This document shows positions 1 through 51,069 of a DNA stretch of 51,069 nucleotides, in pieces. Source of the DNA: Eubacterium sp. (lineage in GTDB: Bacteria > Bacillota > Clostridia > Lachnospirales > Lachnospiraceae). The stretch is taken from contig JALEKC010000006.1 in NCBI GenBank assembly GCA_022769325.1, positions 1 to 51,069 on the forward strand. The letters are read 5' to 3'. Every line of letters starts with the position of its first letter. Within the stretch, counting starts at the first letter, position 1. The position numbers were made by a program, and so were the translations under genes. The notes under the pieces are model-generated. The model did no database searches, was not told where the DNA came from, and worked only from the letters and a program-made list of their open reading frames with translations.

Positions 1-3000
1 TTTACAATACAAATCATATCCCACCGCCTCCATATGTCCATGCTGCCTTGCTCCCAAAAGGTTTCCGGCACCACGGATTTCAAGGTCTCTCATAGATATT
101 TTAAACCCTGAACCAAGTTCTGTAAACTCTTTTATTGCAGCGAGACGTTTTTCTGCCACTTCCTTTAACATTTTATCCCGTTTGTACATCAAAAAAGCAT
201 AGGCCGTCCGATTGGAACGCCCCACACGTCCCCGCAGCTGATAAAGTTGGGAAAGTCCAAGTTTATCGGCCTCATCAATGATAATGGTATTGACATTGGG
301 GATGTCTAACCCTGTTTCCACGATAGTTGTGGAAACCAGCACATCAATTTCCCCATTGACAAAGGCGAACATGGTCCGTTCCAATTCCCGTTCATTCATC
401 TGTCCATGGGCGTAGGATACAATCGCCTCTGGCACAAGTTTTTGCACTTCTCCGGCAATGATATCCATATTGGCAACGCGGTTATATACATAGTAAACCT
501 GTCCGCCACGCCCGAGTTCACGAAGAATTGCTTCCCTCACAATCTCGTCATTTTTTTCCATAACAAAGGTCTGAATGGGCATACGGTCCACCGGCGGCTC
601 CTCCAGCACACTCATGTCCCGGATTCCCACAAGACTCATATGCAGTGTACGGGGAATCGGTGTTGCCGTCAGAGTAAGCACATCGATTTCATTTTTTAAC
701 TGTTTTAGTTTTTCTTTATGGGTAACACCAAAACGTTGTTCCTCATCCACGATAAGCAGCCCCAAATCCTTGTAGGCCACATCCTTTGCCAGCAAACGAT
801 GGGTTCCGACAACAATGTCAATGGCACCTTTTTTCAATTTTTCCACCGTCTGACGATTTTCCTTTGGAGTACGGAGACGGGAAAGCATCCCCACTTCCAC
901 ACTGAAGTCCCGCATTCGCTGAACAAAGGTATTATAATGCTGACCGGCCAAAACGGTGGTGGGCACCAGCACTGCCACCTGCTTTCCATCCATTACCGCT
1001 TTAAAGGCAGCGCGAATGGCAATTTCTGTCTTTCCATACCCCACATCCCCGCAAATCAGGCGGTCCATGGCTTTATTGCTCTCCATATCTCTCTTGGTAT
1101 CATCGATAGCACGAAGCTGGTCCTCCGTTTCCTCATAAGGAAATACTTCCTCAAATTCTTTTTGCCAAACCGTATCTTTTTCAAATGCATGGCCCTGTTT
1201 GGTCTGACGTTTGGCATATAAATCTACCAATTCCTGGGCAATTTCTTTGACAGCTCCCTTGACTCTTGTCTTGGTTTTCTTCCATTCCGGGGAATTGAGT
1301 TTGTTTAATTTGGGAACCTTTGCCGCATCGCTTCCCGCATATTTTTGCAAAAGTTCCAGGGAAGTTGCCGGGATATACAGATTGCTTCCCCCGGCATATG
1401 CCACCTTCAAATAATCTTTCGTAATATGATCCACTTCGATTTTCTCAATGCCTTCATAAACACCCAGACCGTGATTTTCATGAACCACATAATCCCCAAT
1501 TTTCAAATCATTGAAACTGTGAATCGCTGCCCCTTCATATCGCTTGACCCGTTTTTTTCGTTTTTTCTTTGTACCGCCAAAAATGTCTCCCTCTGTCATG
1601 ACAACAAAACGAAGATTCGGGTATTCAAAGCCTTTCCTCAGACTTCCCTTGGCAATCATCACTTCCCCCGGAAGCAACTCATGTTGTAAATCTCTGCTGT
1701 AAAAGGCATTGATTTCATAGTCCTGCAAATCCTTACAAAGCCGTTCTGCCCGGGTGCCGGAAGCAGATAAGACAAGGACGCGGTATCCATTTTTCTTCAA
1801 ACGAAGGATATCCTTGGCTAACAGGGAAAAATTGTTATTATAAGATGGGGCTGCCTGAATCTGGAAATTGTATTTGTGCTTTACGGAAAAGTCTTTTAGT
1901 TTCATATCCAGTGTCGTCATAAGCACAAGAGGCAGTTCCGACAACTTTTTCAGCAAAACCGGCAAGGAAAATAACACATCCATCTGACCCGGCAAGATAT
2001 ATCCCTTTTCCAGACGGCTAACCATGCTCTCCCGGAATTCATACTCCACCGCTTCTCCTTTTTCGATACAGCGAGCGGGCTCATCCATATAAATGCACAC
2101 ATCTTCCCCTTTAAAATAGTCAAAAAAGGAACTGACTTCTTTGGTAAAATAACTTACATAACTTTCCAGATTCACCAATCCATGGTACACTTCATAAGTT
2201 TCCCGAAATCCCGCCACGTTCTGTCGAAGCCTGGATGCTTCTTCCCGCTTTCCCTCTTCTTCAAATTTTTGAACACAGACTTGCATTTCCTCATCCATGC
2301 GATGCATGCCCGCTAAAATTCGGTCTTCCTCCAAAAATATCTCCGTGGCAGGGTAAATCTCAATCTCCGCAACATTTTCCACCGAACGCTGACTTTCCAC
2401 ATCAATCCGGCGGATATTGTCCACTTCATCTCCCCACAACTCTATACGATAGGGGCAATCCTCCGTCAGCGGAAAGATGTCAATGATGCCGCCGCGAACC
2501 GAAAATTCGCCTTCTTTTGCCACCTGACCCGTGTTTTCATATCCCACGGCCACCAGTTTCTGCTTAAGTTCCTCTAAATCCAAAATATCCTGTTCGCCCA
2601 CATGTATGCTTTTTTCTTTATAACGGGAAAATGGCAGGCAGTAATCCATGCCCCCATCCATGGTAGTCACCACCGTTACCGGTTCTCCCTCCAATAATTT
2701 CTTTATGACTTTCAGCCGCTCTTTCACAATAGCCTGCCCATGCACATCGGCGCTGTAGAAAATGAAATCCTTAGCAGGATAGTACATCACTTCCCTGTCA
2801 TAGAGTTTCAAGTCTTCCACCAATTCTTTTGCCCGGACTTCATTATGGGTAATCACAAGGCGGATTCTTTTCTCACCGCCTGTCCCAAATATCATATGAC
2901 TCTCCTGGGTATCCATACATCCGATAAGTTGAACCGGAAATTCGCCCTGTTTCATCCCCCGCATTAGCTGATCATATTCTTCCAGTTCCCCAAGAGGGGC

Positions 3001-3015
3001 AAATAATGTTTCCAA
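1..3015 (-). CDS. mfd: Transcription-repair coupling factor Mfd (C-terminus cut by window edge)
   Basis: Mfd is a DNA translocase that removes RNA polymerase stalled at lesions and recruits UvrA. The open frame runs from a TTG start (SD GGAAAGGAAG about 5 nt upstream) through the left edge with no stop, giving 1005 codons. The family is usually about 1150 residues, so roughly the last 150 (TRCF C-terminal domain) lie outside. The order is the UvrB-homology N-terminal part, the RNA polymerase-interacting region ([19 protein letters not shown], near residue 500), then the helicase core with Walker [10 protein letters not shown] near residue 660, DEEQRFG near 757, TATPIPRTL, and the second RecA lobe ([23 protein letters not shown]). 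It lies 26 bp downstream of pth in the same orientation, the pth-mfd order found near the Bacillus origin. Confidence 0.97.
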
Positions 3016-3041
3016 ACTCGCTCTTCCTTTCCAAAATCTTA

Positions 3042-3611
3042 CTATTTCTTTTTCCCATTGTACTGGTTCATGGCTGCATCCACATCCTGTGTCACAATGG
3101 TCACAACGGCTTTCACCGCTTCATCCAGCGCTTCATCCATCTTCTTTTCATCCTCTTTTGAAAATCGTCCTAGCACATGACGAACCAAATCTCCCCCCTG
3201 AGGCTTGGCACCCACACCAACTTTCACCCGGGGAAATTCGTTGGTCCCCAGATGGGCAATGATATTTTTTATGCCATTGTGTCCCCCCGCACTTCCTTTT
3301 CTGCGGACGCGTATCTGACCTACTTCCAGGTCAATATCATCATAGGCAATAATGATATCCTCCGGCTCAATTTTATAATAATCCGCTATCCTTCCCACAC
3401 TTTCGCCACTCAAATTCATAAAGGTCTGTGGCTGGGCAAGAATCACCTTTTCTCCCTCTATAAATCCCTTGCCACACACCGCCTTGTGCTCTTTGCTATT
3501 TAATGGAATATTATATTCATCCGAAAGTCTTGCAATGACTCCAAATCCTATATTATGTCTTGTCCCGGCATATTCTTTTCCCGGGTTTCCAAGTCCCGCA
3601 ATCAGTTTCAT
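3042..3611 (-). CDS. pth: Peptidyl-tRNA hydrolase
   Basis: This enzyme cleaves peptidyl-tRNA released by stalled ribosomes, recycling tRNA. The N-terminus [20 protein letters not shown] carries the family signature with the catalytic His at position 20. [10 protein letters not shown] and [23 protein letters not shown] and FPRVKVGVG follow in the usual order. An in-frame TTG lies 12 nt upstream but overlaps the SD sequence. The ATG at 3611 has GGAGG at ideal spacing, so it was chosen (189 residues, normal length). It probably shares a transcript with mfd. Confidence 0.96.
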
Positions 3612-3720
3612 AAGCGCCTCCAAATATCGGTTTTCTCCCTATTTTAACATATTTTCCTTGTGTTGTCCATGTACAAGTCTTCTGTTTGTGTCAAGTAATC
3701 CCCCCTCTCTTTCTAAAGAT

Positions 3721-3768
3721 AAAAATAAAGCTGCCGCCTCATGAATTTTCATTCATTGAAGCGACAGC
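3721..3768 (-). terminator. Intrinsic terminator after spoVG
   Basis: On the minus strand, GCTGTCGCTTCA (3768-3757) pairs with TGAGGCGGCAGC (3741-3730), a 12-bp stem with two G-U pairs. It is followed by TTTATTTTTAT. It ends the spoVG transcript ahead of pth. Confidence 0.8.
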
Positions 3769-3788
3769 CCCTTTCCACATCGATTTTT

Positions 3789-4061
3789 CTATTGATTTTC
3801 CGCTTCTTTCACGGCTTCGTGAAAACGCGTCAGGATTGCCTCCTCCAGTTGTGCACGCATCTCCGGGTTGATGGGATGTGCTACATCGCGAAACTGTTCA
3901 TCTGGTGTGCGCTTACTTGGCATCGCGATAAAATATCCTTTCTCCCCCTCAATCACTTTAATGTCATGAACGACGAAACAATCATCAAAGGTCACAGATG
4001 CTACTGCTTTCATTTTCGAGTCTTTGTCGATTACCCGAATCCGAACGTCTGTTACTTGCAT
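3789..4061 (-). CDS. spoVG: Septation/sporulation regulator SpoVG
   Basis: SpoVG is a small nucleic-acid-binding protein that affects septation and spore cortex formation in Firmicutes. From the ATG at 4061 the product is 90 residues and begins MQVTDVRIRVID, the standard SpoVG start. It continues with MKAVASVTFDDCFVVHDIKVIEG and PSKRTPDEQFRDVAHPI, the most conserved block. Longer in-frame starts upstream lack homology; this ATG follows AGAGGATAAGGGT. The gene sits about 107 bp after glgD, so glgCD read-through is possible. No convincing sigma-H promoter was found between them. Confidence 0.96.
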   Translation of the reverse strand: MQVTDVRIRVIDKDSKMKAVASVTFDDCFVVHDIKVIEGEKGYFIAMPSKRTPDEQFRDVAHPINPEMRAQLEEAILTRFHEAVKEAENQ

Positions 4062-4168
4062 ACCCTTATCCTCTCTTCTACTTTTTTTATACATGTATCT
4101 CATGCCACGCACTTTGGCGCCAACCTCTGCCAGTGAATCCCTTCGCTACCCGGCAGGTTCCGGCATTA

Positions 4169-5290
4169 TCACAACACGTATCTGTCATTCGTCTCAAGCA
4201 CAACTTTGATATCATCCAGATTTCCTACATAATTGGAATTTGCACGAATCGTATCATGACTTTCTACGATGCAATTTTCAATATATGTATTGTCTCCGAT
4301 ATAGACATCGTTCAAAATGATTGAGTTACGAATAACGGTATTATTCCCCACATAAACCTCTTTAAATAAGATAGAATCCGTCACTTCACCATTTAAAATA
4401 CAGCCACTGGAAATCAGACTGTTTTTCACCTTGGAACCGGCATTGTATTTGGCCGGTGGAAGGTCTTCTATCCTAGAAGCAATTGTCGGATATTGTGCAA
4501 AGAAATAATCACGGATATCACGATTCAAAAAGTCCATATTTGTCTTGAAATAGGAATCTACGGTGGTAATATTGCTCCAATAAGAATTCATTGGATAGGC
4601 ATATATTTTTTTCAATCCCCGATAACGGACAAAAATGTCTTTTACTAAATCAAAACCGCCTTCGCTTCCTGCACGCTCTATCATCTCAATCAATTGTCTT
4701 CTTCGAACTACATAAATACCTGTAGACACCGTCGTCTTGGATGTGACAATAGGTTTTTCTTCAAATTCTGTCACAAGACCTGTCTCATCCACGGAAACAA
4801 CCCCAAAACGACTAGGGTCATCTCTTTCCCCGAGATCCTTTGTCACAATTGTGATGTCTGCATTTTTCTGCACATGATACTCCAAAACCTTATTCAAATC
4901 CAGTTTATAAACACAATCTCCGGAAGCAATTACCACATATGGTTCATGGCTTTCCTTTAAAAAGTCGATATTTTGTGCAATGGCATCTGCTGTACCGCGA
5001 TACCAATAACTGTTGTTCTGAGTCTGGGTCGGAGTAAATACAAACAACCCACCTTGTTTTCGTCCAAAATCCCACCATTTTGAAGAATTCAAATGCTGGT
5101 TCAGAGATTTTGAATTATATTGAGTAAAAACAGCCACCTTACTGATATGAGAACTTGCCATGCTGCTCAGCGCAAAGTCAATACTGCGGTAGCCCCCTGC
5201 AATTGGCATCGCAGAAGTTGCCCTTTTCTTCGTCAAATCTCTCATACGAGGACTGTCTCCACCTGCTAAAATAATACCGATTGCTCTCAT
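4169..5290 (-). CDS. glgD: Glycogen biosynthesis protein GlgD (ADP-glucose pyrophosphorylase-like subunit)
   Basis: GlgD is the paralogue of GlgC found in Firmicutes. It forms a hetero-oligomer with GlgC and modulates its activity. The 373-residue protein has a nucleotidyltransferase fold at the N-terminus ([20 protein letters not shown]), where the usual G-x-G-x-R-L loop is altered to GGDSPRM, consistent with a weak or non-catalytic subunit. A left-handed beta-helix with repeated INDV/IGNNTVI-like hexapeptides fills the C-terminal third. The start ATG overlaps the glgC stop as ATGA, indicating translational coupling. Confidence 0.95.
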
Positions 5291-6564
5291 AAGATATCAC
5301 CTGCCTTTATCAAAGTTCCGCCGGCTTCCAGCGTATTATTTGGATAATCTTCCTTTGTTGTCACCCCTGATATGGCAGTATTCTTACCAATCGTCACACC
5401 GTCCGGTATCACGGTGTCATCTCCCACAGTTACCAGATTAAATGCATAGACATCCGGTTTTACCTGGTTTACTACATCATCTTCGCCGGTACCCAATACA
5501 CAATCGGCGCCGATGGTGGTATTTTCTGCAACTATCGTCTTGTTCAATATCGTATTCTTTCCAATATGTGCCGAACTCATGACAATAGAATCCCGAATCA
5601 CTGCACCTTCTTCAATGACTACATTGGATCCAATCACGGAGTTGTGCACCTCTCCATAGACTTCACAGCCATCTCCCATAATTGCTTTGTCAATAATGGC
5701 AGAACCAGAAATGTACTGCGGACGAAGCCACTCATTTTTGGTATAAATTTTCCAAAACTCCTCATAGAGATTAAATACCGGAATCAAATCTATCAGTTCC
5801 ATGTTGGATTCCCAGTATGAACCAAGGGTTCCAACATCTTTCCAATAGCCGTTGAACTCATAAGCAAAAATACGGTCTCCCCGTTCATGGCAATATGGTA
5901 TGATATGCTTTCCAAAATCACAGCCCGGCTGATCTCTCAACGTAATCAGTGCCTCACGCAGCACCGGCCACGAAAAAATGTAAATTCCCATGGATGCCAG
6001 GTTGCTTTTTGGTTGTTCCGGTTTTTCCTGAAATTCCACAATCTGCTTGTTGTCATCTGTAACACAAACCCCAAAACGACTTGCCTCTTCCATAGGAACT
6101 GGAATCGTCGCCAGTGTCACATCTGCATTATTTGATTTGTGAAAATCCAACATTACTTGATAATCCATTTTGTAAATGTGGTCGCCGCCAAGAATCAGAA
6201 CATACTCTGGATTGTACTGCTCCATATACTTTAAGTTCTGAAAAATTGCATTGGCGGTTCCTGTATACCATTCACTACTTGTACTTTTTTCATACGGTGG
6301 TAATATCGATATGCCTCCGACATTTCTGTCCAAATCCCAAGGAATACCAATTCCGATATGCGTATTCAGCTTTAACGGCTGATATTGTGTAAGCACCCCA
6401 ACGGTATCTACTCCTGAGTTAATACAATTACTCAACGGAAAATCAATGATACGATACTTTCCCCCAAAAGCAACAGCAGGTTTTGCTACATTTGCTGTAA
6501 GCACCCCAAGTCGAGAGCCCTGTCCTCCTGCCAGCAACATAGCTATCATTTCTTTTTTGATCAT
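5287..6564 (-). CDS. glgC: Glucose-1-phosphate adenylyltransferase (ADP-glucose pyrophosphorylase)
   Basis: GlgC makes ADP-glucose from ATP and glucose-1-phosphate, the committed step of glycogen synthesis. The start at 6564 was chosen because AGGGGGTGAT precedes it; it gives 425 residues, typical for the family. An extended in-frame start 108 nt upstream would lie in the promoter. Motifs: [13 protein letters not shown] (residues 11-23) for ATP binding, [46 protein letters not shown] and GYWKDVGT, then beta-helix hexapeptides. Forms an operon with glgD (4-nt overlap). The promoter is embedded in CRP/FNR-like palindromes. Confidence 0.97.
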
Positions 6565-6618
6565 CGGATCACCCCCTGTTGTAATTATGCCTGTCAAAGC
6601 GTGAAATTTGACAAGTCT

Positions 6619-6716
6619 CGTGAAACTATTCACATTATAACACAATGTATGTAAAATGTGAATAGTTTTCACAAATATTTTTTGTAAAGTTTATTTTTTT
6701 TGTGAAAAATGCACAA
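6619..6716. promoter_or_regulatory. Three CRP/FNR-like palindromes around the glgC promoter
   Basis: Three related dyads: CGTGAAACTATTCACA (6619-6634, fits the TGTGA-N6-TCACA pattern with one mismatch), TGTGAATAGTTTTCACA (6657-6673, overlaps the -35) and TTGTGAAAAATGCACAA (6700-6716). The first two are also inverted copies of each other. Together they bracket the -10/-35 of glgC. The dyads are visible directly. The identity of the regulator is inference from the known CRP/FNR site pattern. Confidence 0.6.
6634..6662 (-). promoter_or_regulatory. Sigma-A promoter of glgCD
   Basis: On the minus strand, -35 TTCACA (6662-6657), a 17-bp spacer and -10 TATAAT (6639-6634). It lies about 70 bp upstream of the glgC start. 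The -35 is inside one palindromic operator-like site and the -10 abuts another. Confidence 0.75.
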
Positions 6717-6740
6717 TTTACCAATCCTTTTCTTTTCTTC

Positions 6741-6769
6741 TTGTTTTTTTCACCTCTTCGTTTTATACT
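6741..6769 (+). promoter_or_regulatory. Probable sigma-A promoter of murC
   Basis: -35-like TTGTTT (6741-6746), a 17-bp spacer and -10 TATACT (6764-6769). It is about 50 bp upstream of the murC ATG, divergent from the glgC promoter. Confidence 0.55.
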
Positions 6770-6819
6770 TAATAAGATAAACATATCATTTTTAATATAG
6801 AAAAGGATGGTTATAAATT

Positions 6820-8202
6820 ATGTATAAAATCGATTTTAGTCACCCGGGAAAAGCGCATTTTATCGGCATAGGCGGTATTAGTATGAGTGGATTTGCAGAA
6901 CTTTTGCACACCATGGGATTTACCATTACCGGTTCCGACCGAGCCGCTTCTAAAATTACCAGACGTCTTGAAAGTCTCGGGATAAATGTAATATATGAAC
7001 AAGTTGCCGGAAATATAACAAAAGACGTGGATTTTGTTGTATATACCGCGGCCATTTCCGAAGACAATCCGGAATTTGTCCAGGCAAAGGAACTGGGGAT
7101 TCCTATGATGGAACGGGCTTCCATGGTGGGACAGGTCATGAAAAATTACTCCACGGCCATCGCTGTGGCCGGAACCCATGGCAAGACTTCCACCACTTCC
7201 ATCGCTTCTCATATATTGATGGAGGCCAATCTGGACCCCACCATTTCTGTCGGCGGCATTCTTCCTGCCATCCACGGAAATATGCGTGTAGGAAACTCTC
7301 CTACCTTTATCACGGAGGCCTGTGAATATACCAATAGTTTTTTGAAATTTCATCCTACCATTGGAATTATACTTAATATAGAAGCAGAACATTTGGATTT
7401 TTTCCGTGATTTAGCCGATGTTCGTCACAGTTTTCACGAATTCGCCAAACTGCTTCCCACTGATGGCACTTTGATTATCAATGCCGATATTGAAAATTAT
7501 GAAGAAATCACAAAGGACCTTTCCTGCAACGTACTTACCTATTCTGTAAATTCCACAGATGCCGACTTTACCGCCACAGATATTTCCTATGACGAGTTCG
7601 GATGCGGAGAATTTACGGTGGTCCAATCCGGTGTCCCGGGAGCTCATTACAAATTAAATATCGTTGGCAAACACAACATTTCCAATACGCTGGCCACACT
7701 AGCTTTATCCTCGCTTTTTGACATCCCGGAAAAAACCATCCAGGCAGGCTTACTCAAATATAAAGGAACAGAGCGCCGCTTTGAATACAAAGGAACATAT
7801 AACGGAGCCGCCGTTATCGATGACTATGCGCATCACCCAACGGAAATCCGCGCTACTTTGACATCCGCGCAAAATTACCCGCACCGTTCCCTTTACGTGG
7901 CTTTTCAACCTCATACCTATTCCAGAACCAAAAACTTTTTGGAAGATTTTGCCGAAGCTTTGTCCCTTGCTGACCATGTCATCCTGGCAGACATCTATGC
8001 TGCCCGGGAAAAAGACCCGGGAGATATTTCTTCCAATGATATCGTAGAGAGATTGAAAAAGTTAGGAACAGATGCCACATATTTGGGAGATTTTGACAGC
8101 ATCAAAAAATATTTGAAAAAAAATTTAATGCACGATGACTTGTTAATAACTATGGGTGCCGGAAACATTGTAGAAGTTGGAGAAGACCTTGTCAAGTGCT
8201 AA
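6820..8202 (+). CDS. murC: UDP-N-acetylmuramate--L-alanine ligase
   Basis: MurC adds L-Ala to UDP-MurNAc, the first peptide step of peptidoglycan precursor synthesis, in the cytoplasm. The 460-residue protein begins with the Rossmann motif FIGIGGISMSG (residues 14-24). It then has the Mur ligase P-loop AGTHGKTST (117-125), TEACEYTNSFL, the NIEAEHLDFF Mg-binding segment and DDYAHHPTEI (334-343), all diagnostic of MurC. The ATG follows AAAGGATGG. It is transcribed away from glgC and ends in the hairpin/DnaA-box region. Confidence 0.97.
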   Translation: MYKIDFSHPGKAHFIGIGGISMSGFAELLHTMGFTITGSDRAASKITRRLESLGINVIYEQVAGNITKDVDFVVYTAAISEDNPEFVQAKELGIPMMERASMVGQVMKNYSTAIAVAGTHGKTSTTSIASHILMEANLDPTISVGGILPAIHGNMRVGNSPTFITEACEYTNSFLKFHPTIGIILNIEAEHLDFFRDLADVRHSFHEFAKLLPTDGTLIINADIENYEEITKDLSCNVLTYSVNSTDADFTATDISYDEFGCGEFTVVQSGVPGAHYKLNIVGKHNISNTLATLALSSLFDIPEKTIQAGLLKYKGTERRFEYKGTYNGAAVIDDYAHHPTEIRATLTSAQNYPHRSLYVAFQPHTYSRTKNFLEDFAEALSLADHVILADIYAAREKDPGDISSNDIVERLKKLGTDATYLGDFDSIKKYLKKNLMHDDLLITMGAGNIVEVGEDLVKC

Positions 8203-8203
8203 C

Positions 8204-8404
8204 TTATCCACATTATCCACAGCCTTATCAACATTCAGTAGAAAACAAAGGCTGTGGATATTTTTATTCCCCTCATTTTTTGTGAATAACTTTTTTTCTG
8301 GTTTAATTTCGGGGAAACCCTGAAATTGCGTGTGTGAACATTTGTTTTTCACAAGCTGTAGAATGTCCTATGCAGAGTTATCCACATTATCCACATTATC
8401 CACA
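8204..8404. other. DnaA-box cluster upstream of the replication-initiation operon
   Basis: This 350-bp gap between murC and the dnaD-like gene holds five perfect TTATCCACA boxes on the plus strand: 8204-8212 and 8213-8221 in tandem, then 8378-8386, 8387-8395 and 8396-8404 in tandem. TTATTCACA is present on the minus strand (8289-8281). Near matches are TTATCAACA (8225-8233) and ATATCCACA (minus, 8261-8253). All six fit the bacterial consensus TTATNCACA. An AT-rich stretch (about 8405-8475) with the downstream promoter follows. Box identity is read directly. A role in DnaA-dependent regulation, DnaA titration or origin function is inference. Confidence 0.85.
8215..8267 (+). terminator. Intrinsic terminator of murC overlapping DnaA boxes
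   Basis: ATCCACAGCCTT (8215-8226) pairs perfectly with AAGGCTGTGGAT (8248-8259) and is followed by ATTTTTATT. Both arms contain box-like DnaA sequences, so DnaA binding and termination could interact. Confidence 0.75.
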
Positions 8405-8441
8405 TCTTCTTTTCTACTGAAAACGTACATTTTTTTGCCTA

Positions 8442-8470
8442 TTTACAGATTTCAATTTTTATCATATAAT
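8442..8470 (+). promoter_or_regulatory. Sigma-A promoter of the dnaD-dnaI-prs operon
   Basis: TTTACA (8442-8447), a 17-bp spacer and TATAAT (8465-8470), starting 38 bp after the last DnaA box. Transcription should begin near 8477. This argues against the in-frame GTG at 8476 as the start codon and for the ATG at 8554. Confidence 0.8.
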
Positions 8471-8553
8471 TCAAGGTGCCCCATGACAAACTTGTAGTGG
8501 AAAAGCCAACTCTGAGAGGACAGGGGCATATCAAAAAGGGGGACTCAACCAAG

Positions 8554-9729
8554 ATGAGTTTTTCATTAACGACACAATTTTCACAAGAATATACATATGT
8601 ACCAAATGCTTTTATCGACAATTATATGCCCTCTGCCAACGGAAGTTTTGTGAAGGTATATTTATATCTTCTCCGACAGATGGGGGCTGCCACTCCGGTG
8701 TTGACCGTGGAAATGATGGCAGACATGCTTTCCAATACGGAAGCCGATATTCTCCGCGCCCTACGGTATTGGAAAAAGCAGGGGCTTTTGGAAATCGAAG
8801 AACGGGATGGCGAGATTACCAGACTCTGTCTTCTTCCATTTGAGGAATCTGCCACCACATCGGAAGCTGTTGTTACGGATGCCAATATCATCCCACCCCA
8901 GCCCGGGCCAAAGAATTCATCCATGTCTTCTGTAGCCGCCGTGACTCCGGAGCACGTTTCTGCACCATCGGAAAGGATTTCTTCTCTCACAGAAACAGTT
9001 TCTCTGTCGGAGACGACTGTCACACCTTCAGAGGCCGTCACTTTGCGAGAATTACCACCACGTCAGAATTACACCCCGCTTATGGCAGAGGCATTGAAAA
9101 AGGACCAGGAAATCAATTCCTGCCTCACTGCAGTGGAAAGTCTTCTGGGTACTACCATGTCCGATGCCCATATGCAGTTAATTTTGTATTTAATGTCGGA
9201 TCTTAGTTTCTCTAGAGAGCTGATTATCACTTTATATGAAACTGCTCTTGCCAGAGACAAGAGAAGTTCTAGGTACATCGAAGCCATTGCTTTGGATTGG
9301 GCTAAGAAGGGGATTCACACCCCGGAGGAGGCCATGGCAGAATCCAATCAATTTCAAGGAACCTATAAGGTCATTGCCACGGCTCTGGGCATCAAACGGC
9401 CTCTTGCCCCGGCAGAACGTGCTATCATTGACCAGTTTGCCCAATTTCATTTTTCCGACGAAATATTGGCAGAAGCCTGTAACCGAACAGTATTGCAGTC
9501 CGGCGATACCAATCTGCATTATACGGCAAGTATTTTGGCGGATTGGCACAAAAAGGGTGTTCGGACTCTGGAAGATATCAAAGAATGTGATAAATCCTAC
9601 CATCGGAAGAAACAGGCCACTGCCAAAAAGAAATCCAGTGGAACACGGAATCAATTTCAGAATTTTCCGCAACGGGAATATAGTCAGTCCGACTATGACA
9701 ATTTGGAAAAGCAACTTCTGCAGTCCTAA
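8554..9729 (+). CDS. DnaD-domain replication initiation protein (DnaB/DnaD family)
   Basis: Firmicute DnaD/DnaB proteins help remodel origin DNA and load the replicative helicase. The chosen ATG gives 391 residues. The N-terminal winged-helix part begins MSFSLTTQFSQEYTYVPNAF and contains ANGSFVKVYLYLLRQM. A Ser/Thr/Pro-rich linker (about residues 105-185) follows. Two C-terminal DnaD-like modules end with the same signature, ALDWAKKGIHTPEEA and ILADWHKKGVRTLEDI. The SD (AAGGGGG) is about 13 nt from this ATG, longer than usual. The helicase loader follows after 31 bp. It could be called dnaB or dnaD in Bacillus nomenclature, so no symbol is given. Confidence 0.88.
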   Translation: MSFSLTTQFSQEYTYVPNAFIDNYMPSANGSFVKVYLYLLRQMGAATPVLTVEMMADMLSNTEADILRALRYWKKQGLLEIEERDGEITRLCLLPFEESATTSEAVVTDANIIPPQPGPKNSSMSSVAAVTPEHVSAPSERISSLTETVSLSETTVTPSEAVTLRELPPRQNYTPLMAEALKKDQEINSCLTAVESLLGTTMSDAHMQLILYLMSDLSFSRELIITLYETALARDKRSSRYIEAIALDWAKKGIHTPEEAMAESNQFQGTYKVIATALGIKRPLAPAERAIIDQFAQFHFSDEILAEACNRTVLQSGDTNLHYTASILADWHKKGVRTLEDIKECDKSYHRKKQATAKKKSSGTRNQFQNFPQREYSQSDYDNLEKQLLQS

Positions 9730-9760
9730 GGATTTGCAGTCATGAAGAAAAGAGGAAACC

Positions 9761-10777
9761 ATGCAGTTATTAAATGAGCAGTTCAGTTTTTTATATGCCG
9801 ATTATGATAAAATTCAATTACAGAACAATCGCATTCACCGGATGCGGCAAAAGGAAATCCGCGAGAAGATTCCCGGCTACCAAAAATTGGAGAATTCCAT
9901 GCAGGACAAGTCTCTGGCCGCTGCCCGTGCAGCTTTGGAAGGGACTTCCGACAGCATTCAGCAGTTAAAGGAGGACACAGAGGACATTTCTCAAAAAAAG
10001 AAGGCCCTTTTGCAGCAATATGGTTATCCGGAAGATTATCTGGACCCCATTTACTCTTGCCCGGATTGCAAAGATACCGGATATATCGGAACCAAAAAAT
10101 GCCATTGTTTTCAGAAACGAATCGTGGAATATCTGTATGAGCAGTCCAATATTAAAGATATTTTGGAAGATGAAAATTTTTCTCATTTTAATATTACCTA
10201 TTATCCGGATGACTATGTAGAAGAAACCACCGGACTGACCCCTCGGGATAACATCCGCCGGATCCTTACTACCGCCCATGCTTTTTGCGATAATTTCGGG
10301 ACTTCGGAGCAAAATCTTTTGTTCTATGGAAACACAGGTGTTGGGAAAACTTTTTTGACACATTGCATTGCAAAAGAACTTTTATCCCAATCTTATACCG
10401 TTGTATACTTGACTTCTATCGGTCTTTTTGATATTTTAGAGAAGAACAAGTTTGATCGAGAGTTAAGTTCCTTGGAAAAAAGTACAACGGTTTCCTATAT
10501 TATGAACTGTGATCTTCTTATTTTAGACGACTTGGGAACAGAATTAACCAACAGCTTTACTGCTTCCCAATTATATCAGGTTATTGACAGTCGTCTGGTT
10601 CATAAAAAATCCACCATCATCTCGACGAATTTATCCTTTGATGATTTGCGGGAGCAATACAGTGAGCGCATCTTTTCCCGTCTCACAAGTGGATATACGC
10701 TTCTTAAGGTAACCGGCGAAGACATTCGTCTGAAAAAAGTTATTTCTGCCAGACAGATTTCATCTTCTGGTTTATAA
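9761..10777 (+). CDS. dnaI: Replicative helicase loader (DnaC/DnaI-type AAA+ ATPase)
   Basis: This protein loads the hexameric replicative helicase at the origin. It has 338 residues. The N-terminal domain has a coiled segment (about 15-85) and a zinc-ribbon-like pattern C100-x2-C103 and C114-x-C116, as in Bacillus DnaI. The AAA+ domain has Walker A GNTGVGKT (190-197), Walker B LLILDD (252-257), a sensor-1-like IISTN and an arginine-containing SERIFSRL. SD AAGAGGAAACC lies before the ATG. It follows the DnaD-domain gene and precedes prs by 40 bp. The gene name follows Bacillus usage; many Clostridia annotations call it DnaC. Confidence 0.9.
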   Translation: MQLLNEQFSFLYADYDKIQLQNNRIHRMRQKEIREKIPGYQKLENSMQDKSLAAARAALEGTSDSIQQLKEDTEDISQKKKALLQQYGYPEDYLDPIYSCPDCKDTGYIGTKKCHCFQKRIVEYLYEQSNIKDILEDENFSHFNITYYPDDYVEETTGLTPRDNIRRILTTAHAFCDNFGTSEQNLLFYGNTGVGKTFLTHCIAKELLSQSYTVVYLTSIGLFDILEKNKFDRELSSLEKSTTVSYIMNCDLLILDDLGTELTNSFTASQLYQVIDSRLVHKKSTIISTNLSFDDLREQYSERIFSRLTSGYTLLKVTGEDIRLKKVISARQISSSGL

Positions 10778-10817
10778 TAAAAATTAATCAATCACATTTA
10801 TTTTGGAGGAGACAGTA

Positions 10818-11984
10818 ATGAGTCAAGACAATTTTGCAGACATTATTCCTTACGGAGATCTGGGTATCATTGCCCTGGAAAGCAGTCGTTCGATTGGAGA
10901 AAAGGTAGACAATTTTATTTCATCCTGGAGAAATGAAAGCCGCAACGATGAGGAGTCCATTCATTTTACCAGTTATAAGAAAAACTCTTATCTGATTGAT
11001 GCTGTTTGCCCTCGTTTTGGTTCCGGTGAAGCCAAAGGTCTCTTGAACGAATCCGTACGTGGCAAAGATTTGTACATTTTATTGGATGTATGTAATCACA
11101 GTCTTACATATAAGGTATGTGGACAAATCAACCATATGTCGCCGGACGACCACTATCAGGATTTGAAACGTATCATCGCCGCAGTCAGTGGAAAAGCCAG
11201 ACGAATCACTGTCATTATGCCATTTTTGTACGAAGGACGCCAGCACAAACGTAGTTCCAGAGAATCTCTCGACTGTGCACTGGCTCTTCAGGAATTGACC
11301 AAAATGGGCGTGGAAAGCATTATTACCTTTGATGCCCACGATCCCCGTGTACAAAATGCCATTCCTCTTAATACATTTGAGACCATTCAGCCAACTTATC
11401 AATTCATCAAGGCAATGCTCAAAAATGTACCTGATATCCACATGGATCCAAAACACCTGATGATTATCAGCCCGGATGAGGGCGCTACCGGTCGTGCCAT
11501 TTATTTTGCCGGTGTAGCCGGTGTTGATATGGGTATGTTTTACAAGCGTCGCGACTATACAAAAATTGTAGAAGGTCGCAATCCTATTGTAGCTCATGAA
11601 TTTCTGGGTGCTGATGTAGAGGGAAAAGATGTCGTTGTCATTGATGACATGATTTCCTCGGGTGAAAGTATGATTGATGTTGCTACAGAGTTGAAGCGCA
11701 GAAAGGCTAACCGTATCTTTGTAGCTTCCACCTTCGGCCTTTTCACCAACGGACTAGAGAAGTTTGACAAAGCTTTCGAAAGCGGCCTCATTTATCGTGT
11801 CATGACCACCAACCTGGTCTATCAGCCGGAAGAACTTCTTTCAAAAGAATATTATATCAACGTTGACATGAGCAAATACATCGCTTTATTAATCAACACC
11901 TTAAATCACGATGCCTCCATCGCAAACCTGTTGGATCCATCGGAAAGAATACAGAAGATTTTGAAAAAATACGGACAACAATAA
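10818..11984 (+). CDS. prs: Ribose-phosphate pyrophosphokinase, long clostridial form
   Basis: Prs makes PRPP from ribose-5-phosphate and ATP for nucleotide, His and Trp synthesis. The 388-residue product is longer than the usual ~315. The ATP/ribose segment FDAHDPRVQNAIP (171-183) and the PRPP loop VVVIDDMISSGES (272-284) are clear. The extra length is an extended N-terminal region. An in-frame TTG 15 nt upstream is part of the SD (GGAGGAG), so ATG 10818 is the start. It is likely co-transcribed with the two replication genes, tying PRPP supply to replication initiation. Confidence 0.93.
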   Translation: MSQDNFADIIPYGDLGIIALESSRSIGEKVDNFISSWRNESRNDEESIHFTSYKKNSYLIDAVCPRFGSGEAKGLLNESVRGKDLYILLDVCNHSLTYKVCGQINHMSPDDHYQDLKRIIAAVSGKARRITVIMPFLYEGRQHKRSSRESLDCALALQELTKMGVESIITFDAHDPRVQNAIPLNTFETIQPTYQFIKAMLKNVPDIHMDPKHLMIISPDEGATGRAIYFAGVAGVDMGMFYKRRDYTKIVEGRNPIVAHEFLGADVEGKDVVVIDDMISSGESMIDVATELKRRKANRIFVASTFGLFTNGLEKFDKAFESGLIYRVMTTNLVYQPEELLSKEYYINVDMSKYIALLINTLNHDASIANLLDPSERIQKILKKYGQQ

Positions 11985-12044
11985 AAAGGAAGCTGGGGAT
12001 ATCTCCCACAGACTTCAGCAAGTTTCCCCTAGAACCCTATATTT

Positions 12045-12316
12045 TGTGGCATCCTTCTTGGCAAAACTATACCGGAGAAGCTGATAACTCTGATTTTTAT
12101 GAGAAGAATATGTCGCTGGGGCATAATTGTCTGAAGATAGTTCGATGAATGAAGAAAAAGGAAGCTGTGGCTTGACAGTTGAAAAATTGTCAAGCCACAG
12201 TCCTTTTTCCATTCTATAGAACTATCGAGTTTTATGCACCAGCGACAGGTTTATTCTTCGACAAAAATCATGAGTTATCCTTCGATGGTATCCTTTTGCC
12301 AGAGAAGGGTGCCACA
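12045..12316. repeat. ~270-bp imperfect palindrome between convergent prs and PBP genes
   Basis: The two arms, 12045-12177 and 12188-12316, are inverted copies with scattered mismatches and small indels. Matching blocks from outside in: TGTGGCA-CCTTCT-TGGCAAAA, ATACC, GATAACTC, TGATTTTT, GAAGAATA, TGTCGCTGG-GCATAA, GATAGTTC, GAATG, AAAAAGG and CTGTGGCTTGACA. The centre forms a terminator hairpin. Arms of ~130 bp far exceed a normal terminator. The outer edge stops 6 bp before the PBP stop codon. The segment 11985-12044 outside the palindrome holds only a short dyad (GGGGATATCTCCC). Confidence 0.85.
12155..12208. terminator. Bidirectional terminator hairpin at the palindrome centre
   Basis: CTGTGGCTTGACA (12165-12177) pairs with TGTCAAGCCACAG (12188-12200), extended by AAAAAGGA/TCCTTTTT flanks. 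T-runs are present on both strands, suiting the convergent prs and PBP genes. Confidence 0.8.
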
Positions 12317-12321
12317 CCCCC

Positions 12322-14682
12322 CTACTGCGGCACATTATTCTCGTCCTGGTAAGTCGTATCATCTGGTGCGTAATTGGTATCATCATTGCTTGTACTTCCA
12401 CCTTCTGAGGCATTCGCTCCACCTCCGGCATTGGCAGCCGAATCTCCAGCAGTATTGCCCCCTGTATTACCGCCAGCATTATCACCTGCACTGTCTCCTC
12501 CCTGAGAAGCATCTCCCTGGGAAGTATCCTCCTCTTCATCCGGATACAAATCATCCGGCTCTTCCACAATAGCTGGCTGAGTTGCTTTCGGCTTTTTCGT
12601 AGCCTTAGCATCTGAATTATTCTTATTGGAAGACGAACTATAATTGCCACTATAAGAATAACTTTTCTTCGAAGAAGTTCCCTCCTCTTCCGCTTTTTCC
12701 TCAAATGGGAAAACCTTATTTTCCAAATCCTTGTGAATCTCATCCATAAAAGTTTTCCAAGTGCGTCCCGGATAGGTGGAACCAGACAAATCACTAATAA
12801 CCGTCGGTGTATCACAACCAATCCAAACCGCTGTGGTATAATAAGGTGTGAATCCACAGAACCAGCCATCTTTATGATCGTTGGTAGTTCCGGTCTTTCC
12901 GGCACAGACGATGCCAGTGTCAACACCTAGACCGCGGGCAGTTCCACGGGTAAAGACGCCCTCCATCATATCCACCATGGTATTGGCTGCCTTTGAATCA
13001 TAAATATACGTTTCGTCCACATGATCATCACATATGGAATTTCCTTCCGAATCCAAGATCTTCACAATACAAGTCGGCTCTCGGAATTTTCCATCATTTT
13101 GAAGAGTCGCATAACCAGAAGCCATCTCCAGCGCACTACATCCGTAGGTCATACCTCCGATAGAAGCCGCATTGATATAATCCTTACTTACAATCTTGCT
13201 AAAATGCATATCCAAAAGATATTGAAGACCAACCTTCGGGGTCAATTCCTCAAAAAGCTGCCACGCCACGGTATTGAGGGATTGCTCCAGGGCAAAGCGC
13301 AAAGACACATAGCCATAATAACGACCATTGGCATTGGAGGGACCTCCCGTGAAACGATGGTCATTCACCGTGGAATCCGGGGTATAGTTGCGTTCCAAAG
13401 ATGGAGTATAATCAATCAATGGTTTGATACTACTACCCGGCTGGCGGAAGGATTGATATGCTCGGTTCAACGTATATCCGCTTGTCTTCTGGCTCCGCCC
13501 TCCGACGATAGCCACCACACGACCGGTGGAGTTGTCAATACAAACCGCTGCCCCCTGCATCTTATATATACCATTGGTTCCTTTCTCCTTGAAACTCTCC
13601 AGATTGGTATTGATAGCTTGTTGCAAAGCCTTTTGCTTTTTCAAATCAATGGAGGTATAAATACGATATCCTTTATTGAGCAGCTGCTTCTGTGCGGCTG
13701 CATAAGCCTCATCATAATCCTCCTGATATGCCTCTTCTTCTTTGGAAGAATCAAAAGAATACTGAAATTCAAAGCCATTTAACTCCATGATTTTCTTGGT
13801 GGCACAATACATCACAAAAGTCTGAATATAATTTCGTTTTACCGGCTCAGTAATGTTCAATTCAATTTCTTCTGTTGTAGCCACATTATACTCTTCCTGA
13901 GTAATGACCTTATCCTCCAGCATCTGTTTCAAAATACGGTCACGACGTTTCAACGTATTGTCCTTATGCTTCAACGGGTCATAAAGAGTCGGGTTGTTTG
14001 GAATCGCACTCAGGAAACAAAGTTGCGACAGACTTAAATCCTTACAACTTGCACTAAAATATCCTTTTGCCGCCGCCTCGATGCCATAATATCCATTGGA
14101 AAAATATATGCTGTTGAGATAAAATTCCAAAATCTGGTCTTTGGTATACTTTTTCTCAATTTCCATCGCCACAAATATCTCTTTAATCTTGCGCTCATAG
14201 GTTACTTCCTGGGTTAAAAAAACACCTCTGGCAAGCTGCTGCGTAATGGTACTGGCTCCCTGGGTAATCTCACCATTGTGCTGAACCAAAGCCAGAAACG
14301 CACGAACATTTGCCTCTGCATCAATTCCATTATGCTGATAAAATTTCTTGTCCTCGGTAACGATAAAAGCGTCCTTGACATACTGCGGAATTTCCTCCAC
14401 CGGCAGATAATAAGAATCTTTCTCTCCCTTCAACACCGCAATCTGTTTGCCATTTGCATTGTAAGCAATAGTAGTTTCCGAATCCCGGAAAGTATCTTCC
14501 GTAGAGCCACTTACCATCTGAACCGCCTCGTCCTGCATCTGGAAAATATCGCGTCCGTATTTTACATAAAATACGATACCGCCAACCAAAATGGTTACAA
14601 GAATCAATAATATAAAAATTTTAAAGCCTAGCCAGAACTTAGGATGTTTCCTTTGTCTTTTCTGCTTTTTGTTTTTTGCCAT
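12322..14682 (-). CDS. Class A penicillin-binding protein (transglycosylase/transpeptidase)
   Basis: A bifunctional peptidoglycan polymerase and cross-linker anchored in the membrane. It has 786 residues: a Lys/Arg-rich N-terminus, one TM helix (about 20-41), a GT51 domain with catalytic-Glu motif TEDKKFYQHNGID (109-121), GASTITQQLARG (142-153) and RKIKE (164-168). The transpeptidase has SSIK (417-420), SLN (468-470) and KTG (596-598). The last ~130 residues are low complexity: a Lys/Ser stretch, then an acidic segment and a Gly/Asn/Ala-rich tail typical of clostridial PBP1a proteins. SD GGAGATATCAT. It is downstream of the CgeB-like glycosyltransferase by 54 bp. Confidence 0.96.
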   Translation of the reverse strand: MAKNKKQKRQRKHPKFWLGFKIFILLILVTILVGGIVFYVKYGRDIFQMQDEAVQMVSGSTEDTFRDSETTIAYNANGKQIAVLKGEKDSYYLPVEEIPQYVKDAFIVTEDKKFYQHNGIDAEANVRAFLALVQHNGEITQGASTITQQLARGVFLTQEVTYERKIKEIFVAMEIEKKYTKDQILEFYLNSIYFSNGYYGIEAAAKGYFSASCKDLSLSQLCFLSAIPNNPTLYDPLKHKDNTLKRRDRILKQMLEDKVITQEEYNVATTEEIELNITEPVKRNYIQTFVMYCATKKIMELNGFEFQYSFDSSKEEEAYQEDYDEAYAAAQKQLLNKGYRIYTSIDLKKQKALQQAINTNLESFKEKGTNGIYKMQGAAVCIDNSTGRVVAIVGGRSQKTSGYTLNRAYQSFRQPGSSIKPLIDYTPSLERNYTPDSTVNDHRFTGGPSNANGRYYGYVSLRFALEQSLNTVAWQLFEELTPKVGLQYLLDMHFSKIVSKDYINAASIGGMTYGCSALEMASGYATLQNDGKFREPTCIVKILDSEGNSICDDHVDETYIYDSKAANTMVDMMEGVFTRGTARGLGVDTGIVCAGKTGTTNDHKDGWFCGFTPYYTTAVWIGCDTPTVISDLSGSTYPGRTWKTFMDEIHKDLENKVFPFEEKAEEEGTSSKKSYSYSGNYSSSSNKNNSDAKATKKPKATQPAIVEEPDDLYPDEEEDTSQGDASQGGDSAGDNAGGNTGGNTAGDSAANAGGGANASEGGSTSNDDTNYAPDDTTYQDENNVPQ

Positions 14683-14736
14683 ATGATATCTCCATTCTTA
14701 AAATGTCAGATTATATAGAATATATTGTACCACAAA

Positions 14737-15924
14737 TCATGGCATCTTGCAAAGAATTTCTTCATGAATCCTGCGGGCACGGTTCGCCCATGTATGCTTT
14801 TTCTCTGCAAGAGCATAGGCCTTTTTCTGCATCTTCTTCCATTCCTCAGGATGAGACAAAATCCGACGAATTTTTCCCGGCAATTCAGCCAAATCTGCCA
14901 AGTCGTATTTAACATAATCTTCCCCATCTTTCAAACATTCGTCTAAATATCGGGAGCCATCGCTTAGGCAGACCGCTCCATTGAGCATGGAATTAAACAC
15001 GCGGTCATGTGCCCCGTCCTTAAACCATGGCATAACATTAAGAGAAATTTTAGCTCGGCTAATCTGCTGCAGGCATCCCAGAGAATCCAACAAATCCCCT
15101 TTTTGAATATTTTCCGGATGCTTACATTCCAATTTATCCCAGCCTTTGCCAAAGCAATAAATCTTAAATCCTGCATCTGCAATTGTTTTTACCACTTCTC
15201 CCCGCATAAAATGACGCACATACAAATCGATAAAAATCATATTGGGAAGAGCTTCTTTCATTCCCTCTTCCGACACATCTTCCACATCCCGGAGCATATG
15301 CTCCATCATTGTGGCATCCATAGATTTCCAGGGATGGGATATCAAATCCTCGATGATATCCATGTAAAAAGCAGCATATTCCTCTCCATGACGTTGAATG
15401 GCTTCCTCAAAAATGGAGGGCGGGTTATAGTTTCCGGTAAATACGATGTCCATAGGACGCTCCTCCCAGCCGGGCAACGTGGATGCCTGCCACAAGCTTG
15501 TACCTCCCAGCGGCAAAAAAGGGCCCCTTCGAATCTCCGGAAAGAACCGTTTCAAATAAGCCTCATGCTCTCTGTCAATGGAAATCTGAATATAATTTTT
15601 CGGAAGATAGGGTTGAAATTTATGATAATAAAAGGGATGGTCCACAACAATATTGATAAATGGAACCTCTCTGGCATCAAAAAAAGAAACCCCTTCCGAA
15701 TCGATAAAATAATCCTCCCCGGAACAGCCGTCAAAATTGAAACTGACTGCCGCCGTAACTTTTGGCTCGCAAAACCAAATCAGGTCACTAAGACTTCGAT
15801 ATTCTTTGCACTGATCAAAATAAAAGACCTCATAGCCCAGCAATTCAAAGGTTTTTCCCAGTTGCTCCGAAAAAAACCACAAGGTTTCAATCCCCTTTGT
15901 AAATAAAATAATCTTTCTAATCAT
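14737..15924 (-). CDS. CgeB-like glycosyltransferase family protein
   Basis: A 395-residue cytoplasmic protein resembling the CgeB/DUF3880 glycosyltransferase group. It has an N-terminal Rossmann-like half (KIILFTKGIETLWFF, NFDGCSGEDY, FINIVVDHPFYYH). The C-terminal GT-B half has YCFGKGWDKLECKHPENI, ISLNVMPWFKDGAHDRVFNSML and CLSDGSRYL, where the last two form the typical nucleotide-sugar-binding region. Substrate and acceptor are unknown. In Bacillus, CgeB glycosylates the spore surface; other relatives modify flagellin or surface layers. SD AAGGAGAAGG. Divergent from the unknown gene at 16044. Confidence 0.75.
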   Translation of the reverse strand: MIRKIILFTKGIETLWFFSEQLGKTFELLGYEVFYFDQCKEYRSLSDLIWFCEPKVTAAVSFNFDGCSGEDYFIDSEGVSFFDAREVPFINIVVDHPFYYHKFQPYLPKNYIQISIDREHEAYLKRFFPEIRRGPFLPLGGTSLWQASTLPGWEERPMDIVFTGNYNPPSIFEEAIQRHGEEYAAFYMDIIEDLISHPWKSMDATMMEHMLRDVEDVSEEGMKEALPNMIFIDLYVRHFMRGEVVKTIADAGFKIYCFGKGWDKLECKHPENIQKGDLLDSLGCLQQISRAKISLNVMPWFKDGAHDRVFNSMLNGAVCLSDGSRYLDECLKDGEDYVKYDLADLAELPGKIRRILSHPEEWKKMQKKAYALAEKKHTWANRARRIHEEILCKMP

Positions 15925-16043
15925 TGTCCTTCTCCTTTACATCTCTATCTTACAATTATCTTTTGTGAATATCAACCTTAACTTTTACTATTTCCTGTCG
16001 ATATAAAACATAAGAGAACAACATGACCAAGGAGGGAAAAATC

Positions 16044-16640
16044 ATGAGTGTAAATGGAATTCAGTCTTCTCCGTCAACGGCTTATCCGGCTACCACAAAA
16101 AAACCCGCCGAAAAGCCAAGTAAAGAGAATACAAAAACAGAAGCTACCGGAGTTGTATATGAACCTTCCCAACCAAAGGAAGGTAAGACAGACAATTCTT
16201 CCAAAGTTACGGATTATCAAAACGTAATCAAACAAATGAAGGGAGAATTGAGCAGCAAAAATCAGCAATTACAAAATCTGGTGGACCAGCTTCTTACCAA
16301 ACAGGCAAAAAAATATACTACATTAAAAGATCTTTTCACAGACATCAAAGAGGGTAAAATTGAAGTGGACCCGAAAACCGTTGAGCAGGCACAAAAAGAT
16401 GTAGCTGAAGATGGTTATTGGGGAATCGAAAAAACCAGTGACCGTCTGGTAGAAATGGCGAAAGCACTTAGTGGTGGAGATGTTTCCAAAGCAGATTCTT
16501 TGATTTCTGCCATCAAAAAGGGGTTCGACCAGGCTGCCGATGCCTGGGGTGGTGAACTTCCTGAAATTTGTCAAAAGACAATTGATGCCGCTGTTCAAAA
16601 ATTAAACGACTGGAAAAATGCAACTGAAGTCGAAGCATAA
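16044..16640 (+). CDS. Uncharacterised protein with conserved 'WGGELP' C-terminal motif
   Basis: 198 residues from the ATG at 16044, chosen over 16023 because AAGGAGGGAAAAATC directly precedes it. No signal peptide or TM. The first ~60 residues are Lys/Thr/Ser/Pro-rich and probably disordered. Residues ~60-90 could form a short coiled coil. The C-terminus has SAIKKGFDQAADAWGGELPE followed by a helix with two spaced Trp/Leu positions. A similar 'GF.QA...WGG.LP' ending occurs in small proteins sometimes labelled DUF5610 or, misleadingly, 'hydrogenase-4 component G'. That link is from memory and tentative. Function unknown. Terminator follows immediately. Confidence 0.7.
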   Translation: MSVNGIQSSPSTAYPATTKKPAEKPSKENTKTEATGVVYEPSQPKEGKTDNSSKVTDYQNVIKQMKGELSSKNQQLQNLVDQLLTKQAKKYTTLKDLFTDIKEGKIEVDPKTVEQAQKDVAEDGYWGIEKTSDRLVEMAKALSGGDVSKADSLISAIKKGFDQAADAWGGELPEICQKTIDAAVQKLNDWKNATEVEA

Positions 16641-16641
16641 T

Positions 16642-16690
16642 AAAAAGCAGCCACGCTGGCGCGTAATTCCGGCGTGGCTGTTTTTATTTT
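16642..16690. terminator. Bidirectional intrinsic terminator
   Basis: CAGCCACGC (16648-16656) pairs with GCGTGGCTG (16672-16680). The hairpin is followed by TTTTTATTTT on plus and CTTTTTATT on minus. It serves the convergent unknown gene and the GH13 gene. Confidence 0.85.
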
Positions 16691-16709
16691 ATACTCTAGC
16701 ATTTTTCCA

Positions 16710-18767
16710 TTAATAAGATCTTTTCACGGATTTAAGCACCACTCCGCCCTCCGGCATAACTTCCACTGTGATACATCCATCTTGCACTTCATACCGCTTG
16801 GCTTCCAGAGAAAATCCCTGGGTTCCACAGGCAATCATAGATGCCATACAGCTTCCATCAAAAGCTCCCAGACGCCAAACCGGCACTTTAACTACCTTGG
16901 GAGACGTGGTGGTCTGAATCAGTACGCAGACACATTCATCCATGGAAAAACGTCCATATCCGATGATTCCTTCCTCACAAATCAAATAAATCAAGGCACC
17001 GGTTTTAAGCACGTCATAATCCCGGTGAATTCGTATCATCTCCTTGTGAAATTCCCACAATTCTTTATCTTCCTTTCCCCAAGGAAAGGTACGACGGTTA
17101 TCCGGATCCGTCCATCCACAAACACCCACTTCATCACCATAGTACACGGTAGGTGCTCCCGGCCAGGTCATTTGTATCATAACCCCTGCCATCATGAGGG
17201 ACGTCTTAACGCCAAAGGAAGCTGCCTCCGAGCCGGCAGAAGCCACCCGGCCCACTTGCCCATTGGTTCGTGTCAAAAAACGACTGTGGTCATGATTCGA
17301 TAATTCATTCATGGCAACCATATAAGATTGCATGCCAAATTTGGCACCATATTCTGTCATACGGGCAAAAAACAGACCACTGTCTCCCTTGCATTCCGGT
17401 TTGCTCACATCACTATGCTTATCCACTCCTGTCAAAAACCAGGTCACAGGCTCCATAAAAGCATCGTAATTCATCACCGTATCCCATTGGTCGCCTCCAA
17501 GCCAAGAAGAAGGGTCACCATAATGTTCTGCCAAAATAATCGCATCGGGATTTGCCTCCTTGACAGCTTTGCGAAATGCCTTCCAAAAGGTATGATTGTA
17601 TTCTCCGGAATGTCCTAAATCCGCTGCAACATCCAGACGCCACCCATCTACATTGTAAGGTGGCGAAACCCATTTTTTAGCAATCCCTATAATGTATTCA
17701 AACAACTCTTTCGAATCTTCATAATTGAGTTTGGGCAATGTATCATGTCCCCACCATCCATCATAGTGGGTATTATACGGCCAGTTTCCATCGGGATAGA
17801 ATCGGAAAAAATCATGATAGGGACTGTCTTCACTGACATATGCACCCTTTTCATAAGAGCTGTCTCCTTCATAAATCCGCTCCCGGTCCAGCCATTTATT
17901 GAAAGAACCACAATGGTTAAAAACGCCATCCATGATAACACGCATTCCCCGTCTATGTACCTCTTCCATAAACTTGGCAAAAAACTCGTTGGACGCTTCC
18001 AGATTCTTTTTGTCCACCACCCGTTTACGATATTTGGTGGCATGGCTGTTATCCGTATCATTTTCCGCCAGAACTTCTCCCCCATCTTCCAAAACAACCG
18101 TAAAATGGGGATCGATATAATCATAATCCTGAGTATCATACTTGTGATTGGAGGGGGAAACAAAAATAGGATTCAAATAAATCACTTCCACCCCAAGATC
18201 CTGAAGGTAATCCAATTTATCCAAAATCCCCTGCAAATCACCACCATAAAATTGGCCCACATCCATACTGGCAGGATATCTGTTCCATTCATGTACCTGA
18301 TGGACATGATCCCCGATGTAAAAATACTCCCGTTCCACCACATCATTGCTTTTATCTCCATTGCAAAATCGGTCGGTATATATCTGATATATCACTGCAC
18401 CCTTTGCCCAATCCGGCGTATGAAAACCCGGTAAAAGGCAATAGGAAAATTGGGGATTCGGCACCTCTACATCCCCCTGTTTATTAAAATATATGGTGAT
18501 GTCCTCTTTTTTTATCTGAAAATAGTAAGAAAAAGGTTCTTCTGAAAGTCTTATCCTTACCCCGTAATAATCAAATAATTCATCGGAGAAATCTATTTGC
18601 ATCTCCACTGACGTTTCCTCATGAATGAGAAAAACCGCATCCACATCGTCTTTTGCCACGCGGCATCGAAGGGTAACTTCTTCTCCCGCATCCGGTTCCA
18701 AAGGTGACACAAAAGGTTCCGTTCCCGAACTAAAAATAGCATCTCGTCGTAATTTTCCCATTTTCAT
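16710..18767 (-). CDS. GH13 alpha-amylase family enzyme (neopullulanase/cyclomaltodextrinase-like)
   Basis: Hydrolyses alpha-1,4 (and possibly alpha-1,6) glucans. The start at 18767 (SD AAAGGAATGGT) gives 685 residues. No signal peptide, so it acts in the cytoplasm on imported maltodextrins or glycogen. An N-terminal beta domain (about 1-115) resembles CBM34. The (beta/alpha)8 barrel has VIYQIYTDRFCNGD, VIMDGVFNHCG (277-287), GWRLDV with nucleophile D379, ILAEH with acid/base E414, and NHD with D493. FHTPDWAKGAVIYQI is typical of neopullulanase and maltogenic amylase. The glgCD operon nearby supports a glycogen/maltodextrin role. A strong hairpin sits just upstream of its SD. Confidence 0.9.
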   Translation of the reverse strand: MKMGKLRRDAIFSSGTEPFVSPLEPDAGEEVTLRCRVAKDDVDAVFLIHEETSVEMQIDFSDELFDYYGVRIRLSEEPFSYYFQIKKEDITIYFNKQGDVEVPNPQFSYCLLPGFHTPDWAKGAVIYQIYTDRFCNGDKSNDVVEREYFYIGDHVHQVHEWNRYPASMDVGQFYGGDLQGILDKLDYLQDLGVEVIYLNPIFVSPSNHKYDTQDYDYIDPHFTVVLEDGGEVLAENDTDNSHATKYRKRVVDKKNLEASNEFFAKFMEEVHRRGMRVIMDGVFNHCGSFNKWLDRERIYEGDSSYEKGAYVSEDSPYHDFFRFYPDGNWPYNTHYDGWWGHDTLPKLNYEDSKELFEYIIGIAKKWVSPPYNVDGWRLDVAADLGHSGEYNHTFWKAFRKAVKEANPDAIILAEHYGDPSSWLGGDQWDTVMNYDAFMEPVTWFLTGVDKHSDVSKPECKGDSGLFFARMTEYGAKFGMQSYMVAMNELSNHDHSRFLTRTNGQVGRVASAGSEAASFGVKTSLMMAGVMIQMTWPGAPTVYYGDEVGVCGWTDPDNRRTFPWGKEDKELWEFHKEMIRIHRDYDVLKTGALIYLICEEGIIGYGRFSMDECVCVLIQTTTSPKVVKVPVWRLGAFDGSCMASMIACGTQGFSLEAKRYEVQDGCITVEVMPEGGVVLKSVKRSY

Positions 18768-18789
18768 ACCATTCCTTTCTTTAAAAGTC

Positions 18790-18819
18790 AAAAGGACAGC
18801 TTCACGTCGCTGTCCTTTT
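18790..18819 (-). terminator. Hairpin between ftsH and the amylase gene (terminator or attenuator)
   Basis: On minus, AAAAGGACAGC (18819-18809... read as 3'-5' partner) pairs with GCTGTCCTTTT over 11 bp with an 8-nt loop, followed by GACTTTTAAAG. It lies about 178 bp after ftsH and only about 22 nt before the amylase ATG. It may end ftsH transcripts, or act in the amylase leader if that promoter is upstream. The 18820-18997 gap is AT-rich with a TATAAT (minus, 18930 region) but no good -35. Confidence 0.65.
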
Positions 18820-18997
18820 GGGAGAAGGTATTTTTGTTACTTATGGGGTGTAGCAAAAACTATATAATGTATTGGGGTTTACGATTAGAAGTATAGCATG
18901 TTCTTTCAAAACAGTGTGCACAAACATTATATTTTTTTAAAGTTCTTTTTGTTACTTTTGCCCAAACACCTTCCCGCCATTCTACAAAATCAACAAT

Positions 18998-20833
18998 TTA
19001 AGCTTCTTCCGAAAGAATTTTATCGTCATTTTGTTCAAACAGCGCTTCGAATTCTTCTCTTGTAATTCGCTCTTTTTCAATCAACAATTGTGCCAGGCGA
19101 TCTAAAATGTCTTTATGCTCCATCAAAATCTTCGTTGCCTGCTCATGACAGCGGTCGATGATTGATTTCACTTCCTCATCTATAATTTTGGAAGTAGACT
19201 CGCTAAAACTCTTTGTATGACCGATATCACGGCCGATAAACACTTCATCATCGGAAGTATCATAATTGATCATTCCCAGTTTTTCAGAAAAACCATATTT
19301 GGTCACCATATCTCTGGCTGCCTCTGTGGCCTGCTTAATATCCTGTACCGCTCCGGTGGTCACATCATCAAATACAATTCCCTCGGCGATACGACCTCCG
19401 AGACAAACAGTGATATCCTGCAGCATCTTTCCTCTGGTCAGATGCATCTCATCTCGTTCCGGCAGAGGCATGGTATATCCAGCTGCCCCCTGCCCTGTAG
19501 GAATGATGGAAACAGTGTAAACCGGTCCCACATCCGGAAGAACATGGAACAAAATGGCATGCCCTGCCTCATGATAAGCGGTAATTTTCTTGTCTTTTTC
19601 TGAGATAATACGGCTTTTTTTCTCCGCACCAATCCCCACCTTAATAAAGGATTTTTTAATATCTTCTTCCACGATATAGGCTCGGTTGTCACGAGCTGCC
19701 GCAATGGCCGCTTCATTCAAAAGATTTTCCAGGTCTGCACCCACAAATCCCGCCGTGGTACGTGCCACATCTTCCAGATTTACGTCCTCTCCCAGAGGTT
19801 TCTCCTTGGCATGCACCTTTAAAATTTCTTCCCGTCCACGCACATCTGGACGTCCCACCGTAATTTTTCGGTCAAAACGTCCCGGGCGCAAAATCGCCGG
19901 GTCCAAAATATCCACACGGTTGGTAGCTGCCATCACAATAATTCCTTCGTTGATACCAAATCCGTCCATTTCCACAAGCATCTGGTTCAGGGTCTGCTCT
20001 CTCTCGTCATGACCGCCTCCAAGACCACTTCCACGTCGTCTTGCCACCGCATCAATTTCATCAATAAATACGATACAAGGAGCTTTTTTCTTGGCTTCCT
20101 CAAACAAATCTCTCACGCGGGAAGCTCCTACACCAACAAACATTTCTACAAAATCCGAACCGGAAATGCTGAAAAATGGCACTCCTGCCTCTCCGGCCAC
20201 CGCTTTTGCCAAAAGTGTTTTACCCGTTCCCGGAGGCCCCACCATCAAAACGCCTTTCGGAATTCTGGCTCCCAATTTGGTATATTTGGAAGGTGCAGAC
20301 AAAAAGTCCACAATTTCTTCTAATTGCTCTTTTTCTTCCACAAGACCGGCGACATCGGCAAAGGTCTTTACTTTGTCATCCGGCATGGTCAGGGTGGCAC
20401 GACTCTTTCCAAAGTTTGCCATTTTATTGCCACCGCCTCCGGCATTTGGCATCATCATACTAAATAAAACAAAAAATAGAACAAATCCGATGATATATGG
20501 TAAGATTTCGATGTACCATGGGGTACGTGCCACATCTTCCAGATGATACTCCGTAAAGTTCTGACCCTCCAGATAGGCTATCATGTCATTGACATCGGAG
20601 ATATAAAGTTGCTTTTTTCCTTTTTCATATTGCGCGATTAACTGTCCTGTAGGCACTTCTGCATTTTGTTCGATGGTTATTTTTTTTATCTTTTTGTCAC
20701 TCAAATCCTGCTTAAACTGAGACATCGAATACGCATCCCGATTATAATCCACAAGATAACTATTAAATAAATAAGATATTCCTATTACCAAAAGCAAAAC
20801 GATAAAAAAGCCATAGCCTTTTACATTTTTCAT
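18998..20833 (-). CDS. ftsH: ATP-dependent zinc metalloprotease FtsH
   Basis: Membrane AAA+ protease that degrades misassembled membrane proteins and regulators. 611 residues with two TM helices (about 8-26 and 109-128) flanking an extracytoplasmic domain. Walker A GPPGTGKT (199-206), Walker B IVFIDE (254-259), second region of homology RPGRFDR (316-322), zinc site HEAGH (421-425) and the third ligand region in [11 protein letters not shown] Gly-rich linker (AGGGGN) precedes the AAA domain. The start ATG overlaps the end of hpt by 4 nt (SD AAGGAGGGTGAAGA), the same order as the Bacillus tilS-hprT-ftsH operon. Confidence 0.98.
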
Positions 20834-21366
20834 TCTTCACCCTCCTTGAAATTAAGTTCTCCAATATAGGGAAGATTTCGGTATTTTTGAGCATAATCCA
20901 TACCAAATCCTACCACAAATTTATCCGGAATCGTAAATCCGGTATAATCCGGAGTCACCTCCGACACACGGCCGGCCGGTTTATCTAAAAATGAGCAAAG
21001 GCGCAGACTCTCCGGCTCTCTTTTGGCAAGCATGTGCATCAAAAAAGAAAGCGTTCTTCCGGAATCCACGATATCTTCAATCACAATCACATGTTTTCCT
21101 TTCACATTGATTTCTTCGTCCTGATTGATTCGCACCACACCGGAACTTGTCAATCCGTCACCATAACTGGAAACACTCAAAAAGCCCATTTTCACCGGAA
21201 TCGTCAGATATTTTGACAATTCACAGGTAAAATATACACTTCCTTTGAGAATACAAAGGAGAAAAACTTCCTTTCCTTCATAGTCCCGATTAATCTGTGC
21301 AGCGATTTCCTGAACTTTTTCCCTAATCTCTTCTTCCGAAATCAATACTTTAATTTCTTCTTTCAT
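20830..21366 (-). CDS. hpt: Hypoxanthine phosphoribosyltransferase
   Basis: Purine salvage: converts hypoxanthine or guanine plus PRPP to IMP or GMP. 178 residues. The PRPP-binding motif VIVIEDIVDSGRT (93-105) and the base-binding C-terminal segment KFVVGFGMDYAQKYRNLPYIG are clear. The SSYGDGLTSSG loop is typical of bacterial Hpt. SD AAGGATC before the ATG. Translationally coupled to ftsH through a 4-nt overlap. In Bacillus, HprT is linked to TilS function and ftsH expression; the conserved order suggests the same here. Confidence 0.96.
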   Translation of the reverse strand: MKEEIKVLISEEEIREKVQEIAAQINRDYEGKEVFLLCILKGSVYFTCELSKYLTIPVKMGFLSVSSYGDGLTSSGVVRINQDEEINVKGKHVIVIEDIVDSGRTLSFLMHMLAKREPESLRLCSFLDKPAGRVSEVTPDYTGFTIPDKFVVGFGMDYAQKYRNLPYIGELNFKEGEE

Positions 21367-21445
21367 GATCCTTTTTTTACCTCACTGTTTTCTGTTTTTC
21401 GTTGCAAATCGCAGCCCTCCACCCACATGCGAATCGTAACTTTTT

Positions 21446-22837
21446 TCAACACTTTGTCAAGACTACCACAAGAACCTGCTTCGTCTCCTCAGTTATTTTA
21501 TATGCATCACTCATCCGTCCCGGAACTGCCCAGAGCACATGTTTTCCATCTGCCAGAACAATCTCCCTCTTTCTTTCACTCAATGGAATCTTTTCATCGA
21601 TATAATATCGCGAAAGTTTCTTTTTGTTTCCCTGCTTATCCATCACAAAGAAATCTCCCTCTTCCGGATTGCGTAATTCAATGCCACCCCTTATGTTATC
21701 ATAATTGAACCATTTCGTATAGTCTTTTTGTAGAATTTCTTCCGGCAGTTTTTCTCGGTCCACCACATCCATACAAAGAAGCATCCGCTCCCGGTGAATT
21801 TCCACCACTCCTTCATAAGGAAGCTGGCAAAGTTCTTTTTTCGGTACAACGACATCGGCAATTTGATTTTTGAACCATACATACTTATATCGCCGCTCTA
21901 CACAGATGTTTCCCGGCAGGCATACCTTTTTGCCGGCCACTTTTTTCGTCAGTGAAATTACCATTTTGTAATGTTTCTCGGTAATATCTTTCACCGAATC
22001 CCGAAAGTTTTTCAAAATCAGTCGGATAATTTCAATCTGAATGACAATATCCATTTTGGCAAATTCTTCGCAGGAATAATAATATTCGCCACGATCCGCA
22101 TGCACCAGCCTCATATATTCCTTTTTCGCCTGTTTTTCGATATAAGAATTCTGCAGGGCTATCTTCTGGGCCGCCTTTGCCACATGTTGCTTTGCCCGGC
22201 TGTTAATCTCTTCCTCCACATAAGGAAACACCCGGAGACGAATTTTATTTCTGGAATAATCCTCCTGCTCATTGGTGGCATCCGTACAAAATGAAAGATT
22301 ACGTTCCTCCACATATCTTGCAATTTCTGTTCGCCCAGCAAATAAAATCGGCCGGATGACATATTCCCTCTTTGGGAAAATACCGGACAGACCACGGGGG
22401 CCGCTTCCACGAAACATCTGAAAAAGCACTGTTTCAGCCACATCATCCTGGTTGTGGGCAATGGCGATTTTCTGATATCCCCGTTCCATACACACATGCT
22501 GCATAATCTGATAACGCATGTATCTTCCCGCTTCTTCTTCTGTCATTTTCCGTTCCTTTGCCACCTGGCAAATATCCACTCGCTCGCTGTAACATTCAAG
22601 TCCCATGGATTCTGCCAATTCTTTTACAAAAGCTTCATCCCTGTCCGCTTCCTCTCCCCGCAGACAGTGATTGACATGAACCACAAGAAGGGACAATTCA
22701 TACTCTTCTTTACATCGATTCAAAATATCCAGAAGGCATACCGAATCTTTCCCTCCGGATACTCCGACCACGATACGATCACCTTTTCCAAATAGTTTAT
22801 TCCGTTCATTATACTTTAGTACTTTCGCTTTTAACAT
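21446..22837 (-). CDS. tilS: tRNA(Ile)-lysidine synthase
   Basis: Modifies C34 of the CAU-anticodon tRNA-Ile to lysidine so that it reads AUA. 463 residues from the ATG at 22837, which has TGGAGGATTTC upstream. A longer in-frame start lies in the spoIIE 3' end and was rejected. PP-loop ATPase motif VVGVSGGKDSVCLLD (23-37), then the AHNQDDVAETVLFQMFRGSG block, GIFPKRE and RPIL, plus TilS C-terminal domains ending in YKITEETKQVLVV. It lies 25 bp after spoIIE on the same strand. Confidence 0.96.
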   Translation of the reverse strand: MLKAKVLKYNERNKLFGKGDRIVVGVSGGKDSVCLLDILNRCKEEYELSLLVVHVNHCLRGEEADRDEAFVKELAESMGLECYSERVDICQVAKERKMTEEEAGRYMRYQIMQHVCMERGYQKIAIAHNQDDVAETVLFQMFRGSGPRGLSGIFPKREYVIRPILFAGRTEIARYVEERNLSFCTDATNEQEDYSRNKIRLRVFPYVEEEINSRAKQHVAKAAQKIALQNSYIEKQAKKEYMRLVHADRGEYYYSCEEFAKMDIVIQIEIIRLILKNFRDSVKDITEKHYKMVISLTKKVAGKKVCLPGNICVERRYKYVWFKNQIADVVVPKKELCQLPYEGVVEIHRERMLLCMDVVDREKLPEEILQKDYTKWFNYDNIRGGIELRNPEEGDFFVMDKQGNKKKLSRYYIDEKIPLSERKREIVLADGKHVLWAVPGRMSDAYKITEETKQVLVVVLTKC

Positions 22838-22862
22838 GAAATCCTCCACACATTCCGTAACC

Positions 22863-25166
22863 TTATTTTTTCCAGATTCCGGCCACCAAAACACTCATGT
22901 CATCAAAAGGCTGTCTGGCATTGCGAGACAGGGCCTCCATCAAAACACTTCGGGCCATCTCGGATGGGTTATTGGTTTTTAGGTTCTCTAAAATATTTTC
23001 TACATAAAATTCTTTTTCATCCCCTGGAAACGCATCTACCACTCCGTCGGATACCATCACAACAAAATCCCCTTCTTCTAACATCTGGGTGACGGTTTCC
23101 GGCTTTGCTTCCATCTCCACCCCCACTGGCAGCGCACTGGAAAAAATGGTCTTCACTCCATCTTTCTTTTTAATAAATGTAGCCGCTGCACCATTTTTTA
23201 CAATCTCACAACTTCCACTATAAAGGTCAATGGCTGTCATGTCAAGTGTTGTAAATGTTTTTCCTTCATAAGACATGACAAATAACGTATTAATCAAACG
23301 AATGGCGGACTCTTTGCGAAATCCTGCTTCCACCAGACTTTCCAGCACATCTACCAGATTTTCACTGTCTCGGCAGGCCCGCATCCCGCTTCCCATCCCA
23401 TCTGACAGCATCATTATCAATTCCCCGGTACGAAGTTCCATAAAAGAGAAATTATCTCCGGACACCGTCTCGCCACTTTTGGTCGCCCGGGCCAATCCCG
23501 TAAGCGTCTTATAATTCACATCCTGAACAAAAGTGGTCACTTCAAATTCTTTGGAAATGACATTTTTCACATAGCGCCCTGCCGTCATACGCATGTCCAG
23601 CACAGACTCCAATGCCAGCGCAACATCTTTTTTGGTAATGCAGGCATTCCCTCTGGTCTTCGCCAAAAAACAGACCTCCAGATTTCCTTTGTAATCTTTC
23701 TGAAAAGAAAGATTTTTCACATGAATCCCGAGAGAACGTAGGGCAAACAGCACTTTTTTCTTCGTTTCCTCCGGCACATCTGCCGTCTGGTTCAATTCCT
23801 GGGTAAATCCCCTCAATGCATTGGCAATTTCATACATCTGGGAGGCCATAGCTTCCCTACTCTCTGCCATTTTATTGCGCCAACTCAGATTCATCCGGGC
23901 CACTGCCATCCGTTCATTCAATTTTTCCGCATACTCTTCCAGATGAATGCATCGACTCAGGAAAGCCGCATCTACCTGCTGGCATTCCACCGTTCCCTGT
24001 TCACTGGCTGCTGCCAGGATACCACGCATATTGTCATAGGTTTCTTCATAATGCATTTCCCAGCAATATTTGCAATTTTCACAATCGCTGCAAATCTTTT
24101 CTGCCAGTTCATCAAAAATCAATTCCATCTCTTCCCCGGAAATGTGATTTTCACATTTGGTAAAATCCCGGAATGATTTGGCAAGTCTCAAAAAAGCAGT
24201 GGAAAATCCATCAATTTTTTCATTGGCAAGACTCATTAAATCTGCTTTTGCAAAGGGATTCTCCTGTTGCCGCATAAAATCCATCTCAATGGTACGCACC
24301 ATTTCCTTCGGAAGTGCCAAAAACAAAATTACTGCCGACACCATCCCGCGAAGTTCCACAATTCCCAGCACTTCATTCCGAATGACATAGGCAAAAATCA
24401 CACCGGCCAGGGCAAAAGCGATAGCGCTGATGACACGTCCGATTTCCCGAAAAATCCCTACAGTAATGCCAAGTACACAATAAATACCTATTACTATCAT
24501 ATCACTTCCGTCGGCAACTGACAAGATACCACCTGCAGCTCCCGCAATGGCTCCCACCGCTGCTCCATATCGATATCCGGCAAACAATACCAATAAATAC
24601 CCAAAAGTCTCCACCAGGGAGAATACTCCGTCAAACAAGTGAGGCATGCCATAAATGCTAAGGCTCAAAAGCAACAGCACACTAATCATTTCTTCATTGC
24701 TCAAACTGCGTTCCCAGTCCTCATACAGAAAAAAACAAAGCCCCCATTGCATCACATTTGCCATGGCCACAATGCAAATACTTTCCAACACCGCCGTATA
24801 TACTACACCTGTCGTCCCGTGTTGCAAAAATCCGGTGGTAATTGCCAAGACAACATTTAAAATACCTCCCAGCGTGGCAATCGCCAGACAACTTCCTTCT
24901 TTTCCATCTATTTTCTTCATGATTTTTTGTACAAACCAAATCAATCCTATCATCATAATGTAATGCAGAAAGTCCAATCCTTGGGCCTTCGTAATATAAC
25001 CTGCCAGAACCGCCAAAAAGACAAGACCTCGCCCTCCGGGATACACCCCCGATGCACACAAATATGCCAGACCAAAGGGATTTATTGAAAACATCCACAC
25101 CCGTCCAAGTAGTAATCCAATGCCAATTTCCATCAACCAACGTTTTTTCGACACAGCGCCATTCAT
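22863..25166 (-). CDS. spoIIE: Stage II sporulation protein E (serine phosphatase)
   Basis: SpoIIE dephosphorylates SpoIIAA to activate sigma-F in the forespore and helps place the polar septum. 767 residues: N-terminal ~300 residues with about 9-10 hydrophobic segments, a central regulatory/oligomerisation region including a Cys-rich segment (CSDCENCKYCWE), and a C-terminal PP2C domain with GDNFSF, MLSDGMGSGMRA (metal-binding Asp) and VVMVSDGVVDAFPGDEKE. Normal length for clostridial SpoIIE. Its promoter has the 21-bp spacing expected for Spo0A control. SD AAGGAG about 11 nt from ATG. tilS follows closely. Confidence 0.97.
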   Translation of the reverse strand: MNGAVSKKRWLMEIGIGLLLGRVWMFSINPFGLAYLCASGVYPGGRGLVFLAVLAGYITKAQGLDFLHYIMMIGLIWFVQKIMKKIDGKEGSCLAIATLGGILNVVLAITTGFLQHGTTGVVYTAVLESICIVAMANVMQWGLCFFLYEDWERSLSNEEMISVLLLLSLSIYGMPHLFDGVFSLVETFGYLLVLFAGYRYGAAVGAIAGAAGGILSVADGSDMIVIGIYCVLGITVGIFREIGRVISAIAFALAGVIFAYVIRNEVLGIVELRGMVSAVILFLALPKEMVRTIEMDFMRQQENPFAKADLMSLANEKIDGFSTAFLRLAKSFRDFTKCENHISGEEMELIFDELAEKICSDCENCKYCWEMHYEETYDNMRGILAAASEQGTVECQQVDAAFLSRCIHLEEYAEKLNERMAVARMNLSWRNKMAESREAMASQMYEIANALRGFTQELNQTADVPEETKKKVLFALRSLGIHVKNLSFQKDYKGNLEVCFLAKTRGNACITKKDVALALESVLDMRMTAGRYVKNVISKEFEVTTFVQDVNYKTLTGLARATKSGETVSGDNFSFMELRTGELIMMLSDGMGSGMRACRDSENLVDVLESLVEAGFRKESAIRLINTLFVMSYEGKTFTTLDMTAIDLYSGSCEIVKNGAAATFIKKKDGVKTIFSSALPVGVEMEAKPETVTQMLEEGDFVVMVSDGVVDAFPGDEKEFYVENILENLKTNNPSEMARSVLMEALSRNARQPFDDMSVLVAGIWKK

Positions 25167-25208
25167 TCTACCGCTCGCTCCTTTCCTTTGCTTTCATTCG
25201 TAACGTTA

Positions 25209-25241
25209 AGTATAACGAATAAGCGGCTCGAATGTTGTCAA
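25209..25241 (-). promoter_or_regulatory. Spo0A-type sigma-A promoter of spoIIE (21-bp spacer)
   Basis: On minus: -35 TTGACA (25241-25236), a 21-bp spacer and -10 TATACT (25214-25209). Consensus elements with a 21-bp spacer are the hallmark of Bacillus spoIIE/spoIIG promoters that need Spo0A~P. The ATG is 43 bp downstream of the -10. Confidence 0.85.
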
Positions 25242-25280
25242 AAAAAGAACCGTGCCAAAAAAACTTTTCGACACGATTCT
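25240..25280 (-). terminator. Intrinsic terminator of divIC
   Basis: On minus, AGAATCGTGTC (25280-25270) pairs with GGCACGGTTCT (25256-25246) including G-U pairs, followed by seven T. The T-run overlaps the upstream edge of the spoIIE -35, so termination and spoIIE initiation are packed together. Confidence 0.85.
25267..25273 (-). promoter_or_regulatory. 0A box (Spo0A-binding site) upstream of spoIIE
   Basis: TGTCGAA on the minus strand matches the 0A-box consensus exactly. It is 25 bp upstream of the spoIIE -35 and inside the divIC terminator stem. A second one-mismatch version, TGTCAAA (plus, 25236-25242), overlaps the -35. Confidence 0.7.
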
Positions 25281-25570
25281 CATTTTGCTTTGAATACAAT
25301 CTCGTTGTCATATACCAGGCCGAATTTTTCTCTGGCAATTTCCTCAATGTATTCATCCGTCTGCATGTAATTCTTCTGCTCTTCAATGCGTTTCGCTTCT
25401 TTTTCCAAATTGCTTTTCTTCGCTTCCAACTCCGTTTTCTGCTCTTGGAGGGAACTACAGGTACCACGAAGGGAAATGCTATGGATTCCCAGCGTTGCAC
25501 AGAACAAAAGAACAACCGTCATAACCAGATACAATCCGGTACGATTGGGTTTCTTTTTTCCTTTTTTCAT
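25280..25570 (-). CDS. divIC: Septum formation initiator family protein DivIC
   Basis: Small bitopic division protein that bridges FtsL/DivIB and the septal synthase. 96 residues from the ATG at 25570 (SD ATGGAG, 6-nt spacing), preferred over the ATG 12 nt upstream. Basic N-terminus, one TM helix (about 14-32), then a heptad-rich coiled coil and the FtsB/DivIC ending EYIEEIAREKFGLVYDNEIVF. Located between yabQ and spoIIE exactly as in Bacillus. It has its own promoter within the end of yabQ. Confidence 0.93.
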   Translation of the reverse strand: MKKGKKKPNRTGLYLVMTVVLLFCATLGIHSISLRGTCSSLQEQKTELEAKKSNLEKEAKRIEEQKNYMQTDEYIEEIAREKFGLVYDNEIVFKAK

Positions 25571-25688
25571 TGAATTCTCCATTCTGGAGCGACTACGCCC
25601 ACATTTTCATAACTTTTTTTACTTTTCTCAATCCGTTCACATTCTACAACTGTACTACTTTTCTAACCCTGTAGACTAATGTGTTTTT

Positions 25689-25717
25689 ATTATAAATCCT
25701 TTCGGCACAAATATCAA
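25689..25717 (-). promoter_or_regulatory. Sigma-A promoter of divIC
   Basis: On minus: TTGATA (25717-25712), a 17-bp spacer and TATAAT (25694-25689). The -35 overlaps the yabQ stop codon, giving vegetative divIC expression independent of the sporulation genes upstream. Confidence 0.8.
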
Positions 25718-26103
25718 GTTTTTTTTTGATTTTTTTTCGTTTTTTTTAGCAATCTTTTACATTTTCGAACACATGGTTGCATTATTTTTCGGCGTATCCA
25801 GAAAATTGCCCGAATCACTCCCCGGGAAATAGCGTTTCCAAATATTTGATGGTAGGCAACCCCTCCCAGACCAAAAGCCACCACAAAAAAAATGCGCATC
25901 GTTCCGAAATTGCATATAAATATCATGCGAAATACCATAATCGCCGCTATCAAAAAGAAAAGGGTATCCAGCAACCATTTTCCCTTTGTCTTAAGGTGGA
26001 AGACCTGCCGCAACACGCGCACAACTTCATAGCAGGCCATTACCGCAAATCCACTAATCAGAGAACCTGCTAAAAATACCATCTGGCTTCGAATCATTTC
26101 CAT
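25714..26103 (-). CDS. yabQ: Spore cortex biosynthesis protein YabQ
   Basis: Membrane protein of the mother cell needed for cortex formation in Bacillus. 129 residues with about 3-4 TM segments (LAGSLISGFAVMACYEVVRVLR, DTLFFLIAAIMVF, FFVVAFGLGGVAYHQIFG; split here) and a strongly basic C-terminus. The coding strand of the tail contains several runs of 7-9 A. The start ATG lies 3 nt after the yabP stop, so translation is probably coupled; the SD is weak and distant. Confidence 0.9.
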   Translation of the reverse strand: MEMIRSQMVFLAGSLISGFAVMACYEVVRVLRQVFHLKTKGKWLLDTLFFLIAAIMVFRMIFICNFGTMRIFFVVAFGLGGVAYHQIFGNAISRGVIRAIFWIRRKIMQPCVRKCKRLLKKTKKNQKKT

Positions 26104-26106
26104 ATT

Positions 26107-26406
26107 TTATTGAAAAAGCCTTCCTAGAAAATTTTTCGTCTCCGTCATTGTATGGGGATCCGAGTATTGCATTTCATCAAAGGTTCCCTCTATGTCCACC
26201 TCTCCCCGCTCCAGGGTAAGACGGCTCACATGTAAATCCTGGCCCTTTATGGCAAGGCGCCCCCGAATGGTATCCAACAGCACTTGATTGCTGTCAAAGG
26301 AAATGACTTCCTTTATCCCGGTCAAAGTTGCATTTTTACGCTCTTTCAGCACAATATGGTGCGAATTGAAATGTGGTTCTCTCCGATTTTCCTGACTTTC
26401 CAACAT
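26107..26406 (-). CDS. yabP: Sporulation protein YabP
   Basis: Member of the YabP/YqfC family; acts in cortex assembly with YabQ in the mother cell. 99 residues from the ATG at 26406, preceded by AGGATGGATAGG. Longer upstream starts would run through the rqcP terminator and were rejected. Typical motifs: HHIVLKERKNATLTGIKEV, FDSNQVLLDTIRGRLAIKGQ and VDIEGTFDEMQY. It carries its own sigma-E-like promoter and forms an operon with yabQ. Confidence 0.93.
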   Translation of the reverse strand: MLESQENRREPHFNSHHIVLKERKNATLTGIKEVISFDSNQVLLDTIRGRLAIKGQDLHVSRLTLERGEVDIEGTFDEMQYSDPHTMTETKNFLGRLFQ

Positions 26407-26434
26407 TCCTATCCATCCTGTCTTTTTTATATTA

Positions 26435-26463
26435 ATCCTATGTCTGCTCATAAAAAAATATGC
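26435..26463 (-). promoter_or_regulatory. Sigma-E-type promoter of yabPQ
   Basis: On minus: -35 GCATATT (26463-26457), a 14-bp spacer and -10 CATAGGAT (26442-26435). This fits the Bacillus sigma-E pattern (kmATATT-N14-CATACAnT) with mismatches only at the third A/C positions of the -10. The -35 overlaps the rqcP terminator stem and T-run. The -10 ends about 28 bp before the ATG. Confidence 0.65.
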
Positions 26464-26482
26464 CCGTAACCAACAGGCATAT
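26451..26482 (-). terminator. Intrinsic terminator of rqcP
   Basis: On minus: ATATGCC (26482-26476) pairs with GGCATAT (26464-26458), followed by seven T. It begins 4 nt after the rqcP stop codon and separates the housekeeping gene from yabP. Confidence 0.8.
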
Positions 26483-26485
26483 CTT

Positions 26486-26725
26486 TTAGATATAACGATA
26501 CAATTCTTTGGCTTCATCCTTTTTACAAGTGTCTTCCACCCGAAGCACTTCTACTTTTGTCATTTTGTCTCCAAAATGAATCTCAATGATATCTCCCGGT
26601 TTGATGTTCAATGACGCCTTTGCTACTTTGTCATTGACAAGGATTCTCCCTGCGTCACACGCTTCATTAGCCACCGGCCGACGCTTTATAAGCCGGGATA
26701 CTTTTAAATATTTGTCTAATCTCAT
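26486..26725 (-). CDS. rqcP: S4-domain ribosome quality-control protein RqcP (YabO/HslR-like)
   Basis: RqcP binds stalled 50S-peptidyl-tRNA complexes and works with RqcH in alanine tailing in Bacillus. 79 residues, essentially one S4 RNA-binding domain: MRLDKYLKVSRLIKRRPVAN, DAGRILVNDK and IKPGDIIEIHFG. SD AGGAGAAAATC. The yabO-yabP-yabQ-divIC order is the same as in Bacillus. It is downstream of hup with a weak hairpin between. Confidence 0.93.
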   Translation of the reverse strand: MRLDKYLKVSRLIKRRPVANEACDAGRILVNDKVAKASLNIKPGDIIEIHFGDKMTKVEVLRVEDTCKKDEAKELYRYI

Positions 26726-26740
26726 GATTTTCTCCTATAA

Positions 26741-26782
26741 CTGAAACAAGGCGCCTACGGAATCTCCTCCAAGGCACCTTGT
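26741..26782 (-). terminator. Hairpin after hup
   Basis: On minus, ACAAGGTGCCT (26782-26772) pairs with AGGCGCCTTGT (26756-26746), 11 bp with one G-U. Only a short TTGTTTC follows, so termination may be partial, with read-through into rqcP. Confidence 0.55.
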
Positions 26783-26803
26783 ACAATATCCACATAATAT
26801 GAA

Positions 26804-27079
26804 TTATTTGTTTACAGCTTCTTTCAAAGCTTTACCTGCTTTAAACTTAGGTGCTTTACAAGCTGGAACATTCATAGGTTTTCCTGTCAATGGGTTCACA
26901 CCATTTCTTGCTGCGCGATCTGCAACTTCGAAAGAACCGAAACCTACTAACTGTACTTTTCCGCCAGCTTTCAATTCGTCTGTTACTACGTCAACAAATG
27001 CTTTCAAAGCTTTCTCTGCATCTTTTTTTGACAATTCAGCCTGATCTGCCATAGCTGCAACTAATTCTGTTTTGTTCAT
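26804..27079 (-). CDS. hup: HU-family DNA-binding protein
   Basis: Histone-like nucleoid protein that bends DNA. 91 residues of normal HU length: MNKTELVAAMADQAELSKKD, the VQLVGFGSFEV core and the beta-arm ARNGVNPLTGKPMNVPA with the intercalating Pro. SD GAGGAGGATATAATCC. Strong promoter and a repeat-containing leader lie upstream. In many Clostridia an HU gene precedes rqcP, as here. Confidence 0.97.
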   Translation of the reverse strand: MNKTELVAAMADQAELSKKDAEKALKAFVDVVTDELKAGGKVQLVGFGSFEVADRAARNGVNPLTGKPMNVPACKAPKFKAGKALKEAVNK

Positions 27080-27110
27080 GGATTATATCCTCCTCGTGAT
27101 TTCTTTATTT

Positions 27111-27152
27111 TTTTGTAAACCTACAACATCCGTTCATGTTTTGTAAACCTAC
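27111..27152 (-). repeat. 14-bp direct repeat in the hup leader
   Basis: On minus, GTAGGTTTACAAAA occurs at 27152-27139 and again at 27124-27111, a period of 28 bp. Both copies lie between the hup -10 and its SD, in the expected 5' untranslated RNA. Confidence 0.8.
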
Positions 27153-27160
27153 TAACACTA

Positions 27161-27189
27161 TTTATACCCTTTTTTTCATCATTTGTCAA
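27161..27189 (-). promoter_or_regulatory. Strong sigma-A promoter of hup
   Basis: On minus: consensus TTGACA (27189-27184), a 17-bp spacer and TATAAA (27166-27161). About 80 bp upstream of the ATG. Strength fits an abundant nucleoid protein. Confidence 0.85.
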
Positions 27190-27275
27190 GATTTTTTACT
27201 GCAATTACCATAAAAAAGCGACTTTTTTTACATATTATTCATTTTTTCCATGAAATTTTGATGACATTTGGACAA

Positions 27276-27821
27276 CTACTGTTCCATCTGTCGCCCCAAA
27301 AAATTTGCCCCACACAGGGCCATTTTTTCTTCAAATTCGCCAAAACTGTGCCCGTCCTCGTTGGATATCAGTATCACGGCTCCAATGGCATCTCCTTCAC
27401 ATACAATGGTAGCAATGGCCTGATTTGCCTCTGGTTCTTTCTCCTGGATAATTCGGCAAAGTTTCCCCTTTCCATTGGAAAACAGAACATTGCTGCGGTT
27501 GTGTATACAATTTTTGATGGAATCATCCAGTTCTCTGCCGTCATAGTATTTGCTTTCCGGTCCGGCTACTGCCACAATGCGGTCACGATCTGCCACACAG
27601 ACCGTACACTTGGCAACACCTGCCACCGATTCCACATACTCTTTTGCCATATCTCCCAACTCACCAATGGGCGAATATTTTTTTAACACAATGCCTCCTT
27701 CATGGTTGGTAAATATTTCCATCGGATCGCTTTCCCGAATTCTCAATGTCCTTCTGATTTCTTTGGGAATGACAATCCTTCCCAATTCATCAATTCTGCG
27801 AACGATACCGGTTGCTTTCAT
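27276..27821 (-). CDS. spoVT: Stage V sporulation protein T (AbrB-type regulator)
   Basis: Forespore transcription regulator acting on sigma-G genes. 181 residues. The N-terminal SpoVT/AbrB swapped-hairpin domain MKATGIVRRIDELGRIVIPK begins at residue 1. A C-terminal GAF-like domain follows (about 55-178; AKCTVCVADRDRIVAVAG, ATIVCEGDAIGAVIL). SD GGAGGAAAATAT. It has its own sigma-G promoter, consistent with the Bacillus gene being sigma-G dependent. Confidence 0.97.
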   Translation of the reverse strand: MKATGIVRRIDELGRIVIPKEIRRTLRIRESDPMEIFTNHEGGIVLKKYSPIGELGDMAKEYVESVAGVAKCTVCVADRDRIVAVAGPESKYYDGRELDDSIKNCIHNRSNVLFSNGKGKLCRIIQEKEPEANQAIATIVCEGDAIGAVILISNEDGHSFGEFEEKMALCGANFLGRQMEQ

Positions 27822-27910
27822 ATATTTTCCTCCAATTCCAAATTTTACAAGGATTACTTGGCTGTTTAATGAGCACCTTCATCCTGTTTTGCTTTTTTTT
27901 ACTTTGGAGT

Positions 27911-27940
27911 TAGTATGTGGAAAATATGAAAAAATATTCA
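27911..27940 (-). promoter_or_regulatory. Consensus sigma-G promoter of spoVT
   Basis: On minus: TGAATA (27940-27935), a 17-bp spacer and CATACTA (27917-27911). Both hexamers match the known sigma-G/sigma-F consensus and spacing. It lies between the clpX-like stop and spoVT, 90 bp from the ATG. Confidence 0.85.
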
Positions 27941-27956
27941 AGGCATTCGTAAGGAT

Positions 27957-29411
27957 TCACGAATCCCGCATCTCGATACGCGGACCACCTTTCCCTTCGA
28001 TATAATCTTTGGTAATGGTAACATGCCCAATCATGTCATCCTTTGGAATCTCATACATAATATCCAACATCAAATCTTCGATAATCGAACGCAAAGCTCT
28101 GGCACCGGTCTTTTTCTCCACCGCCTTTTTGGCAATCAAAAGCAAGGCATCTTCCTCGAAATCCAGTTTCACTTCATCCATGGCAAGCAGTTTCTGATAT
28201 TGCTTTACAATGGCATTTTTCGGCTCTGTAAGTACTTTTACCAAAAGATTTTCGTCCATTTGCTGAAGGGCAAATACGATAGGAAGACGACCGATAAACT
28301 CCGGTATCAATCCATAGGCACGGATATCCTCTGTCTCCACCTTGGACAAAATATTTTCATCTTTGTCCAGTTCATCTTTTAACTGGGACTCAAATCCGAT
28401 GTGGCCATGTTTGGTCAAACGACGCTTAATGACATTTTCCAGCCCCGGAAAGGCCCCGCCACAGATAAACAAAATATGACGGGTATTTACGGTGGTCATA
28501 GGCACCATGGCATTTTTGCTGGAAGCTCCCACAGGAACTTCCACATCGGCGCCCTCCAGAAGTTTCAAAAGTGCCTGCTGCACCGACTCACCGCTGACAT
28601 CACGCTGGTTGGCATTTTCTTTTTTTGCCAGTTTATCAATCTCATCGATGTATACAATTCCCCGCTCTGCCCGTTCTACATCATTATCCGCATTGGCAAG
28701 AAGTTTGGAGATGACACTTTCCACATCATCACCGATATAGCCGGCTTCCGTAAGGGCTGTGGCATCGGTTATCGCCAATGGTACCTGCAAAATGCGAGCA
28801 AGGGTCTGCACCAAAAACGTTTTTCCACTACCCGTTGGTCCAAGCATAAGCATGTTGGATTTTTCAATCTCAACATTGCCACCAATCTGGTTTACATCAC
28901 CGGATTCTTTGGCTTTTTCCATCTCTTCCATGGCAGCAATGCGCTTATAATGATTGTAGACACCTACGGAAATCACCTTTTTGGCATGGTCCTGTCCCAT
29001 GACATATTCATCCAGATTTCCCTTAATCACATGAGGTGCCGGTAATTTATGAATATCTAACACCGGTAAATCTTCCTTGCTTTTCTTTTTCGTCTTTACC
29101 TGATGACGTTTCTGCATCTCTTCCGGCAGCCCCCCAAAGGGCCCTCCCAGATTGATAAATTCCACTCCGGGAATCTCTCCAAATGACGGCATTCCCCGCA
29201 TTCCAATCTGGTCAAAGGTTTTTTGCATACAATCCGAACATACCCAGATATTATTGGGAATGGTAATCAAACGCGGAACCTTACTTTCCGGGCGATGGCA
29301 TAAATAACAATATTTTTCCTGCTTATCTTCCTTATCCTCGGTAGGTTTCTCCGGATTCTGTTCTACGATTTCTTCTTTTTCCTCTTCTTGATTTTTGATT
29401 TCTTCGCTCAC
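27957..29411 (-). CDS. ClpX-like AAA+ unfoldase, divergent paralogue with altered substrate loop
   Basis: ClpX-family ATPase that should unfold proteins for ClpP. The GTG at 29411 was chosen (GGAG 6 nt upstream). The ATG at 29423 has no SD and itself contributes to that SD. 484 residues: acidic Glu/Lys N-terminal extension (~1-32), C4 zinc domain (C35/C38, C58/C61), a linker of ~55 residues longer than in standard ClpX, Walker A GPTGSGKT (191-198), pore loop GYIG (224-227) and Walker B IVYIDE (252-257). The IGF ClpP-docking motif is present (338-340). The segment where ClpX has GGRKH reads GASSKNAMV, so the RKH loop is missing. It sits between htrA and spoVT, not next to clpP or lon. Confidence 0.88.
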
Positions 29412-29460
29412 TTTTTTCTCCATTCTATATTAAAATTCATACAAAGTTGTCCTAGTATGT

Positions 29461-29497
29461 CTAAAAGGAACTGCTACCAACCGATAACAGTCCCTTT
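29461..29497 (-). terminator. Intrinsic terminator of htrA
   Basis: On minus, AAAGGGACTG (29497-29488) pairs with CAGTTCCTTT (29473-29464) with one G-U, followed by TTAG and a T-poor tail. It separates htrA from the clpX-like gene. Confidence 0.65.
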
Positions 29498-29535
29498 GAT
29501 ATTATATCTTATTCTTTGAAATTAGTAAAGTGCTT

Positions 29536-31092
29536 TTACCATGGCATAATCTGGCCACCGTAGGAGTCCTCATAGGAATCATTTCCATAGCCATAAGGAT
29601 TGCTGCCACTTCCGCCAGAATTTCCAGAATTCTTTGAACTGTCATCCAGCTCATTTAAGGTATTGGCGTCTTTTAATTTGACCTTCAAATCCTGCTCTTT
29701 GTATTCTCCATCCTGGCTTCTGGAAATCGTCACTGTGATTTCCGTACCTGCTTTGGTATTATTGACTTTGTTTTGTACCTGCTCAATGGTCTTAACCTGC
29801 GCTCCATTAATCTTGGTAATGACATCGCCTTTCTTGATACCGGCTTCTTTTGCCGCACCGGTCTCAGATACCTCGGATACATATACGCCAACCGGAATAC
29901 CATAAGCCTCGCTGACGCTGTCACCAATGGTCTTGCCGGTGATACCAAGGTAACCTTTTTCCTCATCGCTGAGAACTTCACGTTTCATCAAGTCATTGAT
30001 AATCGGAATGGCATCACTCATAGGAATGGCATAACCGATTCCCTCCACTTTGGTATCTGCATATTTTACGGAATTGATACCAATTACATTGCCATTCGCA
30101 TCCAGCAAAGCTCCACCGCTGTTACCCGGATTAATGGCGGCATCGGTTTGGAGAAGTACCATTTTATTGGTGCCATTTCCGCTTTCGTCACCAATTTCAA
30201 CTTCACGATCCTTCGCACTGATATAGCCGACGGTTACCGACTGTCCATATCCCAGTGCATTTCCGATGGCAATTGCCATCTGTCCTACTTTAACATCATC
30301 GGAATGTCCCAAAGTAGCAATCTTTATTTTGCTCTTTGTGTCATCTTTTAAATCACTGAGTTTTACAGAAATAACTGCCAAATCTGCGGCAGAATCTGTC
30401 CCTTTTACTGTGGCTTTTGCTGTGGTATCATCGATAAATTTTACCGTAATGCTGTCGGCACCGGAAACAACATGATTATTGGTAACAATCAACAATTCTT
30501 TTTCATCCTGTTTCACAATAAATCCGGAACCTGCTCCCTCTGATGGATATTCTCCAAAGAAGGACTGCTGCATACTCGTCTCGGTAATGGACACGATGGA
30601 AGGCATTACGTTTTCCACGATACCGGACACATCCGACACACCGGAAACTGCCCCACCGGATACTGCCATCAAATCGGAATCTCCGGACTGGGTATTTACG
30701 GTACCAATCTCATCGGGATTTCCTTTTCCGGTTCCAATCTGTAAGCCACTTATTTTTACAATGGCGAAAAAGCAGAACGCTGCTACAACACCAAACACAA
30801 CGGCAGAAAGTAACGTCTTTTTCATGCCACCATCCTTCTTTTCCTTTGGTTTTATGGGCTTTTCTGAATGATTCCCGGCATTGGTATTTTGAAAACGATA
30901 CATATTATCCGAACTTGGCATCGGCTGTGGTTCGGCACCATTTCCGGCTGAATTCTGGGTTGCTGTATTCTCTGTTCCTGTCGCATTCTGTGGTCCGGCA
31001 TTCTCTGTCTGGGACGGGCTCACATAAATGGTATTGTCTGTCATTTCATTACTGTTCCCATTTTCCCATGGGTTGTTATTCTCTTCATTCAT
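29536..31092 (-). CDS. HtrA/DegP-type membrane-anchored serine protease with PDZ domain
   Basis: Surface quality-control protease. 518 residues: cytoplasmic Asn/Thr-rich N-terminus (~1-85), one TM helix (~91-112), extracellular trypsin-like domain with H207 (TNNHVVSGA), D237 (SAADLAV) and S325 (NPGNSGGALL), one PDZ domain (~375-475; GVYVSEVSETGAAKEAGIKK), and a Ser/Gly/Asn/Tyr-rich tail. The arrangement matches Firmicute HtrA/YkdA-type proteins. SD AAAGGAAG. Divergent from the sugar-phosphate transferase gene; a terminator isolates it from the clpX paralogue. Confidence 0.95.
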   Translation of the reverse strand: MNEENNNPWENGNSNEMTDNTIYVSPSQTENAGPQNATGTENTATQNSAGNGAEPQPMPSSDNMYRFQNTNAGNHSEKPIKPKEKKDGGMKKTLLSAVVFGVVAAFCFFAIVKISGLQIGTGKGNPDEIGTVNTQSGDSDLMAVSGGAVSGVSDVSGIVENVMPSIVSITETSMQQSFFGEYPSEGAGSGFIVKQDEKELLIVTNNHVVSGADSITVKFIDDTTAKATVKGTDSAADLAVISVKLSDLKDDTKSKIKIATLGHSDDVKVGQMAIAIGNALGYGQSVTVGYISAKDREVEIGDESGNGTNKMVLLQTDAAINPGNSGGALLDANGNVIGINSVKYADTKVEGIGYAIPMSDAIPIINDLMKREVLSDEEKGYLGITGKTIGDSVSEAYGIPVGVYVSEVSETGAAKEAGIKKGDVITKINGAQVKTIEQVQNKVNNTKAGTEITVTISRSQDGEYKEQDLKVKLKDANTLNELDDSSKNSGNSGGSGSNPYGYGNDSYEDSYGGQIMPW

Positions 31093-31201
31093 ATCGAATC
31101 TTCCTTTCCCGTTTGTTCAAAATCATTTATACCACTTTTCACTGTATATGATGCATTATAACCATCAAATGTGTTTAGTTTGTGAATATCTCAATTTTAT
31201 A

Positions 31202-31230
31202 TTGAGAAAATTAAAAAAATAATCTATAAT
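31202..31230 (+). promoter_or_regulatory. Sigma-A promoter of the sugar-phosphate transferase gene, with dyad over -35
   Basis: TTGAGA (31202-31207), a 17-bp spacer and TATAAT (31225-31230). The dyad CTCAAT-TTTAT-ATTGAG (31191-31207) covers the -35 and could be an operator. Confidence 0.7.
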
Positions 31231-31263
31231 AAGTATAAAGAATGCAAGAAAGGATGACAAATT

Positions 31264-32694
31264 TTGATTAAAGGCAACCAAAAATTATTGAATATCATTC
31301 GCTTTATCATAGATGTACTTATTTTAATATTTTCTTTTGTTTTGGCATATAAACTGCGTTTTGACGAGGAACAAAGTTTTCTGATTCAATGGGAAATCAT
31401 CGAGGAACCCATCGGACTTTATGGTTCTCTGGAAGAATATATGCAAATGCTCTTCCTTTTAATTCCATGTTATCTTGTTTCCTATTATGTTTTTCATCTG
31501 TATGACCCCAAGCGTGTCACCAGCCGCAAATCGCAGGCATACAACATTCTTAAGGCAAATATCGTAGGAATATTGTATTGCACCGCCGGCCTTTATTTTA
31601 TTAAAAGTGGGAATTATGCCAGACTTTTTATCGTCATTTTCGTTGCGACAAATTTTATGCTGGAATTTGTTTTCCGGCTTCTAATTACCACGATTCTCCG
31701 TCGTTTCCGAAAACGTGGTCACAATCTGAAACATGTTTTGCTAGTGGGCTACGGTCGTTCTGCTGAAGGATATATCGATCGTATCTATGCCCATCCGGAA
31801 TGGGGCTATGTGGTTCACGGCATTCTGGATGATCAGAAGAAAAATGGAAAATCTTACCGGGATGTCCACGTCATTGGAGATATCGATGATTTGGAAGAAG
31901 TGCTTGCCACCAATTCCTTTGATGAAATCGCCATTACTTTGGACATTGATCAATACAAGCGGTTGGAGGGTATCGTGGCCATCACGGAAAAATCCGGTGT
32001 CCATACCAAATTTATTCCGGATTACAACAACATCATTCCTACCCGGCCTTATACGGAAGATTTGGACGGATTGCCGGTGATTCATGTGCGAAATGTACCC
32101 CTTACCAATTCCTTCAACAAATTTATCAAACGTACGGTGGATATCATTGGTTCCATCTTTTTGATTATTCTTTTCTCTCTTCCGATGCTGGTGGTTGCCA
32201 TTTTAGTCAAAGCCACTTCCGAGGGACCGTTGATTTTTAAGCAGGAAAGAATCGGACTGGGAGGCAAACCGTTTTTAATGTATAAATTCCGGTCTATGGC
32301 AGTACAAAAGGCCTCTGACGAGCAAAAAGCCTGGACCACCCCAAACGATCCCCGCGTCACGCCGGTGGGAAAATTTATTCGGAAAACCAGCCTTGATGAA
32401 CTCCCCCAGTTTTTCAATGTTTTAAAAGGAGACATGAGTTTGGTGGGGCCAAGACCAGAACGGCCATTTTTCGTCCAGAAGTTCAAAGAAGAGATTCCTC
32501 GCTATATGATTAAGCATCAGGTACGACCGGGTATCACTGGATGGGCGCAGGTCAATGGATATCGCGGCGACACATCCATTCGCATGCGGATTGACTGCGA
32601 TTTGTACTATATCGAGAACTGGACCTTGATGCTGGATATCAAAATCCTGCTTCTTACGGTTGTGACTGGGTTCATCAATAAGAATGCTTACTAA
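31264..32694 (+). CDS. Undecaprenyl-phosphate sugar-phosphate transferase (WbaP/WcaJ/CpsE family)
   Basis: Starts exopolysaccharide or glycan repeat synthesis by moving a sugar-1-phosphate to undecaprenyl phosphate. 476 residues, starting at a TTG (SD AAAGGATG about 9 nt away). Four N-terminal TM helices (~10-150), a Rossmann-like CoA-binding-type region (VLLVGYGRSAEGYIDRI), a fifth TM segment (~290-312), then the catalytic domain with KFRSM, TSLDELPQFFNVLKGDMSL, VGPRPE and RPGITGWAQVNGYRG. No glycosyltransferase cluster adjoins it, which is unusual for a priming enzyme. Ends at a very strong bidirectional terminator. Confidence 0.92.
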   Translation: MIKGNQKLLNIIRFIIDVLILIFSFVLAYKLRFDEEQSFLIQWEIIEEPIGLYGSLEEYMQMLFLLIPCYLVSYYVFHLYDPKRVTSRKSQAYNILKANIVGILYCTAGLYFIKSGNYARLFIVIFVATNFMLEFVFRLLITTILRRFRKRGHNLKHVLLVGYGRSAEGYIDRIYAHPEWGYVVHGILDDQKKNGKSYRDVHVIGDIDDLEEVLATNSFDEIAITLDIDQYKRLEGIVAITEKSGVHTKFIPDYNNIIPTRPYTEDLDGLPVIHVRNVPLTNSFNKFIKRTVDIIGSIFLIILFSLPMLVVAILVKATSEGPLIFKQERIGLGGKPFLMYKFRSMAVQKASDEQKAWTTPNDPRVTPVGKFIRKTSLDELPQFFNVLKGDMSLVGPRPERPFFVQKFKEEIPRYMIKHQVRPGITGWAQVNGYRGDTSIRMRIDCDLYYIENWTLMLDIKILLLTVVTGFINKNAY

Positions 32695-32730
32695 TTTCCA
32701 TCCAACAATTCTTTTCCACAAAGCACATCA

Positions 32731-32796
32731 AAAAAGGCTGTGACTCAGAGGTACATCATTGTGCACCTCTGAGTCACAGCCTTTTTGTTTTTTTCT
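32731..32796. terminator. Strong bidirectional terminator (22-bp perfect stem)
   Basis: An arm at 32731-32752 (AAAAAGGCTGTGACTCAGAG plus GT) pairs perfectly with 32765-32786. T-runs follow on both strands. It lies between the convergent sugar-phosphate transferase and DUF1292 genes. Confidence 0.92.
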
Positions 32797-32820
32797 GGTT
32801 TTACGAAAATCTCTTTGCTA

Positions 32821-33177
32821 TTAGTCCAGTTTTTTGTTGATAAATTCGTCCCAACGACCATCTTCTTCGTCGTCTTCGTCCTCATCTTCCCCGAACTCTT
32901 CCTCGTCTAACATCTCATCAAAGGCATCGGAAATGGCATCCAGCATCTCTTCATCCTCAATCTGAAGAAGGGTAATCTCTGGTTGTCCCCCCTTGGTATC
33001 CGCTTCTATTCCAAAGAAATAAATTTCTTCAATGGTTTCATCCACGGGAGTCAGTGCCGCATAGTCATCTCCGTTCCATTCGAAGATATATATAACTTCA
33101 CATTCCAAAGTAGATCCGTCTTCTAATTCGAGAGAAATTGTCATTTCTTCGATATCACTCCAATCAAAATCTGACAT
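32821..33177 (-). CDS. DUF1292 domain protein
   Basis: Small acidic cytoplasmic protein of unknown function, widespread in Firmicutes (YrzB-like). 118 residues from the ATG at 33177, with AGGAGG upstream. The DUF1292 core TISLELEDGSTLECEVIYIF and GDDYAALTPVDE / EEIYFFGIEA is followed by a very acidic tail containing a run of Glu/Asp. It is a single gene between its own promoter and the bidirectional terminator. Confidence 0.85.
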   Translation of the reverse strand: MSDFDWSDIEEMTISLELEDGSTLECEVIYIFEWNGDDYAALTPVDETIEEIYFFGIEADTKGGQPEITLLQIEDEEMLDAISDAFDEMLDEEEFGEDEDEDDEEDGRWDEFINKKLD

Positions 33178-33210
33178 TTTGTAACCTCCTGCTAAGTTTT
33201 TTATATGAAA

Positions 33211-33239
33211 ATCATAACACAATCCATGGGTAGTGTCAA
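33211..33239 (-). promoter_or_regulatory. Sigma-A promoter of the DUF1292 gene
   Basis: On minus: TTGACA (33239-33234), a 17-bp spacer and TATGAT (33216-33211). Its -35 is one arm of an inverted repeat whose other arm carries the -35 of the divergent gene. Confidence 0.8.
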
Positions 33240-33270
33240 ATGAGGAGGAAGAAAATGTTTCAACCTCATA

Positions 33271-33299
33271 TTGACATTTACTCTTTTTTTTACTACAAT
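33271..33299 (+). promoter_or_regulatory. Sigma-A promoter of the TSCPD gene
   Basis: TTGACA (33271-33276), a 17-bp spacer and TACAAT (33294-33299), 34 bp before the ATG. The -35 is the mirror image of the DUF1292 -35 in the repeat TGTCAA-A-TGAGG / CCTCA-TA-TTGACA. Confidence 0.8.
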
Positions 33300-33333
33300 A
33301 ACTAAGAATAAATGGCGAAAGGATGATAACATT

Positions 33334-33603
33334 ATGAATTTTTCCTACAAAACAAAAGGTACTTGTGCAAGACAGATTGATCTTGAAATCAATGATAACA
33401 TTGTCACAAATGTTGTTTTTTATGGCGGCTGTGATGGAAACTTAAAGGCAATTCCCCGTCTGGTTGATGGTTGGACTACCGATCAGATTGCTGAAAAGTG
33501 CAGTGGAGTTCAATGTGGATTCAAAAATACATCCTGCGCCGATCAACTGGCTCATGCTGTTTTGGCTGCCAAAGAAGCAGAGCAGCAACAAAAGCAGGCA
33601 TAA
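33334..33603 (+). CDS. TSCPD-domain protein (TIGR03905-type, four conserved Cys)
   Basis: Function unknown. The TSCPD fold also occurs at the C-terminus of class II ribonucleotide reductases. 89 residues from the ATG at 33334 (SD AAAGGATGATAAC). Conserved pattern: MNFSYKTKGTCARQIDLEI, VVFYGGCDGNLKAIPRLVDG, then VQCGFKNTSCADQLAHA. The cysteines in GTC, GGC, QCG and SCAD probably bind metal. The start upstream was rejected because it overlaps the promoter. queT and its riboswitch follow. Confidence 0.88.
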   Translation: MNFSYKTKGTCARQIDLEINDNIVTNVVFYGGCDGNLKAIPRLVDGWTTDQIAEKCSGVQCGFKNTSCADQLAHAVLAAKEAEQQQKQA

Positions 33604-33615
33604 GCTGTAAAAACC

Positions 33616-33656
33616 CGTGTGTTCGAAACCATCCACACGTAAAACAAAACTAAGGA
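33616..33656 (+). promoter_or_regulatory. preQ1-I riboswitch controlling queT
   Basis: P1 stem CGTGTG (33616-33621) and CACACG (33634-33639), loop TTCGAAACCATC, and the A-rich tail TAAAACAAAACTAAGGAG (33640-33657). The tail pairs with the loop to form the known H-type pseudoknot. The conserved ACTAAGGAG includes the SD of queT, so preQ1 binding should hide the ribosome site. The match to the known class is read from sequence. Confidence 0.85.
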
Positions 33657-33666
33657 GATTTTTATT

Positions 33667-34164
33667 ATGCAAAAAAACACGAAGAAAGTTGTATTTATCT
33701 GTCAGGCAGCGATGATTGCTGCCCTCTATGTGGTGGTAACTTATGTTATCAGTGCATTCAATCTTGCCAGCGGTGCAATTCAAGTCCGCGTTTCAGAAGC
33801 CCTTACCATATTACCGTTTTTTACTCCCGCAGCCATCCCGGGTCTTGCCCTCGGCTGTCTGATTGGGAACTGGCTGACCGGGTCGGTGATTTTAGATGTC
33901 ATTTTTGGCACCCTTGCCACACTTTTCGGTGCTTTGGGCACTTATGCCCTTCGTAAACATAAGTGGCTCGCTCCTCTTCCACCAATTATTTCCAATACTA
34001 TTATCGTGCCATGGGTACTTCGGTTTGCTTATGACATCCCTACTGCCATTCCTTTTATGATGCTGACAGTGGGAATTGGCGAAGTCCTTTCCTGTGGCAT
34101 CCTGGGAATGCTGTTACTTTTTGCCCTCCAAAAATTCGACAAAAATATCTTTAAATCGCATTGA
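33667..34164 (+). CDS. queT: QueT family queuosine-precursor ECF transporter S component
   Basis: Membrane substrate-binding subunit of an energy-coupling-factor transporter for queuosine precursors. 165 residues with 5-6 TM segments. Typical QueT features: VFICQAAMIAALYVVVTYV, GAIQVRVSEALTILPFF, GLALGCLIGN and TIIVPWVLRFAY. The upstream preQ1 riboswitch independently supports the substrate. No ECF ATPase genes are nearby, as is usual for group II ECF systems that share a distant EcfAAT module. Confidence 0.93.
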   Translation: MQKNTKKVVFICQAAMIAALYVVVTYVISAFNLASGAIQVRVSEALTILPFFTPAAIPGLALGCLIGNWLTGSVILDVIFGTLATLFGALGTYALRKHKWLAPLPPIISNTIIVPWVLRFAYDIPTAIPFMMLTVGIGEVLSCGILGMLLLFALQKFDKNIFKSH

Positions 34165-34189
34165 TTTTTTCCTAATCTCAGAGTATAAT
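34161..34189 (+). promoter_or_regulatory. Sigma-A promoter of the VanY-type gene
   Basis: TTGATT (34161-34166, overlapping the queT stop), a 17-bp spacer and TATAAT (34184-34189). The ATG is 31 bp downstream. Confidence 0.75.
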
Positions 34190-34220
34190 TCTTGTTATGA
34201 CACTGCTTGGGGAGGCATAT

Positions 34221-35339
34221 ATGAAGAAACGTATCGTTATAACAGGAATCATACTCCTTCTGGCTGTGGTTGTGGGGGTCGTGGTGGTTCGCTCCCGAGA
34301 ACCTCAGCATACATCTCAAGTGAATAATTCCGAAACTTATGAATATTATTATAATAATGAAGAAGACCAAGAGGAGGATTCTCTCTTGCCTGAGGATTTG
34401 GACTCTATTTTGACAGATAATCAGACGGTTCCTTTGGACACCATTCCCAGTAGCATTACCGTATTGGTCAATCGCAAATATCTTTTGCCATCCACCTATA
34501 TTCCCAATAATTTGGTGGTTCCCAATGTAAATTTCAGTTTTTCCTATCTGAGTGATAAACGGAAGATGCGAAAGATTGCTGCGACGGCTTTGGAAAAAAT
34601 GTTTGCTGCTGCCTCGGAAAAAGGAATCGAATTATATGGTGTATCGGGCTACCGTTCCTATGCCCGCCAAAAGGAAATTTATGACAGAAATGTAGCAATT
34701 CGGGGAAAAGCTGCTACCGATGCCGTCTCTGCCATGCCGGGAAGCAGCGAACATCAAACCGGTCTTACCATCGATGTTTCTGCCAAAAGTGTGAATTATC
34801 GCTTGGACCAGAGTTTTGGTGATACGAAGGAAGGAAAATGGCTGGCAGAACATTGTCATGAATTTGGCTATATTGTTCGTTATCCGTATAAAAAAGAAAA
34901 AATTACCGGCTACAGCTACGAACCCTGGCACATTCGCTATGTGGGGACCACCGTGGCAAAATATCTCTATACCAACAATCTGACTTTGGAAGAATATTAT
35001 GGAGTCACCTTAGAAGATGAAACACAAACCGAAACCGGAGTGGATGTAGAAGATCCGGATTCCGTTGTCTATGCTACTCCAAAACCAACGAAAAAGCCAA
35101 AAGCGGAGAAAAAAGAGAAAAAGACAAAAACCACGGCAAAGCCACAAAAAACAAAGGCACCAAAAAAGGAAAAGGCCACGGCCTCGCCGTCCCATTCCGA
35201 CACGGCATCGGCAACTTCTCCGCCTGTCGCCACCGAAAATCCCACACCGGCACCTACGGATCCTCCGGTAGTGACAAAAGAACCAACGCCTACGGAGCTC
35301 CCTGCTTCTACGACTCCCGGCAACCAAACCAATGAATGA
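34221..35339 (+). CDS. VanY-type D-alanyl-D-alanine carboxypeptidase, membrane anchored
   Basis: Trims the terminal D-Ala from peptidoglycan stem peptides outside the cell. 372 residues from the ATG at 34221 (SD GGGGAGG): N-terminal TM anchor (~4-23), acidic Tyr/Asn linker, catalytic M15B domain with SGYRSYARQKEIY (142-154), SSEHQTGLTID (175-185, zinc ligands H178 and D185) and EPWHIRY (234-240, catalytic E234, ligand H237). The last ~85 residues are Lys/Pro/Thr-rich and then Pro/Thr/Ser-rich, a wall-spanning or wall-binding tail. plsC follows after 14 bp, so they are probably co-transcribed. Confidence 0.93.
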   Translation: MKKRIVITGIILLLAVVVGVVVVRSREPQHTSQVNNSETYEYYYNNEEDQEEDSLLPEDLDSILTDNQTVPLDTIPSSITVLVNRKYLLPSTYIPNNLVVPNVNFSFSYLSDKRKMRKIAATALEKMFAAASEKGIELYGVSGYRSYARQKEIYDRNVAIRGKAATDAVSAMPGSSEHQTGLTIDVSAKSVNYRLDQSFGDTKEGKWLAEHCHEFGYIVRYPYKKEKITGYSYEPWHIRYVGTTVAKYLYTNNLTLEEYYGVTLEDETQTETGVDVEDPDSVVYATPKPTKKPKAEKKEKKTKTTAKPQKTKAPKKEKATASPSHSDTASATSPPVATENPTPAPTDPPVVTKEPTPTELPASTTPGNQTNE

Positions 35340-35353
35340 GAGGATTTTAGCAA

Positions 35354-36082
35354 ATGAGAACGATTTTAATAATTTTATTGTATCTTATCGTATGTATTGT
35401 CAGCATTCCGCTTTTACTGATTGAGTGTATTGTGCGAAAAATAAATGAAAAAGCAGCTGCTGCTTTTGCCATCCGGGTTGTGCAGATTGCATTTAACGTG
35501 GCCATGTTTGTTTCCGGCTGCAAAAAGCACATCTCCGGTCTTGAGAACATTCCTCAGGACCAGCCTGTTATGTTTGCCGCCAACCATCGCAGTTTTTATG
35601 ATATATTACTGGCCTACTCCAGTATTGCTTCCCGCCATGTCCAAGTGGCCTTTATCTCCAAAATCGAGATTAAAAAATTTCCAATGATTGCACAATGGAT
35701 GTATTTTCTCAATTGTTTATTTATGGACCGTGGAAACATGAAACAAAATATGGAAGTTATCTTAAAAGCCATCTCCCTAATCAAAGAGGGATACTCCATC
35801 TACATCGCCCCGGAGGGCACAAGAAATGCCACGGACACTCTCCTTCCTTTCAAAGAAGGCAGTATGAAAATCGCTACCAAGACTAAGGCTCCTATTGTTC
35901 CGGTATGCATCAAACATACCGAGGAAATCATGGAAAACCACCTTCCCTGGATTCGAGGCGGACATATTTATATTGAATACGGAAAACCCATTTATCCGGA
36001 CCAGTTAGAGGGTGATGACAAAAAATACATCGGTGCTTACGTTCAAAAAATCATTCAGGAGATGTATGACAAAGAAGAATAA
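35354..36082 (+). CDS. plsC: 1-acyl-sn-glycerol-3-phosphate acyltransferase
   Basis: Makes phosphatidic acid in membrane phospholipid synthesis. 242 residues with an N-terminal hydrophobic anchor (~4-25). The acyltransferase motifs are NHRSFYD (77-83; catalytic His and Asp), FMDRG, PEGTRN (153-158) and PIVPV. Normal length. SD GAGAGGATTTTAG. It overlaps no other gene and has no promoter of its own in the 14-bp gap from the VanY gene. Confidence 0.92.
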   Translation: MRTILIILLYLIVCIVSIPLLLIECIVRKINEKAAAAFAIRVVQIAFNVAMFVSGCKKHISGLENIPQDQPVMFAANHRSFYDILLAYSSIASRHVQVAFISKIEIKKFPMIAQWMYFLNCLFMDRGNMKQNMEVILKAISLIKEGYSIYIAPEGTRNATDTLLPFKEGSMKIATKTKAPIVPVCIKHTEEIMENHLPWIRGGHIYIEYGKPIYPDQLEGDDKKYIGAYVQKIIQEMYDKEE

Positions 36083-36097
36083 GAAAGGAAATCCATC

Positions 36098-36126
36098 TTG
36101 CACATTCTTTCAAAAAATGGTAAGAT
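36098..36126 (+). promoter_or_regulatory. Probable sigma-A promoter of the 36183 gene
   Basis: TTGCAC (36098-36103), a 17-bp spacer and TAAGAT (36121-36126), about 56 bp upstream of the ATG. Confidence 0.6.
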
Positions 36127-36182
36127 AGTGATTAGGCATCAAATTACATGGCCAAATTTATAAAAGTGAGGTATACGAATCT

Positions 36183-36644
36183 ATGAAAACCGCATTAATC
36201 GTAATGGGTATTATCCTTGCCGTACTCATTATCGTATTTATTGTTTTATCTATTGTAGGTAAGAAACTTCAGACAAAGCAGGAAGCCTCCCAGGCACAGA
36301 TGAAAGAAGCATCTCAAATTGCTTCCATTCTAGTGATTGATAAGAAGAGGATGAAATTAAAAGAGGCCGGATTGCCAAAAATGATTGTTGATAATACACC
36401 AAAGTATCTTCGTGGTTCAAAAATACCTGTTGTTAAGGCAAAAATTGGTCCCAAAATTATGACTTTGATGTGTGACGAAAAAATCTTTCCTTTACTTCCT
36501 GTAAAAAAAGAGTTGAAAGTGGTATTAAGTGGCATCTATATCATGGATGTCAAAGGTTCTCGCAATAATTTATTGCAGCAGCCGGAAAAGATGGGCTTTT
36601 TCCAGAAGATGAAATACAAAGCTCTTCAAAAAGTCGGAAAATAA
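36183..36644 (+). CDS. Conserved hypothetical protein, single membrane anchor
   Basis: Not recognised as a named family, though similar proteins seem common in Clostridia. 153 residues: a hydrophobic N-terminal helix (~5-25), then a cytosolic domain with VIDKKRMKLKEAGLPKMIVD, PVVKAKIGPKIMTLMCDEKI, LLPVKKELKVVLSGIYI and a basic C-terminus. The core could be a small beta-rich domain. Its SD (GTGAGG) is about 13 nt away, longer than normal. It has its own promoter and terminator, so it is monocistronic. Confidence 0.75.
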   Translation: MKTALIVMGIILAVLIIVFIVLSIVGKKLQTKQEASQAQMKEASQIASILVIDKKRMKLKEAGLPKMIVDNTPKYLRGSKIPVVKAKIGPKIMTLMCDEKIFPLLPVKKELKVVLSGIYIMDVKGSRNNLLQQPEKMGFFQKMKYKALQKVGK

Positions 36645-36657
36645 AAAGAAATTTAAA

Positions 36658-36697
36658 AAGCCTTCCAGTGGACTCTATAATCCACCGGAAGGTTTTC
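36658..36697. terminator. Bidirectional intrinsic terminator
   Basis: CCTTCCAGTGGA (36661-36672) pairs with TCCACCGGAAGG (36681-36692) with one internal mismatch. TTTTCTATTTT follows on plus and CTTTTTAAATTT on minus. It serves the convergent 36183 gene and the antiporter gene. Confidence 0.85.
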
Positions 36698-36736
36698 TAT
36701 TTTCATTTTTCTATTTTCATAATTGGTTCGATTGTA

Positions 36737-37966
36737 TTATGCCGGTTTTTGTTGCCGGCTTTTCTTTTCATTAAATACGAATTTCAAAAGAATCGGTGTT
36801 ATAATCGTGGTAATAACCACCGTGATAATAACGGGACCATACAAATCCTGAGACATAAGTCCCACGGCCATTCCTTTACTGGCTACAATCAGTGCCACCT
36901 CACCACGGGAAACCATACCCACTCCAATCTGCAAGCTTTCTTTATTGGAGTATTTCATGAGTTTCGCACCCAGGCCACATCCAACGACTTTGCTAAGGAC
37001 GGCAACGATGCAAAGAAGGATGGAAAAGATCAGAATCTTCCCACTCATCTTCGGGAGAACTACTTCCAATCCGATGCTGGCAAAGAAAATCGGCGACAAA
37101 AACATATAAGAAACGGTTTCCACACGCTTGCTTATGTACTCCACTTTCGGGCTGACGGAAATGGCAAGACCTGCCACATAGGCCCCTGTAATATCTGCAA
37201 CGCCAAAGAAAAATTCCGAACAAAAGGCAAATAACAAGCAATAGGCAAGTGCCATAATTCCATATCTTCTCTGTACATTGGGGCTTTCCGAAGTCCATTT
37301 ATAATACAATTCTCCAAATACAAATGCCACCACAATGGCAAAAATGAAGAACAGAAGAATCTTCAATAAAACCATTCCAAGACTTGGCGTCTCTCCACCA
37401 CCCTTTTGCCCTCCAAGAGTTGTGATTATGGTCAAGGCGATGATACCAAGAACATCATCAATCACGGCGGCACCTAAAATGGCATTTCCAGCATTGGTAT
37501 TTAATTTACCCATTTCGCGAAGAGTCTCCACGGTGATGCTAACAGAAGTAGCTGTCAAAATCACTCCGATAAAAATATTGCGATACATCTTGGCTTCCTC
37601 TGTAACACCTATGGAATCCGTGAAGAAATGTGCAACCAAGGCACCTCCCACACAGGGAATGACAACTCCCAGCAAAGCAATTACAAGGGATGCAAGACCA
37701 CTCTGTTTCAGTTTCTGAATGTCTGTCTCAAGTCCTGCCGAGAACATCAATACGATAACACCAATCTCCGAAAGACTGTGAATCATCGCATCGGATTCTC
37801 CTACCAACATAATGGATGACAAATTCAAACAAGCTGGTCCTATGATCAAACCTGCTACAAGAGCACCCACAACCTGTGGCATGTGAAACTTCTTTGTCAA
37901 AAGACCGAGGCATTTTGTACTAACGAGTACAATGGCGATAAATAATAGATATCCATATTCTTCCAT
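36737..37966 (-). CDS. Cation/proton antiporter (CPA2, Kef/NapA-type)
   Basis: Exchanges Na+ or K+ for protons across the membrane. 409 residues from the ATG at 37966 (SD GGAGGATTTTATA). About 12-13 TM helices. VVGALVAGLIIGPA and FSAGLETDIQKLKQSG are typical of the Na_H_exchanger family. AVIDDVLGIIAL contains the paired Asp residues of electrogenic CPA2 antiporters. It ends in a short basic tail with no TrkA-N or USP domain, unlike full Kef proteins. Ion specificity cannot be read from sequence. Confidence 0.9.
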   Translation of the reverse strand: MEEYGYLLFIAIVLVSTKCLGLLTKKFHMPQVVGALVAGLIIGPACLNLSSIMLVGESDAMIHSLSEIGVIVLMFSAGLETDIQKLKQSGLASLVIALLGVVIPCVGGALVAHFFTDSIGVTEEAKMYRNIFIGVILTATSVSITVETLREMGKLNTNAGNAILGAAVIDDVLGIIALTIITTLGGQKGGGETPSLGMVLLKILLFFIFAIVVAFVFGELYYKWTSESPNVQRRYGIMALAYCLLFAFCSEFFFGVADITGAYVAGLAISVSPKVEYISKRVETVSYMFLSPIFFASIGLEVVLPKMSGKILIFSILLCIVAVLSKVVGCGLGAKLMKYSNKESLQIGVGMVSRGEVALIVASKGMAVGLMSQDLYGPVIITVVITTIITPILLKFVFNEKKSRQQKPA

Positions 37967-38095
37967 TATAAAATCCTCCAATCAAAGTATAAAATTTTTA
38001 GTAAGTAACACATTCTTTTCGACCATTAGTCATTTTATACCTTTTGCCTCAAAAAATCAACCTAAGATTTTTAAAATAATATTCAATTACATTTT

Positions 38096-39649
38096 TTATT
38101 CAAACTTCTCTGCGCTGACACTGTCAAACTCTGCCATAATCTCTGCCGACGGCTCTTTAGTCAAAAGACTTGCCACTACGATGCAAATCAAACTGATAAA
38201 GAATCCGATAAGAAGAGAATAGATTCCTGTTGCCACAGCCAGAGTCTGTCCGCCTACCAATGGGATGTAATCCCAAATCAATACCGTCAATCCACCGGAT
38301 ACAATACCGGAAACCGCACCGGCAAAATTGGTCCGCTTCCAGAATAAAGAGCACACCACAATTGGTCCAAATGCCGAACCAAGCCCTGCCCACGCATCCG
38401 ATACCAGATTCATAATACTGCTCTCCGGATTCCATGCGATGAAGAAAGCGATGATGGCAATGATAACTACCGTGATTCGACTTACTTTCAATACAGTATC
38501 TTCCGATGCTTTCGGGCGCAAGACATTTTTGTAAATATCCTTTGATACGGAGGATGCACAAACCAATAATTGAGAATCTGCCGTGGACATAATAGCTGCA
38601 AGGATACCGCAGAGGAATATTCCACCGATAAATGGTAATCCAAGGTGGTGCGTAAATACCTTGTTAATCATTTCGATAAACACGCTCTCACTGGAAGCCT
38701 GCCCCTCTGTACCTAAAATCTGTCCGGCACCAAGGAAAGCTCTTCCCACAACACCGATAAAGCAGGCAGCCACCAACGAAATAGCAACCCAAACGATAGC
38801 GATAACACTGGATTTCTTTAATTCTTTCTCACTTTTTACTGCCATGAAGCGCACCAGAATATGAGGCATACCACAATATCCAAGGCCCCATGCCAGCTGG
38901 GATATAATATCTACGAACGTATAAGGTTTTCCTCCATTGGAGAACAAACTAAGATAATCATCATAAGCAATGCCACTTCCGGCAAGAGTCGCAGTAAGCT
39001 GGGAAGAAAAATCACTGCTTACCAAGCCATAAGCCACAATTGGCACAACCAAAAGACCTACTAACATAAGCATCCCCTGGATGAAATCCGTGAGACATAC
39101 AGCCAAAAAGCCTCCCAAGAAAGTATAGGTTAAAATAACTCCGGCACCGATTGCCAAAGCAACATGATAATCCACATGGAAAACCGAGCTAAATAGTTTT
39201 CCTCCGGAAGCCAGTGCAGAGGCCGTATACACTAGGAAGAATATAACGATTACAATGGACGAAATGCATAAAAGAATCCGTCTCTTGTCATGATAACGAT
39301 TTTCAAGAAATTCCGGCAATGTCAAGGAATTGTTGGCGATAATGGTATATCGTCGAAGGCGCTTGGAGATGAAGAGCCAGTTGGCAATGGTTCCAAGCAA
39401 AAGGCCGATGGCAATCCAGGCCTGACCGGTTCCCAGGGCATAAATCGAACCCGGCAGTCCCATTAAGAGCCATCCGCTCATGTCCGATGCCTGAGCCGAC
39501 AATGCGGCAACCCAGCCATTTAATCCCCGTCCACCGAGAAAATAATCTTCCGTACTATTGGTCTTCTTCATGGAAAAAATTCCGATTACAATCAGAATAA
39601 GAAGATATACTACGAATGCGGCAAGAATAATAATTGATGATGTCGACAT
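38096..39649 (-). CDS. putP: Sodium/proline symporter
   Basis: Na+-coupled proline uptake, SSS family. 517 residues from the ATG at 39649 (SD AAAGGAG); the longer in-frame start overlaps promoter DNA. About 13 TM helices. PutP signatures: DYFLGGRGLNGWVAALSAQA, DMSGWLLMGLPGSIYALG, GWAAL-like packing, AIMSTADSQLLVCASSVSKD and AGLGSAFGPIVV. Divergent from the nucleoside phosphorylase gene, with a palindromic element between them. Confidence 0.95.
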   Translation of the reverse strand: MSTSSIIILAAFVVYLLILIVIGIFSMKKTNSTEDYFLGGRGLNGWVAALSAQASDMSGWLLMGLPGSIYALGTGQAWIAIGLLLGTIANWLFISKRLRRYTIIANNSLTLPEFLENRYHDKRRILLCISSIVIVIFFLVYTASALASGGKLFSSVFHVDYHVALAIGAGVILTYTFLGGFLAVCLTDFIQGMLMLVGLLVVPIVAYGLVSSDFSSQLTATLAGSGIAYDDYLSLFSNGGKPYTFVDIISQLAWGLGYCGMPHILVRFMAVKSEKELKKSSVIAIVWVAISLVAACFIGVVGRAFLGAGQILGTEGQASSESVFIEMINKVFTHHLGLPFIGGIFLCGILAAIMSTADSQLLVCASSVSKDIYKNVLRPKASEDTVLKVSRITVVIIAIIAFFIAWNPESSIMNLVSDAWAGLGSAFGPIVVCSLFWKRTNFAGAVSGIVSGGLTVLIWDYIPLVGGQTLAVATGIYSLLIGFFISLICIVVASLLTKEPSAEIMAEFDSVSAEKFE

Positions 39650-39682
39650 AAAAAAACTCCTTTGTAAATTATAGTATGATGT

Positions 39683-39880
39683 CAAGGTCAAAAGACTAAC
39701 CTTATTGTTATATAAGTGACTGCTTCGCAGTCCTGATACAGAATTAGAAACGTATGCTTACGTGTAAACACGAAACATTCGTTTCTAATTCTGTATCGGC
39801 TGTGAATAGTAACTTATATTATTCTACCATATTTTTTCATTTTATGCTATACTAAAAATATATAAAGCCAAGGTCAAAAG
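39683..39880. repeat. 12-bp direct repeats flanking a palindromic intergenic element
   Basis: CAAGGTCAAAAG occurs at 39683-39694 and 39869-39880 in the same orientation. The ~175 bp between them contain the palindrome and an AT-rich stretch with a -10-like TATACT (39847 region). The 39650-39945 gap between putP and the phosphorylase gene holds no gene. Confidence 0.75.
39703..39828. repeat. ~125-bp palindromic (MITE-like) hairpin element
   Basis: Core arms GATACAGAATTAGAAACG (39735-39752) and its exact complement (39780-39797). Outer arms are partly matched, with ATATAAGTGACT on the left against AGTAACTTATAT on the right. Two smaller hairpins lie inside: GACTGC-TTC-GCAGTC and CGTGT-AA-ACACG. 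It sits upstream of both flanking genes, so it is not a terminator. Confidence 0.8.
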
Positions 39881-39945
39881 GTCTACGGAGCAATTCGCAG
39901 ACATCTGTTGGAGAAAACTATTGAGGAAAATAAAGGAGGTTTACC

Positions 39946-41253
39946 ATGGAGCGATTTGTAGATTTGATTCAAGATAAGAAAAATGGAAAAGAACTGTCCG
40001 ACGAGACGATAAGGGAAATGATTGCATCTTTTACCAAAGGCGAGATTCCGGATTATCAAATGTCTGCCATGCTGATGGCTATTTGCTTTACCGGACTAAA
40101 TGACCGGGAATTAACCACCATGACGCTGGCTATGCGGGATTCCGGCAAAGTAAACGATTTGTCTGCCATCCGGGGAATCAAGGTGGACAAACACAGCACC
40201 GGTGGGGTAGGTGACAAAACAACGCTGATTATCGGCCCCATCGCCGCTTCCTGCGGCATTCCCATTGCCAAAATGAGTGGCCGTGGTCTGGGATTTACCG
40301 GAGGAACCATTGACAAACTGGAATCGATTCCCGGGTTTCATACCGATTTATCCACTGCCGATTTTTACGATGCCGTGAAGGAAATCGGCATCTGCGTCAA
40401 TGGACAGACGGAAGACCTGGCCCCTGCGGACAAAAAAATATATGCCCTCCGGGATGCCACGGCAACAGTGGAAAGTATCCCCCTCATCGCCTCTTCTGTT
40501 ATGAGCAAAAAACTGGCTTCAGGAAGCGACTGTATTGTCCTGGATGTCACTACCGGCAACGGTGCTTTTATGAAAGATTATGACCAGGCTCTAGCCCTTG
40601 CCAAGAAAATGGTAACCATCGGCCACCATGCCGGCAAAAAAACCATTGCCATCCTTACTTCCATGGAAGAACCTCTTGGCTATGCCATTGGCAACAATCT
40701 GGAAGTAAAAGAAGCCATTCAGGCCCTTCACGGCCAGGGACCGGAGGATCTCATGACGGTTTGTTACACTCTTGCCGCCCATATGATATCCCTCGGAAAA
40801 GACATTTCTTTTGAGGAAGCAAAGGCAGAAGCCATGGAAAGTGTAAGAAGCGGCAAAGCCTTTGAAACCTTTACGGCCATGGTTCAAAAACAAGGTGGGG
40901 ACGTTTCTTATATCCTGCATCCGGAATCTTTTCCGGTTTCTCCTATTCAGGCGGATATCACTGCCTCCCGTTCCGGATATGTGGCACATATTGACACAGA
41001 GGGTGTTGGTATTGCCGCCGGCATTTTAGGAGCCGGACGCAGCAAAAAAGAGGATGATATCGATCCTTGTGCCGGTATCATCCTCCATAAAAAACTTGGT
41101 CAATATGTACAGCAGGGCGAATCCCTTGCTACCTTGTATACTTCCAAAGAAACCCTTCTTTCTCCGGGTATCCATCATTTGGAACGCTGTTTTGAAATCT
41201 CCGAAACACCGAGCAAAATACCAGCATTGATTGGAGACTGTATTACCATTTAA
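39946..41253 (+). CDS. pdp: Pyrimidine-nucleoside phosphorylase
   Basis: Phosphorolysis of uridine/thymidine to base plus (deoxy)ribose-1-phosphate, for nucleoside salvage. 435 residues: alpha domain [19 protein letters not shown], phosphate-binding [11 protein letters not shown] (82-92), the DeoA/Pdp signature [20 protein letters not shown] (111-130), [19 protein letters not shown] and [10 protein letters not shown], and the C-terminal domain with [15 protein letters not shown]. The choice between deoA and pdp rests on overall similarity to Gram-positive pyrimidine-nucleoside phosphorylases. SD AAAGGAGG. Its 3' end overlaps the convergent chemoreceptor gene by 11 bp. Confidence 0.93.
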
Positions 41254-42514
41254 AGGTATCTGCCAATTGTTTCAAACCGGCGAAATTCTCACCTGTAGAA
41301 TCAGACAATTCATGAATGTCGAAGGAATTGCTTGCCATTTCATTGGTATCCTTTGCAATGGCTGCACTTCCTTTGGCACCCACATCACTTTTCGTGGTGA
41401 TATCCCGAATTGTTGCATTCATTTGGTTCAAACTGTTCAAAATCTGGTCTGAACTCGCACTCAGATTTTCCACCAGACCATTGACATATTCGGCATCCTG
41501 CTTGTAGTGGTCGCCGGTTTCCACCAGGTCACTGTAAGCAGTCATAACAGAGGTATTGATAAACTCAAGTATAATTTCCGAACACTCAATCAAACTGGTA
41601 ACAGAGTCCGTCACCGTAGCTGCCACATCTTGGATTTTCTCTACTGCTTCGGAAGATGCTTCTGACAAGTCCGTAATTTCCATGGCAACAACCGCAAATC
41701 CCTGACCACTCTCTCCGGCTCTTGCCGCCTCGATGGAAGCATTGATCGCTAGCAAATTGGTTTGATTGGTAATAGTTCGAATGGTTTCTGTCAGCACCTG
41801 AATTTGCTGAATATTTTTAGATGCCTGTATGGCCTCTTCCATCCGGGCTTTATTTCCCTTCAAAATGCGATTGGCACTGCTTCTGGATTCTTTGGCATTT
41901 TCCTGTAGTTCCAGAGCTCTTGCACGGATTTTGTCCGCCTCTTGGGCACCCTCCTGCGCCTGCTTGGCAACATCTTTCATTACCACTTCAATTTCATCCG
42001 TGGATGCATCCAATTCGTGCATGGCTTCTGCTGTCTCCACCAAACCGGCAGAAACCTGCTCTGTGGCAGCAGACATTCCTTCTAATTTTTCTGACAATGT
42101 ATCCACACGCTGGGATGTCTCCATGACATTTTTATCCATCCCGGAAACCACCTGTTTCAGCGTACTCACAATTTCCTTAAAAGATGAAACTAAGGCTTCC
42201 GATGCACGGGAAAGTTCTCCAACTTCGTCTTTAGCAGAAAGCATTTTGCCTGACATCTCATAGGACAAATCATGATTTGACATCGCTGTCAGCTGCTCTT
42301 TTAAGGCTTTTATGCGTTTTGACATAGCCGAACTGAATACTACCGCCAAAACAGCTCCCACCGCCAGAGACAAAAGAACCACAATGCCAAAGGTAATCCA
42401 TGCCCCCGCGGGTACTTTTTTACCAAAACCGAGATAGAGTGCCAAAAATGCCACAATTCCTTCAAAAAGAACGGTTCCGCACACGATCCCTATCATTTTT
42501 TCTCTAAGTTTCAT
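41243..42514 (-). CDS. Methyl-accepting chemotaxis protein without a sensory domain
   Basis: 423 residues. Two TM helices (~8-28 and ~38-61) are joined by a loop of only ~10 residues, so there is no extracytoplasmic ligand domain. A HAMP-like segment (~65-118) and the signalling coiled-coil follow, with the hairpin tip [20 protein letters not shown] and [11 protein letters not shown]. The receptor probably senses a membrane, redox or cytoplasmic cue, or assists other receptors. No CheW-binding pentapeptide is visible at the C-terminus. SD AAGGAGGTTACAGG. No che genes are adjacent. Confidence 0.9.
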
Positions 42515-42582
42515 CCTGTAACCTCCTTAACGACCTAATCCTAGTATCATGATAGCATATTTGCGCCCCCTTCGCAACTCTT

Positions 42583-42927
42583 TTACTTTCCTTTTCCTTC
42601 GCCAATTTCATCATAATATTCATACAATTTTTGAACCCCATTTTCCAAAATGTAATAATGTCGGATATAGGGAATCAATAAAACAAAAAACATCAGGCAA
42701 AGCAAAAGCACCACCCATTCCGGAATCAATAGACTGGCAATGATGGACATGACTGCCAGAAGGGCGAAAAGCACAGTGACAATCAAATGAATCAGGCGCT
42801 CATGCTGAAAAAAACCGATTTGCACCAGCATCTGCGCCAAAAAATCTGCTTTTTCCCCCTCTATCGCTCGCTTTCCCTCTGCCACTTCCCCATAATATGC
42901 CAAATATTTTTTCAATCGTTTTTCCAT
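42583..42927 (-). CDS. Small membrane protein of unknown function
   Basis: 114 residues. A charged N-terminal helix (MEKRLKKYLAYYGEVAEGKR), two closely spaced TM helices (~45-66 and ~70-88), and a charged Tyr-rich C-terminus (YILENGVQKLYEYYDEIGEG). No recognised domain. Good SD (AAGGAGGTTAGGATC) supports a real gene. It lies between tmcAL and the chemoreceptor on the same strand. Confidence 0.72.
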   Translation of the reverse strand: MEKRLKKYLAYYGEVAEGKRAIEGEKADFLAQMLVQIGFFQHERLIHLIVTVLFALLAVMSIIASLLIPEWVVLLLCLMFFVLLIPYIRHYYILENGVQKLYEYYDEIGEGKGK

Positions 42928-42965
42928 GATCCTAACCTCCTTGGTATCTGTTTATCGTCGTTTCA

Positions 42966-44171
42966 TCAGATGATAATCATAGGACTCTCATATTCATTTT
43001 TCTGAACAATCCCCTTTTTCTGGCTCAAAGTCATGCGATAAATATCCGCTGCAAAGATGTCTTGGGACAATTTTTCTTTCGCCGCCAGTTCCAGATTTTC
43101 TTTCTCCTTTGCCAGACGTCCCAACACCTGGGTTTGTGCCTCGCCAAGAGGCAGCCTGACCGCATCCTTTCGTCTGCCGAGCAATCGCAGATAAGGCATC
43201 CTTTCTTCCCGGGGAGCCTCTTTGATTTCAAAGAGAATTTGAAACATTCCCCGCTTAATCCTGGACATGGTAATGTTTTTCGTCTTACATCCATGGATAA
43301 ACTGCTGGTAAGAGGATGCCCTGGACACCTCTCTCTCAAAGACTTTGGCAAGTTCCGGAGAAATATCCTTGTACTGGGTAAGTTCCCGGTTCCGCATGCG
43401 TATCGTCAACGCAAGCAGAGGCCAAAAGTCCTCGGTTTTCATATAATAATCTGCCTGTTTCCAGATTTCAAGAGCTTCCTTTGGCATTCCCGGCAAGTGT
43501 TCCAGCCCTCCGGACAGTCGGGAACGAATTGCCGTTGCCGACATATATTCTCTTTCCTTCTCATTAGAAGCTTCCACTTGATGATACCCCATACCTTCCC
43601 GCAAAATAGGTACGATTTTCATCGGGGATGACAATTCCCATAAAGCCTGTATATATTCTGTCGCCAAAATATTTCCCGGTTGAAACAGTTGCCGACATTC
43701 TTCTTCGCTCCAGCCCGTCTTTTCCTGCAAATAACGCTGCCTTGCCACCGGAAACGAATTTCCTTCTCGCAAAAAAGCTTGAACCCTCTGATTTTCCTCC
43801 GGTTTTCTTTGGCAATTCCAAAAGATTTCTGCCATACTCTGCAAATTTTCACCCGGGCTCTCACAGCCAAAACAGAGGGCATCCACGCAGCCAAGACTAT
43901 GCAAAGCCAACACTCCACCATAGGCAAAATCCGCCGCACTAGAAAGCCCATAACGAACCGGCAGTTCAAAGACATAATCGGCGCCGCCCAAGAGAGCCAT
44001 TTTCGCCCGAAGATATTTGTCCGTCACCGCACATTCGCCCCGCTGTACAAAATTTCCATTCATAATAACGACAATGACATCTGCCCCGGTACGCTGTCTT
44101 GCCAGTCGGATGTGATGACGATGTCCATTATGAAACGGATTATATTCACTAATAATCCCTGTAACCTTCAT
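42966..44171 (-). CDS. tmcAL: tRNA(Met) cytidine acetate ligase
   Basis: Forms N4-acetylcytidine at C34 of elongator tRNA-Met using acetate and ATP. 401 residues from the ATG at 44171 (SD ATAGGAGC). The nucleotidyltransferase-like N-terminus has MKVTGIISEYNPFHNGHRHH with the HxGH-like site, VIVVIMNGNFVQRGECAV, KMALLGGADYVFELPV and CFGCESP. MSATAIRSRL in the middle carries the KxxS/ISST-type site of the family. Lies alone between the small membrane protein and the divergent Ig-like gene. Confidence 0.92.
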   Translation of the reverse strand: MKVTGIISEYNPFHNGHRHHIRLARQRTGADVIVVIMNGNFVQRGECAVTDKYLRAKMALLGGADYVFELPVRYGLSSAADFAYGGVLALHSLGCVDALCFGCESPGENLQSMAEIFWNCQRKPEENQRVQAFLREGNSFPVARQRYLQEKTGWSEEECRQLFQPGNILATEYIQALWELSSPMKIVPILREGMGYHQVEASNEKEREYMSATAIRSRLSGGLEHLPGMPKEALEIWKQADYYMKTEDFWPLLALTIRMRNRELTQYKDISPELAKVFEREVSRASSYQQFIHGCKTKNITMSRIKRGMFQILFEIKEAPREERMPYLRLLGRRKDAVRLPLGEAQTQVLGRLAKEKENLELAAKEKLSQDIFAADIYRMTLSQKKGIVQKNEYESPMIII

Positions 44172-44288
44172 TTTTTTGCTCCTATTTTTCAAAAAATAGA
44201 TTTACAAATTCTTTCTTTTATGATACCATTGTAATTCCAAATAAGCAACCTTCTCTTCCGAAGAAAAATTTGGAAAGAAGGGATATCT

Positions 44289-45098
44289 ATGTTTCATAAA
44301 TATACAACAAAAGTCATTGCCTTACTGGCAATTCTGACACTCCTTTGCACCTGCGGATTTACCGGCAGACCATGTTATGTTCCTGCCAGCCTATCCGCCG
44401 CTGTAAAGAAAACTCCCCGTTTTATCGTTTTGACGCGATATCATAAGGAATTAAATATTGGCGATGAATGTTCCGTCATTGCCGTTTGTTCTGACGGAAG
44501 CATTCCTACCTGGAAAAGCAGTAATTCCAAAGTGGCTACGGTCAGTTCTTTCGGAAAAATAACTGCCAAAAAAGCCGGAACCGCCAATATCACCGCAAGA
44601 GTCAGCGGCGCATCCGCCTCTTGCAAAGTGGTTGTAAAAAAGACAACCATCTCCCTTTCAAAAACTTCTGTAGTGCTTGAAAAAGGAGCAACTCATCAAT
44701 TATCTGCCAGAGTATCAACTTCTGCAGAACTCACCTGGCATTCGAAAAAATCCAGTATCGCAACCATCAATTCCAAAGGACTTCTATGTGGAGAGAAACC
44801 TGGAACCACCTATGTTTATGCCGTTGCAGACGGAACCAAAGTGTCCTGCAAAGTCAAGGTAAAAAAGCCGGACATTGTGCTAAATCACACTTCCGTGACA
44901 TTGCGCACCGGAACCCAGTGCCGACTCCGGGCAAAAACTTCCTCCGGGCAGGAAGTCAGCTGGAAATCCAGCAAAAGCAGCATTGCCGATATAGACAGCG
45001 ACGGTGTGGTCTATGCTGCCAAAAAGGGAACCACTCGTATCTGTGCCTCCCTGGATGGAACACGAAAATATTGTACCATCCGCGTAACAGAGAAGTAG
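44289..45098 (+). CDS. Secreted protein with three bacterial Ig-like (Big_2) repeats
   Basis: 269 residues. N-terminal signal peptide (VIALLAILTLLCTCGFTG); a Cys near the end could be a lipobox, but the fit is poor. Three ~75-residue Ig-like repeats follow, each with the W-x-S-x-N/K-S-x-(V/I)-A-(T/D)-(V/I) core: PTWKSSNSKVATVSSFGKIT, LTWHSKKSSIATINSKG and VSWKSSKSSIADIDSDG, each followed by a G-T-x-x-(I/V) segment. No LPxTG anchor or catalytic domain. Probably a cell-surface adhesion or matrix component. SD AAGAAGGG. Followed by an M14 peptidase gene. Confidence 0.87.
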   Translation: MFHKYTTKVIALLAILTLLCTCGFTGRPCYVPASLSAAVKKTPRFIVLTRYHKELNIGDECSVIAVCSDGSIPTWKSSNSKVATVSSFGKITAKKAGTANITARVSGASASCKVVVKKTTISLSKTSVVLEKGATHQLSARVSTSAELTWHSKKSSIATINSKGLLCGEKPGTTYVYAVADGTKVSCKVKVKKPDIVLNHTSVTLRTGTQCRLRAKTSSGQEVSWKSSKSSIADIDSDGVVYAAKKGTTRICASLDGTRKYCTIRVTEK

Positions 45099-45207
45099 TG
45101 CGTTGACAAGAACATAAGGTTGAGAAGGCTTGCTTATTTGGTTCTATTTTTTCTTTTATTTTCATATTCCTATATAGAAAATTATTTTGGAATCAGTGGG
45201 GAAATAT

Positions 45208-46062
45208 ATGTCAAAACAAACCTTTTACACCTATCCTTCCATGGAGAAACAGTTGAAATTATGGACAACTCAATATTCGGCGGATTATTTTCGGCTGGAA
45301 TCCATCGGGCGGACATGTGCCAAACGGCATCTTTATGTATGTCATCTGGGGCCGGCAGATGCCTCCCGCCAACTGGTGATTACCGCTTCTATCCATGGTC
45401 GCGAATATATCAATACCACCCTTCTGATGGATATGCTGTCCTACTTTCTTCCCCGATACAATCACCGGGAATTTCCGGACAGTCCCTGCTATCGCGATTT
45501 GTGGCGGGATATCTGCCTCCAGTTCATTCCCATGGCAAATCCGGATGGCGTCTCCATCAGCCAAAATACCTCTGCCAAAAAATGGAAGGAAAACGGTGCC
45601 GGCGTGGACCTCAATCGCAATTTCCCCTGTGGATTCGGTCTGTCCAAAGATAAAAAGAAACATAATCCGGGAAAATCTGCCGGCGACCAGCCGGAAACTG
45701 CCCACCTTATGAATTATATTTCCCGGCTTACCAACCCTCTTTTCATAATCCATTATCATTCCCAAGGGAATCTGATTTATTTTGACTACCACGTAACCGG
45801 GGCTTTGCGAAACCAAATCGTAAAGATTGCTTCCATCGCCCATAGCACCACCGGTTATCCTTTGATGGAAGCAGTGGGGAAAAATGCCGCAAGCACACTT
45901 CCCGGCGGTGGTTTTGGCGACTGGTGTGTCTACGAAAAAAAGATACCTTCCATCACCATCGAAACCGGACGTTTCACCACGCCTGTTCCCAAATGGCAAT
46001 ACAAAGGTATCTATCATAAAAATTTATTTTTGCTTCCAAATCTTCTTGCCGGTCTTTTGTAA
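45208..46062 (+). CDS. M14-family zinc carboxypeptidase
   Basis: 284 residues from the ATG at 45208. Zinc site HGRE (H63, E66) in ITASIHGREYINT, third ligand in HYHSQG (H184), substrate-binding NPDG and DLNRNF (134-139), and catalytic Glu in SITIETG (E252). The pattern fits gamma-D-glutamyl-diamino acid peptidases or other murein-peptide carboxypeptidases. No signal peptide is evident, so it may act on imported peptides or be exported by another route. SD weak (GTGGGG). The coding 3' end overlaps the convergent sulfotransferase gene by 39 bp. Confidence 0.85.
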   Translation: MSKQTFYTYPSMEKQLKLWTTQYSADYFRLESIGRTCAKRHLYVCHLGPADASRQLVITASIHGREYINTTLLMDMLSYFLPRYNHREFPDSPCYRDLWRDICLQFIPMANPDGVSISQNTSAKKWKENGAGVDLNRNFPCGFGLSKDKKKHNPGKSAGDQPETAHLMNYISRLTNPLFIIHYHSQGNLIYFDYHVTGALRNQIVKIASIAHSTTGYPLMEAVGKNAASTLPGGGFGDWCVYEKKIPSITIETGRFTTPVPKWQYKGIYHKNLFLLPNLLAGLL

Positions 46063-48039
46063 TTTATCTTCGATTTCAAGATAAATATCATATTGATCCG
46101 ACGGCAGCACGTCCATCCACATGGCGATATAGTAAACCGCATTTTCAAAGGTTTTCATGGTCTGATAGGTATCACCAAAGTCCACATACCAGACATTTTC
46201 CTTCCCACAAAAGATGACTTTCTGAATCAAATGATCCACTTCCCGCACATACAATACATCTTCTCTTCTGCGATAGCAGATGGAAGCATGATTGACACTT
46301 GGCGCCTGTTCAAATTCCCATCTTTCACACATTTCCTTCGGTGCAAGTACCGGGCGCTTCAAATCTCCAAGAAGATAATCCGTATTTTGAACCAATGCCT
46401 TGGAAAGGGAAGTCATATCCGGACAAAATTCATGAGCACGGAAAAATCCTGGCTTAACATAATACTCACTCAATACCTCTTCCGTGTCAAAATCCACCTC
46501 TCGAATGAGACCAAGATTTTCGTCTATTTCCGGAACCAGAAAACCAGCCATGATATATACTCTTCGTTCTTCTTCTGCAAAGATAGCATTGGAGCGGATT
46601 TTGGACTTGGGACATGGAATCCGTTTGAACAATTTTACCGTCTTTTCCTTTTCATTGATTTCGTAAAAACTGATATAACTTTGTTTATCTTTATCGAAAA
46701 ATTTCACTTTACGGCGTTTATGCCAATGATTATCAAATACCATGATATAGCGGATGTCTTCTTCCGGCTGAGACACCGGATTGACTTCAAATACCGCATG
46801 CTGCTGATAGAACCATGGCACATCCCCAATGGGCTTCAGCAATTTGTCAACCATGGGGGTTCCCTCCCAGAATCTGGGGTCTGCCATCAACCACTTCATT
46901 TCGTTGGTACTCCAGTCAAATTTAGCCACGGAATGAATATTTCGCATGGACACTAGCATGGAATCCTGCTCCTCATCGTAGGAAGCGGAGTTGATATGTG
47001 CCCAGTCCATCATATCCTGGTAGGTTTCATCAAAGACATCTTCCAATTTCAGGGTGTGCAAAATTTTTCCCGTCGTGCGGTCAATCTCCAGCACAAGGTC
47101 CTCTGAGTGCCCTTCCAGGCTGTTTCCCGCCGTCAGCAAATTGCCGTCCGGGGTCTTTTCCTCAACAGTGTGATGGGCTCCGTTTTCCACAAAATAGGTT
47201 CGCCCCACCCGCCCCAGAAAGTCCATATCATACATCTGGATAGAATGGGGATTGGTAAAGGAAGGTGCCGAAATATCCTGTTCCATAAAAAGGAAACGCC
47301 CCTTTGACAGTGGAAAAATTCCATAGCCCTTTGGCTTTCTTCGCAAATAATATCGTATTTTCCCTTCCCGGTCAAAGACACAGGGACGGATATCGATGCC
47401 ACCTGCCACCAGTATGTTCTGGAACGCTGACTTCTTATTCATTTTTGAAACTGTAATGACATCTTTTAAATCCTCCGGCAGAGGGTCCGTTTTCAGCATA
47501 AATGTCCTAGTATCACAGACCATTTCCTGCTCATCCAGCAATTCCAATCTGACTTTGGTCTCCCGCCCCGGATATAAGCCCAGCAAAGGAATCCGATGAC
47601 GTTTTTGAGAGGGATATTCATAGACAAAATTCGTCTCCTCAATATCTCCGAAAACCGTGGCCCGAACCCGATAATCCGTAATGGTGGAAAACATCACAAG
47701 AGCTGTCAGCGGAGCCTCATTATAAGGGTCTATCACTGCCAGCATATTTTTAAATGTATATTTATCACTTCGAAGCTTCAACTCCAAAAACCAGTCCTTG
47801 GACTGCGAAGTTAACGAATACATTTTTTCTTCCCGAATATTGCCTCGGTATGCATTTTTCTCCTTCCGTCCAAAGAGCCCCTCGTACTCAAGAGCCCCAT
47901 GCTCCACCCACTCCTTCGGACGAAGGGTAATGGTACCACCCTCTCCGTGAATCACCGTTTTACGGTTGGCATTTTTTTGAATCTGCCATTTCGCTTTTCG
48001 CGCTTTTACTTCTTCTTTCAAGCGATTGGATATTCTCAT
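46024..48039 (-). CDS. Aryl-sulfate sulfotransferase (ASST family), apparently cytoplasmic
   Basis: ASST enzymes move a sulfate group from one phenolic ester to another phenol through a sulfo-histidine, without PAPS. 671 residues: N-terminal beta domain (~1-190), then a beta-propeller. Candidate catalytic residues by comparison with E. coli AssT are H289/H290 (GAHHTVEE), H348 in MDWAHINS, R366 in VSMRN, and H414 in YQQHAV. The R-H pair usual after the Arg is R-N here. There is no signal peptide, unlike periplasmic AssT. SD GTAGGTGAG. Eight bp after cysC, clearly the same operon. Confidence 0.82.
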   Translation of the reverse strand: MRISNRLKEEVKARKAKWQIQKNANRKTVIHGEGGTITLRPKEWVEHGALEYEGLFGRKEKNAYRGNIREEKMYSLTSQSKDWFLELKLRSDKYTFKNMLAVIDPYNEAPLTALVMFSTITDYRVRATVFGDIEETNFVYEYPSQKRHRIPLLGLYPGRETKVRLELLDEQEMVCDTRTFMLKTDPLPEDLKDVITVSKMNKKSAFQNILVAGGIDIRPCVFDREGKIRYYLRRKPKGYGIFPLSKGRFLFMEQDISAPSFTNPHSIQMYDMDFLGRVGRTYFVENGAHHTVEEKTPDGNLLTAGNSLEGHSEDLVLEIDRTTGKILHTLKLEDVFDETYQDMMDWAHINSASYDEEQDSMLVSMRNIHSVAKFDWSTNEMKWLMADPRFWEGTPMVDKLLKPIGDVPWFYQQHAVFEVNPVSQPEEDIRYIMVFDNHWHKRRKVKFFDKDKQSYISFYEINEKEKTVKLFKRIPCPKSKIRSNAIFAEEERRVYIMAGFLVPEIDENLGLIREVDFDTEEVLSEYYVKPGFFRAHEFCPDMTSLSKALVQNTDYLLGDLKRPVLAPKEMCERWEFEQAPSVNHASICYRRREDVLYVREVDHLIQKVIFCGKENVWYVDFGDTYQTMKTFENAVYYIAMWMDVLPSDQYDIYLEIEDKLQKTGKKIWKQK

Positions 48040-48047
48040 TTTCTCAC

Positions 48048-48629
48048 CTACATCATAATGTAATCAAAAATTTGTTTTGCACATTCTCTTGGAGAATATT
48101 TTTTGGTATCTAACACAATTTCCGAATTTTCCGGCTCTTCATACCCCGAATCTTTTCCCGTGAAATTCTTGATATCTTTCTTGTATAATCCCTTGGGGTC
48201 ACGCTCCATACACGTTTCCAAATCCGTATTTACATAGACCTCCACAAAATTTCCTTCTCCCACTCGCTCTCTTGCCTTTCGGCGCATCTGGCGAAAGGGG
48301 GAAATAAAAGAAACCAGGGTAATGATTCCGGCATCCTGAAAAAGAGCGGCAATCTCACTGATTCGGCGGATGTTTTCGTTGCGGTCTTCGTCCGAAAAAC
48401 CAAGATCCGAATTGATGCCACAGCGGATATTGTCTCCATCCAACAGATAAACTGCCTTTCCTTCTTCATTTAACATTTTTTCCAATTCTATGGCAATGGT
48501 GGACTTTCCGGAACCGGACAATCCCGTGAACCAGATTACTTTCCCCCGTTGCCCCAAAATCTGACAGCGTTCCTCGTATGACACCTTATTTTGCTGCCAG
48601 ACTACATTTTCATTTTTCTTGTTATTCAC
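48048..48629 (-). CDS. cysC: Adenylylsulfate (APS) kinase
   Basis: Phosphorylates APS to PAPS. 193 residues starting with GTG at 48629 (SD GGAGTAGG). P-loop FTGLSGSGKST (34-44), LDGDNIRCGINSDLGFSDEDR (split by family as DGDN and GFS..DR), the active-site FISPFR (S110) and DPKGLYKK, then GKDSGYEEPENSEIVLDT. All key residues are present. There is no sulfate adenylyltransferase (cysDN/sat) gene in the window, so the APS source is elsewhere. It is the first gene of the operon with the sulfotransferase. Confidence 0.93.
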   Translation of the reverse strand: MNNKKNENVVWQQNKVSYEERCQILGQRGKVIWFTGLSGSGKSTIAIELEKMLNEEGKAVYLLDGDNIRCGINSDLGFSDEDRNENIRRISEIAALFQDAGIITLVSFISPFRQMRRKARERVGEGNFVEVYVNTDLETCMERDPKGLYKKDIKNFTGKDSGYEEPENSEIVLDTKKYSPRECAKQIFDYIMM

Positions 48630-48671
48630 TTGACCTACTCCATTCTGTAAAAGGACTTTGGGGCCAAACGC

Positions 48672-48721
48672 CCTTTGACTTTTGGACCCTGGACGGATAC
48701 CTTTTGACTTTTGGACCCTGG
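48672..48721 (-). repeat. Two 21/22-bp direct repeats in the cysC leader
   Basis: On minus, copy A (48721-48700) and copy B (48692-48672) both read CCAGGGTCCAAAAGTCAAA followed by AGG or GG, 29 bp apart. A partial third version, GGCCCCAAAGTCC, lies closer to the gene (48664-48652). Copy A forms the loop of a hairpin closed by GGATACC/GGTATCC (48726-48720 with 48701-48695). They lie between promoter and SD, in the expected leader RNA. Confidence 0.8.
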
Positions 48722-48730
48722 TATCCTTAT

Positions 48731-48759
48731 ATGTTACAACTATGTTACAATTTTGTCAA
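48731..48759 (-). promoter_or_regulatory. Promoter of the cysC-assT operon
   Basis: On minus: TTGACA (48759-48754), a 17-bp spacer and TAACAT (48736-48731). TTGTAACATA is directly repeated (48750-48741 and 48739-48730) across spacer and -10, a possible operator. The -35 overlaps the stop codon of the upstream membrane-protein gene. Confidence 0.65.
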
Positions 48760-49409
48760 TTTTTTTCTTCTGCGTTTTCTTCTGTGACTTCGCCGGTAGA
48801 CCGATGGTGGGCCAGGGGATATATGACACCATCACTCATGACAACACGCCCCAGGTATTCCAAGTCACTGAAACTATAATAGACGTTTACCTCACTAACC
48901 GGGTATTCTTTCGTGTCATATTTTTTCGCATACTGGCTTATTTTTTGTCTTGCCACAAAGGGGTACAATGGATTGCGAAACAGAAAAATACCACTTCCCA
49001 AAGTAAGGATGATACCCATTCCCAGACACAGAATTCGCAATGTAATATTGCGCTCTTTCTGCAAAAAAATGGAAGCCACAAGACCACCTAATATACCTAG
49101 CAGAAGAAAGGCCAGGACGGCCGGAAGGATTTGTAATATGATTGCTACTTTTGACATTTCTACATACCCTAATGTGTCCTGAGGGCTTTGAATCCATTGA
49201 AATACCAAAGACATAAGTGCCGTGGTTGCCAAGGTCAAAAATCCCCATTTTTTCAGGAAAAAACCGGCAAGAAATCCAATGATGGGAAGGACTACCACCG
49301 CCTGAGGGAAATCATGATACATAAAAAACTGCATATATTCCCACATCCCTGCCACCGAAAGAAATACTACCAACAAAACATTTTTTATTTTCTTAAATCG
49401 TTCTTTCAC
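48756..49409 (-). CDS. Multi-pass membrane protein of unknown function
   Basis: 217 residues from a GTG start (SD AAAGGATAGAG). Five predicted TM segments (~10-30, 36-52, 57-72, 83-115, 122-142) and a C-terminal soluble domain of ~70 residues (YAKKYDTKEYPVSEVNVYYS, LEYLGRVVMSDGVIYPLAHH) ending in an acidic tail. No family recognised. It lies just upstream of the cysC promoter in the same orientation and could feed transcription into cysC. Confidence 0.72.
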   Translation of the reverse strand: MKERFKKIKNVLLVVFLSVAGMWEYMQFFMYHDFPQAVVVLPIIGFLAGFFLKKWGFLTLATTALMSLVFQWIQSPQDTLGYVEMSKVAIILQILPAVLAFLLLGILGGLVASIFLQKERNITLRILCLGMGIILTLGSGIFLFRNPLYPFVARQKISQYAKKYDTKEYPVSEVNVYYSFSDLEYLGRVVMSDGVIYPLAHHRSTGEVTEENAEEKN

Positions 49410-49519
49410 TTTCTCTATCCTTTCCTTGGTTTGTTATCTCAAGAATTTTTTCATGTATTTATCTTACATGATTTCCTATTATACACTATAAAATACCACT
49501 TAGGCAAGAGAAAAGAAAC

Positions 49520-50041
49520 TTACAATCCCACCAGCAAAACCGATGCCACGATTCCCACCAGGGTGGCAAAGAGAGCCCCTGCAAGAGTATAGCGTGTTTT
49601 GGTTACTTTTGCCGTCATAAAATACACGCTCATGGTATAAAAAATCGTCTCCGAACAGCTCATCAGTACGGAAGCCAAGATTCCCAAACGACTGTCGGTG
49701 CCAAATTGCTTATATATATCCAAAAGAAGGCTGGTAGCTGCCGAAGAAGAAAACATTTTTACCGTAACAAGAGGAACCAGTTCCGAGGGAAAATGAAACC
49801 GACTGGTCAAGGGAGCTATCCAGGTTGCCACATCCTCCAGTGCACCGGATTCCCGCAGCACACCAATCGCTATCATCAAGCCAATCAAAGTGGGTAGAAT
49901 TTTATAAACTGTCCGAAAGCCATCTACGGCACCTTCGATAAAAGCATCAAAAATATCCACTTTTTGCAACAGTCCATAACCTGTCACAAGAATCAACACA
50001 AGAGGTATCATACTATCTGACAGATAATATAAGAATCTCAT
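49520..50041 (-). CDS. spmB: Spore maturation protein SpmB
   Basis: Membrane protein with SpmA that affects spore core dehydration in Bacillus. 173 residues from the ATG at 50041, which overlaps the spmA stop as ATGA and follows GAGAGGAG. The longer in-frame extension lies inside spmA. Nucleoside-recognition (Gate) domain with YKILPTLIGLMIAIGVLRES and FPSELVPLVTVKMFSSSAATS, then SCSETIFYTMSVYF. About 4-5 TM helices. Usual SpmB length. Confidence 0.94.
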   Translation of the reverse strand: MRFLYYLSDSMIPLVLILVTGYGLLQKVDIFDAFIEGAVDGFRTVYKILPTLIGLMIAIGVLRESGALEDVATWIAPLTSRFHFPSELVPLVTVKMFSSSAATSLLLDIYKQFGTDSRLGILASVLMSCSETIFYTMSVYFMTAKVTKTRYTLAGALFATLVGIVASVLLVGL

Positions 50042-50649
50042 TTTACTTCTCCTCTCTCTGCTATTTTTCTGGCAGCCAGAGAAAAGAGAATTCCCGCCGC
50101 CGTGGAAATCAACGTGGCCACGAGCCCCATTCCCAAAATACATGTAGGAGAAACCGACCCATATTGGCTGCGATAGGCAATAATATTTACCGGGATAAGC
50201 TGAAGGGAAGAGATATTGAGAATTAAAAAGGTGCACATATCGGTGCTTGCCACAAAACTTTTCTCTTTTCCCTTCTGCTGGATATTCAACTCCCGAAGTG
50301 CTTCCATGGCCTTGAGTCCATAGGGGGTGGCAGCCCAGCCAAGTCCCAGCACATTGGCAATGATATTGGCGGCCATATACTCATTTGCCACATGATCCCT
50401 GGGCACATTGGGAAAGAGAAGATGCAACACCGGTCTCAGAGCTTTTGTCATTCCATTGATAATCCCGGCCTTTTTGGCAACATTCATAATTCCGGTCCAC
50501 ATGGACATGACTCCCAGCATGGTGATACAAAGCATAACCGCTTCTTTGGAAGAATCGATGGAGGCCGTCCCCACATCTCCCATTTTTCCCCGAAAGGCAG
50601 CTACCACGATGCCAATGACAATCATGGCTCCCCATAATTTATTTAACAT
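50038..50649 (-). CDS. spmA: Spore maturation protein SpmA
   Basis: Partner of SpmB in spore core dehydration. 203 residues with ~5 TM segments. MLNKLWGAMIVIGIVVAA, GIMNVAKKAGI, PVLHLLFPNVPRDH, NEYMAANIIANVLGLGWAAT and the T-D-M-C-T-F-L-I-L-N segment are typical. SD TTTGAGGTATG. A sigma-E-like -10 CATAAAAT lies 28 bp upstream (minus, 50684-50677) with only a weak -35, so sporulation control is likely but not proven from sequence. Confidence 0.94.
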   Translation of the reverse strand: MLNKLWGAMIVIGIVVAAFRGKMGDVGTASIDSSKEAVMLCITMLGVMSMWTGIMNVAKKAGIINGMTKALRPVLHLLFPNVPRDHVANEYMAANIIANVLGLGWAATPYGLKAMEALRELNIQQKGKEKSFVASTDMCTFLILNISSLQLIPVNIIAYRSQYGSVSPTCILGMGLVATLISTAAGILFSLAARKIAERGEVK

Positions 50650-50774
50650 AATTCATACCTCAAAGGACATTTCTATATTTTATGAAAAAGGGTACCAATT
50701 ATGTGTATCAAAGGATACCAAAACATACGGTTCCTGAGCAACGTAAAAAAGGAAAATAAAATGATACGTTTTGT

Positions 50775-50803
50775 TTGCATTTTTCTTTAAAATATGATAT
50801 TCT
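50775..50803 (+). promoter_or_regulatory. Possible promoter of the terminal lipoprotein gene
   Basis: TTGCAT (50775-50780), a 17-bp spacer and TATTCT (50798-50803), 72 bp before the ATG. The 50650-50875 gap is AT-rich and also contains the dyad GTATC-AAAG-GATAC (50705-50718). No gene is seen in it. Confidence 0.45.
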
Positions 50804-50875
50804 TTATATAATTACAACATACATATAGGTATATTACTATATTAAATAAAATATTATATATAAGGAGGGGCAATT

Positions 50876-51069
50876 ATGAAAATAAAACGCTTATTATTTA
50901 TATGTGCTATAAGCATTTTTGCCGCAGCACTTCTTGTAGGATGTTCCTCAGATAGTACTGAAAACACATCAACAGATACAACAGCAACGGACACAGCATC
51001 CTCAAGCGATTCAAATACCAATGATTCTACCGATACCAAAGACGACAGCAATGATGATAAAGAGGACGG
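50876..51069 (+). CDS. Lipoprotein, N-terminal part (cut by window edge)
   Basis: 64 complete codons before the window ends. SD AAGGAGGGG. Lipoprotein signal peptide with basic start MKIKRLLFIC, hydrophobic core and lipobox LLVGC, with the lipidated Cys at 23. The visible mature part is a Ser/Thr/Asp/Asn-rich spacer (SSDSTENTSTDTTATD, SNTNDSTDTKDDSNDDKED), typical of a flexible tether before a domain that lies outside. Function cannot be judged. Confidence 0.85.
   Translation, partial: MKIKRLLFICAISIFAAALLVGCSSDSTENTSTDTTATDTASSSDSNTNDSTDTKDDSNDDKED

Follow-up and report, generated by a model that had tools for sequence, protein, structure and literature searches.

Structure of the murC–dnaD intergenic region

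In the analyzed DNA, hereinafter the window (the whole stretch of 51,069 bp), the murC gene (6820–8202, + strand; an ORF with Pfam Mur_ligase domains) precedes a dnaD-like gene encoding a DnaB_2/DnaD domain (8554–9729, +; PF07261, E-value = 1.3 × 10−36, scanned from 8476). The start codon ATG 8554 is preceded by the ribosome-binding site AAGGGGGA recognized in the sequence (8536–8543, +), and a longer listed form of the same ORF begins at GTG 8476. Downstream are the gene of a DnaC/DnaI-like AAA+ helicase loader (9761–10777, +; PF01695, PF00308) and, next in line, a ribose-phosphate pyrophosphokinase-like gene (10803–11984, +; PF13793). The predicted sigma-A-type promoter of the dnaD operon, TTTACA-17-TATAAT (8442–8470, +), is close to the consensus, with 11 of 12 matches.

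A sequence scan of the window revealed five perfect TTATCCACA DnaA boxes, all on the + strand (8204, 8213, 8378, 8387, and 8396) and all within the cluster at 8204–8404, as well as three near-match boxes, namely, TTATCAACA (+, 8225), ATATCCACA (−, 8253), and TTATTCACA (−, 8281). The boxes of the earlier note on this DNA, five perfect ones and the minus-strand TTATTCACA (8281–8289), proved exact; TTATCAACA and ATATCCACA are sites additional to its list. The distal cluster consists of two perfect boxes in 9-bp tandem (8204–8221, +), whose ends lie 252 and 243 bp before the −10 element, and is followed by the one-mismatch box TTATCAACA (8225–8233, +; end at 231 bp), whose +21 offset from box 1 most close relatives share. 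The one-mismatch box ATATCCACA (8253–8261, −) coincides with the 3′ arm of the murC terminator and may reflect mere hairpin symmetry, and the offset of +77 of the one-mismatch box TTATTCACA (8281–8289, −) is repeated in several close relatives. The proximal cluster comprises three perfect boxes in 9-bp tandem (8378–8404, +), whose ends precede the −10 element by 78, 69, and 60 bp. The motif TTCTACTG (8412–8419, +), a putative binding site, follows the last box and precedes the −35 element; as TTCTACTG or TTCTACAG, it is nearly invariant in close kin and was unseen at this place in the other rows examined.

Within these 201 bp were found 8 of the 26 sites with no more than one mismatch in the window, the total being modestly above chance (shuffled sequences: mean 17.0, sd 3.9; 2 of 100 shuffles as high). 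It is thus the clustering of the boxes, rather than their number in the window, that stands out. The assembly to which the window belongs (2,284,606 bp in 193 contigs; a MAG, 87% complete) contained 54 perfect boxes (26 on the + and 28 on the − strand) versus 21 matches to the pattern read backwards, and five of the 54 belonged to the murC–dnaD cluster. The only other tight group among the matches listed was C181:1286–1355, with three perfect boxes; equally dense clusters elsewhere in the genome, which the earlier note had named as an argument against its reading, were therefore not common.

The intrinsic terminator of murC (8214–8266, +) is formed by the stem 8214–8226/8248–8260 and a T tract, DnaA box 2 being part of the 5′ arm. 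The hairpin 8214–8260 followed by the T tract had a folding energy of −23 kcal/mol (z = −3.2) and was missing from the output of a simple terminator scan. In an alignment of 13 sequences including the window (12 of them distinct), 99.2% of the cells of the 11 stem pairs were paired, and sliding the stem partners abolished the pairing; two pairs were changed on both sides, and 20 of 500 column shuffles scored equally well on these measures. The suggestion that two boxes are built into the terminator stem was thus borne out, box 2 and the minus-strand ATATCCACA forming its arms, so that part of the distal cluster is under two constraints. DnaA might also affect read-through from murC.

Conservation, promoter register and distribution

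The murC–dnaD region was compared with 15 named loci assigned to Roseburia, Lachnoclostridium, Eubacterium, Eubacteriaceae or Lachnospiraceae, and Clostridiales or Clostridia. The box offsets 0, +9, +21, +77 (minus strand), +174, +183, and +192 were repeated almost to the base in most of these loci, each of which bore a subset of the shared offsets in the alignments; the exceptions were L013, with neither a box nor a murC match (short contig), and L006 and L008, with a partial pattern. A further sample comprised 79 regions, one each from 79 genomes of the window's family, taken out of 296 in a non-random manner (chiefly the top-ranking loader matches, with one-contig genomes added). Of the resulting 95 sequences (79 fetched, 15 named loci, and the window), 91 had murC next to dnaD; L114, L006, L008, and L013, with no murC match, and L147, in which the start codon was unparsed, were left out, which gave 90 regions. 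It should be noted that the intergenic regions of L078 and L011 are identical, so one region was counted twice, and that the genomes share ancestry and the regions are not independent points.

At least one perfect box was found in 85 of the 90 regions and at least two in 63, and at least three boxes with no more than one mismatch were found in 73. Consequently, the boxes were not absent in close relatives, an outcome that the earlier note had held to be decisive against it. The polarity of the perfect boxes was almost uniform, with 215 directed towards dnaD and 1 away from it (backwards control, 1). The five regions with no perfect box at dnaD (L083, L101, L117, L145, and L155) represent natural loss variants: degenerate boxes are kept in L145 and L083, L117 has hardly any intergenic DNA, and L117 and L155 had no boxes even at one mismatch. 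Regions of the short type (intergenic DNA of about 130 bp) had lost the distal array or never possessed it and, in the rows examined, carried one to three boxes with no more than one mismatch, mostly in the same register; the distal cluster is therefore dispensable.

The position of the boxes relative to the promoter was evaluated in the 88 regions longer than 60 bp, with the −10 element picked by score and unmapped. An extended −10 element of the TG-N-TATAAT type with a score of at least 13 was found in 79 of them (90%) versus 12% of dinucleotide shuffles, which speaks for genuine promoters; the window and its nearest kin (L003, L004, L005, L007, L009, and L017) lie outside these 79 because their −10 elements have no TG extension. 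A forward box (no more than one mismatch) ended 74–79 bp upstream of the −10 element in 57 of the 79 regions, whereas 2000 random rotations averaged 14.4 (sd 3.4) and never exceeded 27. The 3′ ends of the forward boxes peaked at 50–55, 59–61, 65–70, 74–79, and 86–88 bp before the −10 element; the bins 62–64, 71–73, and 83–85 bp were empty, and 80–82 and 56–58 bp were represented by two and seven regions, respectively. The window, which is not among the 79, fits this register with its box ends at 60, 69, and 78 bp. When one perfect box per genome was considered (68 genomes), R was 0.58 for the best-fitting period of 9 bp, which is the box length, and 0.17 for the helical turn of 10.5 bp; part of the register comb thus results from tandem repetition, while the rotation test supports an anchor at the promoter. 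Two features expected of a DnaA-regulated promoter, namely, DnaA boxes near the promoter in excess of chance and boxes at fixed promoter positions (57 of 79 regions versus 14.4), were found.

The forward boxes with no more than one mismatch numbered 307 upstream (13.2 kb of DNA scanned), 3 on the core promoter (4.1 kb), and 3 downstream, between the −10 element and dnaD (5.9 kb). The register and these counts refer to the forward strand only; the minus strand carried 40, 1, and 3 such boxes, respectively. The −35 hexamer had two to four of six matches in 71 of 75 regions, and that of the window is TTTACA.

Regions outside the family were represented by 40 genomes, one per other clostridial family, each with a loader match and with about 3.2 kb upstream read. 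In this outgroup, dnaD was recognized in 36 of the 40 genomes, several of the matches being short. Neither murC upstream of dnaD nor a perfect tandem at dnaD was found in any of the 40 (about 3.2 kb each), and a pair of boxes with no more than one mismatch within 30 bp occurred in 3 of the 40 versus 84 of the 90 regions of the family (forward pairs). None of the three pairs was a perfect tandem; L211 and L212 had one pair each at no more than one mismatch. The murC–dnaD box arrangement is thus specific to the family of the window, as far as sampled (40 other families). In one outgroup genome (G326), five perfect boxes near dnaD (L217) were set apart as a different feature, since they lie 560–850 bp before the dnaD match, in a different intergenic region, and include no 9-bp tandem. 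In the locus L224 of this genome, five perfect same-direction boxes (1728–2015) surround the gap between ORFs resembling, by eye, a FAD-dependent oxidoreductase and a DUF1858 protein, with a dnaD-like match several hundred bp away.

Origin, titration and proposed transcriptional control

As PF08299 (dnaA) had no match in the own assembly (87% complete), relatives served to locate the origin; one dnaA match was present in each of the 30 searched. In 19 of the 20 one-contig relatives, dnaA was 85–891 kb from the dnaD locus, i.e., 2.3–19.5% of the chromosome (median 7.3%; contigs taken as circular); the loader position of the twentieth, G269, was unlisted. The earlier note had proposed locating dnaA and the GC-skew switch, and in the one-contig relative G295 the switch was at dnaA and away from the cluster. 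The skew, sampled coarsely in this one genome (20 samples of 12 kb), was negative up to 1.84 Mb, positive at 2.06–4.13 Mb, and negative again at 4.35 Mb; the switch at 1.84–2.06 Mb brackets dnaA at 2.046 Mb, and the cluster lies 0.89 Mb away, at 2.94 Mb, where no switch occurred (0.177 before and 0.206 after). Within the window, the skew was negative throughout, with no switch. Strict DnaA-trios (at least four triplets) were found in none of the 90 dnaD regions, although this test is insensitive and was positive in only 5 of 30 dnaA 3′ regions, and by a looser trio test the dnaD regions were indistinguishable from shuffles. The motif TTCTACTG was rejected as a DnaA-trio since it follows the last box only in the rows of close kin and trio counts did not exceed those in shuffles.

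A secondary or hidden replication origin at murC–dnaD, as considered in the earlier note, could account for the tandem boxes, for the AT-rich DNA that comes after them, and for TTCTAC after the boxes in close kin, which faintly resembles the first DnaA-trio triplets. A DnaA-box cluster followed by AT-rich DNA also recalls the bipartite clostridial oriC as described for C. difficile in PMC7561715. However, in the present case no trio was found, there was no skew switch, and the distance from dnaA was 85–891 kb (19 relatives); with the switch of G295 at dnaA and strict trios in 0 of the 90 regions, if by an insensitive test, an origin at this locus is very improbable, and this part of the earlier interpretation is not supported. 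Equally improbable is an origin of the boxes from the terminator hairpin of murC plus chance. Box 2 and ATATCCACA are indeed the two arms of a covarying terminator, but this explains two of the eight sites; more than 110 bp separate the terminator arms from the proximal triple, and a proximal cluster occurs in regions of both the long and the short type, so that for the proximal cluster the explanation is refuted.

The one-way tandems, their anchoring to the promoter, the nearly box-free core promoter, and the replication-initiation operon downstream argue for transcriptional control by DnaA, and the reading adopted here with moderate confidence is that the cluster is a DnaA-responsive upstream control region of the dnaD–helicase loader operon. 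Judging from the sequence, DnaA would bind cooperatively to the two same-direction tandem arrays, distal (8204–8233) and proximal (8378–8404), and bound DnaA would set transcription from the promoter at 8442–8470, so that the supply of DnaD and the loader would be tied to the amount of active DnaA. The distal array may add cooperativity through looping or filament contact, and DnaA bound at the cluster would also be withdrawn from circulation. The conservation, polarity, and fixed promoter register lend strong comparative weight to the feedback control of helicase loading proposed in the earlier note, while DnaA binding and the feedback itself are what we infer. The five of 90 regions with no perfect box speak against this reading.

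The sign of the regulation is less certain, activation being somewhat more likely than repression because the proximal boxes lie mostly 50–90 bp upstream of the −10 element in a fixed register and the core promoter is almost free of boxes. If DnaA were instead a repressor, a variant of the same reading whose probability overlaps with it, a filament that starts at the tandem boxes and extends in the direction of the promoter would shut off dnaD and the loader in a negative feedback like dnaA autorepression. The strong promoter of the window would suit such a mechanism, and its near-consensus sequence (11/12) fits activator dependence less well than do the weaker −35 elements of most relatives. 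However, only three forward boxes lie on the core and three downstream versus 307 upstream, and −35 hexamers with two to four of six matches in 71 of 75 regions are those expected of activated promoters; repression is regarded as a possible, less likely alternative.

The cluster could also be a DnaA titration or remodelling site, i.e., a high-affinity sink or a datA/DARS-like changer of the nucleotide state of DnaA, with the dnaD promoter as a mere neighbour. As in a titration cluster, the perfect boxes are dense, origin-proximal (85–891 kb from dnaA, or 2.3–19.5% of the chromosome, in 19 of 20 one-contig relatives), and outside oriC. Moreover, according to the review PMC5295017, B. subtilis initiates early once six DnaA-box clusters beyond oriC have been removed. 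A sink, however, requires neither a single polarity (215:1) nor a register to the −10 element nor a box-free core promoter, and regions of the short type, with their one to three boxes (no more than one mismatch), are mostly in register nonetheless. The titration site proposed in the earlier note thus retains the density and location of the boxes in its favour and leaves their arrangement unaccounted for; as the primary function it is unlikely, while as a side effect titration is probable, given the origin-proximal location and box density.

DnaA-controlled promoters of the sigma-A type that are preceded by several DnaA boxes are known, namely, those of B. subtilis sda and dnaA and of E. coli dnaA and nrdAB. 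Unlike these, the target here is the dnaD–helicase loader operon and the boxes form one-way 9-bp tandems. E. coli datA, DARS1, and DARS2 also bear DnaA boxes away from oriC, but the present cluster is promoter-locked. It shares with the oriC-proximal DnaA-box clusters (DBCs) of B. subtilis dense boxes outside oriC and proximity to the origin; one polarity, a fixed promoter register, and family-wide conservation are further features of the present cluster. The architecture is unusually clean for a DnaA-box array. Transcription-factor activity of DnaA and DnaA-box clusters outside oriC are already known, according to PMC4447404 and PMC5295017; Table 1 of the former, listing the top 20 in vitro DnaA regions of B. 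subtilis, names no dnaD, dnaB, or dnaI. DnaA boxes upstream of dnaD or control of dnaD and the loader by such an array were not reported in the open literature searched, subscription papers being mostly outside it. For C. difficile, PMC7561715 states that no homologue of YabA or of several further DnaA regulators has been identified and that how DnaA activity is controlled is unknown. A family-wide DnaA array locked to a helicase-loader promoter would offer a concrete and testable initiator–loader feedback in related gut commensals. In gut Lachnospiraceae, the set spacing of the boxes before the helicase-loading genes suggests that DnaA may also govern how much of its helper proteins is made. 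The natural series of long- and short-type regions and of five regions with no perfect box is suitable for studying transcription control by DnaA.

A second DnaA-box element

A search of 30 relatives (one-contig or few-contig genomes) for the perfect 18-bp tandem gave 44 occurrences, overlapping pairs counted, in 25 of the 30 (control, 0). Assignment of the pairs, 22 by nearness to the loader and 22 by reading the locus, placed 24 at murC–dnaD, 18 at a second element, 1 at dnaA–dnaN, and 1 elsewhere. The second conserved element, to which 18 of the 44 pairs thus belong, consists of a single box and a tandem pair 53 bp further on (offsets 0, 53, and 62) and was present in all 17 loci read (L001, L218–L223, L228, L231–L233, and L235–L240). 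Its copy in the own genome is L001:1286–1355 (contig C181), with offsets 0, 52, and 61. The contexts vary and include positions upstream of hpf near secA, of a DUF1858-like gene, and of trmB, the genes other than hpf and secA being named by eye.

Perfect tandem arrays confined almost wholly to the dnaD–loader promoter and to one portable element, that of a box and a tandem pair 53 bp on, tentatively suggest a two-target DnaA circuit in Lachnospiraceae, a reading for which the odds are rather low. If true, DnaA would set its own loading partners plus an output linked to DNA damage or sporulation. A LexA-like motif was rejected for the dnaD regions (1 site versus 9 in the backwards control), as was the Spo0A-like TGTCGAA (17 sites in 17 of the 90 regions versus 5 in the backwards control), which was too weak.

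In the second element, GAAC-N4-GTT[CT], which we take to resemble a LexA operator, followed the tandem pair at similar spacing in 9 of the 17 copies (L219–L223, L228, L233, L238, and L239), and TGTCGAA, presumably similar to a Spo0A box, was found in 7 of the 17; the own-genome copy bears neither motif. In some copies, TATAAT appears some 62 bp beyond the tandem pair, and the hpf element of L231 and L232 (genomes G029 and G111) bears two perfect tandem pairs at a distance of 97 bp.
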